NCBI GenBank assembly: GCA_002869565.1
Contig: PKUJ01000005.1
Coordinates: 1-64,000 of the forward strand
Direction of reading: 5' to 3'
Origin: Arcobacter sp.
GTDB taxonomy: Bacteria; Campylobacterota; Campylobacteria; Campylobacterales; Arcobacteraceae
DNA length: 64,000 nt
Shown here: positions 1 to 64,000 of the stretch, in pieces
Layout: every line of letters starts with the position of its first letter
Position numbering within the stretch: the stretch's first letter is position 1
Notes under the pieces: generated by a model
Told to the model about the DNA's origin: nothing
Seen by the model: only the letters and a program-made list of their open reading frames with translations
Database searches by the model: none
Program-made: the position numbers and the translations under genes

Positions 1-20
1 AAAACAAAAAGGACAAAAGA

Positions 21-854
21 ATGATAAAAAGATGCCTATTTCCAGCAGCAGGATATGGAACAAGATTCCTGCCAGCAACAAAAGCGATGCCAAAAGAGAT
101 GTTGCCAGTACTGACAAAACCATTAATCCAATATGGAGTAGAAGAAGCGATGGAAGCAGGATGTAATGTAATGTCAGTAATAACAGGACGAGGAAAAAGA
201 GCAATCACAGATAACTTCGATATTTCTTATGAACTAGAACATCAAATAAAAGGATCTTCAAAAGAAATAATGTTGGCAGATATTAGAAATATTATTGATA
301 AATGTACCTTTACCTATACAAGACAAAATGAAATGAAAGGTCTAGGAGATGCAATCTATAAAGGGAAAGTATTAGTAGGAACTTCAAGACCATTTGCAGT
401 AATACTAGCAGATGACCTTTGTGTAAACCCAAAAGGTGATGGAGTACTAACTCAAATGGTAAAACTGTATGAGAAATATAAATGTTGTATAGTAGCAACA
501 ATGGAAGTACCAAAAGAAGAAGTACATAAATATGGTGTAATAGAAGGGAATAAAATAGAAGATGGTGTGTTTATGGTATCAAATATGGTAGAAAAACCAG
601 ATAATGATAAAGCACCTTCAAACCTAGCAGTAATAGGAAGATATATCCTAACTCCAGATATCTTTGAACAAATAGAAAATATAAAACCAGGTAAGAATGG
701 AGAACTACAAATTACAGATGCCCTTTGTGCCCAAGCAAAAAAAGGTATGGTAATAGCATACAAGTTCAAAGGTAAAAGATTTGATTGTGGTAGTGTTGAT
801 GGTTTTGTTGAGGCTACTAATTATTTTTATCAATTAGAAAAAAATAAAAAATAG
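21..854 (+). CDS. galU: UTP--glucose-1-phosphate uridylyltransferase
   Basis: Makes UDP-glucose from UTP and glucose 1-phosphate for surface polysaccharide and nucleotide-sugar synthesis; cytosolic. The N-terminus carries the nucleotidyltransferase signature GYGTRFLPATK (about residues 11-21) and a VEKP motif follows near residue 192. The length of 277 aa is normal for bacterial GalU. The start is supported by AAGGA about 8 bp upstream. The gene sits 78 bp before zwf, from which it is separated by TATAAT-like sequences, so it is probably its own transcription unit. It links polysaccharide supply to the glucose 6-phosphate genes that follow. Upstream context is cut by the window edge. Confidence 0.95.
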   Translation: MIKRCLFPAAGYGTRFLPATKAMPKEMLPVLTKPLIQYGVEEAMEAGCNVMSVITGRGKRAITDNFDISYELEHQIKGSSKEIMLADIRNIIDKCTFTYTRQNEMKGLGDAIYKGKVLVGTSRPFAVILADDLCVNPKGDGVLTQMVKLYEKYKCCIVATMEVPKEEVHKYGVIEGNKIEDGVFMVSNMVEKPDNDKAPSNLAVIGRYILTPDIFEQIENIKPGKNGELQITDALCAQAKKGMVIAYKFKGKRFDCGSVDGFVEATNYFYQLEKNKK

Positions 855-878
855 AAGTTAAATAAGATAATTAATTGT

Positions 879-892
879 TATAATGTTATAAT
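879..892 (+). promoter_or_regulatory. Overlapping -10 elements upstream of zwf
   Basis: Two TATAAT hexamers (879-884 and 887-892) lie 41-54 bp upstream of the zwf start codon in an AT-only stretch. Campylobacterota sigma-70 promoters rely mostly on the -10 element, so either could start the Entner-Doudoroff operon. The call is by motif only; TATAAT is not rare in DNA this AT-rich. Confidence 0.4.
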
Positions 893-932
893 GTTATATA
901 ATTAATTTAAATTTTCAAAAAGAAGTAAAAAT

Positions 933-2393
933 ATGACAAGAAAAAACAATTTATGCGATTTTATATTATTTGGTGGGCATGGTGATTTAGCATTTAGAAA
1001 ATTGATGCCAGCACTATTTCATCTTTGTAAAGATGGTTATTTAGAAGAAGATAGTAGGGTTATTACTATTTCTAGAAGAGAGATGAGTAATGAAGAACAT
1101 ATAGAATTGGTAAAAGAAAAATTAATTCAGTTTTTACCTGAAGATAGTTTTACTGAAGAAGATTTTAAAAGATTTGCTAAAAAACTACTTCTTGTAACTG
1201 TTGATTTCTCTACTAATGAAGGTTATGCGAAACTTCAAGAAGTTTTAAATGAATTTGAAGATAGAGATAGAATAAACTATCTTTCAACAGCACCTGATTT
1301 TTTTGGTGGAATTTGTCAAGCTTTATCAGAGAATAAATTAATAACTGAAAACACAAGAGTTGTTTTAGAAAAACCCTTAGGACGAGATTTAAAGTCATCT
1401 CAAGAGATTAATAAAAAAGTATTAGAATATTTTCAAGAAAATCAAATTTATAGAATTGACCATTATTTAGGAAAAGATACTGTTCAAAATATTATGGCAT
1501 TAAGATTTTCAAATAGACTTTTTGTACATTTATGGAGTTCAAATCATATTGATCATGTTCAAATTACAGTTGCAGAAAATGTAGGTGCAGAAGGAAGATG
1601 GGGCTATTACAATGACTATGGAGCTATGAGAGATATGATTCAAAATCATCTTTTACAACTTCTTTGTCTAATAGCTATGGAGCCACCTTGTTCTTTAGAT
1701 GCAAATGATATTAGAGATGAAAAAGTAAAAGTTTTAAAAACTTTAAGACCTTTAACTTCAGCAGATGTTGCAAATAAAACTGTACGTGCTCAATATACCG
1801 CAGGTTCATCTATTGGTGAGTCTGTACCAGGATATTTAGATGGAGATACTAAAGAGAGTGATACTGAAACTTTTGCAGCAATGAGAATTGATATTGATAA
1901 CTGGAGATGGAATGGTGTTCCTTTTTACATTAGAAGTGGAAAAAGAATGCAAAGAAGAAATTCAGAAATTGTAATTCAATTTAAAACTATGCCTCACTCA
2001 ATTTTTGCAAATAAAGGTTCCTCCATAGAGGATAATAAATTAGTTATAACTCTACAGCCAGAAGAGAGTATTGAACTAAAACTTATGAATAAAATTCCTG
2101 GGTTAAGTGAAAATATGAAACTTCAAGAAGTTGATTTACAGCTTAATGCTCCTCATACCTTAAAAAGAAAATCAGATGCTTATGAGAGACTTATTTTAGA
2201 TGTAATTAGAGCAAACCCAACTCTCTTTATGAGACTTGATGAAGTTGAAGCAGCTTGGAGATGGGCAGATAAAATCTTGGACGGATGGGCTGATCATGTT
2301 GTACCTATGAAAAAATATACAGCTGGAACAGATGGACCCACAGCTGCGGTACAATTAATAGCACAAGATGGTAGAAGCTGGCACGATGAGTAG
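933..2393 (+). CDS. zwf: Glucose-6-phosphate 1-dehydrogenase
   Basis: Oxidises glucose 6-phosphate to 6-phosphogluconolactone with NAD(P)+, the entry step of the oxidative pentose phosphate and Entner-Doudoroff routes. The N-terminal nucleotide-binding loop reads GGHGDLAFRKL (about residues 14-24), a variant of the usual GASGDLA. The substrate-binding signature RIDHYLGK is at about residues 175-182. At 486 aa it has full family length. It is the first gene of a tightly packed operon with pgl, edd, eda and pgi, and its 3' end overlaps pgl by 8 bp. Confidence 0.96.
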   Translation: MTRKNNLCDFILFGGHGDLAFRKLMPALFHLCKDGYLEEDSRVITISRREMSNEEHIELVKEKLIQFLPEDSFTEEDFKRFAKKLLLVTVDFSTNEGYAKLQEVLNEFEDRDRINYLSTAPDFFGGICQALSENKLITENTRVVLEKPLGRDLKSSQEINKKVLEYFQENQIYRIDHYLGKDTVQNIMALRFSNRLFVHLWSSNHIDHVQITVAENVGAEGRWGYYNDYGAMRDMIQNHLLQLLCLIAMEPPCSLDANDIRDEKVKVLKTLRPLTSADVANKTVRAQYTAGSSIGESVPGYLDGDTKESDTETFAAMRIDIDNWRWNGVPFYIRSGKRMQRRNSEIVIQFKTMPHSIFANKGSSIEDNKLVITLQPEESIELKLMNKIPGLSENMKLQEVDLQLNAPHTLKRKSDAYERLILDVIRANPTLFMRLDEVEAAWRWADKILDGWADHVVPMKKYTAGTDGPTAAVQLIAQDGRSWHDE

Positions 2394-3081
2394 TATATTT
2401 TACAACTTCGAAACTAAAGAGTCTCTAGTTTCAGAGTTGAGTTTACGAATTGCAAAAGCTTTAGAAAAGTCAATTAGAGAAAAGGACAAGGCTTCATTTC
2501 TAGTCTCAGGAGGAAGTACTCCTAAAGCTCTTTTTGAAAAGCTTTCGAATATTGAGATTCAATGGGATAAAGTGACTATTGCTTTAGTTGATGAAAGATG
2601 GGTTGATTCAAATCATCAAGATAGTAATGAACTTTTGGTAAAAACAAATTTATTAAAAAACTTTGCTTCAAAAGCAAATTTTGTTGGAATGTATTTTGAT
2701 GAAACTGATGAAGAAAAAGCACAAGAAGAATGTTCTAAAATATATTTAGAAAAAGTATATCCTTTTGATGTAATAGTTCTAGGTATGGGAGGAGATGCTC
2801 ATACAGCTTCACTTTTTCCAGAAAATGAAAAACTTGATGAGGCTTTTGATATGAATAACAAAAATTTGTGTATATCGATTAAACCTACAACAGCATCACA
2901 TAGTAGAATGAGTTTAACTTTACAAGGTATTTTAAATGCAAAAACTATTATTTTGCATATTGAAGGTGAAGAGAAGTTAAAGGTATATAAAGAAGCAATC
3001 TCTTTAGACGATAAATATAAAATGCCAATAGCTTCAGTTTTAAATCAAGATATGAAAGATATAGAGGTTTACTACGCATGA
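2386..3081 (+). CDS. pgl: 6-phosphogluconolactonase
   Basis: Hydrolyses 6-phosphogluconolactone to 6-phosphogluconate, the step after Zwf. It has the sugar-phosphate isomerase-like fold with SGGSTP near the N-terminus and the LGMGGDAHTASLFP active-site segment in the middle. An ATG at 2368 is in frame, but I prefer the ATG at 2386. That start gives the compact 8-bp overlap with the zwf stop and a product of about 231 aa. The stop overlaps the edd start as ATGA, implying translational coupling. Confidence 0.92.
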   Translation: MSSIFYNFETKESLVSELSLRIAKALEKSIREKDKASFLVSGGSTPKALFEKLSNIEIQWDKVTIALVDERWVDSNHQDSNELLVKTNLLKNFASKANFVGMYFDETDEEKAQEECSKIYLEKVYPFDVIVLGMGGDAHTASLFPENEKLDEAFDMNNKNLCISIKPTTASHSRMSLTLQGILNAKTIILHIEGEEKLKVYKEAISLDDKYKMPIASVLNQDMKDIEVYYA

Positions 3082-4898
3082 ATAAAACAATTTTAGAAGT
3101 AACAGAAAATATAATAGAGCGTTCAAAAAAAAGTAGAGAAATTTATCTCAATAGAATCTCAAATGCAAAAAGTAAAAAAGTAAAAAGAAAAACTTTAGGT
3201 TGTAGTAATTTAGCCCATGCAATGGCACCATTAAATAAAGAAGAAAAATCTTCAATGGTAAATATGCAAAAACCAAATATGGCAATAGTAACGGCATATA
3301 ACGATATGTTATCTGCCCATGAACCATATTCTACTTACCCATCATTGCTTAAAAGAACACTTTTAGAAGATGGAGCAACTGCGCAAGTTGCAGGTGGAGT
3401 TCCTGCTATGTGTGATGGTGTAACTCAATCACAACCAGGAATGGAATTATCTTTGTTAAGTAGAGATAATATTGCGATGGGAACAGCTATCGCTTTATCC
3501 CATAATGTATATGATGGAGCTTTCTATCTTGGTGTTTGTGATAAAATTGTTCCAGGATTATTAATAGGAGCTTTATCTTTTGGACATCTTCCTGCTATAT
3601 TTGTTCCAAGTGGTCCTATGCCTTCTGGAATTTCAAATTCCCAAAAAGCAAAAATTAGACAAGAGTATGCACAAGGGAAAGTTGATGAAACAGCTTTATT
3701 AGATGCAGAATCACAATCTTATCATTCATGTGTAACTTGTACTTTTTTTGGAACTGCAAACTCAAATCAAATGTTATTAGAGATGATGGGATTACAACTT
3801 CCCAATGGCTCTTTTGTAAATACAAATACGCCATTAAGAGATAAATTAACACAAAAGTCTGCAAAAGTTTTACAGAAGCTTGTAGAAGATGATATTTCAA
3901 TAAGTGACATAGTTAGTGAAAAAAGTTTTGTAAATGCTATTGTTGGACTAATGGCGACAGGTGGTTCAACAAATCATACAATTCATTTAATTGCTATGGC
4001 AAAAGCTTGTGGAATAATTCTTACTTGGGATGATTTTGATAATATTTCTAAAGTAACTCCTCTTTTATGTAGAATGTACCCAAATGGTAGCGCTGATGTA
4101 AACCATTTTAGGGATGCTGGTGGTATGAGTGTAGTTATAAAAGAGCTTCTTGAAGCTGGTATTGCTCATAATGATGTACAAACTGTTGTAGGATTTGGTT
4201 TAGATAATTTTATTGTAGAACCTAGTTTAGAAGATAACAAATTAGTATTTAAAGATAGTGCAAGAATTTCAAGAGATGAAACAGTTATTTCAAATGTTGA
4301 AAAACCATTTTCAAAAGAGGGTGGTTTAAAGCTTTTATCTGGAAATATTGGAAGAAGTGTTATAAAAACTTCTGCTTTAAAAGATGAATATTTATTTATA
4401 GAAGCTCCTGCTATTGTATTTGAGACCCAAGAAGAGTTGCAAGTATCATTTAAGAATGGTGAACTTGAAAAAGATTTTATTGCAGTAGTAAGATATCAAG
4501 GACCAAAAGCAAATGGTATGCCAGAACTTCATGGACTTATGCCTCCTTTGGGTGTTTTACAAGATAAAGGTTTTAAAGTTGCAATTGTAACAGATGGAAG
4601 AATGTCAGGTGCTTCAGGAAAAGTTCCTTCAGCTATTCACTTAACACCTGAAGCTTCAAACAATGGAATCATTGCTAAAATTGAAACTGGTGATATGATA
4701 AAATTTGATGTCATAAGTGGAGAGATTAAACTTTTAGTAGATGAGGAAGTATTAGAAAAAAGAGAAATTATAAAACCAAATTGTCAGTCAAATATGCATG
4801 GTTTTGGTAGAGAACTCTTTTCTTCAATAAGAGCAAGTATAAGTAGTGCTGAAAATGGTGCTACAATTTTTGAACTATCAGGAGAAGAAAAAGCATGA
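3078..4898 (+). CDS. edd: Phosphogluconate dehydratase
   Basis: Dehydrates 6-phosphogluconate to 2-keto-3-deoxy-6-phosphogluconate, the first dedicated Entner-Doudoroff step; an Fe-S enzyme of the IlvD/Edd family. At 606 aa it has the usual length. Visible signatures include CDGVTQSQPGMELSLLSRD (about residues 112-130, with a cluster cysteine), TGGSTNHTIH near residue 295 and GRMSGASGKVPSA near residue 508. It overlaps pgl and eda by four bases (ATGA) at each end, so the three are almost certainly co-translated. Confidence 0.96.
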   Translation: MNKTILEVTENIIERSKKSREIYLNRISNAKSKKVKRKTLGCSNLAHAMAPLNKEEKSSMVNMQKPNMAIVTAYNDMLSAHEPYSTYPSLLKRTLLEDGATAQVAGGVPAMCDGVTQSQPGMELSLLSRDNIAMGTAIALSHNVYDGAFYLGVCDKIVPGLLIGALSFGHLPAIFVPSGPMPSGISNSQKAKIRQEYAQGKVDETALLDAESQSYHSCVTCTFFGTANSNQMLLEMMGLQLPNGSFVNTNTPLRDKLTQKSAKVLQKLVEDDISISDIVSEKSFVNAIVGLMATGGSTNHTIHLIAMAKACGIILTWDDFDNISKVTPLLCRMYPNGSADVNHFRDAGGMSVVIKELLEAGIAHNDVQTVVGFGLDNFIVEPSLEDNKLVFKDSARISRDETVISNVEKPFSKEGGLKLLSGNIGRSVIKTSALKDEYLFIEAPAIVFETQEELQVSFKNGELEKDFIAVVRYQGPKANGMPELHGLMPPLGVLQDKGFKVAIVTDGRMSGASGKVPSAIHLTPEASNNGIIAKIETGDMIKFDVISGEIKLLVDEEVLEKREIIKPNCQSNMHGFGRELFSSIRASISSAENGATIFELSGEEKA

Positions 4899-5518
4899 AT
4901 GGATTTGATGTAATGAGTGTGTCGCCTATTGTTCCCGTTATTGCAATAAAAGATGAAAAAGATGCTTTACCTTTGGCTAAGGCTTTAAGTGAAGGTGGAG
5001 TAAATGTTATGGAGATAACTTTGCGTACAGAAGCTGGTCTTAAAGCAGTGGAAATTATTTCAAAAGAGATGCCTGAAATGAATGTCGGAACAGGAACTGT
5101 TTGTAATGAAGAAGATTTAATAGCTTCTAAAAAAGCAGGAGCAAAATTTGTTTTTTCTCCAGGAATATCTCAAGAGTTAATTGATGCTTCAATAAAGCAT
5201 GATATTACTTTAATCCCTGGTGTGTCAACTTCTAGTGAAGTAATGCTTGCTCAGAATAATAATATATATTATTGTAAACTTTTTCCTGCTACACTTAGTG
5301 GTGGAGTTGATATCCTAAAAGCTTTCAGCGGACCATATGCTAAAATGAACTTTTGTCCAACAGGCGGAGTTAATTTAGCCAATTTAAATGATTTTTTAAA
5401 TTTAAAAAATGTATTGTGTGTTGGCGGAACTTGGTTTGTTCCAAAAGACGCAATTGCAAATAATGATTTTGATAAGATAACTAGGCTTTGTAAGGAAGCT
5501 ATTAACAGTATAAAATAA
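4895..5518 (+). CDS. eda: KDPG/KHG aldolase
   Basis: Cleaves 2-keto-3-deoxy-6-phosphogluconate to pyruvate and glyceraldehyde 3-phosphate. This class I aldolase shows the catalytic glutamate in EITLRT (about residue 41), PGVSTSSE, and the Schiff-base lysine in CKLFPA (about residue 127). At 207 aa it matches the family. It overlaps edd by four bases and lies 10 bp before pgi. Confidence 0.95.
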   Translation: MNGFDVMSVSPIVPVIAIKDEKDALPLAKALSEGGVNVMEITLRTEAGLKAVEIISKEMPEMNVGTGTVCNEEDLIASKKAGAKFVFSPGISQELIDASIKHDITLIPGVSTSSEVMLAQNNNIYYCKLFPATLSGGVDILKAFSGPYAKMNFCPTGGVNLANLNDFLNLKNVLCVGGTWFVPKDAIANNDFDKITRLCKEAINSIK

Positions 5519-5528
5519 AGGCTTGAAA

Positions 5529-7175
5529 ATGAATGAGAAGAGAGATTCTCTTTTTAGTGAACTAAAACAGATAAAAACAAAGTTAGAGGAAATCTCTATA
5601 AGTGATTTATTTAATTCAAATCCAAAACGATTTGATGATTTTTCTGTTTCATTAGATGATATGATTTTTGATTACTCTAAATTGCACATAAATAAAGATG
5701 TTTTATCAAAGCTTTTCGATGTAGCAAAAATTTGTGAAGTCGAAGAAAAAAGAGATGCAATGTGTAGAGGTGATAAGATTAATATCACTGAAAATAGGGC
5801 TGTTCTTCATACTGCTTTAAGAAATGATATAAATAAACCAATCTATGTTGATGGCAAAAATATTATGCCTGATGTTGCACAAGTATTAGAAAAGATGAAA
5901 GCTTTTGCTACTGATATTAGAAGTGGTAAAATCCTATCTTCTTCAAATGAAAAGTTTACAGATATAGTAAATATTGGGATTGGTGGCTCTCACTTAGGTC
6001 CTGAAATGGTGGCTAAAGCCTTATCTCCATATTGTGATGGACCAAAGGTTCATTTTGTTTCAAATGTTGATTCTTCGCATATATCTGATACGATAAAACA
6101 ATTAAATCCAGCAACGACACTTGTAATAGTTGCTTCAAAAACATTTACTACAATTGAGACAATGACAAATGCAAACTCTGCAAAAAAATGGCTTGTAAAT
6201 TCACTTGGTGAAAAAGCAGCAAATTTACATTTTGCAGCATTATCAACTGCTTTGGAAAAAACAAAAGCTTTTGGAATTTGCGATGATAGAGTATTTGGAT
6301 TTTGGGATTGGGTTGGTGGAAGATATTCAATCTGGTCTGCAATTGGCTTAAGTGTAATGCTGGCAATTGGAGCAGAAGATTTTCAAGAGTTTTTAAATGG
6401 TGCCTATGAAATGGATGAACATTTTAAAACTACGCCACTTGAGCAAAATATGCCAATTATATTAGGACTTATTGGAATATGGCATACAAATATTTGTGAT
6501 TATGCAACAAGAGCAATCTTGCCATATGACGAAAGATTGAGTAGATTTACTGCCTATGTTCAACAACTTGATATGGAGAGTAATGGTAAGCGTGTAACTT
6601 CAAGTGGAGAAGAAGTTCAAGTAAAAACAGGCTCAATAGTTTGGGGAGAAGCAGGAACAAATTCTCAACACTCATTTTTCCAATTATTACATCAAGGAAC
6701 TAATATCGTACCATGTGAATTTATGCTTGCAGTTAATAACCATGAAGATGATATGAAAATTCACAATGATTTATTAATAGCAAACTGTTTAGCACAAAGC
6801 CAAGCTTTGATGAATGGACGAGATATAAATGAAGTTATTCAAATCTTAAAAGAGAATGGATTAAATGAAGAAGAAATAGCTAAATTATCACCACATAAAG
6901 TGTTTAAAGGAAATAGACCTTCTTCTACACTTATGTACAAAAGATTAAACCCAAAAACATTAGGAAAAATCATTGCTTTATATGAACATAGAGTGTTTGT
7001 AGAAGGTGCAATCTGGAATCTGGATTCATTTGACCAATGGGGTGTTGAACTTGGAAAAGAACTTGCAACAAAAATGCTTTCTCATCTTCAAGATAGTAAT
7101 ACTGATAAAGAGAATATGGATGCTTCAAGTATAGGATTATTAAATACTATTAAATCATGGAATGAAGATAAATAG
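5529..7175 (+). CDS. pgi: Glucose-6-phosphate isomerase
   Basis: Interconverts glucose 6-phosphate and fructose 6-phosphate, feeding hexose phosphates made by gluconeogenesis into the Entner-Doudoroff enzymes or the reverse. Family signatures include GIGGSHLGP, GGRYSIWSAIGLSV and the C-terminal SFDQWGVELGKEL. At about 548 aa it has the size of the long bacterial form. An in-frame TTG at 5523 precedes the ATG at 5529. The ATG is preferred because AAGG lies about 7 bp upstream. It is the last gene of the operon. Confidence 0.95.
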   Translation: MNEKRDSLFSELKQIKTKLEEISISDLFNSNPKRFDDFSVSLDDMIFDYSKLHINKDVLSKLFDVAKICEVEEKRDAMCRGDKINITENRAVLHTALRNDINKPIYVDGKNIMPDVAQVLEKMKAFATDIRSGKILSSSNEKFTDIVNIGIGGSHLGPEMVAKALSPYCDGPKVHFVSNVDSSHISDTIKQLNPATTLVIVASKTFTTIETMTNANSAKKWLVNSLGEKAANLHFAALSTALEKTKAFGICDDRVFGFWDWVGGRYSIWSAIGLSVMLAIGAEDFQEFLNGAYEMDEHFKTTPLEQNMPIILGLIGIWHTNICDYATRAILPYDERLSRFTAYVQQLDMESNGKRVTSSGEEVQVKTGSIVWGEAGTNSQHSFFQLLHQGTNIVPCEFMLAVNNHEDDMKIHNDLLIANCLAQSQALMNGRDINEVIQILKENGLNEEEIAKLSPHKVFKGNRPSSTLMYKRLNPKTLGKIIALYEHRVFVEGAIWNLDSFDQWGVELGKELATKMLSHLQDSNTDKENMDASSIGLLNTIKSWNEDK

Positions 7176-7265
7176 TAAGAACTTATCAAGCCTTTTCTAG
7201 ATAGAAAATATAAATAATTGAGATAAAGTTTTGTTTTTCATTAGACTTTATAATCAAGTGCAGAA

Positions 7266-8252
7266 TTATTTAATTCTTTGTGCTAATTGATGTACAGACA
7301 TTGCATAATAGGCACTATGATTATATCTTGTAATTACATAAAAATTTTTGGCTGCATACCAGAGTTCATCATAGTTTTCTTTGCTTAATTTTATTAATTT
7401 TACTTTATCAAAATAATTCCATTTCCCATATTTAGGTTTTATGCCTTTTAAGTCTTTTCTATTATACTTTCTATTGTAACCTGTTTTATATTTAGTAAAT
7501 CTATTCCCTTTATACGAAACTCTTGTGGCAACTTCTTCATTCTTACGCCAGTTATGCTTTTTTAAATAGTTAGCAATACTTGCAATTGCATCTTGGGGGT
7601 TTTGTAAGCTAACCTTACCATCTTTATCAAAATCAACTCCAAAATGTCTATAACTACTTGGGATAAATTGCCCAAGTCCAATGGCTCCTGCATATGAACC
7701 TGTCACATTTTTGGGATTAATTTTATATTTGTAAGAAAGTAAAATAAACTCTTTTAATTGTTTTTTAAAAAATTTGTTTCTTCTATTTTTTTCAAATGCT
7801 AAAGTTGAAAGAGTATCAAAAACTGGAAATTTACCTACGTTTTTACCATATACACTTTCAATACCAATAATAGCTGCTATATACTCGGCAGGAACTCCAT
7901 ATTTTTGTTCCACTTTTTTAAAAGTTGTTTTATATTTATTTATAAACTTTCTACCTTGTTCAATTCGTTTTGGAGTTACTTTATACTTTACATATCTATC
8001 CCAAGCTCCATATTTTGGATATAGCTTAGCTCTTTTTTTAAGTATATCTTTATCTTTTGGTGGTGGACTATAAATACTTAAAGGAGTAGCTTGAATTTGC
8101 ACATTTTTAAATAGCTTTTCTAAATATATTCTTTTAAAATTATATTTTGTAGACATCATATCAATAAATTCCATTACATTTTTATCTTTTCTATAGTCTT
8201 TAGCTTGAAGTGAAATTGTAAAAAATAAGAGTAGTAAAAGTAGATATTTCAT
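7266..8252 (-). CDS. mltB: Lytic murein transglycosylase, MltB family
   Basis: Cleaves the glycan strands of peptidoglycan in the periplasm with anhydromuramic acid formation. The protein starts with a signal peptide (MKYLLLLLLFFTISLQA), then an SLT_2-type domain with the catalytic glutamate in GIESVYGKNVG and the downstream GAIGLGQFIPSSYRHFGVD motif typical of MltB. An ATG 15 bp further upstream (8267) is possible, but the start used gives a cleaner signal peptide and has GGGA upstream. It is convergent with pgi and stands alone. Confidence 0.88.
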   Translation of the reverse strand: MKYLLLLLLFFTISLQAKDYRKDKNVMEFIDMMSTKYNFKRIYLEKLFKNVQIQATPLSIYSPPPKDKDILKKRAKLYPKYGAWDRYVKYKVTPKRIEQGRKFINKYKTTFKKVEQKYGVPAEYIAAIIGIESVYGKNVGKFPVFDTLSTLAFEKNRRNKFFKKQLKEFILLSYKYKINPKNVTGSYAGAIGLGQFIPSSYRHFGVDFDKDGKVSLQNPQDAIASIANYLKKHNWRKNEEVATRVSYKGNRFTKYKTGYNRKYNRKDLKGIKPKYGKWNYFDKVKLIKLSKENYDELWYAAKNFYVITRYNHSAYYAMSVHQLAQRIK

Positions 8253-8545
8253 AGAATAAATTCCCATAGTTTTTTGTTAATATTGAGTTTGTATTCTAAC
8301 TAACAATATTAAAATATAGATAAATATTTTAAGCTAAAATTTTTTAAATTTATATATTTTCTAAGATAGCGATGTGGTCTCTCGAAGTTGAATCTATATA
8401 GGGCATATAGAGATGTTTTTAATAAAAGACCCTTAAAAAGTACCCTAAAATTTAATATTAGTTTATAAAGTCATATATTGAAGAAATTAAATAATTTCAG
8501 TATATAAAATTAATGTACTGACAAAATCTATTTTTTTCGGTATAT

Positions 8546-9579
8546 TTAAATACCTTCTTTTAAAATTGAAAATAGTTCTTTGTGGATAAAATACTTATTT
8601 CTTCCTATTTTTGTACTTTCTAAAATTCCAAGTTTTTCTAATTCATTTAAATACTTAGATGCAGTATCTCTATGTAATCCTAAAACATCAATTAGAAAAT
8701 CAATTTTTGTATATGGGTGCATAAATAATATTTCTAATAAATCTTTTGAATATATTTTTGTTAACTTATCTTTTAACAACTTTTTATTTTTTGACATTAA
8801 ATCTTTGATTTTATTAACTAAGGAAATTGTTTGTATAGCAGTTTCTTCAACTGCTGTTAACATATAAATAACCCATCTTCCCAAGATTCTTTTGTTCTAA
8901 CTTCCTGTAATAATCTATAATAGTCTTTTTTATGAGTAATTATAAATCTACTTAAATATAAAATATTTATTATTCTTCCAGTTCTTCCATTCCCATCATA
9001 AAAAGGATGAATAGTTTCAAATTGATAGTGAATAATAGCCATATTAATTAATGGGTCATATTCATTTGGTTCGTTTATGTATGACTCTAAATTATCTAAT
9101 AGTTTATGAATATCTTGATTATTTTGAGGAGGAATAAATATTATCTCTCCTGTTTTTGCATTCTTTAGATTTGTACCACTTTGTTTTCTAATTCCAGCAT
9201 CATTTTTTTCAAGTTGCATTTGAATTTTAACAATATGTTTTTTTTATAAAAGCTCTGACTCTTCAATTAAATTAAAACCTTTTAATAAAGCTTCCTTATA
9301 ATTTTGTACTTCTTTAGCTTCATTTGAAATAGTTGATGTACGAAGTTCTGCTTTATATAATTCATCATGCGTCGTAATTATATTTTCAATTTCACTACTA
9401 TCTTTAGCTTCTTGAAGAACTAGTGAATTTATTAGTATTTCACTATTTGGAATAATTTTTGAAATACCATTTAGTTTTGCTAATTCTTTATTTGCAGATA
9501 TAGTTTTTTTAAATATTTTTGTAGTTTCAAAATCAAAATCTAATGGTAATAAAGGAGGTATAAATTCTTGGTTAGACAT
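8546..9579 (-). pseudogene. Fic-family AMP-transferase, broken by one stop and one frameshift
   Basis: The three pieces together make a Fic/DOC protein of about 345 codons. The first piece (9579 down to 9244) has the class II inhibitory motif SSEIEN. The second has the catalytic HPFYDGNGRTGR loop. The third is a winged-helix domain. A TAA codon at 9244-9246 lies in the same frame as the catalytic piece, so that break is a nonsense change. A second lesion near 8870 looks like a one-base deletion: a TGG codon and the continuation WVIYMLTAVEETA are in the other frame. No single piece should be active. The 5' end abuts the hepT stop, so it was the last gene of the islet operon. Sequencing error is possible. 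Confidence 0.8.
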
Positions 9580-9959
9580 TAATTATTACCTAAATCATTT
9601 TTAATTTGTTTGAGAGTAATTAAAAGTTCTTCTATATGTTCTGAGCAAATTTCTTGAATAACATTTGCATCAAGGTCAAAGTAATGATGAGATAAAATAT
9701 CTCTGATACCTTTTATTTTCTTCCATTCAATATTTGGATAATTTATTAATAGTTTATTATCAGTAATTTTGTCAACATTCTTAAGACTTTCACCAATTGC
9801 AATTAATTTCATACAAATACTATCTAATTTCTCTTGACCTTCTTTTGTATAATAAAAATCATCTTCACATTTTGAATATGAACATCTCTCTTGTACAATT
9901 TCTACAGCATCAATAATTTGACTAAGTATATCTATTACTAGGCTTTTATCATATTGCAT
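9579..9959 (-). CDS. hepT: HepT-like RNase toxin (DUF86)
   Basis: A HEPN-family ribonuclease of 126 aa, the toxin of a MntA-HepT toxin-antitoxin pair. The catalytic RX4HXY motif is visible as RDILSHHY at about residues 85-92. In known pairs the tyrosine of this motif is AMPylated by the MntA nucleotidyltransferase. The gene overlaps the upstream mntA by 11 bp, as expected for the pair. Family membership is well supported; toxicity and targets in this host are inferred. Confidence 0.88.
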   Translation of the reverse strand: MQYDKSLVIDILSQIIDAVEIVQERCSYSKCEDDFYYTKEGQEKLDSICMKLIAIGESLKNVDKITDNKLLINYPNIEWKKIKGIRDILSHHYFDLDANVIQEICSEHIEELLITLKQIKNDLGNN

Positions 9960-10251
9960 TTATACCATCTTTTAATATTCTTTTTTGTAAATATGGATTC
10001 ATTCTATCTCTTAATCTTACAATATCAACATTTTTTTTGAAGTCATTCTCTAGTTGTTCTTTAATATCCATCATATTAAAAAGTGATGGTTTCATTTTTA
10101 CAAATATATCTATGTCGCTATTACTAGTGGCTTCATCTCTAGCAAAACTACCAAATAATCCTATTTGTTCTACATTATATTTTTCTTTAAATTCAGAATA
10201 ATGCTCTTTTAAATAGTTTAATATATTTGTTTTATCAATTTGTTTAGACAT
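9949..10251 (-). CDS. mntA: MntA-like minimal nucleotidyltransferase antitoxin
   Basis: A 100-aa nucleotidyltransferase with the diagnostic GSX10DXD motif: GS, ten residues, then DID at about residues 33-47. In the MntA-HepT system this protein neutralises the HEPN toxin by adding AMP to it. It directly precedes hepT and overlaps it by 11 bp. A second, start-less nucleotidyltransferase frame lies just upstream and overlaps it by 8 bp. Confidence 0.88.
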   Translation of the reverse strand: MSKQIDKTNILNYLKEHYSEFKEKYNVEQIGLFGSFARDEATSNSDIDIFVKMKPSLFNMMDIKEQLENDFKKNVDIVRLRDRMNPYLQKRILKDGINAI

Positions 10252-10546
10252 GAATTAAGTCTTTCTTTATTTTTTTATTAGAATCTGGAACAAAATCAAC
10301 TTCAGTTTTGAAAATTGATTGTAGTTTATCTTTGATTGAATCAATTCTTAATAATTTAGAAAAACCACCAACATATTTTTTAGAGAATTTATCATAATCC
10401 AATTTATAAGCTATATCAATATCACTATACTTAGTTTGAGTGTTATTTGCATAACTTCCAAATACTCCAAGTATTTCTAAGCCTTCTTTTTGATATATTG
10501 GTTTTAGTTCTTTTAATTTATTTAGTATTTCATCTTTTTTAATAAT
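10244..10546 (-). pseudogene. Second nucleotidyltransferase, no canonical start codon
   Basis: The frame from about 10546 to 10244 encodes roughly 100 aa with a complete GSX10DXD motif (GSYANNTQTKYSDID) and ends 8 bp inside mntA. No in-frame ATG, GTG or TTG precedes the motif. The first candidate initiators are two adjacent ATT codons (10541-10546), without an obvious Shine-Dalgarno sequence. The frame is open back to a TGA about 60 bp upstream. It is either a start-loss relic or translated from ATT. The conserved motif shows it was recently a real gene. Confidence 0.6.
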
Positions 10547-10568
10547 GTAAATTATATCATAAAATATT

Positions 10569-10727
10569 TTATAATTTTGTTTTCATCCATTGTTCAATTT
10601 TCTCTTCTTCCCAAACTGGAATCCTAGAACTAAGTTTTATAGATTTTGGTAACTTTCCTTCCTTTAACCATAACCAAACTGTACTTTTAGCTAATCCAGT
10701 TTTTTTGATAACATCTGGTATTCTCAA
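10569..10727 (-). CDS. AlpA-like DNA-binding regulator/excisionase, short
   Basis: A 52-aa frame from a TTG start with a MerR/AlpA-type helix-turn-helix: RIPDVIKKTGLAKSTVWLWL, then KEGKLPK and a C-terminal WEEEKIEQWM. AlpA-type proteins act as small phage or island regulators and excisionases. Similar proteins usually begin a few residues earlier, but here an in-frame TGA lies just upstream, so the N-terminus is short or trimmed. It is the first gene on the minus strand of the islet and supports a mobile origin. Confidence 0.6.
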   Translation of the reverse strand: MRIPDVIKKTGLAKSTVWLWLKEGKLPKSIKLSSRIPVWEEEKIEQWMKTKL

Positions 10728-10822
10728 AAAAGTGGAGATTCATTCTCTGGGGTGTAATTTTTTATATTTCAGAAGAACATCATCTTTCAATAGTTAAATC
10801 ATTTAGTTATCTTAAGTAGTTT

Positions 10823-10863
10823 GGAACAAGAGAATAACCAACTTTGTTGGTTTTCTCTGTTCC
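10823..10863. repeat. Long near-perfect hairpin between DUF4238 and AlpA genes
   Basis: GGAAC, AGAGAA and AACCAAC on the left arm pair with GTTGGTT, TTCTCT and GTTCC on the right arm around a TTT loop, with single bulged bases. No clear U-tract follows on the minus strand, so it is not a textbook intrinsic terminator. It may still end the DUF4238 transcript or be a relic of the element. Confidence 0.55.
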
Positions 10864-10887
10864 CCTTGTCTTATTTAATAAAAAGTA

Positions 10888-11991
10888 TCAGTTACCTATT
10901 CTTTCTCTTTTTTTATCTGCAATAATAGGAGACTCATTAATTCTCTTTTCAACCCAAGTAAAATCATTTATATTTGAATATATTTGAGATGTTGCAGTTT
11001 GTATTAGTAAATCATTATTATGAATGACATTAGCTTCTTTTGCTTCTATAATTGTTTGAGTAAATAAGTCTGGAGCAATTTCTTTAAAATAACTTGGTTC
11101 CCATATTGTTATTGCATACTTTGGACTTATTGGATAGTAGATTTCTATTCCTTTACTTGCAAATCCATGTGCATATGGATTGCCTAAGTTATTCTTTTTA
11201 GCTACAGGATTGTCTGTAGTAATGAATGGTATATCTGTATTATTAATTAATATTAGCCACTTATAATTCATTAAATATTTTGATATATTATCTGCATGTT
11301 CAAAAATTGATGATATATGGCTTATTTTATTATAAGTTTCATCTATTTCTACAGTATAGGAATCTGAATTAAATTCACCACTTGTTACCTTTTCTTTAAA
11401 TTCATTAAATGAATCTTTCCCGCCCATTTTTTCTATTAATTGTTCATCATGTTCTAATTTATCTATATTTTGTAATATAGTATCAGCTGTAATTTTTGCA
11501 AGCCATTTAGTTATATCATTTTGAACTATTCTCATCTCTTCTGTTCTTGCAAACTGTAAAGCAATAAAATATGATAATTCCAAAATATCTTCATCGTTTA
11601 AAAAGGAATGATTTAAAAAATATTCGATAGGTAATGCTTTTATATTGTCAAGTTTTGATATAATTGAGCTAATAACTCCATTATTTATGCCTTCTATTTC
11701 ACTTAAGCCTTTTTCAACAACTTGTTCATTTATGTTTGCAATAATCTTTTCTTTCTCAACAGGAGAAAGTGATTGTTCATTATTTACTTTTTCTATAAAT
11801 TTGTTTTGCTGCTCTTCTGTAAGCTCAGGATAATCATAAAAATATCTTGATGATGCTGTTCCTTCAATATTAGCACTATAACTTCTTTGTAGTTCTTTAT
11901 TATATACATATATCTGTTCATCAGATTTTTCATTATGCCATTGCCTTAAATAAAATTGTGGCACATAATGTTGTCTTATTACTTTACTCAT
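10888..11991 (-). CDS. DUF4238 domain protein
   Basis: A 367-aa cytosolic protein beginning with IRQHYVPQFYLRQW, the hallmark of the DUF4238 family, whose function is unknown. The middle of the protein is helical and rich in Glu, Asn and Ile. No signal peptide or membrane segment is visible. It stands alone between the hairpin at 10.8 kb and ssrA, in what looks like acquired DNA. Genes of this family occur sporadically in bacterial accessory regions; I do not assign a role. Confidence 0.75.
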   Translation of the reverse strand: MSKVIRQHYVPQFYLRQWHNEKSDEQIYVYNKELQRSYSANIEGTASSRYFYDYPELTEEQQNKFIEKVNNEQSLSPVEKEKIIANINEQVVEKGLSEIEGINNGVISSIISKLDNIKALPIEYFLNHSFLNDEDILELSYFIALQFARTEEMRIVQNDITKWLAKITADTILQNIDKLEHDEQLIEKMGGKDSFNEFKEKVTSGEFNSDSYTVEIDETYNKISHISSIFEHADNISKYLMNYKWLILINNTDIPFITTDNPVAKKNNLGNPYAHGFASKGIEIYYPISPKYAITIWEPSYFKEIAPDLFTQTIIEAKEANVIHNNDLLIQTATSQIYSNINDFTWVEKRINESPIIADKKRERIGN

Positions 11992-12082
11992 TTAAAGCCT
12001 TTAAAAAGTTTTTAATATTATACTGTATAAAAATTTACTGTGCTACATTGGTGAGATACCAAACGATAAAAGTTAAAAGAAG

Positions 12083-12098
12083 TCCCTATTAATAGGGA
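12083..12098 (-). terminator. Palindromic terminator downstream of ssrA
   Basis: TCCCTATTAATAGGGA is a perfect 16-bp palindrome 20 bp beyond the 3' end of tmRNA. On the minus strand it is followed by a T-rich run (CTTCTTTTAACTTTTA), consistent with intrinsic termination. Confidence 0.6.
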
Positions 12099-12118
12099 TT
12101 GAATTCTTGAAAAGTGTA

Positions 12119-12512
12119 TGGTGGAGATGTCCGGAATTGAACCGGAGTCTTAAAACAGCTACTACCAGCGTCTACATGCTTAGTAAAAGGTTGATTAATT
12201 TCACTTTTTAAAAGCTCAACCTGCAAGGCTAACAAAAAGCTAAGATTTTAAATGTCTCATCTAATTCAAATCAATTCTAAGATGATAATCTATCTAGGGT
12301 GAATCTCCGTGTTACTACATAGATAGAATCTGTAGTGGAAACCTCCAAAGTCTCAAGCCGTTAGGCGAGTCTGTGTTTAACTTATGCTACTTTAGCGTAA
12401 GCTGGAGCGTAATCTGTATTGTTTGCGTCTAAAAAAAATGAACCGCGTAACGGCATGTTCAGGCCGACATGCAACTAATCCTCACTGCTCTAATCGATAC
12501 CAAGTCATCCCC
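12119..12512 (-). ncRNA. ssrA: Transfer-messenger RNA (tmRNA)
   Basis: Rescues stalled ribosomes by trans-translation together with SmpB. The 5' end GGGGATGACTTGG pairs with the 3' end CATCTCC followed by ACCA, forming the tRNA-like acceptor stem. The T-arm sequence GGTTCAATTCC lies near the 3' end. The tag reading frame (12426 down to 12382) encodes ANNTDYAPAYAKVA then TAA, close to the known Campylobacter tag ANNVKFAPAYAKAA. CCA is encoded. Its 3' end borders the accessory islet; ssrA genes are common integration sites. Confidence 0.95.
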
Positions 12513-12529
12513 ATGAAAAATGGAAGCGA

Positions 12530-12535
12530 ATTATA
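12530..12535 (-). promoter_or_regulatory. -10 element of ssrA
   Basis: On the minus strand GCTATAATTC places TATAAT 17 bp upstream of the mature 5' end. This fits a short 5' leader removed by RNase P. Confidence 0.5.
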
Positions 12536-12596
12536 GCAAAACTATGAATCTTTAGCAAGCTTTTTTTATGTGACTATTTTTAAACTATCTTTTTGA

Positions 12597-12602
12597 TATA
12601 AT
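12597..12602 (+). promoter_or_regulatory. -10 element of carboxynorspermidine synthase gene
   Basis: TATAAT (GATATAATATTGC context) lies 27 bp upstream of the ATG at 12630, and TTGGAG serves as ribosome binding site. Confidence 0.45.
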
Positions 12603-12629
12603 ATTGCATATTTTAATTGGAGATTTTTA

Positions 12630-13832
12630 ATGGAAAAAAAAGGTATTTTAATAATTGGTGCAGGTGGGGTTAGTCGTGTGGCTACAGTTAAATGTGCAAT
12701 GAATATTGACACATTTGAAAAGATTACTTTAGCATCAAGAACTATTTCAAGATGTGAAACAATTAGAGATGAAATAAAAGAAAATCAAAAAGTAGAGATT
12801 GATGTGGCATCTGTAGATGCGGATAATATTCCTGCTCTTATAGAACTTATAAAAAAAGTAAATCCAAAAATTGTTTTAAATGTGGCATTACCATATCAAG
12901 ATTTGACTATCATGGATGCTTGTACAGCTACTGGTGTTGATTATGTGGATACTGCAAATTATGAACATCCTGATGAGGCAAAATTTGAGTATAAAGAACA
13001 ATGGGCTAGAGATGAACAGTTTAAAGAGGCTGGAGTAAAAGCTTTATTAGGTTCTGGTTTTGACCCAGGTGTTACAGGTGTATATTGTGCTTATGCACAA
13101 CAAAACCTTTTTGATGAAATTAATTATATTGATATTATGGATTGTAATGCAGGTGACCATGGGTATGCTTTTGCTACAAACTTTAATCCAGAGATTAATT
13201 TACGAGAAGTATCTGCAAATGGAAGATATTGGGAAGAGGGTTCTTGGGTTGAGACTAAACCACTTGAAATAAGAGTTGAACATGATTATCCAGAAGTAGG
13301 GGTTAAACCATCTTATCTTTTATATCATGAAGAGCTTGAATCTTTAAGTAAAAATATCAAAGGTCTAAAAAGAATCAGATTTTTTATGACATTTGGGGAT
13401 TCTTATATCCAACATATGAACTGCCTTCAAAATGTGGGAATGCTTGGTATTGAGCCAGTAATGCACAAAGGGGTAGAGATTACTCCTATAGAATTTTTAA
13501 CAACTTTATTACCTGATCCTGCATCTTTAGGACCAAGAACTGTTGGTAAGACAAATATTGGTTGTATTATAGAAGGTTACAAAGATGGTAAGAAAAAGAA
13601 AGTTTATATTTACAATGTTTGTGACCATCAAGAGTGCTACAAAGAGACTGGTGCACAAGCTGTAAGTTATACAACAGGAGTTCCAGCAATGATTGGTACA
13701 AAGATGTTATATAAAGGTATTTGGGATGGTAAAGGTGTATTTAATATAGAAGAGTTTGATGCAAAACCTTTTATGGATGAATTAATGACTCAAGGTTTAC
13801 CTTGGAAAATTTTAGATTTACCAGTAGATTAA
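12630..13832 (+). CDS. Carboxynorspermidine/carboxyspermidine synthase (dehydrogenase)
   Basis: A 400-aa saccharopine-dehydrogenase-family enzyme. In Campylobacterota and Vibrio such enzymes reductively condense aspartate semialdehyde with a diamine to give carboxyspermidine or carboxynorspermidine. A Rossmann loop IIGAGGVSRVA is at residues 7-17, and the GSGFDPGVTGVYCAYA and DHQECY segments typical of the LYS1-like group follow. The decarboxylase gene nspC lies 340 bp downstream, giving the last two steps of the alternative spermidine pathway. Saccharopine dehydrogenase proper is less likely because of this pairing. Confidence 0.88.
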   Translation: MEKKGILIIGAGGVSRVATVKCAMNIDTFEKITLASRTISRCETIRDEIKENQKVEIDVASVDADNIPALIELIKKVNPKIVLNVALPYQDLTIMDACTATGVDYVDTANYEHPDEAKFEYKEQWARDEQFKEAGVKALLGSGFDPGVTGVYCAYAQQNLFDEINYIDIMDCNAGDHGYAFATNFNPEINLREVSANGRYWEEGSWVETKPLEIRVEHDYPEVGVKPSYLLYHEELESLSKNIKGLKRIRFFMTFGDSYIQHMNCLQNVGMLGIEPVMHKGVEITPIEFLTTLLPDPASLGPRTVGKTNIGCIIEGYKDGKKKKVYIYNVCDHQECYKETGAQAVSYTTGVPAMIGTKMLYKGIWDGKGVFNIEEFDAKPFMDELMTQGLPWKILDLPVD

Positions 13833-13874
13833 TTTTTTTAAAAGATATTTATTTTCTAGTAGTATAATTGAATT

Positions 13875-14002
13875 AAGTTTAAGTATATAAATGACAATTT
13901 GTTGTCCTCTTTAGAGTTTGTTTCTTTAGTTATAGCTTTTGCTATGCCGCTAAAAGAAATCAAAATTCAAAAGGTCCCTAAAAAAATAGGGACTATTTTT
14001 TT
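13875..14002 (+). ncRNA. Candidate small RNA or rubredoxin leader
   Basis: A TATAAT at 13863-13868 would start a transcript near 13875. It would contain a compound hairpin at 13921-13959 (TTTCTTTAG pairing with CTAAAAGAAA, inner ATAGC/GCTAT) and end at the intrinsic terminator at 13974-14002. There is no reading frame of note in it. It could be a free small RNA or an attenuator leader for rubredoxin, whose RBS directly follows the terminator. I see no match to a known RNA family. Confidence 0.35.
13974..14002 (+). terminator. Intrinsic terminator just before the rubredoxin RBS
   Basis: GTCCCTA (13974-13980) pairs with TAGGGAC (13987-13993) around an A6 loop, followed by TATTTTTTT. It ends 11 bases before the rubredoxin start codon, so rubredoxin is expressed by read-through or attenuation, or from a promoter not seen. 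Confidence 0.7.
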
Positions 14003-14013
14003 AGGAGAATGTT

Positions 14014-14181
14014 ATGCAGAAATATATTTGTACAGTATGTGATTATATTTATGATCCAGCTCTAGGTGATGAAGACAGTGGCATAGCTGCTGGGACTGCT
14101 TTTGAAGATATTCCAGAAGATTGGGAATGTCCAGATTGTGGAGTAAGTAAAGAGGACTTTGAACCATATAATGAAGATTGA
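14014..14181 (+). CDS. Rubredoxin
   Basis: A 55-aa one-iron electron carrier. Two CxxC pairs bind iron: CTVC at residues 6-9 and CPDC at 39-42, with the usual YxYDP, GDEDSGI and WECPDCG surroundings. The start is supported by TTAGGAG 7 bp upstream. In microaerophiles rubredoxin commonly supplies electrons to rubrerythrin-type peroxide or oxygen defence, but no partner is nearby. The next gene starts inside its 3' end (11-bp overlap). Confidence 0.95.
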
Positions 14182-15313
14182 AATAAGAAAAGATTTAAAT
14201 GAACTTCCAAGCCCTTGTTTTGTTTGTGAAGAAGAATTATTAAAAAGAAACTTAGAACTTTTAAAAAGAGTTCAAGATGAAGCAGAAGTAAAAATACTTC
14301 TTGCTTTGAAAGGTTTTGCACTTTGGTCTACTTTTGATTTATGTAAAGAGTATTTGCAAGGTTGTTGTGCAAGTGGATTACATGAAGCAATATTAGCAAA
14401 AGAAGAGTTTGGTAAAGAAGTACATACTTATTCTCCTGCTTTCAAAGAAGAAGAGATAGATGAGATTATTTATATTTCAAATCATCTAGTTTTTAACTCT
14501 TTTAATCAACTAAATCAATTTGTAAATAAAGCCAAAGGAAAAACTTCTATAGGCCTTAGAGTAAACCCAGAGTACTCTTCTGTTGAAGTAGACTTATATA
14601 ACCCTTGTGGTTTATATTCAAGATTAGGTATAACTAGAGCAAATTTTCAAGAAGACAAGTTATCTGAGGTAGAAGGTTTACATTTTCATGCTCTTTGTGA
14701 GCAAAATGTAGATGCCTTAAAAGGTGCTTTATCAAATTTTGAAGAAAAGTTTGGCGAATTTTTACATCAAATGAAATGGGTAAATTTTGGTGGAGGACAT
14801 CATATCACAAGAGCTGATTATGATGTAGAAGGACTTATCCAATTACTTAAAGATTTTAAAAATAGATATCCTCATTTAAAAGTTTATTTAGAACCAGGAG
14901 AAGCAGTAGGCTGGCAAACCGGTTACCTAATGGCAACTGTCTTAGATATTGTTGAAAATGGAATGCCCATAGCCATTTTAGATACTTCAGCAGAAGCACA
15001 TATGCCAGATACTTTAGCTATGCCTTATCGTGCAGATATACGAAATTCTGATTTACCAAATGTAAAAAAACACACATATAGGCTTGGTGGAAATACTTGT
15101 CTTGCGGGTGATATTATGGGTGATTACTCTTTTGATGAACCTTTAAAAATTGGTGATAAAATTATATTTGAAGATATGATACATTATACTATGGTTAAGA
15201 CAACTACTTTTAATGGAATTAAGTTACCATCAATTGTAATAAAAAATGACCAAGACTGTTACCAAATTGTAAACAAATTTGGTTATAATGCATATAAATC
15301 GAGACTTTCATAG
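14171..15313 (+). CDS. nspC: Carboxynorspermidine/carboxyspermidine decarboxylase
   Basis: A PLP-dependent alanine-racemase-fold decarboxylase, about 380 aa, that converts carboxyspermidine to spermidine (or the nor-form). The PLP lysine is in [11 protein letters not shown] (about residue 41). [20 protein letters not shown] and the EPGEAVGW motif are typical of NspC. The ATG at 14171 is preferred over an in-frame TTG at 14159. It overlaps the rubredoxin gene by 11 bp and works after the dehydrogenase at 12630. Confidence 0.93.
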
Positions 15314-15323
15314 AGGAATAGTA

Positions 15324-16247
15324 ATGGGACAAGATAGAAATATAATTTCAGAAGAATTTAAAGATGAAGAAGAAATAGATACAGAAGAAAAAATAAAACA
15401 TATAGGAAAAGACTCAAAAAGAGAGCGTAAAGAATTCAAAGAAGAAGGAACGAAAGTTCAAATTTGGGTCAAAAAAGAGACTTTAGAATATGAAAAAGAG
15501 TTAACAAAACTTCAAATTGAATTATTGAAATTCCAAAACTATGTAAAAGAAGAAGGTTTAAAAGTTCTTATGATTTTTGAAGGTAGAGATGCTGCTGGAA
15601 AAGGTGGAGCTATTAAGCGAATCACCGAACACTTAAATCCTAGGGGGGCAAGAGTTGTTGCTTTAGAAAAACCTAGTGATATAGAAAAAACACAATGGTA
15701 TTTCCAAAGATATACTAAACATTTGCCAAGTGCTGGTGAAATAGTATTATTTGATAGATCTTGGTACAACAGAGCGGGGGTTGAACCTGTTATGGGATTT
15801 TGTACATCAGAAGAACACCATGAATTTTTAAGAGAAGTGCCAGAATTTGAGAATATGCTTGTAAAATCTGGAATAATTTTAATGAAATATTATATTTCTG
15901 TTTCTAAAAAAGAACAAGCTAGAAGATTTAAAAAAAGAGAGACAGATCCCTTAAAGCAGTATAAATTATCTCCTGTAGATAAAGAGTCTCAAAAACTTTG
16001 GGACAAATATACTATTGCAAAATTTTCGATGCTTATGTCTTCAAATACAGATTTGTCTCCTTGGACTGTTATAAAAAGTGATGATAAAAAGAAAGCAAGG
16101 ATAAATTGTATTAAACATATTTTATCACATGTTGAATATCCAAATAAAATTGATAAAGAACATTTAAAAACAAGTAATAAAATATTGATTTCAGGAGCTC
16201 AAGAGCTTGAAGTTATGGAACAAGAAAATAAATTTGCAAAGGCCTAA
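15324..16247 (+). CDS. ppk2: Polyphosphate kinase 2, copy 1
   Basis: A PPK2-family enzyme of 307 aa that transfers phosphate between polyphosphate and nucleotides. Walker A GRDAAGKGGAIKRI, the EKPSDIEKTQWYFQRY lid segment and Walker B-type LFDRSWYNRAGVEPVMGF are all present. The ATG at 15324 has AGAGGA 6 bp upstream; earlier in-frame codons lie inside nspC. A charged N-terminal helix of about 50 residues precedes the core. It is followed 4 bp later by a second, diverged ppk2, which suggests tandem duplication. Confidence 0.93.
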   Translation: MGQDRNIISEEFKDEEEIDTEEKIKHIGKDSKRERKEFKEEGTKVQIWVKKETLEYEKELTKLQIELLKFQNYVKEEGLKVLMIFEGRDAAGKGGAIKRITEHLNPRGARVVALEKPSDIEKTQWYFQRYTKHLPSAGEIVLFDRSWYNRAGVEPVMGFCTSEEHHEFLREVPEFENMLVKSGIILMKYYISVSKKEQARRFKKRETDPLKQYKLSPVDKESQKLWDKYTIAKFSMLMSSNTDLSPWTVIKSDDKKKARINCIKHILSHVEYPNKIDKEHLKTSNKILISGAQELEVMEQENKFAKA

Positions 16248-16251
16248 GTAG

Positions 16252-17367
16252 ATGAATTTAAGTGATTTCGAAAAAACAAATTATAGTGGTTTATATATTT
16301 CAAAAGCCACACATCCAGCTTTTGGGAAAAAATATATTGAAAGATTTCAATATGATAAAAAGAGATATGTAAAAGTTCTTGGATATACAAAAAAAGATAA
16401 TCTTACCAAAAAAGCTGCTTTAAATTTAATGCAAAAATTTAAAGATTCTATTGTTATTACACAAGAACCAGAAGCTAAAAAAGAGAATAAAACTAATAGT
16501 ATAATTGATGAAAAATATGAAAAGATAGTAGAAGAAAATAAAGCTTTAAAGGCAATTTTAGGTGATTTCAAAAATGTAGACCCTGAACTTTTACATGATG
16601 GTATTCAAAAAGTTTATGATTTAGAAGAATTAAAAAGCTATCAAATTGAGTTAATTAAACTCCAAAATTATTTAGAAGCTGAAAATAAAAGAATGATTAT
16701 TCTTTTTGAAGGAAGAGATGCTTCTGGAAAAGGTGGAGCTATTCGACGAATTACAAGATATATGAATAACAAACACTACAGAGTTGTTGCTTTAGGTAAA
16801 CCAACTGAAACACAAAGAAATCAATGGTTTTTCCAAAGATATATTCAACATTTCCCAACAGGAGGAGAAGTAGTACTTTTTGATAGATCCTGGTACAACA
16901 GAGCAATGGTAGAACCTATTTTTGGATTTTGTACAAAAGAAGAACATGAAATTTTCATGGAAGATGTCGTGAATTTTGAACAAGATTTAGTAAGGCAAGG
17001 GATGATTTTAATTAAACTTTATTTTTCAGTTTCAAAAGATGAACAAAAAAGAAGATTTGATAGAAGAATTAATGATCCGTTAAGACATTGGAAATTCTCT
17101 GAAGTTGATATGCAAGCTCAGGATTTATGGTCTGAGTTCTCTGAGAAAAAGTATGAGATGTTAAGACGTACTTCATCTAGATCTGCACCTTGGCATGTTA
17201 TTAGAAGTAATGATAAACATAAAGCAAGATTAGAGGCTATGAAAATTATTCTTAATTCTGTTGATTATGATGGAAGAAATTATGCATTAGATTTTGAAGC
17301 AGATGAAACAGTTAATATATCTGTTCAAAAAGAATTAATGCAAATGAGAAAATCAGCTAATTACTAA
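16252..17367 (+). CDS. ppk2: Polyphosphate kinase 2, copy 2, with N-terminal integrase-arm-like domain
   Basis: Residues from about 125 onward form a complete PPK2 core (Walker A GRDASGKGGAIRRI, ALGKPTETQRNQWFFQRY, LFDRSWYNRAMVEPIFGF). The first 65 residues are unlike the sister gene: GLYISKATHPAFGKKYIERF then YDKKRYVKVLGYTKKD. This resembles the N-terminal DNA-binding arm domain of tyrosine recombinases. A Lys/Glu-rich linker (about 70-115) joins the two. Enzyme identity is secure. The domain assignment for the N-terminus is by eye, and its role is unknown. Confidence 0.85.
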   Translation: MNLSDFEKTNYSGLYISKATHPAFGKKYIERFQYDKKRYVKVLGYTKKDNLTKKAALNLMQKFKDSIVITQEPEAKKENKTNSIIDEKYEKIVEENKALKAILGDFKNVDPELLHDGIQKVYDLEELKSYQIELIKLQNYLEAENKRMIILFEGRDASGKGGAIRRITRYMNNKHYRVVALGKPTETQRNQWFFQRYIQHFPTGGEVVLFDRSWYNRAMVEPIFGFCTKEEHEIFMEDVVNFEQDLVRQGMILIKLYFSVSKDEQKRRFDRRINDPLRHWKFSEVDMQAQDLWSEFSEKKYEMLRRTSSRSAPWHVIRSNDKHKARLEAMKIILNSVDYDGRNYALDFEADETVNISVQKELMQMRKSANY

Positions 17368-17381
17368 AATATCTATATTTA

Positions 17382-19178
17382 TTACCAAGGATTTGAAGAT
17401 GTGTCTTCATTCTTGGTTTTAACCTTTTTTAACAACACCGGAGTTTTTTTATCCTGAATTTTGCCTAACCATTTTTTCTCTTCTAAGTCAGATATCTCTT
17501 GAGGTTTTATTTTTTGTTCTTGTAAATTTTTGTTATCATTTTTATTTTGTTCTTTATTTTTCTTTTCATCTTTTTCTTTATTTGAATTATTGTTTTGGTT
17601 TTCTTTATTTTTTTTCTGATTTTCTGATTTTTTCTTGTCTTGGTTTTTATTTTCCTGATTTTCTTTATTATCTTGTTCTTGATTGTTTTTTTTATTTTTA
17701 TTTTGATCTTTATTCTTGTCTTCTTCTTTATTTTTATCTTTTTTATCTTTTTGTTTATCATCTTGTTTTTTATCTTGCTTATTTTGCTGTTTTTTAATTT
17801 TATCAAGCATCTTTTGCACTATATCAAGATTTTCTCTAGTCTCTTTATCTTCTTTTATTTTTAGAGTATTTTCATACATTTTTTTTGCATTTTCTAAATC
17901 ATTTAATTTCACAAAAGAGTTTCCCATATTGTGTAGTTTTTTATACTCTAAATCTTGGTCTGAAGTTACTACATTTTTGTATTTTGCTAAAGCCTCTTTA
18001 TATTTTCCTTCTTTGTATAAAGAATTTGCCAGATTGTAATTTGCTTCAGAAGTATTTGCTATTTTTTCATAGTTTTTTGTAGCTTCTTTATACTCTTTAT
18101 TTTTGTATGATTCATTGGCTTTATCAATAGTCTTAAAATCAAAGATAGAGGCTTTTGCAAGATTTGTATTAGTAAATAAAAATAGTAAAATTAAACTATT
18201 TGTTGCTTTTTTAAATCTAAGTTTTGGAAGTGAAGAAAAAGCAATTAGAAGTAAAACTAGTGCTAAAGCTAAAGGATAATAAAATAGTTCAGTATAAGTT
18301 TTGAATTTTTTTGATTCAAGCTCTTTTTTTGAAGATTTTTTATCAATATCAGCCAGAATTTGTTTTATATCATCATTTGAAATAGAAAAATTAATATATC
18401 CTCCATTTGTATTCATGCTTAATTTTTTAATATTTTCATTAAGTGCAACTGTAACAATAGTTCCATCTTTGTTTGTAAGAAATTCACCATTATCAAGTTT
18501 TATAGGGCTAGCTTTTTTTGTTGCAAGAGCTATTGTATATATATTTATTTTGTGTTCATTTGCATATTCTATTTCTCTTTTATAATCACTACTATTTCCA
18601 CCGTCACTTAAAAGTATTAAGTTTTTGTTATCATAATCTTTTAGCAGTTTATTTGTTGTTTCTAAAGTTTAAAAAATATTTGAACCATTGTCAAAATTCA
18701 TTCCTGAATCTAAATTATCTACGAGTATTTTTAAAGAATTAAAGTCTTGTGTTACAGGTGAAAGAATAAAAGAAGACCTTGCAAAAAGTATAACTGCAAT
18801 TGCATTTTTCTTTGAATTATCAATAATATCTAATAGTTTTTGTTTTGCCATTGTTAATCTATTTGGATAAATATCATTTGCAAGCATTGATTTTGATACA
18901 TCAATTGCTACAACAATTGAAGCAACTTCTTGTTTAAAACTATGGTCTTTTTCATTTGCTACGGGACGCGCTAAAGCTATTGTCATGAGGATTATAGCCA
19001 TAAAGAAGAGTATATTCCTTGTTGTTTTGCCCATGTGTCTATTAGATATAGAGAGCTTAGCTAATACTTCTTGAGAAAAATGTTTTTGAAAACTATCTTT
19101 ATTTGTAATAATTAAAAACATTAAAAATAAAACTGGAACTAACATTAGAAATAAGACGTTATGGTATAGAAATTGCAA
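17382..19178 (-). pseudogene. Bat-type VWA/TPR membrane protein with in-frame TAA
   Basis: Read through, this is a 598-residue protein. It has two N-terminal membrane segments, a von Willebrand A domain with the MIDAS start DVSKS (about residues 93-97), a membrane segment, three or four TPR helices, and a long Lys/Asn/Gln/Glu-rich tail. It resembles fused BatB/BatC (aerotolerance) proteins. A TAA at 18669-18671 (codon 170) splits it. The downstream part stays in the same frame and continues the VWA fold (NLILLSDGGN), so this is one substitution, not a frameshift. The shorter frame from 18416 lacks the MIDAS. It is convergent with ppk2. Confidence 0.75.
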
Positions 19179-19269
19179 TATGATTTACTCTCTTTATTTA
19201 ATATAAACAGTATTTTAGTAAGTTTTAGATAAAATCACGTCTAAAATTAAAATAATCGGAGTAGATTTA

Positions 19270-20571
19270 ATGGAATTTAATGCAAATAGAGTTGATGACG
19301 CTAATGCAGTTATTACTTCAACAATTTCAGCTGAAGTTATTGAAACAAACTTAGACAAGGTAGCGAAACAAGCTGCAAAGACAATGGATATCCAAGGTTT
19401 TAGAAAAGGTAAGGTACCTGTTTCTGTGGTAAAACAAAGATATTCAGACAAGTTAAGAGAAGATGCTGAAGGTGAGGCTTTAAGAGGTATTTTAGCTGAT
19501 GCTCTTAAAGAATTAGATATCAAAAATGAAGATATCGTAGGTGAGCCAACATTTTCAAAATATGACAAAAAAGAAGATGGTTCAATTGAAGTTGAAGTAA
19601 AAGTTGCTTGTAAACCAAATGTTGATTTAGGTGATTATAAAGCTTTAGTTCCAGCAGTTGAAGATAAAACTGTTGATGCAAAAGATATTGACGCTAGACT
19701 TCAAGAGATGGCTAGTGCTTCTGCACCTTTACAAAAAATCGCTAGAAAAAGAATGGTTAGAGATCAAGATCATGCCGTTATCGATTTCGAAGGTTTTGTT
19801 GATGGTGTTGCATTTGAAGGTGGTAAAGCTGAGAAATATCCATTACAAGTTGGTTCTGGTTCTTTTATCCCTGGATTTGAAGAGCAAGTTATTGGAATGA
19901 AATATGAAGAGCAAAAAGATATCACTGTTACTTTCCCTACTGAGTACCAATCAAAAGATTTAGCTGGTAAAGAAGCTGTATTTAAAGTAACTTTACATGA
20001 AATTCAAGAAAAAGCTGCTGCAGAAATCAATGATGAGTTTGCTGCAAAGATGTTACCTGGTGAAGAGGGTGCAACAGTTGAAACTTTAAAAGCAAAAATT
20101 GAAGAGCAAATGAAAAATGAAGCTAAAGGTACTTACTACAGAGATGAGTTAAAACCTGCATACTTAGATAAATTAGTAGAAGAGTTAAATTTTGCATTAC
20201 CTGAAAGTGTTGTAGAACAAGAAGTTAATTTTTCACTTAACAACAAAGTTAGAACGATGAGTGAAGATGAAATTAAAGCTTTACAAGAAGATGCTGCAAA
20301 AGTTGAATCAATGAGAGATGAATTAAAAGAAGATGCAGAGAAATCTGTAAAAGCAACATTTATTGTTGATGCTTTAGCAAAAGCTGAAGGTGTTGAAGTA
20401 AATGATCAAGAAGTTACGCAAGTAATTTATTATGAAGCAATGCAAACTGGTCAAAATCCACAAGAGGTATTAAAACAATATCAAGATGCTGGATATTTAC
20501 CTGCAATTAAAATGTCAATGATTGAAGATAAAGTTATCACTAAATTATTAGACGAAAAATTAGGAAAATAA
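19270..20571 (+). CDS. tig: Trigger factor chaperone
   Basis: Ribosome-associated chaperone and peptidyl-prolyl isomerase of 433 aa. The N-terminal ribosome-binding signature FRKGKVP is at about residues 44-50, followed by an FKBP-type domain (DFEGFVDGVAFEGG, about 169-182) and a helical C-terminal substrate arm. An RBS-like GGAG lies upstream. It leads a tig-clpP-def group of protein-maturation genes with short gaps (20 and 8 bp). Confidence 0.97.
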   Translation: MEFNANRVDDANAVITSTISAEVIETNLDKVAKQAAKTMDIQGFRKGKVPVSVVKQRYSDKLREDAEGEALRGILADALKELDIKNEDIVGEPTFSKYDKKEDGSIEVEVKVACKPNVDLGDYKALVPAVEDKTVDAKDIDARLQEMASASAPLQKIARKRMVRDQDHAVIDFEGFVDGVAFEGGKAEKYPLQVGSGSFIPGFEEQVIGMKYEEQKDITVTFPTEYQSKDLAGKEAVFKVTLHEIQEKAAAEINDEFAAKMLPGEEGATVETLKAKIEEQMKNEAKGTYYRDELKPAYLDKLVEELNFALPESVVEQEVNFSLNNKVRTMSEDEIKALQEDAAKVESMRDELKEDAEKSVKATFIVDALAKAEGVEVNDQEVTQVIYYEAMQTGQNPQEVLKQYQDAGYLPAIKMSMIEDKVITKLLDEKLGK

Positions 20572-20591
20572 ACCTTAGAATAGGATAGAAA

Positions 20592-21176
20592 ATGAGTTAT
20601 ATACCATACGTAGTTGAAAAAAGTGGAAGAGGTGAGAGAAGTTATGATATTTATTCTAGACTTCTTAAAGATAGAATCATTATGTTAAGTGGTGAGATAA
20701 ATGATCAAGTTGCATCATCTATTGTTGCACAGTTACTTTTTTTAGAAGCTGAAGATCCAGATAAAGATATCTATTTATATATTAACTCTCCAGGTGGAGT
20801 AATTACAAGTGGTATGTCAATTTATGACACTATGAACTATATTAAACCTGATGTTTGTACTATTTGTATTGGTCAAGCAGCATCTATGGGAGCATTTTTA
20901 TTATCTTCTGGAGTTAAAGGAAAAAGATATTCTTTACCTAACTCTAGAGTAATGATTCATCAACCATTAGGTGGAGCTCAAGGTCAAGCAACTGATATTC
21001 AGATTCAAGCAAAAGAGATTCAAAGAATGAAAGATACTCTTAATGAGATGATTTCTGAACAAACTGGACAAGATATTAAAGTTATTGAAAAAGATACAGA
21101 TAGAGACAATTTCATGAGCGCTGAAGAAGCTTGTAAATACGGTCTAATTGATGAAGTAATTACTAACCACAAGTAA
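20592..21176 (+). CDS. clpP: ATP-dependent Clp protease proteolytic subunit
   Basis: Serine peptidase subunit, 194 aa, that forms the barrel fed by ClpX or ClpA. The catalytic serine lies in [11 protein letters not shown] (about residue 97), the histidine in MIHQPLGG (about 122), and an aspartate near 171 completes the triad. It is directly downstream of tig, a common arrangement. Confidence 0.97.
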
Positions 21177-21184
21177 AGATAAAA

Positions 21185-21700
21185 ATGATTAGAGAAGTTA
21201 TAACATATCCAAATAAACTACTTAGAACAAAATCAGTAGATGTAGAGAAGTTCGATAATGAACTTCATACTCTACTTGATGACATGTATGATACAATGAT
21301 TGTTGAAAATGGCGTTGGTTTAGCTGCTATTCAAGTAGGAATTCCTTTAAATGTTTTGATTATTAACCTTCCAAATGAAGAAGATACTCAAGAAAAAGAG
21401 AATTTAATTGAAGCAATTAATCCTGTAATTACTCACAAAGACGGAACTCAAATTTTTCTCGAAGGATGTTTAAGTGTTCCAGGATTTAATGAAGAAGTTA
21501 AAAGAGCTCAACATATTATTGTAGAATATTTTAATAGAGATGGTGAAAAACAGATAATGGAATCTGAAGATTTTTTAGCTGTTGCTTGGCAACATGAGAT
21601 GGAACATCTTACTGGTCATCTTTTTATTGAAAACTTATCTTTTATAAAAAGAAAAAAATTCGAAAAAGAGTGGAAGAAAAGAATAAAGCAGAAGTCATAG
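21185..21700 (+). CDS. def: Peptide deformylase
   Basis: Removes the formyl group from nascent proteins; 171 aa. All three family motifs are present: GVGLAAIQVG, EGCLSVPG (metal cysteine) and the metal-binding HEMEH in QHEMEHLTGHLF. It lies 8 bp after clpP, so it is probably co-transcribed. A short inverted repeat AGAAGTC/GACTTCT spans the stop codon and may weakly terminate the operon. Confidence 0.96.
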   Translation: MIREVITYPNKLLRTKSVDVEKFDNELHTLLDDMYDTMIVENGVGLAAIQVGIPLNVLIINLPNEEDTQEKENLIEAINPVITHKDGTQIFLEGCLSVPGFNEEVKRAQHIIVEYFNRDGEKQIMESEDFLAVAWQHEMEHLTGHLFIENLSFIKRKKFEKEWKKRIKQKS

Positions 21701-21835
21701 ACTTCTCTTCCTTTCTCTAATTATAATCTCAAATAACAATCTTAATTTCTAGCTTTTTTGCAAAATAAATAATAGTATACATTATGTATATTTTAATAAG
21801 TTTATAATATAATTATAAAAATTATTCAAAAGAGC

Positions 21836-23338
21836 ATGATGAAAACTATTAAATCAGCAACAATAAATGATATAGAAGCAAAAGAAGTAATTGTAGAATC
21901 AACTTTTACAAAGGGCTTGCCAAGTTTTACTATAGTCGGTTTAGCCTCAAATAATATTCAAGAATCAAAGGATCGAGTCAAATCAGCACTTTTGACAAAT
22001 GAATTTAAATTCCCTCCAAAAAAAATCACAATTAATTTAAGCCCAAGTGAGATTAAAAAAAGTGGAACTCATTTTGATTTATCAATTGCTCTTTTAATTT
22101 CTTTATATGAAGAAAAAAGGGCAAAATTTGATGATTTTCATACCTTTGGTGAGCTATCTTTAAGTGGAGAAATTAAGGATAGTAGTCAAATTTTTCCAAT
22201 AATATTATCTTTAGCAAAACAATCTTTGATAAAAAATGTTTTAGTTTGTACTGATAGTGCAAAAAAAATATCTAAAATACCAAATATTAATATCTATTGT
22301 GTAAAAAATCTAATTGAAGCAATAGAATTTTTTACCACAAAAGATATAAGTAGATTTTTATATAAAAAAGAAGAAACAAATAGTGAAAAAATAAATATAA
22401 ATGGAAAAGAGTTCTATTTTATAAAAGAGTATTTACAAGATTTTAAAGACGTAAAAGGTAAAGAGAATGCAAAAAAAGCAGCAATTATATCAGCTGCAGG
22501 AAACCATAATATATTGTTAGAAGGATCTCCTGGTTGCGGTAAGTCTATGCTTGCAAAAAGATTACAGCACATTATGTCACCAATGAGTTTAGACGAGATA
22601 TTGGAAGTTGCAAAATTGCAAGCTTTAGATTTAAAAGAGCCAGATTTTAAACCAAAAAGAGTTTGGCGTTCTCCTCACTGTACTTCTTCAAGGGCTTCGA
22701 TTGTTGGCGGTACAAATTTAGGAGAAATAGCTTTAGCTAATAATGGAATTTTATTTTTTGATGAATTACCTCATTTTAGTAGTACTATTTTAGAAGCTTT
22801 AAGGGAGCCCTTGGAAGATTATAAATTATTAGTAAGTAGAGCTAATACAAAAGTCTTATATGATACAAAATTTTTATTTATAAGTGCAATGAATCCCTGC
22901 CCTTGTGGTAATTTATTATCTAAAAATAATTCATGTAGATGTAATGAGTTAGAAATTAAAAGATACAAAAATAGACTTTCTGAACCCTTTTTAGACAGAA
23001 TTGATTTATATATTATAATGAATGAAACAGATGCAAATGACAAAACTACAGTTACATCAGAAGAGGCACATGAAAAAGTAATTGCAGCTTTTAAAATGCA
23101 AATATTAAGAGGACAAAAAGAATTAAATGGAAAACTAAGTGATGAAGGCATATTAAAATATTGTCAATTAAATGAGGAATGTAAAGATATTTTAGATAAA
23201 GCAACAAAGAATTTTAATTTGTCTTTTAGAAGTATAAACAAAGTTTTAAAGGTTGCAAGAACCATTGCTGATTTGGAGAATTCATCTCTAATAAGCAAAA
23301 CACATTTAATGGAATCTTTAAGTTATAGAAGAAGATAA
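21836..23338 (+). CDS. comM: ComM/YifB family Mg-chelatase-like AAA+ ATPase
   Basis: A 500-aa AAA+ protein with an N-terminal Lon-like fold (about residues 1-165), a Walker A GSPGCGKSML near residue 233, and the NPCPCG segment with extra cysteines typical of YifB/ComM. ComM is a branch-migration helicase needed for integrating DNA taken up by natural transformation in other bacteria. Here a competence-type secretion set follows 1 kb downstream. The start may be either of two adjacent ATGs. Confidence 0.9.
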   Translation: MMKTIKSATINDIEAKEVIVESTFTKGLPSFTIVGLASNNIQESKDRVKSALLTNEFKFPPKKITINLSPSEIKKSGTHFDLSIALLISLYEEKRAKFDDFHTFGELSLSGEIKDSSQIFPIILSLAKQSLIKNVLVCTDSAKKISKIPNINIYCVKNLIEAIEFFTTKDISRFLYKKEETNSEKININGKEFYFIKEYLQDFKDVKGKENAKKAAIISAAGNHNILLEGSPGCGKSMLAKRLQHIMSPMSLDEILEVAKLQALDLKEPDFKPKRVWRSPHCTSSRASIVGGTNLGEIALANNGILFFDELPHFSSTILEALREPLEDYKLLVSRANTKVLYDTKFLFISAMNPCPCGNLLSKNNSCRCNELEIKRYKNRLSEPFLDRIDLYIIMNETDANDKTTVTSEEAHEKVIAAFKMQILRGQKELNGKLSDEGILKYCQLNEECKDILDKATKNFNLSFRSINKVLKVARTIADLENSSLISKTHLMESLSYRRR

Positions 23339-23388
23339 GTAGCTTGATTGTGTTATAATGCCGATTCAATTATATTTTAAGGAATAAG

Positions 23389-24273
23389 ATGAGTAAGTGT
23401 GGTTATGTTTCAGTTGTAGGACGTCCAAATGCAGGGAAAAGTTCTCTTTTAAATTGGCTTGTTGGTGAAAAAATTGCAATGGTTTCGCATAAAGCAAATG
23501 CAACAAGAAAAAGGTCAAATATTATTGTAATGCATAATGAAGCTCAAATGGTATTTGTAGATACTCCAGGACTTCATGAGACAGAAAAACTACTTAATCA
23601 GTTTATGCTTGATGAAGCTTTAAAAGCTATTGGAGATTGTGATTTAATATTATTTTTAGCACCAGTTACTGATAAATTAACACACTACGAAAATTTCTTA
23701 GAGAAAAACAAAAAAAATACAAAACACTTATTATTACTTACAAAAATTGATAATGTAACAAATACTGAAGTATTAGCTAAGATAAAAGAGTATGAAGAGT
23801 ATGCTGATAAATATGAAGCAATTATTCCTGTTTCAATTAAAAAACAAACTAAACAATCTGATATATTAGATGTTGTTGAAGAACATTTACCTGTACACCC
23901 ATATTTATATGATCCTGAAATTATGACAACTGAGCATATGAGAGATATTTTTAAAGAGTTTATTCGAGAATCTATTTTTGATAATATATCTGATGAAATT
24001 CCATATGAGACTGATGTTTTAATTAACAAAGTTGAAGAAAAAAATGATTTAGATGTTGTAAAAGCAACAATTATAGTGCAAAAAAGTACTCAAAAAGGTA
24101 TGTTAATAGGGAAAGGTGCTGTAGCAATTAAACGTATTGGTAAAGATGCTAGGCTAAAAATAGAAAAATTAACAGGTAGAAAATGTTATTTAGAACTTTT
24201 TGTTTCAATTAAAAAAGGTTGGACTAAAAATAAACAAGGTCTTAAAGAATTAGGATATGACGTAACTTTTTAA
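23389..24273 (+). CDS. era: GTPase Era
   Basis: Essential GTPase for 16S rRNA maturation and 30S assembly; 294 aa. G1 is GRPNAGKSSL (residues 8-17), G3 DTPGLHE, G4 LTKID, and a C-terminal KH RNA-binding domain contains GKGAVAIKRIGKDAR. A TATAAT 30 bp upstream of the start could be its promoter. Confidence 0.96.
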   Translation: MSKCGYVSVVGRPNAGKSSLLNWLVGEKIAMVSHKANATRKRSNIIVMHNEAQMVFVDTPGLHETEKLLNQFMLDEALKAIGDCDLILFLAPVTDKLTHYENFLEKNKKNTKHLLLLTKIDNVTNTEVLAKIKEYEEYADKYEAIIPVSIKKQTKQSDILDVVEEHLPVHPYLYDPEIMTTEHMRDIFKEFIRESIFDNISDEIPYETDVLINKVEEKNDLDVVKATIIVQKSTQKGMLIGKGAVAIKRIGKDARLKIEKLTGRKCYLELFVSIKKGWTKNKQGLKELGYDVTF

Positions 24274-24362
24274 TAAATGAATAATCAAAATACTTATTTA
24301 ATTAATCAAAAATAAAACTTTAAAATAATAAACTTACTTATAAAAAAATATAAGGGTTTATT

Positions 24363-25154
24363 ATTAAAGTTTTTGAGATAAAGACATCTACTAAAATTGA
24401 TGATGCATATTTAGAAAAATTTATACTTACAAATATACGTTTTAAACCTACAAAAAAGACTTTTATTTATTCTAGTTTTATTAAACCTCTTGAACTATAT
24501 CAAGTAATAGCCTTTGAAAAAGATATTCCAAAACCTTTTTTATTTAATTCTGAATATTCAACTGAACTATTTATTCAAGAGGATTTTTTCGCAGTATATA
24601 AAGAACAGAAGTTTTATTATTATCAAAAAATTAAAGGTGATTTTGAATTAGAAGAATTAAGCTATTTTATTAAAAATAGTCTGCTTATTGATAATATTAA
24701 AATTCACTATAAAGAAGACTCTTCTTTTATTGATGAAAATAAAAATAGACATATATTTTTTAAACCAATTAAATCTCAATTATTTAAATATTATATACTT
24801 TATTTTTCTCTTTTGTGTATGTGTTTTTATTTTTATGACTTTGAAAAAAGCACTAATTTTCAAACTCTTGACATTATTAAAAATGAAACAAAACAGATTA
24901 TAAATAATAGAAAATATCAATATCTTTCTGTTTTTACTTTAAAATTATATGAAAAAGCAAAAGAGAAAAAAGTTTTTGTTTCTTCTCTTGATATTAAAAA
25001 TTCAAAAGTATTATTAACTTTAGACTCAAAAAGAAAAGAGAATATATATAGTTTCTTGAACGAATTTGAAAATAATACAATTGAAAATATCTATTTTGAT
25101 GAAAAAGAAAAAAGGTTTAAAACAAATGCAAGTTTTAAAATATATAGAAGATAG
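24363..25154 (+). CDS. GspL/PilN-like bitopic membrane protein, ATT start
   Basis: The frame is open from 24354 and encodes about 263 aa. There is a cytoplasmic region of about 140 residues, one membrane helix (around YYILYFSLLCMCFYFY), and a small periplasmic domain ending KTNASFKIYRR. This layout and its position before a PilO-like gene, gspE and gspF suggest a GspL/PilN-type platform protein of a DNA-uptake (cts-like) machine. No ATG, GTG or TTG occurs before the membrane helix. The best initiator is ATT at 24363, six bases after AAGGG. It may be a genuine ATT start or an ATG changed to ATT. The family is not identified by sequence motif. Confidence 0.6.
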   Translation: MKVFEIKTSTKIDDAYLEKFILTNIRFKPTKKTFIYSSFIKPLELYQVIAFEKDIPKPFLFNSEYSTELFIQEDFFAVYKEQKFYYYQKIKGDFELEELSYFIKNSLLIDNIKIHYKEDSSFIDENKNRHIFFKPIKSQLFKYYILYFSLLCMCFYFYDFEKSTNFQTLDIIKNETKQIINNRKYQYLSVFTLKLYEKAKEKKVFVSSLDIKNSKVLLTLDSKRKENIYSFLNEFENNTIENIYFDEKEKRFKTNASFKIYRR

Positions 25155-25773
25155 TTTTAACTCTTTTTCTTTAAAAGTAAAGATAGAGTTATTTATATTG
25201 CCTTTATTTATTTTTGGAATTTTATTTTTATTTTTTGATGAAGAGAAAAAATTAGAAATAGAAAAAGTAAATATCTCAAAAGAATTAAAGAATTTAAATA
25301 TGAATGAAAATATTGTGGATATATTAAAGAATATAGAAAAACAAGCAAATAAAGAATCTTTAAAAATAAAATCTATATCGAGTGATAAAAAAAGCATCAA
25401 TTTAGAACTTGTATCAAATAAAAAAAGAATTATAAAATTTCTAAAATATCTTGAAGATTATAATAGTTTTTCGAAAATAGAGGCTCTTTCAATTAGAGAA
25501 AAGAGTTTAAAAGTTGAGTTAGTATTTAAAGATTTGTATATTAAAGAAAAAATTGATTTGAGTAACAGAATTTCAAAACTTGAAGAAGAAAAGAAAATAG
25601 AATTAAATCTTTTTGCAATCATAGATAATAAAGCTTACATAAACAATAAATGGCTCAATATAAACGATATTTATAAAAGTTATAAACTAATAAGTATTGA
25701 TACAAATAGCGTTTCTTTCCAAGGTGAATATGAAATAATAAAATTAAAGATGTATGAACATGAAAACTTTTAA
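25126..25773 (+). CDS. PilO/GspM-like bitopic membrane protein
   Basis: About 215 aa: a short cytoplasmic start (MQVLKYIEDSF), one membrane helix (LFILPLFIFGILFLFF), a coiled-coil rich in Glu and Lys, and periplasmic beta/alpha structure. This is the topology of PilO and GspM. The start at 25126 overlaps the previous gene by 29 bp and has AAGG upstream; an in-frame ATG at 25066 seems too early. It probably joins the platform with the preceding protein. No catalytic motif is visible. Confidence 0.6.
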   Translation: MQVLKYIEDSFNSFSLKVKIELFILPLFIFGILFLFFDEEKKLEIEKVNISKELKNLNMNENIVDILKNIEKQANKESLKIKSISSDKKSINLELVSNKKRIIKFLKYLEDYNSFSKIEALSIREKSLKVELVFKDLYIKEKIDLSNRISKLEEEKKIELNLFAIIDNKAYINNKWLNINDIYKSYKLISIDTNSVSFQGEYEIIKLKMYEHENF

Positions 25774-27115
25774 AGAATTGATTGATTATAGTTGTTTTGA
25801 GCAATTTGATATAAAAAAACTTCAAGAATATTTGGTTTTGCCTATAAAATATGATGGTATATATTTTAAATGTTTTATTTGTGAAAAATCTAATCTTAAA
25901 GCGTTTAATATAAAAGGTCTAGTGCGTAGTGAGTATTTAAATAAAGATGAAATTTTATTCTTTTTAAGTGATATTAATATAAGAATAAAACTTTTTGAGT
26001 TAGCAATAAAAGCAAAAAATAGTGAAAACATAAAAGATACTTCAATCGAAGATTTTTTTTCACTTTTGATAAAAAAAGCAATAGAAATGAGAAGTAGTGA
26101 TATTCATATAGAATCTTTAGAAAATAATATGGTTATAAGATTTAGAGTAGATGGAAATTTAAAACTTTTTTATATATTTGAAAATGAATTTTTATTTATA
26201 TTAAGTTCATATATAAAGATGATTTCAAAACTTGATATTACAATGTCTAGACTTCCTATGGATGGTAGATTTTCTTTATATATAAAAAATTATAAATATG
26301 ACTTTAGAGTATCAACGATGCCCACAATAAATGGAGAATCAATTGTTATAAGGGTTTTAGATAATAAAAATATTAAAAAAACAATTGAAGAGTTAGGGTT
26401 CTCTAAAAACATATTTGATGAAGTTGAAAATATCACTGCTCTTACCCAAGGATTAGTTTTAGTATCTGGTCCAACAGGAAGTGGAAAAAGTACAACTTTG
26501 TATTCAATTTTAAAAAAACTTAATACCGAGAATAAAAAGATAATAACTATTGAAGATCCAGTGGAATACAAATTAGAACAGACTCAGCAAGTTTCAGTTG
26601 ATGAAGAATTAGGTCTTAGTTTTATTACTATTTTAAAAACAGTTTTACGTCAAGATCCAGATATTTTATTAATAGGTGAGATAAGAGATAGTGATTCATT
26701 AAATATTGCATTACAAGCCTCTTTAACCGGACACTTAGTCTTAGCTTCAATTCATGCAAATAATTCTTTAGAGACTTTATCTCGCTTAATTGATTTGAAA
26801 GCTGATAGATATCTTTTATCCTCTGCTTTAAAATATATTATATCTCAGCGATTAGTTTTAAATATATGTCAATCATGTTTTCAAAAAGGTTGTGTGATTT
26901 GCAATTTTACGGGTTTTTACAATAGAAGTTCAATAGCAGAGGTTTTAAAAATTGATGAATCCATTTCTTCATTTATTTTTAGAAATGTAGAGTTAAAGAG
27001 TATAAAAGAGTATTTAAAAACAAAAGGTTTTAAATCGATGATTGATGATGGAAAACAAAAAGTAGAAAAAAGAATTACAACTATTGAAGAAGTTTATAAA
27101 GTGGTAAATTCTTAA
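25754..27115 (+). CDS. Type II secretion/type IV pilus assembly ATPase (CtsE/GspE-like)
   Basis: A 453-aa hexameric motor ATPase of the GspE/PilB family. It has Walker A GPTGSGKSTT (about residue 237), an Asp box, Walker B-type DILLIGEIRD and a His box (LVLASIHANN). A short zinc-type cysteine cluster is present (CQSC and CVIC). It starts inside the previous gene (20-bp overlap; a second ATG is at 25760). In Campylobacter jejuni the similar ctsE-ctsF pair is required for natural transformation, which is the likely role here; a pseudopilus secretion role is the alternative. Confidence 0.9.
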   Translation: MNMKTFKELIDYSCFEQFDIKKLQEYLVLPIKYDGIYFKCFICEKSNLKAFNIKGLVRSEYLNKDEILFFLSDINIRIKLFELAIKAKNSENIKDTSIEDFFSLLIKKAIEMRSSDIHIESLENNMVIRFRVDGNLKLFYIFENEFLFILSSYIKMISKLDITMSRLPMDGRFSLYIKNYKYDFRVSTMPTINGESIVIRVLDNKNIKKTIEELGFSKNIFDEVENITALTQGLVLVSGPTGSGKSTTLYSILKKLNTENKKIITIEDPVEYKLEQTQQVSVDEELGLSFITILKTVLRQDPDILLIGEIRDSDSLNIALQASLTGHLVLASIHANNSLETLSRLIDLKADRYLLSSALKYIISQRLVLNICQSCFQKGCVICNFTGFYNRSSIAEVLKIDESISSFIFRNVELKSIKEYLKTKGFKSMIDDGKQKVEKRITTIEEVYKVVNS

Positions 27116-27116
27116 T

Positions 27117-28304
27117 ATGAAATATAAAATAGTATATCAAGAAGATGAAATAATTAAAAGTAAAATAATTGATACTCTATGTATAGAAAATGAAATATTA
27201 CCTCAAAATACAATAGAAATAAAAAAACAGTTTTTATCTTCAAATATCACATTATTTGAGAATAAATATATAAAAGAGAAAGATTTAAAATCTATTTTTT
27301 ATGAACTCTCCTTAATGCTTGATTCGAAAATATTATTTGATGATGCAATAAAAATATTGATTAAAAATAAAAAGGGTAAACATGTAAAGGAATTTTTAAC
27401 AGTCTTACAAAATTCCTTTGTAAAATCACAAGATATTGAAAAAAGTTTAAAGTTATTTAAAATAAGTCCATTAATAATATCATTTTTTAAAATCACTCAA
27501 AATACGGGAAATGTAGCTTTAAATATTAAATCATTAAGTGAGATAATAAATGAGAATTATGAGATAAAAAAAGAATTTAAAAAAATTATGATTTATCCTA
27601 TGGTTTTACTTATAACATTTTTTTCATCTTTAATTGGTATCTTCAAATTTGTTGTACCAAAATTTGAGTTTATGTTTTCAAATAGTAAAATGGAATTATC
27701 ATTTGCAACAAAAGTACTTTTTTTTACTAAAGATATATTTGAAAATTATCTTTTTTTTCTTTTGACTGGATTATCAATCTTTATTTTTTCACTTATTTAT
27801 TTATATAAGAATAATCAGAGTTTAAAATATAAAGTAGATAAAATATTAGTAAAAAACATATATCTATTAAGTGATATTTATAGATTAAAAACCCTTTATT
27901 CATACTTTGTTGTAGTTGATATTTTATTAAAAAGTAAGCATGAATTTCACGAATCAATAGTTAAGTCAAAGGTTTTAATAAATAATAAATACCTTTTGGA
28001 TAGAATTACGCAAATAGAAAACCTATTGAAAAGTGGGAAAAGTGTAAGTAGTGCATTCGAGTCTACTAAACTTTTTGATGATATAACTATAAGTTTGATA
28101 AATACGGGTGAAATAACCAATTCACTAGATGTGATTATTAATGAAATTAAAATAGTTTACAAAAAAAGATTTGATGAAAAATTAAAACTTTTTTCACTTT
28201 TGATAGAGCCTGTATTTCTTGTTTTTATGATGGCATTAATTGTATGGATAGTTCTTGCAGTTTTTGTTCCTCTGTGGAGTATAGGTGATATGTTAAAGGT
28301 TTAA
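27117..28304 (+). CDS. Type II secretion/type IV pilus inner-membrane platform protein (CtsF/GspF-like)
   Basis: A 395-aa GspF/PilC-family protein with two duplicated helical cytoplasmic domains and three membrane helices (around residues 160-185, 210-235 and 365-390). NTGNVALNI and [10 protein letters not shown] mark the two repeats. It follows gspE directly and would be its membrane partner. No secretin or pseudopilin is found next to it, so the machine must be completed by genes elsewhere. Confidence 0.88.
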
Positions 28305-28317
28305 GAGGAAAATATTT

Positions 28318-28890
28318 ATGAGTAAAGAATTAGAATTTGAAAATTCTGTAAGAAACATGTTATCGTATGTTGGTGAAGATATTAATAGAGAAGGTTTAGA
28401 AAAAACTCCTAGCCGTGTAAGAAAAGCATTTGAATTTATGTGTAGTGGATACGATAAAAATCCAAGAGAGATTATAAATCAAGCACTTTTTACAAGTACA
28501 AATGACGAAATGGTAGTTATAAAAGATATTGAATTTTATTCAATGTGTGAACATCATATGTTGCCTATTATTGGAAAAGCTCATATTGCATATATTCCTA
28601 ATGGAAAAGTTGTTGGTCTTTCAAAAATACCTAGAATAGTTGATGTTTTTGCTAGAAGATTACAAATTCAAGAGCAGATGACAGAACAAATTTGTGATGC
28701 TCTTCATGAAACGTTAAATCCAAAAGGTGTGGCAGTTATGATAGATGCAAGACACATGTGTATGGAAATGAGAGGTGTTGAAAAGATTTGTTCTACAACA
28801 GTTACTTCTGCTTTAAGAGGACTATTTAAAAGAGAAAAGAAAACAAAAGATGAATTTTTATCTATTGTAGCTCAATCTTTACATAAATAG
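28318..28890 (+). CDS. folE: GTP cyclohydrolase I
   Basis: Converts GTP to dihydroneopterin triphosphate, the first step of folate synthesis; 190 aa. The zinc-binding CEHHMLP motif and the later [10 protein letters not shown] segment with the third ligand are present. RBS AGAGGA precedes the ATG. It lies 13 bp after the gspF-like gene and may share its transcript, although the functions are unrelated. Confidence 0.95.
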
Positions 28891-28899
28891 AAAATATTA

Positions 28900-30204
28900 T
28901 TAAACTTTAAGTGGCAGTGTTATTGTAAACATTGCCCCTGTGTAAGTTTTGTTTTTGAAAGTAAATTGTTTATTTTCTACGCTTATTGTTCCTTTCATAT
29001 GCTTTGTAATAATTTCTTCACTCATGTATAAGCCAATACCTGTGCCTTTCCCTTCATGTTTTGTTGTGAAGTAAGGTTCAAAGATTTTGTTTATTATTTT
29101 ATTTGGAATTCCTCCTGCTGTATCTTTTATTTGGATAACTGCAGAATATTCATCATTATAAACATCAATAAAAATAAATTTTTCTTTAGTATTCTTTTCT
29201 ATAAAAGCGTCTTGAGAGTTTGAAAATAAATTTAAAAAGACTTGGATTAAAGCATTGTTATAATTTAAAATTTGGAAGTTTTCAATATCTTTTATAAAAT
29301 GGATATTTTCTATTTTATATTTATTACCTATAATCATCATAATTTTTTCAAAAGTATGATTAATTTTAAAATACTCTTTTTTTTGATTTGGTTTAAAAAA
29401 ACCTCTGAAATCATCAATAGTTTTTGAAAGATATTGTGCTGAATTATTTATTGCATCCATAGAATTATTTAATATTTCATCATTTAATGTATCAAGTTCA
29501 TTTTGTAGTTTTATGCCTGTTGCCGCAGTTGAGATTGTAGAAAGTGGTTGTCTCCACTGATGTGCAATGTTTTCTAAAATTTCACCCATGGCAGCCATCT
29601 TTGATTGTTGCATTAACATTTTTTCTTTCTCTTTTATGTTTGTAATATCCAAGGCGGTTGCTATGATTGTTTTTTTACCATCTTTTATTCCGTATGATGT
29701 TGTATTAAAATGCCAAACAATCTTTTTTCCACTTTTAGTAGTAATTGTATAATCTCCATTATCTATAATAGTTTGTTTATCATATAAAGTATCAACATTT
29801 TTTTTTACTTCTTCTGCATTTTCTCCATAGGCAAGGTTTGTCCATTTTTCAATAGTATTAATTTCTTTATATTTGTATCCTGAAAGTTCTTCCAGAATTT
29901 TATTTATTTTAAGTATTTCTCCATCTTCATTTATAATCATTATTGGAGTAGCTAAAGAATTAAAAATTCTTTCTAAATCATTTTTTTCTTTTTTTGATTT
30001 ATTCAAAGCAATTTTCATTAAAAAATATAATAAAAGTGAAGTTATTGTAATGAAAAACCAGCCTTTTAAAGTTTGTAATGTATTTATTACTTCTTTGTCG
30101 AGTGAAAGGTTATATAGTATTTTATCTGAAAAAAGAATCCAGATAAAACTAATTATAAAATATGTAAATGCAATAATAAAAGCAGGAGAAATATTTTTCA
30201 TCAT
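28900..30204 (-). CDS. Membrane PAS-domain sensor histidine kinase
   Basis: Orphan sensor kinase of about 434 aa. Two membrane helices near residues 10-30 and 45-70 are followed by a PAS domain (about 80-205). HisKA contains the phospho-acceptor in ENIAHQWRQPLST, and HATPase_c has the N-box NALIQVFLNLFSNSQDA and G-boxes DTAGGIPN and GKGTGIGLYMS. A TTG at 30219 is in frame, but the ATG at 30204 is preferred. No response regulator adjoins it. The very short periplasmic loop suggests sensing by the PAS domain. Confidence 0.88.
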   Translation of the reverse strand: MMKNISPAFIIAFTYFIISFIWILFSDKILYNLSLDKEVINTLQTLKGWFFITITSLLLYFLMKIALNKSKKEKNDLERIFNSLATPIMIINEDGEILKINKILEELSGYKYKEINTIEKWTNLAYGENAEEVKKNVDTLYDKQTIIDNGDYTITTKSGKKIVWHFNTTSYGIKDGKKTIIATALDITNIKEKEKMLMQQSKMAAMGEILENIAHQWRQPLSTISTAATGIKLQNELDTLNDEILNNSMDAINNSAQYLSKTIDDFRGFFKPNQKKEYFKINHTFEKIMMIIGNKYKIENIHFIKDIENFQILNYNNALIQVFLNLFSNSQDAFIEKNTKEKFIFIDVYNDEYSAVIQIKDTAGGIPNKIINKIFEPYFTTKHEGKGTGIGLYMSEEIITKHMKGTISVENKQFTFKNKTYTGAMFTITLPLKV

Positions 30205-30283
30205 TAACGTTTGAAGCAAAATTATAACATATATTTTAAGATTATATTTTAAACTTTTTATTATTTAAGTATAAAATAAAACT

Positions 30284-31636
30284 TTATAAAAGTATAATTT
30301 TTGCTAACATTAAAAAACTAAAAAAACCTACTATATCAGTTACTGTTGTAAGTAAAACAGTACTTCCAATAGCTGGGTCAATATTTAATCTTTTTAATAC
30401 AAGAGGAATTGATGCTCCAAAAAAACCAGCACTAAAGAGATTTATTAACATTGACATTGCAATTACGACTCCAAGCATTGGGGTTTTAAACCATATCCAT
30501 GCAACAATTCACATAATAAAAGCAAAAATTAAACCATTAAAAATAGATATAAAAATTTCTTTTTTTATAGTGTCTTTACTATTATCAAAGTCAATATCCC
30601 CTAATGCCAGTTGCCTTACTGTTACTGCAAGAGTTTGAGTCCCTGCATTCCCACCCATGGAAGCAACAATTGGCATCAATATTGCTAATGCAACATATGA
30701 TTCAATAGTTTCATCAAATAATCCAATTACAAGAGAAGCTAAAATCGCTGTTCCTAGATTTAGGAATAACCATAATGCCCTTTTTTTTGCAGTTGTAAAT
30801 AGATTGTCATCATGCTCAAAATCATCATTTACCCCTGCTAATTGGTACATTTGCTCTGTTGCATTTTCTTCAATTACATCTAAAATATCATCTGATGTAA
30901 TTCTTCCCATTAGCATTTCTTGATATCCCACAACTGCAACTACATTTAAATCATATTTTTCAAATTTTTTTGCTACTTCAGAAATGTCTTCTTTATCTTG
31001 TACAACAAAAGGTTTAAATTTATTTTCTTGATGTTCATCTAAAACTGTTTGATAAGTTTTTTTAAAATCTATGATAATTAAATCTTCTAGTAGAATTGAT
31101 GCAATAAGTTTCTTGTCATCATTTACAATAAAAACTTGATGAATATTAACCAATTCATCTTCAGCTTTACCTTGAGTTAATCTATCAAGTGATTCTTTGA
31201 TTGTTTCTGTTAAGTTTGCTGAGAAAAGCTCAGTTTGCATATATGAACCAGCTTCATCTTCTTCATATCTTCTTAACCAGTTAATTTCTTGTTGATCTTC
31301 TTCTTCCAGACCATCAAAAACTTCTTTTGCTTTTTCTTCATCGTATTCTTCAATTTCTTGAATAATATCTGTTGCATCATCTGATTCTAATTCATCAACT
31401 GCTTCTGTAAGTTTTTTGATAGATAGTTCTTCATAGACATCTTCCCTTAAATAATCAGGAAGTTCAAGTATAACTTCACCTAAAATGTCATCAGGTAAAT
31501 TTTTTAATACTTTAAAAAAATCCTCAGTAGATTCTTTTTCAATTTTTTTTAAAGAGTAAGCTATATCACTTGGATGAAGTTCATTTATTTTTTCTAAAAG
31601 TTCAGTAGGATCTTTTATAGCTTGCTCTATTGTCAT
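30284..31636 (-). pseudogene. mgtE: MgtE magnesium transporter with in-frame TGA
   Basis: Read through, this is a 450-residue MgtE: N-terminal superhelical domain rich in acidic residues (about 1-130), tandem CBS domains (about 135-255), and a five-helix membrane domain with PIVASMGGNAGTQT, the conserved pore motif. A TGA at 30509-30511 (codon 376) interrupts the membrane domain. The rest (IVAWIWFKTPMLGVVI and so on) continues in the same frame to the usual C-terminus. A glycine GGA-to-TGA change would explain it. The truncated product would lack the last two helices. It overlaps the M23 peptidase stop by one base. Confidence 0.8.
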
Positions 31637-32829
31637 TAAATTTTCCTTGGAGTTAATTTGCTTGTTGATACAAGTCTATCAAGTCTTGTGGCATTTTCCC
31701 TATTTTCATCATTAATAACTTCTTGAAACTTTTTAATTGTAACTTTAGCATTTGCAATAAATGTTTTTTTTCTTTTTCCTTTTAATCCTATAACATCTGG
31801 TTTTTTAATAACCCTTAGAGGATTAACGGCTCTACCATTTTTGTAAAGTCCTAAATGTAAGTGAGGACCAGAACTAAGTCCCGTACTTCCTACATATCCA
31901 ATATGTTGACCTCTTTTGATTCTAGTTCCTCGTCTTAGACCACCTCTAAATTTATTTTGATGGGCATATAATGTTTTATATCCATTTGAATGTCTGATTA
32001 TAATAGTATTACCATATCCACCTTTACGCCCAATGAATTCAATTTTTCCATCGCCTGCAGCATAAATTTTTCTTCCTCGTGGTGCTGCAAAGTCTGTACC
32101 TAGGTGAGCTCTGTATCTTTTTAATACTGGGTGCCATCTTTTTTTTGTAAATTGGCTAGAAATTCTACTATATGTTAGTGGAACTTTAAAAAAATATGTT
32201 TTTGTAAAGCCTATTCCTTTTTCATCATAATATTTATCATCTTTTTCATTTTTGAATCTATAATATTTTTTTCCAGATATTTCAACCATAGCAGCTTTTA
32301 TATCAGGTTGTCCAAAAGGTCGTCCTAAAAGTGATTTTTGACTATATTCTATTGCTATAAAATCATTTTTTTGCATTCTTCTAAAGTTTGCAGAACCTTT
32401 AAATATATATTTTAAATGTGCTGCAAGTGCTGCACTTCCAGTTGCTTCTTGAAGTTGATTTGAAACTGATGATGTAATTGGCATTGCAATTGTTTCCGTA
32501 TACTCTTGATACGAAATTGGTAGTGTTTCAAATTTATATGTATTATCAACAGTTTTAAAAATATGAAGTTGAATCTCTTCTGAAACTGGTATTAGAACTT
32601 GATCTAATGTACCATCTTCGTTCTCTTTAAGATAGTAATAGTTATCTGCTGTAATCTCTGAACACAACTCTTTATCTTCTTTTTCTAATTCAAAATATAG
32701 TTTTTGAGGAATAGAATATTTTTCTAAAAAAGTTAAAAAGGTTTCACCTTTTGGCCAAGTAGTTTCTTTTATCTCTGTAGAGAAAAGAGTTGAAATAATT
32801 AGGGAAATTAATATTATGATTTTTTTCAC
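31636..32829 (-). CDS. M23-family peptidoglycan endopeptidase (Csd3/Pgp3-like)
   Basis: Periplasmic zinc metallopeptidase of 397 aa that trims peptidoglycan cross-links or peptides. A signal peptide (residues 1-18) is followed by a regulatory region and a LytM domain with zinc ligands in HLGTDFAAPRG and HLHLG and the YAHQNK motif. Size and domain order match Helicobacter Csd3/HdpA and Campylobacter Pgp3, which help set helical cell shape. It is divergent from a Pgp2/Csd6-type gene 80 bp away, which supports a cell-shape role. Confidence 0.88.
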   Translation of the reverse strand: MKKIIILISLIISTLFSTEIKETTWPKGETFLTFLEKYSIPQKLYFELEKEDKELCSEITADNYYYLKENEDGTLDQVLIPVSEEIQLHIFKTVDNTYKFETLPISYQEYTETIAMPITSSVSNQLQEATGSAALAAHLKYIFKGSANFRRMQKNDFIAIEYSQKSLLGRPFGQPDIKAAMVEISGKKYYRFKNEKDDKYYDEKGIGFTKTYFFKVPLTYSRISSQFTKKRWHPVLKRYRAHLGTDFAAPRGRKIYAAGDGKIEFIGRKGGYGNTIIIRHSNGYKTLYAHQNKFRGGLRRGTRIKRGQHIGYVGSTGLSSGPHLHLGLYKNGRAVNPLRVIKKPDVIGLKGKRKKTFIANAKVTIKKFQEVINDENRENATRLDRLVSTSKLTPRKI

Positions 32830-32909
32830 GATTCTTCTTTATTAAAGTATTAGAGCATTTATTATACAATTGCGCAACTAAAGGCAATATAAATTTCAGG
32901 GAGATTTGA

Positions 32910-33869
32910 GTGAAAAAAGTAGTACTATTTTTAACAATAATTATTAATATTATGTTTGCAGATTTAGTAGACATATATAGAAGTCAAGGCTTAGATGCCG
33001 TAAAACTTCAAATAGAAAAAGAGATGACAAGTAAAGATTATTGGGAAAAATACTTATCAGATAAAAATGTAGATTACGGATATTATGAATCAAAAAAATT
33101 TGTAATTTTAGCGCAAAAAGAAGCTAAAGAAATAGCGTTATACCAAGTAGATAAAAAAAATTACAATCTCGTCCTTAGAGATAGTGTAATTGTTGGAGAA
33201 AAAAATGGTGATAAGCAAGAAGAAGGAGATTTGAAAACTCCAATTGGGGCATATGATTTAACTGAAAAACTAACAAAACTTGATTCTTTTTATGGACCAC
33301 TTGCCTTAGTAACTTCATATCCCAATACCTTTGATAAAACTCAAAATAAAAAAGGTCATGGGATTTGGATTCATGGTATGCCTATTGATGAAGTTAGAGA
33401 AGAATTTACAAAAGGTTGTATAGCTTTAGATAATCCTAGATTAAAAGAGCTAGATGAGAATATTGAATACAATAAATCTATTCTTTTAATATCTGATGAA
33501 AATATCAAAAAAGCATCAAAAAAAGATATTAGTCTTATTTTAGCTTCTATTTTTAAATGGAGAGATGCCTGGAAAAAATCTGATATTGAGCAGTATTTAA
33601 AATTTTATTCAAAATCATTTAAAAGACATGATGGTATGTCTATATCACAATTTATGGAATATAAAGAAAGAATCTTTTCTAAAAATGAAGAGAAAAAAAT
33701 TATATTTTCTAATATTAATATTGCTCCATATCCAAACTCTTTAAACAAGCAAATGTACAAAGTAGTTATGGATGAAGATTATAAAACAAAATTTTATACA
33801 TTTAATGGAAAAAAAGAATTATATATTGAATTAAAAAACAACAAAATTGAAATCTTAGCCGAGGGTTAA
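32910..33869 (+). CDS. L,D-carboxypeptidase/transpeptidase-fold protein (Pgp2/Csd6-like)
   Basis: Periplasmic enzyme of 319 aa that trims tetrapeptides in peptidoglycan and helps determine helical shape in Campylobacter (Pgp2) and Helicobacter (Csd6). It has a signal peptide (residues 1-17), a YkuD catalytic domain with GIWIHGMP and the nucleophile cysteine in KGCIALD, then an NTF2-like C-terminal domain beginning around WRDAWKKSDIEQYLKFY. The start is GTG with CAGGGAGA upstream. It is divergent from the M23 gene. Confidence 0.9.
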   Translation: MKKVVLFLTIIINIMFADLVDIYRSQGLDAVKLQIEKEMTSKDYWEKYLSDKNVDYGYYESKKFVILAQKEAKEIALYQVDKKNYNLVLRDSVIVGEKNGDKQEEGDLKTPIGAYDLTEKLTKLDSFYGPLALVTSYPNTFDKTQNKKGHGIWIHGMPIDEVREEFTKGCIALDNPRLKELDENIEYNKSILLISDENIKKASKKDISLILASIFKWRDAWKKSDIEQYLKFYSKSFKRHDGMSISQFMEYKERIFSKNEEKKIIFSNINIAPYPNSLNKQMYKVVMDEDYKTKFYTFNGKKELYIELKNNKIEILAEG

Positions 33870-33934
33870 AACTTTAGCTAAGAGCTTTTTGGATATAATC
33901 GCCCTTATTAAAACAACCATATGTAAGGCGAACG

Positions 33935-36148
33935 ATGCAAAAAGAAGAGATGAATCTTGAAGAGATAGCACTTGCTCACTCTCTAACACTTGAAGAATTT
34001 GAAAATATCAAAGAAATTTTAGGAAGAGATCCAAACTATGTAGAGATTGGAATCTTCTCTGCTATGTGGTCTGAACACTGTTCATACAAATCAAGTAAAA
34101 AATATTTAAACGGTTTCCCAACTAAAGCTCCGTGGGTTATTCAAGGTCCAGGTGAAAATGCTGGTGTAATTGATATTGGTGATGGTTACGCAGCTGTATT
34201 TAAAATGGAATCACATAATCACCCATCATTTATTGAACCATATCAAGGTGCAGCTACAGGTGTTGGTGGAATTTTAAGAGATGTATTTACAATGGGTGCG
34301 AGACATATTGCAAATATGAACTCAATTAGATTTGCTGGTATTGAAGGTGATAGCGAAATTGCTCAAAAACATAGATTTCTTTTAAGAGGTGTAGTTGCTG
34401 GTATCGGTGGATATGGTAACTGTATGGGAGTTCCTACTATTGGTGGAGAAACTACTTTTGAAGAGTGTTATGCTGGAAATAATCTTGTAAATGCATTTAC
34501 ATTAGGACTTGCAAAATCAGATGAAATTTTCTTAGGACTTGCTGAAGGTGTTGGTAATCCAGTTATGTATGTTGGGTCTAAAACAGGTCGAGATGGTTTA
34601 GGTGGGGCTGTTATGAGTTCTGCTTCATTTACAGAAGATTCAGAATCAAAAAGACCAACAGTTCAAGTTGGTGATCCATTTACAGAAAAACTACTTTTAG
34701 AGGCTTGTTTAGAGTTATTTAAAGAGGACTTAATTATTGGTATTCAAGATATTGGTGCTGCAGGTCTTACTTCATCATCTTTTGAAATGGCAGGACGCTC
34801 TGAGTCTGGTATGATTATGCATTTAGATAAAGTTCCAGCTAGAGAAGAGGGGATGACTCCTTACGATTTCATGCTTTCTGAATCTCAAGAAAGAATGCTT
34901 ATTTGTGCTAAAAAAGGTTCTGAACAAAAAATTATTGATATTTTTGAAAAATGGGAACTAGATGTTGCTGTAATTGGGGAAGTTACCAATACTGGAAATA
35001 TGGAACTGTTTTGGCATGGCGAAAAATGTGCAGAAGTTCCCGTTCAACCAGTTTCAGAACAAGCTCCAATTTTAGATAGACCAGTTGCTAAACATGCATA
35101 TTTAAATGGTATTGAAGAGATTGATATGAGTAAAGAGTTCTCAAATCAAATTGCATTTGATAAACTATTTGGTGATATGGAAGTTGTTGATAAATCTTGG
35201 GTTTATAACCAATATGATTCAATGGTTCAAACAAATACAATCAAAGGTCCAGGTTCTTTAGATGGTTCTTCAATTAGAATTAAAGAGACTGGAAAAGCTT
35301 TAGCTATGAGTGCTGATTGTAACACAAGATTATGTTATATTAATCCAGAATTAGGTGCAGCAGCAGCTGTTATGGAATCAGGAAGAAATGTAGCTATGAC
35401 AGGTGCAGTTCCTAAAGCAATCACCGATTGTCTTAACTTTGGAAATCCTCAAAACCCAGAAGTGATGTGGCAATTTGCTCAATCATGTGAAGGTATCAAA
35501 TCAGCTTGTAAAGAGTTAAATACTCCAGTTATTGGTGGAAATGTATCATTATACAATGAAACAAATGGTGTGGGTGTTTTCCCAACTCCTTCAATTGCAA
35601 TGGTTGGTGTAAATGAAGATGCTAACAAAGTATTACCATCAGCTTTACAAGAAGATGGAAACTTTTTATATATCTTAGGAGATACTAAATCAGAATTTGG
35701 CGGATCTTTATATATGAAACTAATGTTTGATAAAGTTGCAGGAGTTCATCCTGAAGTTGATTTTAAAAAAGAGTTAAACCTTTGGAATACAGTTGTTGAA
35801 GCAAATCAAGAAGGTTTATTAAAAGCTGCAAAAGATGTTAATGTTGGTGGTATTGCAGTTGCATTAGCAAAAATGGCTGTAGTTGGAAATAGAGGTGTTG
35901 AAGCTGCAATCTCATTAGAAGAAGATAGAGATGTTTTCTCTGAAACTTTAAGTAGAGCTATAGTAGAAGTAAGTCCTGAAAATTCAGAAAAACTTGAAAA
36001 ACTTTGTGAGAAAAAAGGAATGGTTTATTCTAAATTAGGATTAGTTGGTGGAGGAAAAATTTCTATCAATGATATTTATAAAGATTTAGATTCAGCTAGA
36101 GATACTTATTTTAATAAATTTAAAAGAGTTATTGAGCAAGACTTATAA
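33935..36148 (+). CDS. purL: Phosphoribosylformylglycinamidine synthase subunit PurL
   Basis: ATP-dependent amidation of FGAR to FGAM in purine synthesis; the 737-aa small form that works with separate PurQ and PurS. MESHNHPS, the [14 protein letters not shown] loop, GVPTIGGET and [10 protein letters not shown] are all present. The start has TAAGGCGA upstream. A strong bidirectional terminator follows. Confidence 0.97.
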
Positions 36149-36150
36149 TA

Positions 36151-36178
36151 AATAAAAGAGGCTAAAACCTCTTTTATT
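36151..36178. terminator. Bidirectional terminator between purL and nosL
   Basis: AATAAAAGAGG pairs perfectly with CCTCTTTTATT around a CTAAAA loop, giving T-runs on both strands between two convergent genes. Confidence 0.8.
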
Positions 36179-36186
36179 AGTATTTT

Positions 36187-36636
36187 TTATCTTCCCATTT
36201 TTACTGCACGTTTTGACATCTCTTCAAAGTCTATAATTTCTAAACCTTTAAGAATTGATTCTTTTTTTTCGTGTGCTCCAAAACCATAAGCCATTGGCGT
36301 AACATTCATTGTGTCATAATATGCAGTTCTACCATCAATCCATTTTGAAGTTTTTATATCAGTAACCCATATTTTAGCTTCATCTTTCCATTCAATTGAT
36401 TCCTCTTTAAACCAAAGAGCTAAACAACCAATATCATCAAATTTATAAACTTTTCCATTTCTTTTGTTTATTACTTGTGCCGCATGATTCCTTTCACTTA
36501 GAACCATTTTACACCTATCACACATATCTCTGTCCCAATGAATTACTTCATGTTCATGAGATACTTTTTTTTCGCATGCACTTAATAAAATTATTATTAT
36601 TAGTGGAATTAGAAATTTAACAATATTTATTTTCAT
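36187..36636 (-). CDS. nosL: NosL copper-binding lipoprotein
   Basis: A 149-aa outer-face lipoprotein (lipobox LLSAC) of the NosL family, the copper chaperone for maturing nitrous oxide reductase. The copper motif is CDRCKMVLSERNHAAQ, with the conserved FDDIGCLALW downstream. It is the last gene of the main nos cluster. In Wolinella nosY lies between nosF and nosL; here nosF leads straight into nosL with a gap of 8 bp. Confidence 0.9.
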   Translation of the reverse strand: MKINIVKFLIPLIIIILLSACEKKVSHEHEVIHWDRDMCDRCKMVLSERNHAAQVINKRNGKVYKFDDIGCLALWFKEESIEWKDEAKIWVTDIKTSKWIDGRTAYYDTMNVTPMAYGFGAHEKKESILKGLEIIDFEEMSKRAVKMGR

Positions 36637-36644
36637 TTATACTC

Positions 36645-37283
36645 CTATACTCTATCATCTGATTGAATTTTCCCCAAATCCATGTAGATTTGCCTATTTA
36701 CAATATCTTTTACTTCATCTAATCTATGAGTGACAAAAAGAGAAATTTTTTCTTTCTCATTATCTTTTAATAGTCTATAGAAATCATCTCTTGCTTTTGG
36801 ATCAAGATTTGCAGTTGGCTCATCATATATTATAATTTCACTTTTCTTTGCTAAACTAATTGCAATAAGCATTTTTTGTTTCATTCCACCAGATAGTTTA
36901 AAAAATGATTTATTTAGATTATTTTTAATATCTAATTTCATTTCATTTGCATAATGCATAATTAATTCTTTGTCTACATTTGAACTTGTTTGAATATATT
37001 TCATTAGTTCATCAAGATTAAGTTTTATAGGAGGTGGTAATTGTGGTACAAAAGAAATTGCATTTAAAACTTCTGTTCTTTTTTTTATTGGATTTAAACC
37101 ATTTATTAAAACTCCACCTGCATTTGGATGATAATAACCCATAATAGATCTAATAAGTGTTGTTTTTCCTGCCCCATTTGGTCCCATTAAAGCTACATAA
37201 TCATTTTTATTAAAGTCTACACTTATCTTATCTAATGAAATATGTGAGCCAAATTTTTTTGTTAAGTTTGAAACTTGTATCAT
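36645..37283 (-). CDS. nosF: NosF, ABC transporter ATPase for NosZ maturation
   Basis: A 212-aa ATPase that drives the NosDFY complex needed for assembling the CuZ centre of NosZ. Walker A GPNGAGKTT, signature LSGGMKQK and Walker B IIIYDEPTANLD are intact. The usual permease partner nosY is not adjacent but at 47955-48782. It lies one base from nosH. Confidence 0.93.
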   Translation of the reverse strand: MIQVSNLTKKFGSHISLDKISVDFNKNDYVALMGPNGAGKTTLIRSIMGYYHPNAGGVLINGLNPIKKRTEVLNAISFVPQLPPPIKLNLDELMKYIQTSSNVDKELIMHYANEMKLDIKNNLNKSFFKLSGGMKQKMLIAISLAKKSEIIIYDEPTANLDPKARDDFYRLLKDNEKEKISLFVTHRLDEVKDIVNRQIYMDLGKIQSDDRV

Positions 37284-37284
37284 T

Positions 37285-38190
37285 TTATATTAAACCTTTT
37301 AATCTAAAATCAAATTTTAATGCATCTGAATGACATACGTCAATACATCTTCCACATAAAGTACAATCTGCACCTGTCACATATTGAGTTTTGATTCCTT
37401 TTTCTTTTCTTTGTTCATCATATTTTGATTTAGTCAATTCTAAAACTTGGCTTTCAAAACATACGTCATGACAAACCATACAATGGTCACAATTATCATT
37501 CCATTCTATTCTAAGACCACTTGCTTTTCCAAGATAACCATAAGTTGTTCCAATTGGACAAAGGTAAGTACACCATGCACGTCTTGAATATAAGACCTCA
37601 ATTAAAAAAATAACTAGTACCCAAATTAAAGCTAAACTCCATCCATATGCAATAAATCTACTTAGAATTCCTACAACATTGAATGTTTCAAAAACTAAAT
37701 AACCACTTGTAAATGCTAAAACCATAAATATTGCCCAAAAAATATGTCTTATTCTATGATCAAACCTTCTTTCTTTTATGATTTTTTTTGTTACTAAGTA
37801 GTTATGAATCTTTTCCCCAATTTCACTTATTAGACCATATGGGCAGACCCATGAACAATAAGTCCTTCCTCCAATAAGTAAATAGAAAATTACAATTGTT
37901 GCTGTACCTATTATTATATTGATTGGCATATGATAGGTTGCAAGATACATTTGTATTGTAGTAAAAGGGTCAATTAAATGAAATCCTAAAAACCTTGAAC
38001 CATTTAGTGTACCTTCTAATGTTTGAATATCAATTGCAAAAGATAAAAAGAAAAGTAAGTGAATTGATATTACTACAATCCACCTTTTCATTCTGTATGA
38101 AAAATATGATTTGCCTTCTTTTGTTTTATCGAAAAAAGTCGAAAAGAATGTTGTGTTTTTTATTGTTTCTCTATTGTTCCATTTATCCAT
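37285..38190 (-). CDS. nosH: NosH, NapH-like membrane ferredoxin
   Basis: A 301-aa quinol-side electron transfer protein with four membrane helices, CSWVCP and CTYLCP motifs near the membrane face, and two C-terminal [4Fe-4S] clusters (CDHCMVCHDVC and CTLCGRCIDVC). With NosG it is thought to pass electrons from menaquinol to the periplasmic cytochromes NosC1/C2 and on to NosZ in the clade II system. Confidence 0.92.
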   Translation of the reverse strand: MDKWNNRETIKNTTFFSTFFDKTKEGKSYFSYRMKRWIVVISIHLLFFLSFAIDIQTLEGTLNGSRFLGFHLIDPFTTIQMYLATYHMPINIIIGTATIVIFYLLIGGRTYCSWVCPYGLISEIGEKIHNYLVTKKIIKERRFDHRIRHIFWAIFMVLAFTSGYLVFETFNVVGILSRFIAYGWSLALIWVLVIFLIEVLYSRRAWCTYLCPIGTTYGYLGKASGLRIEWNDNCDHCMVCHDVCFESQVLELTKSKYDEQRKEKGIKTQYVTGADCTLCGRCIDVCHSDALKFDFRLKGLI

Positions 38191-38220
38191 AGTTTCTTCC
38201 TAATTGCTAAATACTAATAG

Positions 38221-38745
38221 CTATTTTGTTAAAGCTTCTTTTTTAGCTTTAAATTGTGCAATTTCATTAGCGAAATTTTTTAACTCTTCATCTGAAAGAT
38301 TAATTAAAAGGCCTTTCATTATAAGGTTCTCTTTTCTTCCAGCTTTAAAATCAGCTAAATCTTTGTATAGTTTTTCTTTTTCTTGTCCCATTAACCTTGG
38401 ACCCATAAGTTTTTTACCATTTTGCATTCCTGAACCATCAACTCCGTGACATGAAGCACATTTTCTTCTATATGCATTACTTACTTCAAATGAAGAAGTA
38501 TTTCCCGCTTTTTCTCTTAATGCTTTAATTTTGTCTTCTTCAATATTATCATTTGTTGGAACTTGGTTTTTAACTTTAATTTGATCACTAGATACTTTTA
38601 TATTTTCAATAATATTTCCAGCTTCTCCACCTTGAAATGCAGTACCATTATAAAAAGTAAAAAGCATTAATCCAAAAATAAATATTGTTGAGATTATTGC
38701 AATTATTTTTTTGCCTGTAAATAGGATTCCGGTAGGCTCCATCAT
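38221..38745 (-). CDS. nosC2: Membrane-anchored monohaem cytochrome c (NosC2-like)
   Basis: A 174-aa protein with an N-terminal membrane anchor (about residues 12-32) and one haem site CASCHG near residue 106, with an axial methionine probably in the KKLMGPRLMG segment. By position it is NosC2 of the Wolinella-type nos cluster, relaying electrons toward NosZ. It overlaps nosC1 by four bases. Confidence 0.88.
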   Translation of the reverse strand: MMEPTGILFTGKKIIAIISTIFIFGLMLFTFYNGTAFQGGEAGNIIENIKVSSDQIKVKNQVPTNDNIEEDKIKALREKAGNTSSFEVSNAYRRKCASCHGVDGSGMQNGKKLMGPRLMGQEKEKLYKDLADFKAGRKENLIMKGLLINLSDEELKNFANEIAQFKAKKEALTK

Positions 38746-39338
38746 TTTGCTTCCCTAATTTGTTTATTAAATTCGAAAATTTCATTTGCAATTTTTTTAA
38801 TTTCACTTTCTTCCATTTGATTTACTAATCCTGTCATTAAAACATTTGCATCTTTGTTTTTCTTAAATTTCATAATACTATTAAAAATAAACTCAGCATC
38901 TTTATTAAGCAATGAAGGTCCAATTATTCCATTTGCATAATCATTGTGACATGCTGAACATTTAACAATAAACTCTTTACTTAATTGTTTTACTAATAAA
39001 GAAACTTTCACTTTTTCATATGGACTTCTCACATGTAAATTTGCATCCATTCTTGTTCTTGGTACAGTTCTTACTGATGCATCTTTATTTGCAGGTTGTG
39101 AGTTTGGATCATATTCACTTTTTACACCATTGTAGTTAAAATAATAAGTTTCATTTTTATTTTTTAGATTTTCTTTTTCAACAACTTTTACTTCTTTTAT
39201 ATTATTATTTTTTACAACTTCAATTTTTAAAGCTTCTTGTTTAGTTTCTTTTTTAACTACTGTTTTTTCTTCTTCTTTATCTGAACAAGCTGTAAATAAA
39301 AGAACAATAGCAGCACTTAATAATATTTTTTTAATCAT
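38742..39338 (-). CDS. nosC1: Monohaem cytochrome c lipoprotein (NosC1-like)
   Basis: A 198-aa protein with a lipobox (LLFTAC) at residues 13-18, a Lys/Glu-rich spacer, and one haem site CSACHN near residue 131. It matches NosC1 by order. It overlaps nosG and nosC2 by four bases each, so the three are tightly coupled. Confidence 0.87.
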   Translation of the reverse strand: MIKKILLSAAIVLLFTACSDKEEEKTVVKKETKQEALKIEVVKNNNIKEVKVVEKENLKNKNETYYFNYNGVKSEYDPNSQPANKDASVRTVPRTRMDANLHVRSPYEKVKVSLLVKQLSKEFIVKCSACHNDYANGIIGPSLLNKDAEFIFNSIMKFKKNKDANVLMTGLVNQMEESEIKKIANEIFEFNKQIREAK

Positions 39339-40078
39339 AATTTAATTCCTTTAACATAATAATCTTCATAAGATAATCTTGGTTTTATAACAATTGCAGC
39401 TTCATTTGCTGGACATAATTCTTCACAGGCCCCACATCCAATACATCCACTGTAGACTTCAGGTTTATTTCCAATACCTTCTTTTATCATTGCAATAGCA
39501 TTAATTGGATTTGGAATTGGACACATATCTGCACAAATTGTACATTGTTCCCCTTCAAATTTATCAAGTTTTTCAAGCATATCTCGTTCTAATTGGGTTA
39601 CATTATTTTGTGCATTTGTAAAATCATGAACTCTTTTACTATGTCCTTTTGGTACAGGTGTATTAGTTATGGCTAAACATTTATTTGGAAATTCTAATAC
39701 AGCAATACCCATTTTTATATCTTCTGCTTTTTCTGTTTTATGATCTAATGCACCACTGGGACATGCCAACACACAGGGAACAGCCGTACAAGCATAACAA
39801 CCTCTTTCTCTTGCATCAATATAAGGAGTTCCTATACCGTGCCCCTTTGCCATATCTGCAAGTTCGATTGAGTGATAAGGACAGACTTGTAAACATTGTC
39901 CACATTTAATACAGAGTGCTAGAAACTCTTTTTCAGGAAGTGCACCTGGTGGTCTTAATCTCATTTCTGCTTGTAGAGCATAAGGACTTATACCTATTCC
40001 TGCTCCTAAAGTTAATCCTAATATTCCAAGTGTTGAAAACTTTATGAATTTTCTTCTATCTATTTTTATTTTTGCCAT
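39335..40078 (-). CDS. nosG: NosG, NapG-like periplasmic ferredoxin
   Basis: A 247-aa polyferredoxin exported by Tat: the N-terminus DRRKFIKFS fits the twin-arginine motif. Cysteine clusters for four [4Fe-4S] centres include CIKCGQCLQVCP, CYACTAVPCVLACP, CTICADMCP and CIGCGACEELCP. It pairs with NosH as the quinol-oxidising module of the nos electron path. Confidence 0.93.
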   Translation of the reverse strand: MAKIKIDRRKFIKFSTLGILGLTLGAGIGISPYALQAEMRLRPPGALPEKEFLALCIKCGQCLQVCPYHSIELADMAKGHGIGTPYIDARERGCYACTAVPCVLACPSGALDHKTEKAEDIKMGIAVLEFPNKCLAITNTPVPKGHSKRVHDFTNAQNNVTQLERDMLEKLDKFEGEQCTICADMCPIPNPINAIAMIKEGIGNKPEVYSGCIGCGACEELCPANEAAIVIKPRLSYEDYYVKGIKL

Positions 40079-40088
40079 TATTAAATCC

Positions 40089-41300
40089 TTACATCTTTAA
40101 CTTAGGTTTTGGATCTTGCATTAAAAAAACTGGTTCACTAAATGGAGCGAGTTTTGAAAGAAAGTTTAATAAAGAGATTACAGGAGAACCATAAAAGAAT
40201 TTTACATCTTGATTATACATCCAAAGTTGATCTGCGTATTGATAAACTTTATGTGGAGTATCTCCTACATTGTCAGCATTTTTATCAAAACCTTCATAAT
40301 TATCTCAATAATTACCTTCTATCTCATTTTCATCGGTTTTAGCACCTCTACTGTCATTTATAATATCTTCAATATTTCCTATTATAGAATTTCCTTTAAT
40401 TACATTATTCTCACTTAATGAGTGAAAATGAATTGCTTCAGAATTGTATAAAACTTTATTATCTTCAATCCAATTTTTGGTGTCAGGTTCAAATGGAGAT
40501 CTATCTATATAAATTCCTTGAGCATTGTAAATAACAGTATTGTCTTTTAAAGTAAAATTAGAAACATCTTTTAATCCAATACCCATGCCTGTTGCCCCTA
40601 AAGAGCTTTTTACTGTGTTCCCTATGGCAATAGTATCTTTACTGTACATAAAAAATATTCCAACTGAGTTATATTGATAGGTATTATTTTTTACATAATT
40701 TTTACCTGCATACATAAAATGTAAAGAATATCTGTTATATTCTCCAAAGTTTTCAGATATCTCATTTCCATGGGAATACCAGACTACCATATCTCTAGAT
40801 TTTACAACTTTGTTTTTTGTTACTATATTATCATTTGAATACCAAAGTCTTAAGCCATCACCTCTTAATCCTAATTCTAAATCTTTTGATGTAATATAAT
40901 TATTAGAAATAATTGAGTTATTTGTCATTGCAACATCAATTCCAAAAAGTGAATCTTCTATAATACAGTTTGAAATTTCTGATTGTTTAGAATTTGATAA
41001 TTTTATTGCGGCGTCTATTTTATCGTGTCTATCACCACTACCTCTAATTGTAAGATTTTTTAAAGTTACATATGGAGCATTAATTTGAACTACTGTTCCA
41101 ACTCCCAGTCCATCTATTATTACACCATCTTCTTTACCTATAATTGATATAGGTTTTTTTATAACAATAGAACCTTTATAAACTCCTTTTGGAAGTTTTA
41201 AAATAGAACCTTCTTCTGCATTATTAATTGCTTCTTGCAATAAATTAGCAGATAAAGAATTGAAAAATAATAAAAAGAAGGTAATAGCTATTTTAAACAT
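40089..41300 (-). pseudogene. nosD: NosD copper/sulfur maturation protein with in-frame TGA
   Basis: Read through, this is a 403-residue NosD: signal peptide (residues 1-18), then right-handed beta-helix repeats with many Asn/Gly/Ile turns, then a tail ending PKPKLKM. A TGA at 40305-40307 (codon 332) falls in EGNY-stop-DNYEGFD. NosD proteins have tryptophan at this point (GNYWDxYEGFD), so TGG to TGA is the obvious change. The last 71 codons stay in frame, with no other lesion. NosD is needed for NosZ maturation, so a real stop would probably disable nitrous oxide reduction. The distance to nosG is 10 bp. Confidence 0.8.
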
Positions 41301-41301
41301 T

Positions 41302-42096
41302 TTAAGCCTTGTAATTTATTCCAGTTTCTTTCATTGCTTTATTCTTAGAAAGAATAGACAAAAAGCTAAATAATCCTATTGCTAATAAACAATAAAAACC
41401 TATTGTTGGATATGAATGTGTAGTAAACTGAGCTATTTTACCATCTCCAAAAACTGTTGGCATAAAAGGCTTGATGGAAAATGCTCCCCAATCATGTAAA
41501 TTATGACCAAACCAATATAACCAATATGAATAATCAGCTATAAAAAGTAAAGGCAAGGCAGCAGGAATATACATAATATAAGTTAAAATCTTTTTATGAA
41601 AAAGTAAAAAATATATCATAAATAGAGATAAACCTAAAAGTGCATAAATTCCAATTTCTCTTTCAAGTTTCCCACCTCTCCACATTGGATCCATCCCTAC
41701 ATAATGATTAATTGTATTCATTTCATGAACTTCTCCTGAAAATCCATCAAAATGAAAGAAAACTGGAATCCCTTGTGGAAATGCTTTTTTAGGATAGTTT
41801 GGAGCTTCTAAAGAACAAGACCAAATAGGTAAAGATGCTACACCAATTTCAGATGATGTTTCAATCATTTCTTTTAAGTTATTATGTGCTTCTTTAGGTG
41901 TGGTAGTACTTTTATATCTTCCTTGATTATAATAATTCCAAACTTTTATTGCAAGTGGAGATATCTCTTCAATTTTATCTTCATGTATTTTATTTAGTGT
42001 TCCATGAAAAGTAATCATTGGGAAAGTAAATGCTATTGTCATAACAATTAATGCTAATGAGGCATAAATTGTTGATTTAATAAAACTTGAGTGCAT
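41302..42096 (-). CDS. nosB: NosB-like polytopic membrane protein
   Basis: A 264-aa protein with an N-terminal membrane helix, a periplasmic domain of about 120 residues (PIWSCSLEAPNYPKK and HVMN-type loops) and four further helices (about 150-255). By position between nosZ and nosD it matches NosB of Wolinella and other clade II clusters. Its function is unproven; a role in electron transfer or assembly has been suggested. It lies one base before nosD. Confidence 0.8.
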   Translation of the reverse strand: MHSSFIKSTIYASLALIVMTIAFTFPMITFHGTLNKIHEDKIEEISPLAIKVWNYYNQGRYKSTTTPKEAHNNLKEMIETSSEIGVASLPIWSCSLEAPNYPKKAFPQGIPVFFHFDGFSGEVHEMNTINHYVGMDPMWRGGKLEREIGIYALLGLSLFMIYFLLFHKKILTYIMYIPAALPLLFIADYSYWLYWFGHNLHDWGAFSIKPFMPTVFGDGKIAQFTTHSYPTIGFYCLLAIGLFSFLSILSKNKAMKETGINYKA

Positions 42097-42214
42097 TTGT
42101 GTCCTTATCTTAAAAGTTCTAAAATATAAACTATTTATAGTATATATTTTAAAATTTGAATATTAAGAAGAGTATCAAATATAACGAATTTTATTGTTGA
42201 TACTCATCAATAAA

Positions 42215-42240
42215 AAGGAAGAATATAATCATTCTTCCTT
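42215..42240 (-). terminator. Terminator between nosZ and nosB
   Basis: AAGGAAGAAT pairs with ATTCTTCCTT around a six-base loop, followed on the minus strand by TTTTTATT. It lies 13 bp after the nosZ stop. It probably makes nosZ mRNA more abundant than the downstream nos genes by partial termination. Confidence 0.7.
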
Positions 42241-42252
42241 TTAGATTAGATT

Positions 42253-44853
42253 TTAGAAAAGATTAGCGTTTTCGTCAACCCATTTAAGATATTCAATAAT
42301 ATCTTTTGTTTCTTCTTTGCTCATATGTTGATTAGGCATTTTTAAATTAAAGTAATCAATCATACCTTTGATATATGGATCGTTATACATAGCTTCTGGA
42401 TTAAGAATAAATCTACTTACCCAATCAATACCATTTTCATGTCTTTGTAATACACCAGTTAAATCAGGACCTGATGAAACTTTTCCTATTACGTGACATC
42501 CATTACAACCACCTTCAGCAAATGCAGTAGCTCCACGAGCTGCTGAGGCACTTTGTTTTGAAGAAATCTTCGTAACTAAAGTATCTTTTGCTCTAATACC
42601 AACGTCAGCTGTTTTAACCATTAATTGCCAAACCATACCTTGATGTAAGATAGCTTTTTCTATATCTCCATCTTTTATTGCATCTTCTGCTTTTTTCTTT
42701 TCAGCTGGGATTTGATTATATTGGTCAAATGCATCTGTAACTAAATCAGCAACTACTTTGTGTTCACCAAATTTATTATCTTTTAAGAATTTAACAACTG
42801 ATTGGATAACAGCATCTGTTGCATCATTAACTGCAACTGTTTTGTCATATTCAGCTTGTAATTCTTCCGGAGACATTGCATTGATTTTCATTTTTGTCGC
42901 ACTAATGTACTTTTTATTAGGATCTTTAACCATCATATATCCCATCATCTCTAAGTGAAGAGCTGAACAGAACTCAGTACAATAGTAAGGGAAAACGCCC
43001 TCAATATCTGCTGTAAATTCAATAGTTGTTGTTTCTCCTGGTTCTAATGATGCATGTTGATCAAATCCACCAATAGTAAATCCATGAGTTTCATCTTGAG
43101 CTCTTTCTAGATTTGTCATATGGAAAGTAACTTTGTCCCCTTTATTAACAGTAAGTCTTTCTGGGTTAATATGAGATCTAACTAATGTAGCATATACAGT
43201 TACATGGTTCCCATCTCTAACAACCCTTTCTTGACCTGCAAGTGTTTTTCCAACATGTTGTTTACCAGTTTTAGTATTTGTACCCATTTTATATCTAACA
43301 TGAGGGTGAAGTTTAGAAGCTCTAATCCCAACTGCTTGATGAGGTTCACCTAAAGGTAAAGGCATATCAACTAATAAATCCATAGTTTTACCAGTGATAT
43401 CAATTAACTGGTGGTTTTGTGGATGTAAAGGACCAACATTTTGGAATCTATCAATTGCTAATTTATTTAATGCAATGATATATTTACCTTGAGGATCAGC
43501 AGTTTTACCTTCCATTCCAGCTAAGTGACCAATGTTATAGTGTACATTTTCTTTATCTAAAACTTTTAAGTCTTTGTAATTCCATTTAACAACTTGAGAA
43601 TCTACATATAAAGAAGTATAAACTTGTCCATCTACTGGAGAATACTGAGTATGTAAAGGGCCAAGACCCAACTCTAATTGTCCATGTAAAGATTTTTTCA
43701 TATCTAAAATTGGAATACCATAAGGATCTTTTCCTATAAATTCCATTTTATCAATTTGATTTTTGATTTTTTCAAAAGAGTAAACAGATGCGTGAGTATC
43801 TAATTTACCACAAACAATCATATATTTTCCATCAGGAGAAACATCAACACCATGAGGTGATTTTGGTTCTGGAATTAGGAATAATGCGTTGTTTTTAACT
43901 GCAACTTCAATTGGAATGATATTATGACCATTTACAACTTTTACATTTTTAGGATCTTTTGCAACTTCAGCAAGTTTTTTCCAGTTATAAACATGTAAAA
44001 AGTCAGTATCATTTCTTGACATACCAGCTTCATTTGGTGGATTACCAACTTCAATTCCACCTGTATACATTTCTGTATTAAATGAGTTTGTAAATCCCCA
44101 ACCATAACTCGCACCTTTACCTGCATCACTTAAATCTTGGTGATATGGAGGCATTTCGATTGTAAAAGAGTCTTTTGGTTGAATTCGTCCGATCTTATCA
44201 TCGAAACTCCACATTGTTACACCACCTCTATATGACTCTTTATAGTCTTCTATTGGATGATAATTGTTATCATATGGTGCAGCATACTGTGATGCTTCAA
44301 TTATATATTCTGAATTTGGTGTAAAGAAAGCCCCACCATGATTTGATTTAAAAACTGGATTTGGAACAATTTGTTTTGTTTCAAAATCTTCTAAATCAAT
44401 AATTGCGATTCTAGGATTTGCTTTATCATTGATAGCTAGCCATTTACCATCATATTTTCCATCTTTTTCAGAAAGTGCAGGGTGATGAGTATCTCCCCAG
44501 TTTATTTCTCTTCCTCTAATATTTCCTTGTCTTAATATGGCTGTTGAATCTTTATCATAACCATATCCTTGCCAAGGCTCAGGTGTAAATACACCAATAT
44601 ATTTTAAAATTCTCATTGATGGAACACCATAAACAATTATTTGTCCAGATTGTCCACCAGAAGAGAATATAACATATTCATCTTTTACCCCAGTTGGATT
44701 ATAAGTTTTCGCTGCTCTTACTACATCAATCTCAGAGAGACCTCTTTCTTTCATAACTTTAGCTAATTCACCACCAGCAGTAGCTGATGCTACCGTTGCA
44801 GTAAGTGCAGTACCTAAAATTAATGAAGAAAGTTTAGTATGTATTTGTTTCAT
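42253..44853 (-). CDS. nosZ: Nitrous-oxide reductase, clade II, cytochrome c fused
   Basis: Periplasmic copper enzyme that reduces N2O to N2; 866 aa, longer than ordinary NosZ because a monohaem cytochrome c domain is fused at the C-terminus (CNGCH near residue 790). A Sec-type signal peptide (residues 1-24) replaces the Tat signal of clade I. A seven-bladed propeller supplies CuZ histidines (for example in THHP, YHQDL and HGGAFF). The cupredoxin domain holds the CuA site CTEFCSALHLEMMGYM (about 629-644). It leads the nos operon behind an FNR-type promoter. Confidence 0.96.
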   Translation of the reverse strand: MKQIHTKLSSLILGTALTATVASATAGGELAKVMKERGLSEIDVVRAAKTYNPTGVKDEYVIFSSGGQSGQIIVYGVPSMRILKYIGVFTPEPWQGYGYDKDSTAILRQGNIRGREINWGDTHHPALSEKDGKYDGKWLAINDKANPRIAIIDLEDFETKQIVPNPVFKSNHGGAFFTPNSEYIIEASQYAAPYDNNYHPIEDYKESYRGGVTMWSFDDKIGRIQPKDSFTIEMPPYHQDLSDAGKGASYGWGFTNSFNTEMYTGGIEVGNPPNEAGMSRNDTDFLHVYNWKKLAEVAKDPKNVKVVNGHNIIPIEVAVKNNALFLIPEPKSPHGVDVSPDGKYMIVCGKLDTHASVYSFEKIKNQIDKMEFIGKDPYGIPILDMKKSLHGQLELGLGPLHTQYSPVDGQVYTSLYVDSQVVKWNYKDLKVLDKENVHYNIGHLAGMEGKTADPQGKYIIALNKLAIDRFQNVGPLHPQNHQLIDITGKTMDLLVDMPLPLGEPHQAVGIRASKLHPHVRYKMGTNTKTGKQHVGKTLAGQERVVRDGNHVTVYATLVRSHINPERLTVNKGDKVTFHMTNLERAQDETHGFTIGGFDQHASLEPGETTTIEFTADIEGVFPYYCTEFCSALHLEMMGYMMVKDPNKKYISATKMKINAMSPEELQAEYDKTVAVNDATDAVIQSVVKFLKDNKFGEHKVVADLVTDAFDQYNQIPAEKKKAEDAIKDGDIEKAILHQGMVWQLMVKTADVGIRAKDTLVTKISSKQSASAARGATAFAEGGCNGCHVIGKVSSGPDLTGVLQRHENGIDWVSRFILNPEAMYNDPYIKGMIDYFNLKMPNQHMSKEETKDIIEYLKWVDENANLF

Positions 44854-44887
44854 ATTAACTTCTCCTTATTTTTTTGTTAAAAATAGC

Positions 44888-44929
44888 ATTATACTATTCC
44901 TGAACAATACACAAAATGATTAATATCAA
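44888..44929 (-). promoter_or_regulatory. FNR/CRP-type promoter of nosZ
   Basis: On the minus strand TTGATATTAATCAT (44929-44916) matches the FNR consensus TTGAT-N4-ATCAA except the last base. TATAAT follows after exactly 22 bp (44893-44888). This places the box centre near -41.5, the class II activator position. The regulator could be an FNR, NssR or Nnr-type protein encoded elsewhere. Confidence 0.75.
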
Positions 44930-44980
44930 TAATGTTCAATCTTAATTATTAATAAAATAGTAATATTTATAATTAAAACT

Positions 44981-45075
44981 TAAATATTGTAATTAATATT
45001 TAATCTTAATTAGAATTGTATAATATGTTGAGTTTCTTTTTGGTCGCGGAATTATAAATTTAGAAAAATATTTAT
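44981..45075. repeat. Duplicated intergenic element, copy A
   Basis: This stretch upstream of the nosZ promoter is closely similar to 48925-49017 upstream of the nosY promoter. Both share AATTAATATTT, a TATAATAT core, TTGAGTTTCTTTTT and GTCGC in the same order and spacing. No reading frame spans it. It may be an upstream activator site or an old promoter duplication. Confidence 0.65.
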
Positions 45076-45087
45076 ATGTTATGTTTT

Positions 45088-45774
45088 TTAGTTTATCATA
45101 TATCCAAGTTTTGAAACAGTTTTTATAATATTATTATTTAGTTTCTTTCTAAGTTTAAAAACTAAATTTTTAAGAGCACTTGGAGGAGCTTCTTCATAAA
45201 TGTATAGTTTATCTTCTATCTTATGTTTTGTAACTAAATTTCCTCTATGGGCTAATAATATTTCAAGGAATTCAACTTCTTTACTAGTTAAAAGAATAGT
45301 CTCATTTTTATATATGAATGTTTTATTATTATAATCATATAAAGAATTATCTTCTAGTTCTACAACCATTTTTGAGTTTTTAAATAAACGATTTGCACAA
45401 TCTTCTAAAAGCTTTGATAAGTTTGCTTCTCTTATTGGTTTTACAACGTATTCAACTAAAGAGAGTTTGATTGATTCTAATAGAAAATTTTGATCTGTGA
45501 ATGCACTTGTAACGATAATAGGAATATCTTCATTCTCTTTTCTAATTATCTTTATTAAGTCTAAACCATTAAGTTTTGGCATCTTTAAGTCAGTAATTAA
45601 AATGTCAGGGTTATATTTTTTATATTGTTCTAGTGCTTCTTCTCCATCAGATGCAGTGTATACTTTTTCAACATATAATAATAATACTTTTTTAAAACTA
45701 TTTCTTAATTGTTCTTCATCTTCAGCTAGAAGAATTGAAGATTTTTTTAGTTTTATTTCGCATTTTTCAGTCAT
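45088..45774 (-). CDS. OmpR-family response regulator
   Basis: A 228-aa two-component regulator. The receiver domain has the acidic pocket (EDEEQ), the phosphorylated aspartate in DILITDLKMP (about residue 58) and the lysine in VVKPI. The C-terminal winged helix (LTSKEVEFLEIL to LGYMIN) is of the OmpR/PhoB type. It is divergent from a sensor kinase gene 75 bp away and is probably its partner. Lying between nosZ and nosY, it may control nos or copper genes. The 11-bp-period repeats at the right end of the window are the kind of site such a regulator binds. Confidence 0.9.
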   Translation of the reverse strand: MTEKCEIKLKKSSILLAEDEEQLRNSFKKVLLLYVEKVYTASDGEEALEQYKKYNPDILITDLKMPKLNGLDLIKIIRKENEDIPIIVTSAFTDQNFLLESIKLSLVEYVVKPIREANLSKLLEDCANRLFKNSKMVVELEDNSLYDYNNKTFIYKNETILLTSKEVEFLEILLAHRGNLVTKHKIEDKLYIYEEAPPSALKNLVFKLRKKLNNNIIKTVSKLGYMIN

Positions 45775-45849
45775 ATAAAATATCCTATGAACAAATATTC
45801 AGAAAATTATGATAGCATTATTAATTAAAAAAGGAATTGAGGAATATCA

Positions 45850-47445
45850 ATGTTTGAAAACTTTAGTTTTACAAAAAGATATATTTTAGCTCTTACTATT
45901 ATTGCTTGTTTATCTTTATTAGCTTTTTTTAATTTAAGTAAGTTATTAAGTATTCAATCAAATGATGCCGAACTTGTTAATATAAGTGGTAATCAAAAGA
46001 TTATTACAAGAGAAATTGCCTTTTTTGCTATTTATTATAAAATTGATAAGTTAAAATTAAAAATTAAGGAAATGAAGACTAACCATAAAAAATTGATATC
46101 TTTGGCTTTGTCAAATGAATTAAGAGATGTATATTATGGAGATAAAATAAATTTAAATAAAAAAGTTGAAAAATATCTTTTTCATGCTGAGAGATTTTAT
46201 ATAAATAGGGATGGGCGAAGTCAAAACTATGTTTTAGGTCAATCTGAAGAATTATTAAAGCATTTACAGAAGGCTGTTTCTGTATATTTAAAAGAGGCTC
46301 AATTAAATACAAAAAAACTACAACAAGTTGAAACATATATTTTATTTTTTACATTAATAACTCTTCTTTTTGAAGCTTTATTGATTTTTAGACCTGCAAA
46401 TAAAAAAATAAATAAAAGAACAAATGATTTAATAAAAGAGAAAGAGTTTTCAAATGCAGTAATTGAATCAAGTAGAAATGCAATTATTACGCTTGATGGT
46501 AATTTAAATATAAGAACATTTAATAAAGAAGAAGAAAATATTTTTAATTATACTAAAGATGAGATACTTAATAGACCATTTTTTGGTAGGTTAATTCCTA
46601 ACAGTGATGTCTTATCTATTATTGATATTAATGAAGTTCAAGAGCTTGAATGTGTTAATAAAGATGGAAAAAGTTTTCCTATTAGGATTTCTTTTGGTTC
46701 TAGTGGCGAAAATAAAGATATTGCAATTGTTGCTAATATTCAAGATATTTCAAAAGAAAAATTAAATGATAAAATACTTGAACAACAATCTAAGTTTGCT
46801 GCATTAGGTGAAATGATTGCTATTATTGCGCATCAATGGAGACAACCTTTAGCACAACTTAGTTTCAACTGTATGTACATTAGAAAAAAAACAAAGGATA
46901 AAGATATTTTAGAAGAATGTATTGCAAATGAAGAGATTATTCAATTTATGTCAAAAACAATAACAAACTTTCAGGACTTTTATAAAAAGACGGATAATAC
47001 AATATTCAATCCTATTATTTCAATTGAACAGGCCTTGAAAATTGTTGATTCTGTCTTACGTTTAAATCAAGTTAAGATTAAAAAAGAGATTGATTCTAAG
47101 ACAGAGATATATGGAAACTCAAATAGTTTAGCACATATTGTACTTTCAATAATTCAAAATAGTATTGATATTATAAAGTTAGGAGAAATCAAAGATTCTA
47201 GTATTCTAATTACATTACAAGATACAAAAGATAATATAGTACTACGTATAAGTGATAACGCGGGAGGAATAAAACTAGATCCAATTGATGATATTTTTAA
47301 ACCTTTTAATACAAAAAAGGAAAAATCTTCCACTGGAATTGGATTATATATGTCAAAAATAATAATAAAGAATCAATTTAAAGGAACAATTAAAGCTAAA
47401 AATGTAAATGATGGTGCAGAGTTTACAATTTTATTACCACACTAA
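45850..47445 (+). CDS. Sensor histidine kinase with NarX/PilJ-type periplasmic domain
   Basis: A 531-aa membrane kinase. Helix one (about residues 11-30) is followed by a periplasmic four-helix region opening with LVNISGNQKIITREIAFF, which resembles the P-box of NarX/PilJ sensors for nitrate-like ligands. After helix two (about 162-182) come a PAS domain (about 205-305), HisKA with IIAHQWRQPLAQL, and HATPase_c with DNAGGIKL and STGIGLYMS. RBS GAGG precedes the ATG. Pairs with the divergent response regulator. Nitrate or nitrite sensing is inferred from the P-box-like segment. Confidence 0.88.
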   Translation: MFENFSFTKRYILALTIIACLSLLAFFNLSKLLSIQSNDAELVNISGNQKIITREIAFFAIYYKIDKLKLKIKEMKTNHKKLISLALSNELRDVYYGDKINLNKKVEKYLFHAERFYINRDGRSQNYVLGQSEELLKHLQKAVSVYLKEAQLNTKKLQQVETYILFFTLITLLFEALLIFRPANKKINKRTNDLIKEKEFSNAVIESSRNAIITLDGNLNIRTFNKEEENIFNYTKDEILNRPFFGRLIPNSDVLSIIDINEVQELECVNKDGKSFPIRISFGSSGENKDIAIVANIQDISKEKLNDKILEQQSKFAALGEMIAIIAHQWRQPLAQLSFNCMYIRKKTKDKDILEECIANEEIIQFMSKTITNFQDFYKKTDNTIFNPIISIEQALKIVDSVLRLNQVKIKKEIDSKTEIYGNSNSLAHIVLSIIQNSIDIIKLGEIKDSSILITLQDTKDNIVLRISDNAGGIKLDPIDDIFKPFNTKKEKSSTGIGLYMSKIIIKNQFKGTIKAKNVNDGAEFTILLPH

Positions 47446-47452
47446 ATAGCGA

Positions 47453-47944
47453 TTAAATATCGCCATTTAATAATTGAATTAATCCACTTGAAATTTCTTT
47501 AAAACTAAGAATTCTCATTCCTCTATTAGCTTTAGAAAAGTTTTTAGCATTTTCAATATTTTTAAAAGCTGGTAAATCATCTCCTGCAAAAGATATTTTA
47601 TTACTTCCATATACATAAAAAGCATATTTCGCATCTATTGCTTCTCCTGTTGTATAGTCTGTAACAATTAGTTCTTTAAGTTCTGAAGAGTTATTTATTT
47701 TTGTTTCTGGCCAATTTTTTGGTTTATAATAAAATTCAAGCATAGATTTAGGACTAATAAAGAATAATTCCCTTTCATCGTTTGTTACTATTTTACTAAC
47801 CCACATTGGATTTTTGTAAACTAACATTTTTCTAACTACGCCTCTTGTGTCTTTATCAAATTTTAATGAATAGTCTTCTTTTGCACTTAAATTAAGTGTT
47901 GAAAACAGACAAGTTGATAATATTAATAGTGATAGTTTTTTCAT
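47453..47944 (-). CDS. NosL-like periplasmic protein lacking the CxxCGM motif
   Basis: A 163-aa exported protein (signal peptide to about residue 21). Its core LIVTDYTTGEAIDAKYAFYVYGSNKISFAG matches the second NosL domain of the protein at 60384 (ILVTDYYSQKGIDGKKAYYVVGSN). The position of the copper motif CPVCGM is instead occupied by VVRKMLVYKNPMWVSKI, without cysteine. It follows nosY by 10 bp and is surely co-transcribed. Possibly a degenerate or methionine/histidine-based copper protein. Confidence 0.7.
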   Translation of the reverse strand: MKKLSLLILSTCLFSTLNLSAKEDYSLKFDKDTRGVVRKMLVYKNPMWVSKIVTNDERELFFISPKSMLEFYYKPKNWPETKINNSSELKELIVTDYTTGEAIDAKYAFYVYGSNKISFAGDDLPAFKNIENAKNFSKANRGMRILSFKEISSGLIQLLNGDI

Positions 47945-47954
47945 ATGATTTCCT

Positions 47955-48782
47955 TTAAACTAAATCTTTTTTAGTAAAAATGGCATAACCTAAAAAGGCA
48001 AAACCAATTCCTAAAAGTATTGGATATAAAATTGAAAACAGTACAAATGTAGTCTGTTTAAATGTATCTAAAATATAAAATGCTACTGGGCCCATTACAG
48101 TAAGTGATGGGTCAAATAATGAAATTGCTGCAACTCTAAATATTTCCATTGGATTTAATAGTGCAATTGCAATAATAAAACCTTCTTCAAATCTATTTTG
48201 CATCATAAGTGAAATGAGTGCAATGTCAATAAAAGCTAAAAGAAAAATCCAGATAAAAAATGAGATACCCAGGGCTACTTCACTTGTTTTTACAAACGAT
48301 GATATAAAAAATGCAATTCCCAAAAATGCAGATGATAAAGAAAATAGTAATCCTGTATATAAAAAGAATATACCCCAAGGAATTGAAGCTCCAATTGCTG
48401 CACCATAAATAATTGCAATAAGCATAGCAAAGAATACTGGTAAAAATACAGTTATAAATCTACCTAGAATTTTCCCCCAATAATATTGTTTTAAAGATAT
48501 TGGAAAAGATAACATATATTCTAAAATATGACTATCTCTATCTCCTGAAATTGAACGTACAGTTGTAATAAGTATGAATATTGGTAAAATTACAATTGTA
48601 ACTTGAATATACATAAGTAGTAACCTACTTAATCCACTAAATCCCATTACTTGTGATTGTGTAACTCCTGCAATAAAAAATAGTGCAATCATTCCACCAA
48701 AAACTAATGAGTAAACAAGAAACCATTTTGCTCTAAGTGATTCTTTTAAATACAAGTAAGCTATTAATGATAGGTTTTTCAT
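47955..48782 (-). CDS. nosY: NosY, ABC permease for NosZ maturation
   Basis: A 275-aa permease with six membrane helices of the ABC-2/NosY type. The sequence around SISGDRDSHILEYMLSFPIS and YYWGKILGRF is typical of NosY. NosY pairs with NosF and NosD. Here it is 11 kb from nosF, behind its own FNR-type promoter, rather than between nosF and nosL as in related clusters. Confidence 0.85.
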   Translation of the reverse strand: MKNLSLIAYLYLKESLRAKWFLVYSLVFGGMIALFFIAGVTQSQVMGFSGLSRLLLMYIQVTIVILPIFILITTVRSISGDRDSHILEYMLSFPISLKQYYWGKILGRFITVFLPVFFAMLIAIIYGAAIGASIPWGIFFLYTGLLFSLSSAFLGIAFFISSFVKTSEVALGISFFIWIFLLAFIDIALISLMMQNRFEEGFIIAIALLNPMEIFRVAAISLFDPSLTVMGPVAFYILDTFKQTTFVLFSILYPILLGIGFAFLGYAIFTKKDLV

Positions 48783-48809
48783 AACCTTCCTTTTATAAAC
48801 GAAAAATGT

Positions 48810-48851
48810 ATTTTACAATATCAAACTAAGAAAATAATTGTTTTGTATCAA
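48810..48851 (-). promoter_or_regulatory. FNR/CRP-type promoter of nosY
   Basis: TTGATACAAAACAA (48851-48838, minus strand) matches 9 of 10 consensus bases of TTGAT-N4-ATCAA. A TAAAAT -10 element lies exactly 22 bp downstream (48815-48810), the same geometry as at nosZ. Confidence 0.65.
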
Positions 48852-48924
48852 TATGTTAAAAAGTTTTCCTATTGCCAATATGAATAAATAGACTTTAAAA
48901 GTATTCATTATATAAGTAATATAT

Positions 48925-49017
48925 TAAATATTATAATTAATATTTTTAATTATGGATTATATAATATCTTGAGTTTCTTTTTAGTCGCTAGTATAAAAAT
49001 TTAAAAAAAGTCTATAT
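48925..49017. repeat. Duplicated intergenic element, copy B
   Basis: Partner of 44981-45075. It lies between norQ and nosY, upstream of the nosY FNR box, as copy A lies upstream of the nosZ FNR box. The conserved core includes TATAATATCTTGAG and TTTCTTTTTAGTCGC. Confidence 0.65.
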
Positions 49018-49043
49018 TTCAATAATAAATTAAATAATAGTTT

Positions 49044-49823
49044 TTATTTTCCAAAATGTAATGAAATCAGTTTTTCTAATACTTTTAAAACATCATCTTC
49101 ATCACTTAATGATTCAACTATTGAGTGAATACAAGCGTTATATGGATTAAAACCTTTTTTGATAAGCTTTGCTGCATATATTAATAACCTAGTTGAAACT
49201 GCTTCTTGAATATCTGTATCAGAAAGTTCTCTTATTTCTCCTGCAATTTCTACAAGTTTTTGTGCAATACTTTCATCAACTTCACTCTCTTTAATAATTA
49301 TTTCTTTTTCAACTTTTGCTTCTGGATAGTTAAATGAAAGAGAAATAAATCTTTGTTTTGTACTTGGTTTCATTCCTTTTAAAACATTTTGATAACCTGG
49401 GTTATATGAAACAACTAACATAAAATCTGGATGTGCTTCTATCACTTCTCCTGTTCTATCAATTGGTAGTACTCTTCTATAGTCTGCTAGTGAGTGAAGC
49501 ACAACTGTAGTATCTTTTCTTGCTTCTATAATTTCGTCTAAATAACAAATTCCACCATTTCTCACAGCTTTTGTAAGTGGTCCATCTTGCCAATAAGTTC
49601 CATTTTCATCAATTAAATGCCGTCCTACTAAATCAGCAGCACTTAAGTCATCGTGACAAACTACTGTATAAACTTCTCTATTTAGTTTTTCACCCATATG
49701 TTCAATGAATCTAGTTTTTCCACATCCTGTCGGACCTTTTATAAGAACAGGTAAATTCATAGAAGCCGCAGCTTCAAAAAGTTCAACTTCGTTTGATTGA
49801 GATAAATAATACGTATTTGACAT
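49044..49823 (-). CDS. norQ: NorQ, MoxR-type AAA ATPase for nitric oxide reductase
   Basis: About 259 aa; inserts or activates metal centres of cNOR together with NorD. Walker A GPTGCGKTRF is near residue 34, Walker B ICYLDEI near 94, and sensor-type NPGYQN follows. The ATG at 49823 with AAGGA upstream is preferred over an in-frame TTG at 49829. It is last in the norCBDQ operon. Confidence 0.92.
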   Translation of the reverse strand: MSNTYYLSQSNEVELFEAAASMNLPVLIKGPTGCGKTRFIEHMGEKLNREVYTVVCHDDLSAADLVGRHLIDENGTYWQDGPLTKAVRNGGICYLDEIIEARKDTTVVLHSLADYRRVLPIDRTGEVIEAHPDFMLVVSYNPGYQNVLKGMKPSTKQRFISLSFNYPEAKVEKEIIIKESEVDESIAQKLVEIAGEIRELSDTDIQEAVSTRLLIYAAKLIKKGFNPYNACIHSIVESLSDEDDVLKVLEKLISLHFGK

Positions 49824-49838
49824 TATCAATTTCCTTTT

Positions 49839-51611
49839 TTATTTTGTTAAATTTATATATACTTCAGGCATAACTTTTGGAAGTTTTTTGCTGTCTCTTA
49901 CAACTGCATAGCCATTTTTCCCAAATAGATATCCTAAATAATCTTTTGCTTCAATATCAATTGTTATGCAAAAAGGAGTAATACCTTTTTGTTTTACTTC
50001 TTCAATAGCTTTTTTTGTATCTTCAATACCATATCTTCCATCGTATCTATCTATGTCATTTGGTTTTCCATCACTAATAATAAGTAAAAGTTTATTTTGA
50101 CTTTGTTGTCTATCCAAAATCTTTGTAGACTCTCTAATTGCTGCACCTAATCTTGTGTAGTAGCCTGGTTTTATAGAGTCAATTCTTCCTCGTATCAAAT
50201 CAGAGTATTTTTCTTTAAAATTTTTTATTATATGAAATCTTACATTTGTATTTTTATTTGATGAGAATGCGTAGATTGCAAATTTATCCTGTAGTTTTTC
50301 TAAAGCCTGAGAGAAGACCATTAACCCATCTTTTATCATATCAATTACCCGAATTTCTTCAGTGATTCCAGCTTCTGTTGAAAGTGAAATATCTGCAAGA
50401 ATAAGAGTAGCCATATCTCTTGTTTTCTTTTCAAAGTTTTCATAAAATTTTTGATGATGAAGTGATTTATTTTGATGACCTTTATAATCTATCCAAGTAT
50501 CAAGGCAAATTTCATCTCCATAGGGAAGTCTGTTACTTTTAAATCTATCAATCTCAAGTAAATCAAGTTCTGTTTGAATTTTTTTAACTGTTTTTTCTAA
50601 TCGTTTTGGTAGTGAAATTGCTTCAATATTTGATGTAATAATAGGTTTTATCCGAACAAAATTTTCTAAATACTTTTTCTTTGTATAATCCCATTCATCA
50701 ATATAATATCCTTTACCAATAGGATATTCTTCAGGCATATCAGGAGTTAAATCTAAATCCATTTTAACTCTTGCTTTTAGATTTGCTTTTTTTTGTCCTA
50801 AAGTAATCTCATCTAAATCTTCTGCATTATAAAGTGCATCTTCATCAAAACTATCATCTTCAGCACGATCAACATTCACTTGTTCTAATATACTCATTAA
50901 GCCTTCTGGAATAAAAGCCATAAATCCATCAGTCTCTTTTTTATCATCAATTTGATTGGCTTTCTTTTTCATATTTAGAGATTCAACTTTTTCATCTTTT
51001 CTTTTATCTTGATTCTCTTCTTCCTCATCTTGAGTATTAAGACTATTTTTTTTATTTAGTGATGGATATACCCACATTATAAATGGATATTCTTCATCTG
51101 TTTTTTTATATTCAAGTTGATTTACGTAAGAGAGTTCAGGTATCCTTGAGATAAGATATTGGCTTGACTGATTATAGAAATCTCTAAATCCAATATATCT
51201 ATCACAAAGATATTTTGTGGCTTCTTGATTTTGTTTTATAATATTTGACTCTTTAACATTTACTTTTGTAATCATTGCAATTAACCAAAAATACAGCATT
51301 TTATTCTCTTCTATTGTTGGTAAAATATCAAGTGAAGGAGGAAGATAAATTGCATTATTATCTTGCCAAGTTAAAAAAAGTGATTTTCCGTATCCTGAAA
51401 GTTTTTGTAAAAAAGTTCTTGATTTCTTAATATTTCTTTTGTCTGTAATTTTTAACTCTTTACCTTTATCACCTCCTAAAAGATGATAAAAGATTTTAAA
51501 AGATTTAGAGTGTTCAGAAAAAGAAACTTTTGCTTCTTTATTAGAAATAGTTGTTTTTTTGCTTAAATATTTATCCCAAGCTTTACCTATATCTTCTTCC
51601 CACTCTAACAT
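49839..51611 (-). CDS. norD: NorD, VWA-domain protein for nitric oxide reductase activation
   Basis: A 590-aa cytosolic protein whose C-terminal von Willebrand A domain has a MIDAS beginning LADISLSTEAG (DxSxS, about residue 402) and later DGKPNDIDRY. The middle region is charged. NorD works with the NorQ ATPase in maturing the FeB site of cNOR. It starts 2 bp after norB. Confidence 0.92.
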   Translation of the reverse strand: MLEWEEDIGKAWDKYLSKKTTISNKEAKVSFSEHSKSFKIFYHLLGGDKGKELKITDKRNIKKSRTFLQKLSGYGKSLFLTWQDNNAIYLPPSLDILPTIEENKMLYFWLIAMITKVNVKESNIIKQNQEATKYLCDRYIGFRDFYNQSSQYLISRIPELSYVNQLEYKKTDEEYPFIMWVYPSLNKKNSLNTQDEEEENQDKRKDEKVESLNMKKKANQIDDKKETDGFMAFIPEGLMSILEQVNVDRAEDDSFDEDALYNAEDLDEITLGQKKANLKARVKMDLDLTPDMPEEYPIGKGYYIDEWDYTKKKYLENFVRIKPIITSNIEAISLPKRLEKTVKKIQTELDLLEIDRFKSNRLPYGDEICLDTWIDYKGHQNKSLHHQKFYENFEKKTRDMATLILADISLSTEAGITEEIRVIDMIKDGLMVFSQALEKLQDKFAIYAFSSNKNTNVRFHIIKNFKEKYSDLIRGRIDSIKPGYYTRLGAAIRESTKILDRQQSQNKLLLIISDGKPNDIDRYDGRYGIEDTKKAIEEVKQKGITPFCITIDIEAKDYLGYLFGKNGYAVVRDSKKLPKVMPEVYINLTK

Positions 51612-51613
51612 GA

Positions 51614-52999
<1,386 letters not shown>

Positions 53000-53446
53000 C
53001 TATCCTTCAATATTCGGTGGCCATTCATTGTCATCAATTTTTGATGTCCAAATCAGGAAGTTTGCAAGATCATTTACTTCTGTCTCACTTAAATTAAACT
53101 GTGGCATTTTTCTTCTGTCTGGTGCATCTAGTGGTTGTGCAGCCATCCATCCTTGCATATATGCTTTAAAAGTTGCTTCATCTGATGCTCCTCTTCTATT
53201 AAATACATTTCCTAGTTCAGGTGCGTAATATGCTCCTTCTCCCATAATAGTATGGCAACCAACACAGTTGTTAACTTCCCATAAATGTTTTCCATGTGCA
53301 ACAGATTTTGTAATATTCTGTGCATTAGATAATTTAGGAACTTGTTGTACTGTATCAAGTGTCAATCCGGCAAATACTAAAATAGCAAAAAGGCTTCCAC
53401 CTAAATAGATGTTTCTAGCCATACCTTTTGTTATTCGATCGCTCAT
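53000..53446 (-). CDS. norC: Nitric oxide reductase cytochrome c subunit NorC
   Basis: A 148-aa membrane-anchored cytochrome c that passes electrons to NorB. An N-terminal membrane helix (about residues 12-30) precedes the haem site CVGCHTIMGEGAYYAPELG (about 61-79), and an axial methionine is likely in RKMPQFNLS. RBS AAGGAG precedes the start. It is first in norCBDQ, whose upstream region carries two palindromic operators shared with a divergent Rrf2 gene. Confidence 0.95.
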   Translation of the reverse strand: MSDRITKGMARNIYLGGSLFAILVFAGLTLDTVQQVPKLSNAQNITKSVAHGKHLWEVNNCVGCHTIMGEGAYYAPELGNVFNRRGASDEATFKAYMQGWMAAQPLDAPDRRKMPQFNLSETEVNDLANFLIWTSKIDDNEWPPNIEG

Positions 53447-53466
53447 TCTAACTCCTTTTTTTAATT

Positions 53467-53480
53467 CTACCTATAAGTAG
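53467..53480. promoter_or_regulatory. Putative Rrf2 operator 1 in the norC/rrf2 intergenic region
   Basis: CTACCTATAAGTAG is an inverted repeat (CTAC...GTAG) inside a longer direct repeat, TTTAATTCTACCT-N-TAAGTAGTAT, whose second copy is 47 bp away. It lies 20 bp upstream of norC. Confidence 0.6.
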
Positions 53481-53513
53481 TATTTTGAAATATTAACAAA
53501 TATAAGTTTAATT

Positions 53514-53527
53514 CTACCTTTAAGTAG
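53514..53527. promoter_or_regulatory. Putative Rrf2 operator 2 in the norC/rrf2 intergenic region
   Basis: CTACCTTTAAGTAG, with the same flanks as operator 1. It lies upstream of the rrf2 -10 element TATAAT (53562-53567), consistent with control of both divergent genes. Confidence 0.6.
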
Positions 53528-53583
53528 TATATAAAATTTATATTGTTAAAATCACTTCTGATATAATCATTAAAAGGAAAAAT

Positions 53584-53997
53584 ATGCAATTACATAATAC
53601 AACACAATATGCAATTCGAATATTGAGTTATATCGCTAAATATGGCACTTCAAGGCTCTACTCTGCAAAAGAATTATCAGAAACTTTAAATATTCCATAT
53701 AAGTTTTTAACAAAAATTATGACGACATTAGTGAAATCTGACTTTGTAGATTCAATAAAAGGACGAGAGGGTGGATATAAATTATCAAGATCTGCACAAA
53801 GTATAAGTGTTTATGATATATTAGGTTCTTTTAAAGAACTAGAAGATGATTCAAAATGTGTTTTAGGAATTGGTGAGTGTGATGGTAATAATAAATGTGC
53901 ATTACATGATCAATGGATAGAGCCAAGGGATTTAATACGTAAAATGTATAAGGATACAACTTTAGATAAATTAGAGGGACAAGATTTTAAGATGTAA
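53584..53997 (+). CDS. Rrf2-family regulator, NsrR/IscR-like
   Basis: A 137-aa winged-helix repressor. The DNA-binding domain (residues 1-65) contains LSETLNIPYKFLTKIM. The Fe-S ligand region has three cysteines, CVLGIGECDGNNKC (about 97-110), typical of NsrR or IscR. Divergent from norCBDQ, so NO sensing is the natural guess. The operators do not look like the classical NsrR site. Confidence 0.85.
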   Translation: MQLHNTTQYAIRILSYIAKYGTSRLYSAKELSETLNIPYKFLTKIMTTLVKSDFVDSIKGREGGYKLSRSAQSISVYDILGSFKELEDDSKCVLGIGECDGNNKCALHDQWIEPRDLIRKMYKDTTLDKLEGQDFKM

Positions 53998-53999
53998 TC

Positions 54000-54257
54000 T
54001 TATCTTTGTATTGGTAAAAGATAAGCTATAGAAATTAACCCAACAATTAATAGTAACCACAAAGATATGAACATTCTATATTTTAATTTTACATTTTTTA
54101 AGCCCATAAAATAATCAATTATTAGTTGTCCTTTTATTATTGTTGTAATAAATACAATAATAGTAAAAGTAGAAGTAAATGAATTTGAATTTCCTAAAAA
54201 AAGTGTTATGGAAGTTAATAAAAATAAAATTATATAAATATATATTGTTTTAATCAT
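54000..54257 (-). CDS. norF: NorF-like small membrane protein
   Basis: About 85 aa with three membrane helices and a cytochrome c oxidase subunit IV-like look (ITTIIKGQLIIDYFMGLKNV). It starts at the ATG at 54257; the longer frame to 54320 lies inside norE. It directly follows norE (2-bp gap), the usual norEF order. NorEF are accessory to nitric oxide reductase activity. Confidence 0.75.
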   Translation of the reverse strand: MIKTIYIYIILFLLTSITLFLGNSNSFTSTFTIIVFITTIIKGQLIIDYFMGLKNVKLKYRMFISLWLLLIVGLISIAYLLPIQR

Positions 54258-54259
54258 TT

Positions 54260-54841
54260 TTATCTCATTATATAAATTAAAGGAAATAGAATAATCCACA
54301 ACAGGTCTACCATATGCCAATATGAAGCACCAGTCTCTAACCCAATATGATTATTCTGTGTATATGTACCAACTTTTGTTTTTTGATAAAGATTGAAAAG
54401 AATAATAACACCAAGAAGTACATGTAAAAAATGGAATATTGTTAAAAGAAAATAGAACATAAAAAATGTATTTGTACTTAGATTTATGCCTTCTTGATAT
54501 TTATGAGTAAATTCAATTATTTTTAAAACTAAAAAAAACGTTCCAAATCCAATTGCAGCTAAAATCCAATTCGATGCAATAAAAAATGTATTTGATTTTT
54601 CATCTTGTTTTATAATATTTGTAGCTTTTACAATAAAAAAACTACTACTTATTAGAAGAATAGTATTTATAAATCCAAAATTTTGTTCTAATAATAGCTG
54701 TGAGTTATTAAAAATATCAATCTCTTGTCTTCTGGAATAAGCAAATCCTAAAAAAAGAGCTCCAAAGGTAATAAGTTCTATATAGATAATAATCCATATA
54801 GCAAAATCCCCTGGAGGATATTTTTTATCTGTTATTTTCAT
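54260..54841 (-). CDS. norE: NorE-like, cytochrome c oxidase subunit III family
   Basis: A 193-aa protein with five membrane helices of the haem-copper oxidase subunit III family (PPGDFAIWIIIYIELITFG at the start, HFLHVLLG, GASYWHMVDLLWIILF at the end). No subunit I or II oxidase genes adjoin, and it lies beside norF and near norCB, so NorE is favoured. It is accessory to NO reduction. Confidence 0.85.
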   Translation of the reverse strand: MKITDKKYPPGDFAIWIIIYIELITFGALFLGFAYSRRQEIDIFNNSQLLLEQNFGFINTILLISSSFFIVKATNIIKQDEKSNTFFIASNWILAAIGFGTFFLVLKIIEFTHKYQEGINLSTNTFFMFYFLLTIFHFLHVLLGVIILFNLYQKTKVGTYTQNNHIGLETGASYWHMVDLLWIILFPLIYIMR

Positions 54842-54863
54842 AAAGTTTTTTTATTTAAAAGGA

Positions 54864-55280
54864 TTAAACACTGAACATTATTTGTGATATAAATACTATT
54901 ATAATTACAAAAATAAAAGGTAGTAAATGGCCTTTGAATACAAAAGGTTGTATCCCAAAAAAGACCTGAAGAACTCCTCTTAATCCTAGCCACAGTCCTA
55001 AAAATGCTTTTATAGCAAGTAGTATTTGGAAGTTTGAAAACCCATTTTCAATTGAACCAAAATTTACATGAAATAAGTATATCCCAGTAATAACTGCAAC
55101 TACCAATGCTTTAGGTACTAAAGCTTTTGTAAATAATGCAAAATAACTTCTTACTTCATTGTATTTTTCTTCACTTAATGCTTTTTTCATTCTCATCAAA
55201 ATTAAATTATCAGTAAATAAAAAGCCACCATAAATTAAAACTGAAAAAAGATGAAGAAGTTTTATAAAAACATAAATCAT
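54864..55280 (-). CDS. Small four-helix membrane protein, unknown
   Basis: A 138-aa protein with four predicted membrane helices. The first contains FIKLLHLFSVLIYGGFLF, with a histidine in the membrane as in haem-binding CopD-like proteins. The gene is in the operon with norE/norF and the DUF59 gene (gaps of 22 and 3 bp), so a role in NO metabolism or haem/copper handling is inferred. No family identified with confidence. Confidence 0.6.
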   Translation of the reverse strand: MIYVFIKLLHLFSVLIYGGFLFTDNLILMRMKKALSEEKYNEVRSYFALFTKALVPKALVVAVITGIYLFHVNFGSIENGFSNFQILLAIKAFLGLWLGLRGVLQVFFGIQPFVFKGHLLPFIFVIIIVFISQIMFSV

Positions 55281-55283
55281 ATA

Positions 55284-55589
55284 TTACATTCCACCAAGTT
55301 TTGCTTTTACATTGTCATCAGCCATTGAGATATTCCAAACAGGTTCCCAAACAACTTCAACAGATGCTAATTGTGCTTTTGGTAACTCTCTTAAAACTGC
55401 TTCTTCAACCCATTGTACAATCATTTGATGAAGAGGACAAGCTTTTGTACTAAGTGTCATAATAACTTTTACTTCCATATCTGCATTACACGAAGCATCA
55501 TAAATAAGCCCCATTTCAACAAGATTAAATCCAACTTCAGGGTCATTTACTGTAGAAACAGCTTTGAAAATTTCTTCTTTACTATACAT
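55284..55589 (-). CDS. DUF59/MIP18-family metal-sulfur cluster assembly protein
   Basis: A 101-aa protein with the DUF59 fold: VNDPEVGFNLVEMGLIYD at the start and the conserved TKACPLHQ cysteine loop (about residues 49-56). Such proteins (SufT, PaaD, MIP18) help mature Fe-S or other metal centres. Its place in a NO-related operon suggests repair or maturation of a centre damaged by NO. It overlaps the following gene's stop by 8 bp. Confidence 0.85.
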   Translation of the reverse strand: MYSKEEIFKAVSTVNDPEVGFNLVEMGLIYDASCNADMEVKVIMTLSTKACPLHQMIVQWVEEAVLRELPKAQLASVEVVWEPVWNISMADDNVKAKLGGM

Positions 55590-56829
55590 TTTTTTCTTCC
55601 TTAAAATTAATCATAAATAATATATCTTTTAATAAAAATATTGAGCCTATAAATAAGATACTTACACCACTTTTATAAATAATATCAATACCACTATATA
55701 ATCCAACTGCTACAATTATAACTCCTATTGAAGTTGATAAAAATTGAAAATTAGAGCTTTTTTTCGGAATTAAATCCACTAACATCGGTACTTTTCTTTT
55801 CCCAACATATGGAGAAAATCTTTCGTACCAAACTAAAAATGGAATAATTTTATACAAATGCCCAGTAATTATAAAAGTAATATATCCTGCAAATATTAAC
55901 CATGAAAATGTTAAAAGTAATTCTTGTCTAGGATTATAAAGATATAAAACTCCTAGAATTAAGGCTATACTTAGACAAATATATGAAAAAACCATACTTT
56001 TAAAATAGATATCAATTTCTATTCTAACTCTTGTTTTATATATTATATAAATTTGATAAAAATATAAAAAGAAAGCTAGAATACTTAATCCATACCCTAA
56101 ATATTCAAAAATTTTATTTTCTAATAAAGTAGAAATACAAACAATTATAATTGCAATAGATAAGATTATTAAAGCAGCTTTTACATAATTCCACGTGAAG
56201 TTATGACTTAACCAAAACATAGGTAGAAGAATTAAACTCATTCCCATAATTGTTATCCCTACATATCCAAAGAAGACTAAAAAAACATGAGTTTTTAATA
56301 AAGAATAAATATCAACAGATAATATTCCTGCATATCCTAAAGCCATAATGATTCCTATTATTAATCCAAATAATAAAAAAAGATTTGCCACTATTACGGT
56401 TGTAATTACAAAGTTAATTTTTTTTACTCTTAAAACTGTTAAAAAAGTCTCAATTAAAAATATACTAAATGAGATAAAAGCAATAATTCCACCAAAAGGC
56501 AAAAGTAGGGGATAGGTATAAAAACCTAAAGCCATTAAAATTGTTCCAATAAGAAGTAAAGGATATATAGCATAATACAAATCAACTGCAAAGTGACCAA
56601 CTTCTAAAACTACAGGTACAAGTTGTGCCATCGCTCCAAAGATTATCATCATAACAAATCCAAGTAAAAATAGATGAACCCATGATAACACAGCCCCCTC
56701 TAGATTATGAATAAGTTCAACATTAAATCCAAATAGTAAAGCTGCACTACAAAGAAAAACGAGTGCAGCTATTATAAAATAGGGAGCTATTAGCTTAAAA
56801 GGTGGTGCAAAAGCAGTTGAAATATTCAT
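55582..56829 (-). CDS. Twelve-helix membrane protein, haem-copper oxidase subunit I/NnrS-like
   Basis: A 415-aa polytopic protein. Intramembrane histidines recur in WVHLFLLGFVMMIIFGAMAQ (about residues 46-65), LKTHVFLVFFGYVG and ITGHLYKIIPFLVWYERF, a pattern like NnrS or reduced haem-copper oxidase subunit I proteins. NnrS-type proteins protect against NO-derived iron complexes. Exact family uncertain. It follows the DUF2249-like gene by 6 bp and leads on to DUF59, norE and norF. Confidence 0.65.
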   Translation of the reverse strand: MNISTAFAPPFKLIAPYFIIAALVFLCSAALLFGFNVELIHNLEGAVLSWVHLFLLGFVMMIIFGAMAQLVPVVLEVGHFAVDLYYAIYPLLLIGTILMALGFYTYPLLLPFGGIIAFISFSIFLIETFLTVLRVKKINFVITTVIVANLFLLFGLIIGIIMALGYAGILSVDIYSLLKTHVFLVFFGYVGITIMGMSLILLPMFWLSHNFTWNYVKAALIILSIAIIIVCISTLLENKIFEYLGYGLSILAFFLYFYQIYIIYKTRVRIEIDIYFKSMVFSYICLSIALILGVLYLYNPRQELLLTFSWLIFAGYITFIITGHLYKIIPFLVWYERFSPYVGKRKVPMLVDLIPKKSSNFQFLSTSIGVIIVAVGLYSGIDIIYKSGVSILFIGSIFLLKDILFMINFKEEKNV

Positions 56830-56835
56830 TATTGA

Positions 56836-57168
56836 CTAACAATCCCCACCACTACAAGAGTTTTGAGTAAAATCAGTATTATTATTTGCATTTGATTTTT
56901 TTTTGAAAGTTATTTTAGCTTTTCCCTCTTCAGTAATTTCTTCATTAAAATTAAACTCTGCTATAATTTTTGGGAAGAGTCCTCCTGGAGATTTATGATT
57001 TATCATTATTAATTGACTACTTTCATCTAATAATTGTAATCCTAGCATTGCATTGACCATAGGATCCGGTGGTCCACACATACTTGTATCAAATTGGTAA
57101 GTTGTTAATCCATCTTCAATTGATTTGAAAAAATCTACAGTTGCGCCTAAAACTTCTATTTTTTCCAT
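56836..57168 (-). CDS. DUF2249-like small protein with C-terminal CSGGDC
   Basis: A 110-aa cytosolic protein. DTSMCGPPDPMVNAMLGLQL (about residues 27-46) followed by INHKSPGGLFPKI resembles DUF2249, a TusA-like fold often found with NO- and nitrite-related genes. An unusual Lys/Asn-rich tail ends in NSCSGGDC, which could bind metal. It is first in the operon behind an FNR-type promoter. A Cys at position 31 precedes the PP of the family motif. Confidence 0.65.
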   Translation of the reverse strand: MEKIEVLGATVDFFKSIEDGLTTYQFDTSMCGPPDPMVNAMLGLQLLDESSQLIMINHKSPGGLFPKIIAEFNFNEEITEEGKAKITFKKKSNANNNTDFTQNSCSGGDC

Positions 57169-57196
57169 AGTTTAGCCTTTGATTTAATATTCTAGA

Positions 57197-57238
57197 AGTT
57201 TAACTTTTTTAAATATTTCTAGCCTTGATACAAATCAA
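57197..57238 (-). promoter_or_regulatory. FNR/CRP-type promoter of the DUF2249-norEF operon
   Basis: TTGATACAAATCAA (57238-57225) is a perfect TTGAT-N4-ATCAA palindrome. TAAACT, a plausible -10 element, lies exactly 22 bp downstream on the minus strand (57202-57197). Confidence 0.7.
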
Positions 57239-57260
57239 TAGGGTGGAGTTTAAGAATTTG

Positions 57261-58229
57261 TTATAAAAAAACTCCATTTTTAATATAGAAGTATATAGGA
57301 TAAAAATTAACTATTAAGGTATAAATTATAATAAATATTATTGAAGTATTATAATAAGTATTTATTTTTATTGTTTTTCTTGAAAGAATATTTGAAATTC
57401 CAATAGCAAAACCATAAAATGTACCAAGAAAGAGTGTTAGATATATTAAATAACCTATGTAATAGTATTCTTTTTGAAGCATGCAAAAAGGGCAATGGTG
57501 AGTAGGAAGTTCATAAATATATGTTCCAAAAAAGATGATTAAACTTATAATGGAAACTATTAAAAATAAGAGATTTCCAATTACATATAAAAAATCATTT
57601 TTAAGAAAATAAAATAAAATTAAAAGTAAAAATAAGGCATAAAATACTATTAAAATCAAATTTTCATTTAATGTAAATATTGAAGAAATATATGATTCAC
57701 TTGAGTTTGAATAAATTGTGCCACAGCAAGAGACTAGTTTTGTAACATCTATGGAGCTAAACATTGTTATTTCAATTATAATTTCACTTACAAATAGAAT
57801 AAATATAAAAAGATAAAAACCAAACTTTAGTTTTGTATATTTTAGTTCTTTTGTATTCATATCAAATTTATGAATAAGTAACCAAAATCCAAACAAGTAA
57901 ATATTAATCAATTTGAATAAAAGTAAATATATTCCATAACTTGTAGCATCAACAACACCTGCTGCACACATTGCTCCTGTTAATACATTTGAAATTTTAT
58001 CAAGTGTAAAAATAAAAAATATAAGTAGAAGTATTTTTATAAAAAGAATATATTTTATAATTGTAGCAGTTAAAAAACTTTGTTTTTCTAAATTGTATTG
58101 TTTCTTTGATGTTGCATTTATATCCCAGCCAAAAAATATTTTTATACTTAAAATAAAAGCAATACTTCCAAAAACTAAAAAAATTAGATTTATAATAATG
58201 ATTGTTAAAACTTCAGGAGATAATATCAT
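57261..58229 (-). CDS. Cysteine-containing polytopic membrane protein, unknown
   Basis: A 322-aa protein with about eight membrane helices. Notable cysteines are in TGAMCAAGVVDATSYG (about residues 84-99), KLVSCCGTIYS (about 164-174) and LPTHHCPFCMLQKEYYYIGY (about 244-263). The CPFC motif next to two histidines could be a thiol-redox or copper site. Last gene of the NosL-ABC operon; its start overlaps the ATPase stop by one base. No known family recognised. Confidence 0.7.
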   Translation of the reverse strand: MILSPEVLTIIIINLIFLVFGSIAFILSIKIFFGWDINATSKKQYNLEKQSFLTATIIKYILFIKILLLIFFIFTLDKISNVLTGAMCAAGVVDATSYGIYLLLFKLINIYLFGFWLLIHKFDMNTKELKYTKLKFGFYLFIFILFVSEIIIEITMFSSIDVTKLVSCCGTIYSNSSESYISSIFTLNENLILIVFYALFLLLILFYFLKNDFLYVIGNLLFLIVSIISLIIFFGTYIYELPTHHCPFCMLQKEYYYIGYLIYLTLFLGTFYGFAIGISNILSRKTIKINTYYNTSIIFIIIYTLIVNFYPIYFYIKNGVFL

Positions 58230-58897
58230 TAGATAATTTCTCCATTTGAAATTTCAATTATTTTATCTACACATTCTAAGTCAAAAAACAGAGGATCATG
58301 GGTTGCAATTATAATTGTTTTATTTTGCTCTTTTAACTCTTTTATAATATCAATAAAATGAAGAGATAACTCTTTATCTAAGTTTGCTGTTGGTTCATCA
58401 GCTAGAACAATAGTTGGATTATTTATTTGACTTCTTGCTATTGCAACTCTTTGTTGTTCCCCACCTGAAAGATTTTTGACAATATCATCTTTTTTATGTT
58501 CGATTTTAAACTTTTTCATGACATCAGATAAAAGTTTTTCTATCTCATCTGAAGATGGATTTTGAGGAATTAGCGGTAATAAAATATTCTCTTTTACCGA
58601 AATATTTGGAATCAAGTTGTACTTTTGGAAAACAAAGCCTATATGCTCTCTTCTAAAAATGGAAGAGAAATTATCAGGAAGTTTTGATATTCTATCTTCT
58701 TTTATAATAACTTCTCCAGATGTTGGTTTTGATAATCCAGCAAGTAAAGATAAAATAGTACTTTTCCCGCTTCCGCTTGAGCCTTTTAATACAACTAGTT
58801 CTCCTTCATTTATTTTTAAATTTATATCTTTTATTGCAGTTGTTATATTGTTTTTATTTACTTCATATATTTTTGTTAAGTTTTTTAATTCAATCAT
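58229..58897 (-). CDS. ABC transporter ATPase, LolD/MacB type
   Basis: A 222-aa ATPase with Walker A GSSGSGKST (about residues 37-45), Q-loop FVFQKYNL, signature LSGGEQQR, and Walker B IVLADEPTANLD. The family drives periplasmic mechanotransmission or lipoprotein release rather than classic import. Overlaps the permease gene by four bases and the membrane protein by one. Confidence 0.92.
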   Translation of the reverse strand: MIELKNLTKIYEVNKNNITTAIKDINLKINEGELVVLKGSSGSGKSTILSLLAGLSKPTSGEVIIKEDRISKLPDNFSSIFRREHIGFVFQKYNLIPNISVKENILLPLIPQNPSSDEIEKLLSDVMKKFKIEHKKDDIVKNLSGGEQQRVAIARSQINNPTIVLADEPTANLDKELSLHFIDIIKELKEQNKTIIIATHDPLFFDLECVDKIIEISNGEII

Positions 58898-60081
58898 CTT
58901 AAAACCTTATCTGTTTCAATTGTAGCACTTCTCCATGAAGGGACTAATGTTGCTGCTACATAAATAGGCACACTTAAAAAAAAGACTAGGAATAAGGTGT
59001 TAAAATCTAATACAAAAGGTAATTCAAATGATGTTTTGAGCATTGAATATCCCGTAAAAATATTACTTAAAAGAGGTGCTTGTAAAACATATACAAAAGT
59101 AAAAGCAATCAAAATTCCAGAAAGATAAGCTAAAAATGAGATAATAAAACTTTCATAAAATTTTTCTTTTAATACATCTTCTATTTTCCAACCAAGAGCT
59201 TTTAATATTCCTATCTCTTTTTTTTCTTCTGAACTTAAACCACTAATTTTGTCATAAACTATAATAAAAAAAGTGAAAATAGAGATAATAAATAGTGCTA
59301 AAAATACTCCCCCTTTATAATCGAATATATTTTGATAACTCATTTCGATATCTTTATTTGTAATTATTCTACTATCTGGAAATTTTAGTTTTATCTTTGA
59401 AGCAATTGTTAGTATCTCTTCTGGATTTGAAACTTTTACTACAATATCCGTAGCTTTGTTTTCATCCATTTCAAAAATTTCTAAAGCAGTTTGTTTTGGA
59501 AGTAGTATTATATCATTTGCTTCAAGTTGAAGAGAGCTATAGAAAACCCCAGCAATATTTACTTTTTTAAAACTACCATTTGGTTTTATAAAATTGAAAT
59601 ACTCTTTATAATAGTTTTCATCAAGTATTTTTTTTACACCGCTTCCTACAATCATCGAGTTGCTTTCTAAAGCTTTTGAAAAATCATTCTCTTTTATGAT
59701 TTTATTTAAAGAGTTTTTATATTGATTTTCAAATTCATCAATTCCTATAATAGAGAAGTTTACCCCTGCATTTTCAAAATAATAATATCCCCAAACTCTT
59801 GCTATTGCATCTTCTACTCCTGCAATACCAATAATCTCATCAATTACATCAATATCTATATCATAATGACGTCCTGCTTTTAACTTTTGAATAGTTATAT
59901 CAGGAAGCGATTTTAAAGTAAGATCAAGTTCATATTTTATGGAATTTGATATAAAAAATACAGAAGCTAAGATTGAAGTTAAAAGTGTAAAAATTACTAA
60001 TATAAAGCCATTTTTAAATTTTTGTCTTAATAAAGAATTGATTGCATACTCTATTAAGTATAGATTGATTTTATTACTCAT
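58894..60081 (-). CDS. FtsX-family ABC permease
   Basis: A 395-aa permease with one N-terminal helix, a periplasmic MacB-PCD-like domain (about residues 50-255) and three C-terminal helices. The cytosolic loop EKKEIGILKALGWKIEDVL is the FtsX/LolC coupling region. Pairs with the adjacent LolD-type ATPase. Substrate unknown; the NosL proteins in the operon point to copper or protein maturation. Confidence 0.9.
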   Translation of the reverse strand: MSNKINLYLIEYAINSLLRQKFKNGFILVIFTLLTSILASVFFISNSIKYELDLTLKSLPDITIQKLKAGRHYDIDIDVIDEIIGIAGVEDAIARVWGYYYFENAGVNFSIIGIDEFENQYKNSLNKIIKENDFSKALESNSMIVGSGVKKILDENYYKEYFNFIKPNGSFKKVNIAGVFYSSLQLEANDIILLPKQTALEIFEMDENKATDIVVKVSNPEEILTIASKIKLKFPDSRIITNKDIEMSYQNIFDYKGGVFLALFIISIFTFFIIVYDKISGLSSEEKKEIGILKALGWKIEDVLKEKFYESFIISFLAYLSGILIAFTFVYVLQAPLLSNIFTGYSMLKTSFELPFVLDFNTLFLVFFLSVPIYVAATLVPSWRSATIETDKVLR

Positions 60082-60391
60082 TTATTACCTTTGAAGGGGT
60101 ATTATTTAAAATATGAGAGTGTGAATATATAAAAGTACTAGGAAAATACTCTCTTAACTCTGGACTATCTTTAAATATAGAAAAAGTATTACTTAAAGTT
60201 CTATGTCTAATATACATAGCTTCATTTGAAGTACTTAAATCAGGAAGCCCTATGGCTTTTAATAAAATATTTTTTTCTAAAATATTTTTTTTATTCAAAC
60301 TTTTATTTATTTGTAAATAAATTACTTCAAGAGTAATTGTACAGATGGCTATTGATATTATAAATAATAGATATTTACTTTTTTTATTCAT
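60074..60391 (-). CDS. Small membrane-anchored protein, unknown
   Basis: A 105-aa protein with one N-terminal helix (YLLFIISIAICTITLEVIYL) and a periplasmic part with several histidines (YIRHRTLSNTF and YSHSH). It lies between the double-NosL protein and the permease, overlapping both (8 bp on each side). It may link the two or offer a metal-binding patch. No family recognised. Confidence 0.65.
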   Translation of the reverse strand: MNKKSKYLLFIISIAICTITLEVIYLQINKSLNKKNILEKNILLKAIGLPDLSTSNEAMYIRHRTLSNTFSIFKDSPELREYFPSTFIYSHSHILNNTPSKVINE

Positions 60392-61541
60392 CTAATTTGT
60401 AAACTTCTTCTTCTAATATTTTATCAAAATGTAGGATTTTTGTTCCTTCATGATCTTTTTTAAATGTTAAGGCATCCTTCTTTTTAATAAAAGGTATAAG
60501 CTCATTTCCCATTGGTCCATAGACATTTGAACCAACTACATAATAGGCTTTTTTACCATCAATTCCTTTTTGTGAATAATAATCAGTTACTAAAATTTCG
60601 ATAGGCATTTGTTTATTAATTTTATAATTTCCCCATTTATTTGGATTAAAATAAAATTTCATTAAATCTTTTACTCCATCAAAAGAGAAGTCATGCTTAT
60701 GGTCATCATGTGTATAAAAGATTTTTGCTGCCCATCTTGGATATTTTGATACAAACATTCCACAAACAGGGCATTTTTCATCTTCTTTTACTTGTACTCT
60801 ATTTTCTATTGTATCTAATACACCAAGTTTTTTTACATCCCAAAGATAAAGTGCTACAGCTTGAAGTTTTGATTCATCTAGTTTTTTACATAAATTATTC
60901 TTTTTTATATCTGCTTTTAGTTCATTTATTTCAAGATACATTGTAGGGTCAATGTCTTGATTACAAAGTTTCTCAAATATTTTTTTACCCTTTGGATAAA
61001 CTTTTTTTATTTTTTTATTTTTTATAAATGAACTATCTTCTTTTAGTGTTTCTTTAGCTTTATTAAAAGCTTCTTCAAAAGAATAGACTTTTCCACCGTA
61101 CTTTTTAATAAATTCATTAGCATCTTCATTTTTTTCAAATGCTAGTTTACTAACTTTACTCATAGTTCCTTTTATTTTACTTCCAATTACATAAAATGCT
61201 TTTTTAGCGTCTATTATTTTTTCGCTTTTAACATCAATTACTTTCATAAGACTTTTATCTATTCCATACTCTTCATCATCTTTAGTTAGGCACCTGATTG
61301 AACAATACTGTCTATTTGTACCATTTTTCAATTTTGCAATATATGATGTTTTATAATGTTTCTTTATACTCATTCCACAAATAGGACACCAAAGTTTTTC
61401 TTCACCTTTTTGAGTGTAAGTAGGTTCTTTTGTCACTTCTTTTGAAAAATCTTTTGCATTTAAATTAGTTAGTAATACTGTAAATAAAAATAGAAAAAGA
61501 AGTTTTTTTGCTGTAATTAGAATAATATTTTGTTTTACCAT
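60384..61541 (-). CDS. Double NosL-domain periplasmic protein
   Basis: About 385 aa. The first NosL domain has WCPICGMSIKKHYKTSY followed by YCSIRC. The second has CPVCGMFVSKYPRWAAKI with a HDDHKHDF loop. Between them lies a degenerate cytochrome c-like segment (GKKIFEKLC ... NNLCKKLDESKLQAVALYL) without a CxxCH. The start is set at MVKQN (61541), with AAAGGG upstream; an upstream ATG at 61568 overlaps the -10 element. It leads the five-gene operon with the ABC transporter. Confidence 0.85.
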   Translation of the reverse strand: MVKQNIILITAKKLLFLFLFTVLLTNLNAKDFSKEVTKEPTYTQKGEEKLWCPICGMSIKKHYKTSYIAKLKNGTNRQYCSIRCLTKDDEEYGIDKSLMKVIDVKSEKIIDAKKAFYVIGSKIKGTMSKVSKLAFEKNEDANEFIKKYGGKVYSFEEAFNKAKETLKEDSSFIKNKKIKKVYPKGKKIFEKLCNQDIDPTMYLEINELKADIKKNNLCKKLDESKLQAVALYLWDVKKLGVLDTIENRVQVKEDEKCPVCGMFVSKYPRWAAKIFYTHDDHKHDFSFDGVKDLMKFYFNPNKWGNYKINKQMPIEILVTDYYSQKGIDGKKAYYVVGSNVYGPMGNELIPFIKKKDALTFKKDHEGTKILHFDKILEEEVYKLDE

Positions 61542-61566
61542 AAAGAATATGCCCTTTGTTAAAAAC

Positions 61567-61601
61567 ATTATATTATCAAAAAATTGTTAATTTTATGTTA
61601 A
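61567..61601 (-). promoter_or_regulatory. OmpR-type box and -10 upstream of the double-NosL gene
   Basis: On the minus strand TTAACAT-AAAA-TTAACAA (61601-61584) is a direct repeat with 11-bp period, 11 bp before TATAAT (61572-61567). OmpR/PhoB-family regulators bind such repeats in place of a -35 element. Confidence 0.55.
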
Positions 61602-61615
61602 CGAAAAGACAAGGA

Positions 61616-61647
61616 TTAATACTAATTTAACATTTTTAAAATATAAT
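61616..61647 (+). promoter_or_regulatory. OmpR-type box and -10 upstream of NosL gene at 61673
   Basis: TTAATAC-TAAT-TTAACAT (61616-61633) has the same 11-bp period as the divergent box, 8 bp before TATAAT (61642-61647). The first half-site is degenerate. Confidence 0.45.
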
Positions 61648-61672
61648 TATCAAAAATTATGGGACTATATAA

Positions 61673-62176
61673 ATGAAAAAAGCATTACCTATTTTAACAA
61701 TTTTAATTTTTATTGGAATAATAATTGGAATTTTTTTATCTATGTCTAGTCAAAAACAAATGGTTGTGATTTATGAAAATAATCATAAGCATAAGCCTGT
61801 TGATATTAAACTTAGTCATTTTCAAGATACTCAATGTGGCATGACACTTAGTAAGCTTGAAGATTCAGTGCAGGCAATATCCCCTGATGGTAAAACTTGG
61901 TTTTTTGATGATATAGGTTGTTTCGCTTTATGGTATAAAAATATTTCATTTCAAAAAGATGTAATAATTTGGGTATATACTAGAGATACAAAAGAGTATA
62001 TACGTGCAAGAGAAGCTTGGTACACACAAACAGATAAAACAGAAATGGGATATGGTTTTGCTTCACATAAAATTAAAAAAGAGAAAATGATTTCTTTTGA
62101 TGATATGATTCTTAAAATGTTTCGTGGAGAAAATATGAAGAATCCCCTAATTAGAAAAAAATTGTTAGGTTATTAA
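61673..62176 (+). CDS. NosL-family membrane-anchored protein
   Basis: A 167-aa protein with an N-terminal membrane anchor (about residues 5-24) and a NosL domain: TQCGMTLSKLEDSVQAI, then FDDIGCFALWY and GYGFASHKI, close to the nosL at 36187. The motif keeps one cysteine and CGM rather than CxxCxM. It overlaps the next gene by one base, so it is coupled to a putative metal transporter. Confidence 0.85.
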   Translation: MKKALPILTILIFIGIIIGIFLSMSSQKQMVVIYENNHKHKPVDIKLSHFQDTQCGMTLSKLEDSVQAISPDGKTWFFDDIGCFALWYKNISFQKDVIIWVYTRDTKEYIRAREAWYTQTDKTEMGYGFASHKIKKEKMISFDDMILKMFRGENMKNPLIRKKLLGY

Positions 62177-62886
62177 TGGAAAGCATAAGTATATTAAGTA
62201 TTATTACAATTGCATTTCTAGGTTCTTTTGGGCATTGTGTGGGAATGTGTGGCGGCATAGTTGTAGCTTATTCAAGTACAAAGATTGGACACAAATGGTC
62301 TAAAACCAAACAATCAATTTCTCACCTTTTATACTCTTTTGGAAGAATTACTACTTATACAATCCTTGGAGCACTGTTTGGTTTCGTTGGTGGAGTTGTA
62401 ACTTTTGATAATATAACTAGTGGAATACTACTTCTTTCAACAGGTTTTATTATGATTTTAATAGGATTATCTTTAAGTGGTAAATTTAAATTTATTACTA
62501 ACTTAGAACATTCAATCTCAAAAACTAATATTTATAGAACTACTTTTAAATCTTTAGTAGGTTCTGAAACTATGACAAGTTTTTATCTGCTTGGAATGCT
62601 AAATGGACTTTTACCTTGTGGTTTTGTGTATGTATTTGCAATTACAGCTGCTAGTACAGGAAGTCCATTATGGGGAGCTTTTGTTATGTTTATTTTTGGA
62701 TTAAGTACTTTGCCTGCTCTTTTTTCTTTGGGATTTTTTGTTGGAGTATTTAAACAAATTACTTTAAGAAATCTTTTTATTAAATTAGCATCAATTTTAG
62801 TAATTGGATTTGGTATTTATATTATGTACAATGGTTATGAATATATCACTGACCCAAATAAAACTATTTTAAGTTGCCATATCTAA
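62176..62886 (+). CDS. SafE/TauE-like membrane transporter (COG2836 type)
   Basis: A 236-aa protein with six membrane helices. The N-terminal FGHCVGMCGGIVVAYS motif (about residues 15-30) is the hallmark of a group often found with copper and cytochrome oxidase genes. YSFGRITTYTILGALFG and LLPCGFVYVFAITAAS (with conserved Pro-Cys) support the assignment. Copper or thiol transport is inferred from the cysteines and the NosL neighbours on both sides. Confidence 0.8.
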   Translation: MESISILSIITIAFLGSFGHCVGMCGGIVVAYSSTKIGHKWSKTKQSISHLLYSFGRITTYTILGALFGFVGGVVTFDNITSGILLLSTGFIMILIGLSLSGKFKFITNLEHSISKTNIYRTTFKSLVGSETMTSFYLLGMLNGLLPCGFVYVFAITAASTGSPLWGAFVMFIFGLSTLPALFSLGFFVGVFKQITLRNLFIKLASILVIGFGIYIMYNGYEYITDPNKTILSCHI

Positions 62887-62911
62887 AATATACTATACTA
62901 AATTACTTGTT

Positions 62912-62943
62912 TTAACATTTAATTAACATATTTTTTATATCAT
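62912..62943 (+). promoter_or_regulatory. OmpR-type box and -10 upstream of NosL gene at 62970
   Basis: TTAACAT-TTAA-TTAACAT (62912-62929) is a perfect 7-bp direct repeat with 11-bp period, 8 bp before TATCAT (62938-62943). Confidence 0.55.
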
Positions 62944-62969
62944 TTACATAATATATCGAAGGAGAATAA

Positions 62970-63665
62970 ATGAAGAAAATTATATTAGTAGGTTTATCCA
63001 TGTTAATTTTGGGTTTTAGTGCTTTTGCCACAGAAGAGATGAAAAAGCCTAAAATGCAATACCAAGCAGTCCCAATGGAAAAGGTTACTTTGGTTCAAAA
63101 AGGTGAGTCTAAAAAATATTGTCCAGTTTGTGGTATGACATTACCAATGTTCTACAAAACTTCACATGCCGCTAAACACGTTGGTGAAGATAAACAATAT
63201 TGTTCAATTCACTGTTTAGTTGAAGACAAAGAAGTAAATGGGTCTGAGTTAACAGACATAAAAGTTGTTGATAATAAAAGTTTAAAATTAGTTGATGCAA
63301 AAAAAGCTTTTTATGTTGTAGGAAGTTCTAAACCTGGGACTATGACTATGGTTAGTAAATATGCTTTTGAAAAAGAATCAGATGCTAAAGCTTTTGCATC
63401 TGAAAATGGTGGAGAACTTAAAAATTTCGATGAAGTTTATGCAATGGTTTCAAAAGGAATGGAAAAAGAGAAAGCTATGATTGCAAAAAGACAAAAGAAA
63501 ATGCAAATGATGGGAGAAAAAGTTTATAACAAAATGTGTAAAAAGACTGATAAAAAATTTACATCAGTTGCTGATGCAAAATCTTTTGTAGCAAAAAACA
63601 AACTTTGTGGAGAGATGCAAGGTAAAAAACTCCAAGCAGTTGGTATTTATTTAGGAAGAAGATAA
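62970..63665 (+). CDS. NosL-like periplasmic protein with degenerate cytochrome-like tail
   Basis: A 231-aa exported protein (signal peptide to residue 20). Its domain YCPVCGMTLPMFYKTSHAA, YCSIHC and VDAKKAFYVVGS closely matches the first domain of the protein at 60384. The C-terminal segment GEKVYNKMC ... KNKLCGEMQGKKLQAVGIYL is cytochrome c-like but has no CxxCH. RBS GGAG precedes the ATG. A strong terminator follows. Confidence 0.85.
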   Translation: MKKIILVGLSMLILGFSAFATEEMKKPKMQYQAVPMEKVTLVQKGESKKYCPVCGMTLPMFYKTSHAAKHVGEDKQYCSIHCLVEDKEVNGSELTDIKVVDNKSLKLVDAKKAFYVVGSSKPGTMTMVSKYAFEKESDAKAFASENGGELKNFDEVYAMVSKGMEKEKAMIAKRQKKMQMMGEKVYNKMCKKTDKKFTSVADAKSFVAKNKLCGEMQGKKLQAVGIYLGRR

Positions 63666-63676
63666 TATTTCATTTT

Positions 63677-63712
63677 AAGAAAAGATAGCCTTTTTTAGGC
63701 TCTTTTCTTTTT
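63677..63712 (+). terminator. Intrinsic terminator after the NosL-like gene
   Basis: AAGAAAAG and AGCC pair with GGCT and CTTTTCTT around a short T-rich loop, followed by TTT. Confidence 0.8.
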
Positions 63713-63824
63713 AAGCCTTCAAGTATTAACTTAAATTATTAATATGTAAAAATTAAAGTTATTTAAATAAAAATTAATATTAATTATTTTATAATCCCCT
63801 CCAAAATTATTTTAAAGGTATAAA

Positions 63825-64000
63825 ATGAAATATATTACATTATTGTTGTTATCACTTTTTTTATTAAATAACAACCTTTTTGCAAAAGAAGAAAAAGAAG
63901 TTGAAAGAATCGTTTGTAAAAAAATAACAAATAAAGCAAAAGCTAATAAAATCTTAGAAAGTGATCCCAAAGCTTTCATTACTGGTGATAAATTATGTGT
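63825..64000 (+). CDS. Exported protein, truncated by window end
   Basis: At least 58 codons. A signal peptide (MKYITLLLLSLFLLNNNLFA) is followed by ERIVCKKITNKAKANKI and GDKLC. This spacing of CKK and KLC resembles the degenerate cytochrome-like tail of the two NosL proteins upstream, so it may be a free-standing version of that module. RBS AAAGG precedes the ATG and TATAAT lies at 63790-63795. The 3' end is outside the window. Confidence 0.6.
   Translation, partial: MKYITLLLLSLFLLNNNLFAKEEKEVERIVCKKITNKAKANKILESDPKAFITGDKLC

Follow-up and report, generated by a model that had tools for sequence, protein, structure and literature searches.

Nitrous oxide reduction is limited by the supply of copper, and to our knowledge no ABC system other than NosDFYL is usually credited with that supply. 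The locus described here raises the question of what a differently built ABC operon, which carries NosL domains, does in an Arcobacter species. It lies in a stretch of 64,000 nucleotides (contig PKUJ01000005.1, hereafter the window), where the ORF list shows five open reading frames, all on the minus strand, with ends overlapping by 8, 8, 4 and 1 bases. The first-pass annotation had read them as a double-NosL protein, a small protein, an FtsX permease, a LolD-type ATPase and a polytopic protein; the ORFs and Pfam agree with this reading, save that the second and fifth proteins match no family. The features of the module and of its surroundings are the following.

60384..61568, minus strand: P0001, double-NosL protein of 394 aa (Pfam NosL 8.9e-52, in two stretches)
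60074..60391, minus strand: P0002 (P2), small protein of 105 aa (no Pfam family)
58894..60081, minus strand: P0003 (P3), permease of 395 aa (Pfam FtsX 8.7e-13)
58229..58897, minus strand: P0004 (P4), ATPase of 222 aa (Pfam ABC_tran 9.7e-37)
57261..58229, minus strand: P0005 (P5), 8-helix membrane protein of 322 aa (no known family)
61569..61672, no strand: intergenic gap between the divergent arms of the module (ORF map)
61673..62176, plus strand: divergent NosL homologue of 167 aa (profile-profile comparison with the double-NosL protein)
62176..62886, plus strand: DsbD_2 (PF13386) membrane protein (Pfam 6.3e-49)
62970..63665, plus strand: NosL protein of 231 aa (Pfam NosL 2e-17)
42253..44853, minus strand: NosZ with a C-terminal cytochrome c domain, a likely client (nos_propeller 1.5e-30, Cytochrom_C 9.3e-7)
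40305..41300, minus strand: NosD, from the parallel NosDFYL system that this window also contains (Pfam 5.7e-36)

The limits first given to the operon, 57261-61541, hold in part. Position 61541 is an in-frame Met, residue 10 of the 394-aa ORF, and either start is possible. The homologues of the divergent genes at 61673-62886 run on behind P5 in a single run in other loci, and the module extends past these limits. Gene order was counted around 139 P5 genes coding for 250 aa or more (loci L031-L170, with some species present twice), L031-L110 being the 80 best among 104 relatives from one pattern scan of the genome contigs with P5; locus L163 has a P5 but is absent from these counts and from the P5 tree, since a longer frame overlapping it was taken there instead. 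Since LolD lies immediately upstream of P5 in 127 of the 132 loci with enough sequence, and FtsX together with LolD in 115 of 127, the arrangement is not due to chance. Behind P5, a homologue of the 167-aa divergent protein was found in 67 of the 132 loci and one of the DsbD_2 protein in 22.

The double-NosL protein consists, in this order, of a NosL-like domain (CPICGM, CSIRC), a middle domain and a NosL domain (CPVCGM ... VYGPMG), and C266, C269 and M271 are invariant in an alignment of 30 rows. The 167-aa divergent protein matched the double-NosL profile with a probability of 97 (E 1e-10); Pfam NosL matches were obtained for 7 of the 27 members of its family, the best at 1.1e-5, and for the window copy there was none. 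Its neighbour, the DsbD_2 protein, has invariant HCxGMCGG and PCG motifs. P0002 shows, by eye, a single N-terminal hydrophobic helix followed by a tail of about 75 aa with a conserved RHR motif, and K40, L49, D51, R62 and R64 are invariant in 21 aligned rows. Because NosL domains are present in the operon and a divergent NosL adjoins it, a reading with a copper enzyme as client is favoured; the 35 of 120 loci where the genes upstream of P5 include none recognised as NosL-type count against it.

The motifs MCAAG, SCCG and HHCPFC noted earlier are all located in P5. Its invariant Cys residues are C88, the pair C168 and C169, and C246 and C249, which lie in loops poor in Lys and Arg and predicted to be periplasmic; none of the five is missing from any of the 137 homologues with a length of 300 aa or more. 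No sequence family in Pfam, NCBIfam or the PDB matched P5, so that the membrane protein does not turn out to be a member of a known unrelated family, and a weak COX4_pro_2 match was seen in 1 of 33 relatives. A Foldseek search returned nothing for its fold at E <= 0.001, and the VIA rows were mostly generic helical bundles naming no family; P5 may still have a known fold. These cysteines suggest another explanation, namely that P5 is DsbB/VKOR-like or reductase-like and sets the redox state of the NosL CxxC motifs and of enzyme cysteines, while the chaperones alone transfer copper. The CPxC motif and the vicinal CC pair on the predicted periplasmic face of every one of the 137 homologues, the invariant Cys of the DsbD_2 neighbour and the abundance of CxxC in the double-NosL protein all speak for such a thiol/disulfide module. 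However, the number of invariant Cys in P5 is odd, neither sequence nor Foldseek links it to a solved structure, and a redox role alone leaves the ABC pair unexplained, and we therefore regard this explanation as unlikely, with a real though minor chance of being right.

Judged by its sequence matches, P5 is a protein family of the phylum Campylobacterota, present in 106 of the 298 genomes sampled. Outside it, P5 was found in 3 of 120 genomes from the phylum to which L088 (a locus of a Neomarinimicrobiota MAG) belongs, L088's own included; one of the three has a nos_propeller match and none has MccA. Plasmids were searched for P5 and MccA and viral contigs for P5, and none were found. The tightest association found is with MccA, the heme c-copper sulfite reductase, which goes beyond the clients considered in the first-pass annotation. 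All 48 sampled genomes with a true MccA contain P5 (p 4.6e-26 over 298 genomes, kinship uncorrected), at a distance of at most 16 kb in 47 of them, while in the 48th it is at a contig end, and these genomes span 7 genera and 4 families. This second setting of the module, at the mcc operon's 3' end, is our firmest new result. In genome G167, which we take to be Wolinella succinogenes, MccA is identical to PDB 4rkm over 691 aa and is followed downstream by NosL-FtsX-LolD-P5, the module copy forming the 3' part of the mcc cluster of this species. In the study of the Wolinella mcc cluster by Kern et al. in 2011, a NosL homologue was reportedly named MccL. The copy in the window differs from the mcc cluster: it carries P2, has a nos cluster in its neighbourhood, and its P5 is from a different clade. 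In the P5 tree, one clade holds 20 of the 23 nos-linked copies, and the 18 verified mcc-linked copies all belong to a second; loci L076 and L089, where there is only a generic 4Fe-4S protein, were not counted as mcc. With the NosD of the window as query, no NosD was found at E <= 1e-10 in any of the 12 genomes with MccA that have no nosZ, as compared to 8 of 8 control genomes with nosZ, and therefore the module stands without NosDFY in these 12 genomes. Against a reading as copper insertion counts that, of the 37 genomes with an MccA paralogue, 32 do not contain P5. The paralogues have two extra Cys, which are presumably copper ligands, and their loss was expected where the module is missing; both were kept in 13 of the 13 paralogues examined, against the simple reading. 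In the open-licence literature searched, no ABC partner came up for MccA of Campylobacterota. For Shewanella, whose SirA belongs to the MccA family (PMC6976685), nosL and nosY follow sirD in a published gene table (PMC5955497). The second copy of the module in G167 adjoins CcoG, which is listed as a Cu(II) reductase (PMC7558416).

NosZ, a client proposed earlier, is one likely client by linkage, since 16 of 125 P5 places lie within 20 kb of nosZ. Co-occurrence with nosZ and norB, part of the check that had been suggested, was positive for both. Shared ancestry inflates all the counts of this analysis. The two genes nosZ and P5 are found together in 67 of the 298 genomes (odds ratio 14), and 21 of 88 nosZ genomes are without P5. 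When the MccA and cNOR genomes were set aside, the association was not significant (both/nosZ only/P5 only/neither 3/12/20/168, odds ratio 2.1, p 0.39). Among the cNOR genomes by themselves it was not significant either (odds ratio 1.3, p 0.7). Since it fades in this way and cNOR is the better predictor of P5, the nosZ link rests mainly on position. The module does not occur mainly in genomes lacking copper enzymes, as 79 of the 106 P5 genomes have nosZ or a true MccA; the 27 that have neither, like the 21 nosZ genomes without P5, count against the reading as copper insertion. Copper nitrite reductase was also considered as a client; only 1 of 298 genomes had a match over the cut-off (G294, which has P5 with neither nosZ nor MccA), so it cannot explain the distribution of P5, and the other 108 matches were below the cut-off, many of them in frames of the size of NosZ or multicopper oxidase.

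In the 250 MccA-less genomes, P5 tracks cNOR-type norB better than nosZ (both/norB only/P5 only/neither 35/12/23/180, odds ratio 23, p 1.8e-17), and this lowers our confidence both in copper insertion and in the wider claim set out below. The link persists in genomes that have nosZ (28/9/3/12) as well as in those that do not (7/3/20/168); P5 is present in 35 of the 47 genomes with cNOR-type norB, all 35 of them MccA-less. One such norB, from genome G239, matches a solved cNOR at 2.7e-99. Genera such as g30 gave no norB match, and g11 only weak ones. Taken with the nor genes that adjoin the module in the window and in its relatives L031 and L035, this distribution could mean that the module of the window's clade serves NO reduction or life with NO, through cNOR or an associated protein, and not NosZ. 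The positions argue otherwise: among the P5 places of MccA-less genomes, only that of the window lies within 20 kb of a cNOR-type norB, as compared to 16 near nosZ and, in the MccA genomes, 47 near MccA. In addition, a norB match of cNOR strength is absent from all 48 MccA genomes, and NosL domains point to copper whereas the cNOR active site holds iron, not copper. The earlier proposal of cNOR as a client is thus favoured by distribution and opposed by position, and we consider a role in NO reduction improbable.

General export or tolerance of copper or another metal, with the respiratory genes nearby by coincidence, would fit the 27 P5 genomes with neither nosZ nor MccA and the modules that sit among unrelated genes. 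We hold it to be very improbable given the 47 of 48 mcc linkages, the specialisation of the clades, the NosL domains, which suggest a client enzyme, and the absence of a P5 match from 192 of the 298 sampled genomes.

The permease and ATPase, P3 and P4, belong to the type VII ABC superfamily (LolCDE, MacB, FtsEX), as an FtsX-type permease with a LolD/FtsE-type ATPase. The predicted model of P0003 (mfe4b9baf3c4b) matched LolE in Foldseek (5.7e-16), with a VIA Z of 23.8 over 368 aligned residues at 5.8 Å, and MacB with a VIA Z of about 16; as modelled, it has the type VII (LolE/MacB) ABC fold with a periplasmic domain. The module resembles LolCDE, MacB and FtsEX in permease fold and ATPase type, but it has one permease gene, and its partners are the Cys-rich 8-helix P5 and NosL chaperones. 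Although LolE is the nearest fold to P3, and LolD the nearest match to P4, a LolCDE-like release of chaperone lipoproteins is hardly credible, since P0003 and P0004 fail the LolC/LolE and LolD equivalogs (57.6 and 201.8 bits versus cut-offs of 362.45 and 307.75), a better LolCE match, likewise below its cut-off, is found elsewhere in the genome (C16:165751, 273.6 bits), and the signal peptide of P0001 has, by eye, no lipobox Cys.

NosDFYL, which assembles the CuZ site of nitrous oxide reductase, resembles the module in combining a NosL-type Cu(I) chaperone with an ABC pair near nosZ, in the service of a periplasmic copper enzyme. It differs in its ABC2-type permease NosY and its beta-helix protein NosD, in place of which the module has a LolE/MacB-type permease and P5. 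Accordingly, the NosL chaperone domain is present in P0001, a NosY-type permease is absent, P0003 being of the FtsX family with a LolE fold, and none of the five operon genes matches NosD in Pfam. Together with the linkage to MccA and nosZ, this permease supports the earlier view that an ABC module of a different build is linked to copper enzymes. Both NosDFYL and the new module are present in the window. In the nos clusters of Sulfurospirillum cavolei, an insertion of five genes between nosL and nosY, for which no explanation is offered there, is described as an ABC permease, an ATPase and three hypotheticals (PMC4794192); judging from this gene content, it is probably the same module.

We consider it likely, with a probability of roughly 0.6, that these genes specify a machine of the inner membrane, powered by cytoplasmic ATP, which passes Cu(I) from chaperones of the NosL type to periplasmic copper enzymes that have just been exported, the client being most clearly MccA in the one clade and NosZ, probably, in that of the window. 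The module is best read as an ABC-driven NosL system for copper transfer (or for keeping thiols), parallel to NosDFYL. It would act as NosDFY and NosL do, but with another ABC fold. P4 and P3 would pump no solute; instead, ATP-driven closure would shift the periplasmic domain of P3 and, by this putative mechanical coupling, drive transfer among the double-NosL protein, P5 and the apo-enzyme. P5 would offer C88, C168-C169 and HxC246PxC249 at the periplasmic face, acting either as a putative metal-binding relay for Cu(I) or as a keeper of the chaperones' thiols. P2 may couple the partners, and DsbD_2 may provide reductant or copper. The direction in which copper would move, towards the enzyme, is likewise putative.

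A wider claim, about which we are somewhat more doubtful than convinced, is that metal insertion has here a second ABC machine of independent evolutionary origin, which combines mechanotransmission of the LolE/MacB class with NosL chaperones and a new Cys-rich family of putative membrane copper relays, P5, has been recruited for the unrelated enzymes MccA and NosZ, and is able to replace NosDFY. The module is a candidate for the assembly machinery of the heme-copper site of MccA. If true, there would be a second ABC route, which in some species accompanies mccA in the absence of NosDFY and in others is close to nosZ, and it would offer simple genetics for asking how ATP powers metal insertion.

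The first-pass annotation had described five genes with overlapping ends in the window and had assigned three of them to NosL, FtsX and an ABC ATPase; the ORF listing and Pfam searches agree on both points. The features concerned are:

61568 down to 57261, minus strand: five overlapping ORFs, the module, including the small second-gene protein P2, the permease P3, the ATPase P4 and the fifth product P5
42253-44853: nosZ
61673-62886, plus strand: the 167-aa gene and the DsbD_2 gene, divergent from the module and followed by a further NosL gene

Gene 1 matched Pfam NosL in two stretches, gene 3 FtsX and gene 4 ABC_tran, while genes 2 and 5 matched no Pfam family. The window, which spans the opening 64 kb of contig C8 in a 3.49-Mb genome, holds all five NosL matches of that genome, together with nosD, nosL, an ABC2 permease gene and nor genes. 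By eye, the middle of the double-NosL protein (60800-61010) resembles a cytochrome c domain minus CxxCH, as does the C-terminal end of the 231-aa NosL protein (end of 62970-63665). Between the module and norCB (54260-57168) lie 110-aa, 415-aa, FeS_assembly_P, DUF2269-like and COX3-like genes, and homologues of the first three are also found near a module in locus L168.

In loci L031-L170, where L031-L110 are the best 80 of 104 relatives and some species are represented twice, gene neighbourhoods were counted around 139 P5 genes coding for 250 aa or more. LolD was immediately upstream of P5 in 127/132 cases, FtsX plus LolD in 115/127 and a NosL-type gene in 85/120, and downstream we found a homologue of the 167-aa gene in 67/132 and DsbD_2 in 22/132. 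Sequence comparison marks the 167-aa family as divergent NosL: its profile matched that of the double-NosL protein (probability 97, E 1e-10), and Pfam NosL was matched by 7 of 27 members. In L111, L130, L134, L136, L137 and L162, where no P2 is recognised, FtsX is preceded by small proteins whose N-terminus looks hydrophobic by eye; P2 may be a fixed partner that evolves quickly.

P3 and P4 are nearest to LolCE and LolD, respectively, in NCBIfam, yet both score well under the cut-offs, and a better LolC/E match is encoded elsewhere in the genome (contig C16, 273.6 bits versus 56.9 for P3). The permease model (pLDDT 80.7) had LolE as its best structural match (Foldseek 5.7e-16; VIA Z 23.8, 368 residues, 5.8 A), followed by MacB (VIA Z about 16); P3 is a type VII ABC permease.

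The membrane protein P5, for which the first-pass annotation had considered membership in a known unrelated family, had no relative by sequence in Pfam, NCBIfam or the PDB, searched with the single sequence and a 33-row profile; one of the 33 family members gave a weak COX4_pro_2 match (0.0018). AlphaFold2 models P5 with eight long helices (mean pLDDT 90), a fold with no Foldseek match at E <= 0.001. Five cysteines, C88 (MC), C168-C169 (CC) and C246/C249 (HxCP[FY]C), are kept in 137/137 homologues of at least 300 aa, three of which deviate solely in a residue adjoining a Cys. Since mean K+R in a 45-row alignment is low in the three Cys-bearing loops (0.84, 1.36 and 0.93) compared with the other four (2.56, 3.71, 1.73 and 2.18), the positive-inside rule predicts all five on the periplasmic side. 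Of 120 genomes sampled from the phylum to which the Neomarinimicrobiota MAG L088 belongs, 3 also have P5 (L088, L195 and L196), the genome of L088 being one of them.

A second setting of the module was found in the P5 neighbourhoods of nosZ-less genomes. There, with families assigned from representatives, genes for an FKBP isomerase, a 4Fe-4S protein, NrfD, a ResB/CcsA-type cytochrome c assembly protein and a Sel1-repeat protein are followed by NosL-FtsX-LolD-P5-167aa. In L149, where the head gene is in view, it encodes an octaheme protein (seven CxxCH motifs plus one CX15CH) that matches the crystallised heme c-copper sulfite reductase MccA (PDB 4rkm) with E 0. True MccA, defined as at least 62% identity to this query, was present in 48 of the 298 genomes sampled. 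Each of these has P5, which lay within 16 kb of MccA in 47; the remaining one (G182) is at a contig end. MccA-type sulfite reductase is included in a cuproenzyme list in PMC7558416 (citing Hermann 2015). The window's NosD (E <= 1e-10) was matched in 0/12 MccA-positive, nosZ-negative genomes versus 8/8 nosZ-positive controls. In Shewanella, by contrast, a gene table in PMC5955497 places nosL and nosY behind sirD, and the SirA of this organism belongs to the MccA family (PMC6976685). Thus one enzyme family (MccA/SirA) seems to be accompanied by a Nos-type ABC in one group and by the P5 module in another. G167 encodes an MccA with no difference from 4rkm over 691 aa, so we take this genome to be Wolinella succinogenes; it also has a second, divergent module (L162:4431-9918) clustered with CcoG (FixG_C, Fer4_18) and a channel of the SLAC1 family.

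In 37 of the 298 genomes there is an MccA paralogue (44-51% identity). In all 13 loci fetched (L171-L183) it has seven CxxCH, retains both extra Cys and shares its locus with a six-CxxCH protein (e.g. L171:5920-9968). BLAST found no NosL, ABC or P5 gene in these 13 loci, and P5 is present elsewhere in only 5/37 paralogue genomes, so an octaheme protein resembling MccA can occur in the absence of the module. The one six-CxxCH protein tested has a rhodanese domain, and a CcsBA homologue is nearby in 3/5 loci inspected. PMC10376724 notes SirA/MccA-like octahemes alongside rhodanese proteins in Dethiobacter.

The first-pass annotation had inferred that the module serves NosZ, cNOR or a cytochrome oxidase; for nosZ and norB, distribution and position point different ways. 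P5 was found in 106 and nosZ in 88 of the 298 genomes, both in 67; nosZ was within 20 kb at 16/125 P5 places, and in several Sulfurimonas-type loci the module adjoins nosL, nosY, nosF, nosH, nosG, nosD and nosZ. Twenty-one nosZ genomes are without P5. Strong norB matches (at least 260 bits) occurred in 47 genomes; one of them, in G239, matched solved cNOR at 2.7e-99, while NCBIfam named none of nine tested. In the 250 genomes without MccA, in counts that take no account of kinship, norB and P5 were distributed 35/12/23/180 (both/norB only/P5 only/neither; odds ratio 23), or 28/9/3/12 with nosZ and 7/3/20/168 without it. For nosZ and P5 the counts were 3/12/20/168 where norB was absent (odds ratio 2.1, p 0.39), and the odds ratio was 1.3 where it was present; the statistical nosZ-P5 link is not independent. 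In these genomes cNOR-type norB is the better predictor of P5, although the genes are seldom neighbours: a strong norB is found within 20 kb of P5 in the window alone, and within 50 kb of one further P5. We read the cNOR signal, short of proof, as a mark of full denitrifiers, where nos-linked P5 copies live. The module does not occur mainly in genomes without copper enzymes, a possibility the first-pass annotation had raised: nosZ and MccA are both missing from 27 of the 106 P5 genomes, of which 7 have a strong norB and one a copper nitrite reductase.

In a tree of 138 P5 sequences, one clade of 75 members (support 0.94) contained 20 of 23 nos-linked copies. The other 3 grouped with all 18 verified mcc-linked copies in a second clade, of 55 members (support 1.0); a clade of 8 carried neither label.

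For the nos clusters of S. cavolei, PMC4794192 reports a five-gene insertion that includes an ABC permease and an ATPase, and leaves it uninterpreted in the section describing it. Copper is the common factor of NosL, MccA, NosZ and, once, CcoG. Type VII ABC systems usually perform mechanical work in the periplasm. From these two points, we infer that ATP would move the permease and that this movement would pass Cu(I) among the NosL proteins, P5 and the enzyme, or alternatively would reset thiols for Cu(I) transfer. What the analysis itself shows is gene order, distribution, conservation and folds. The module shares NosL and an ABC system with the known assembly system NosDFYL but stands without a NosD match in the 12 MccA-positive genomes lacking nosZ, and we rate it as a proposed form of ABC-plus-NosL copper assembly containing one new protein family.
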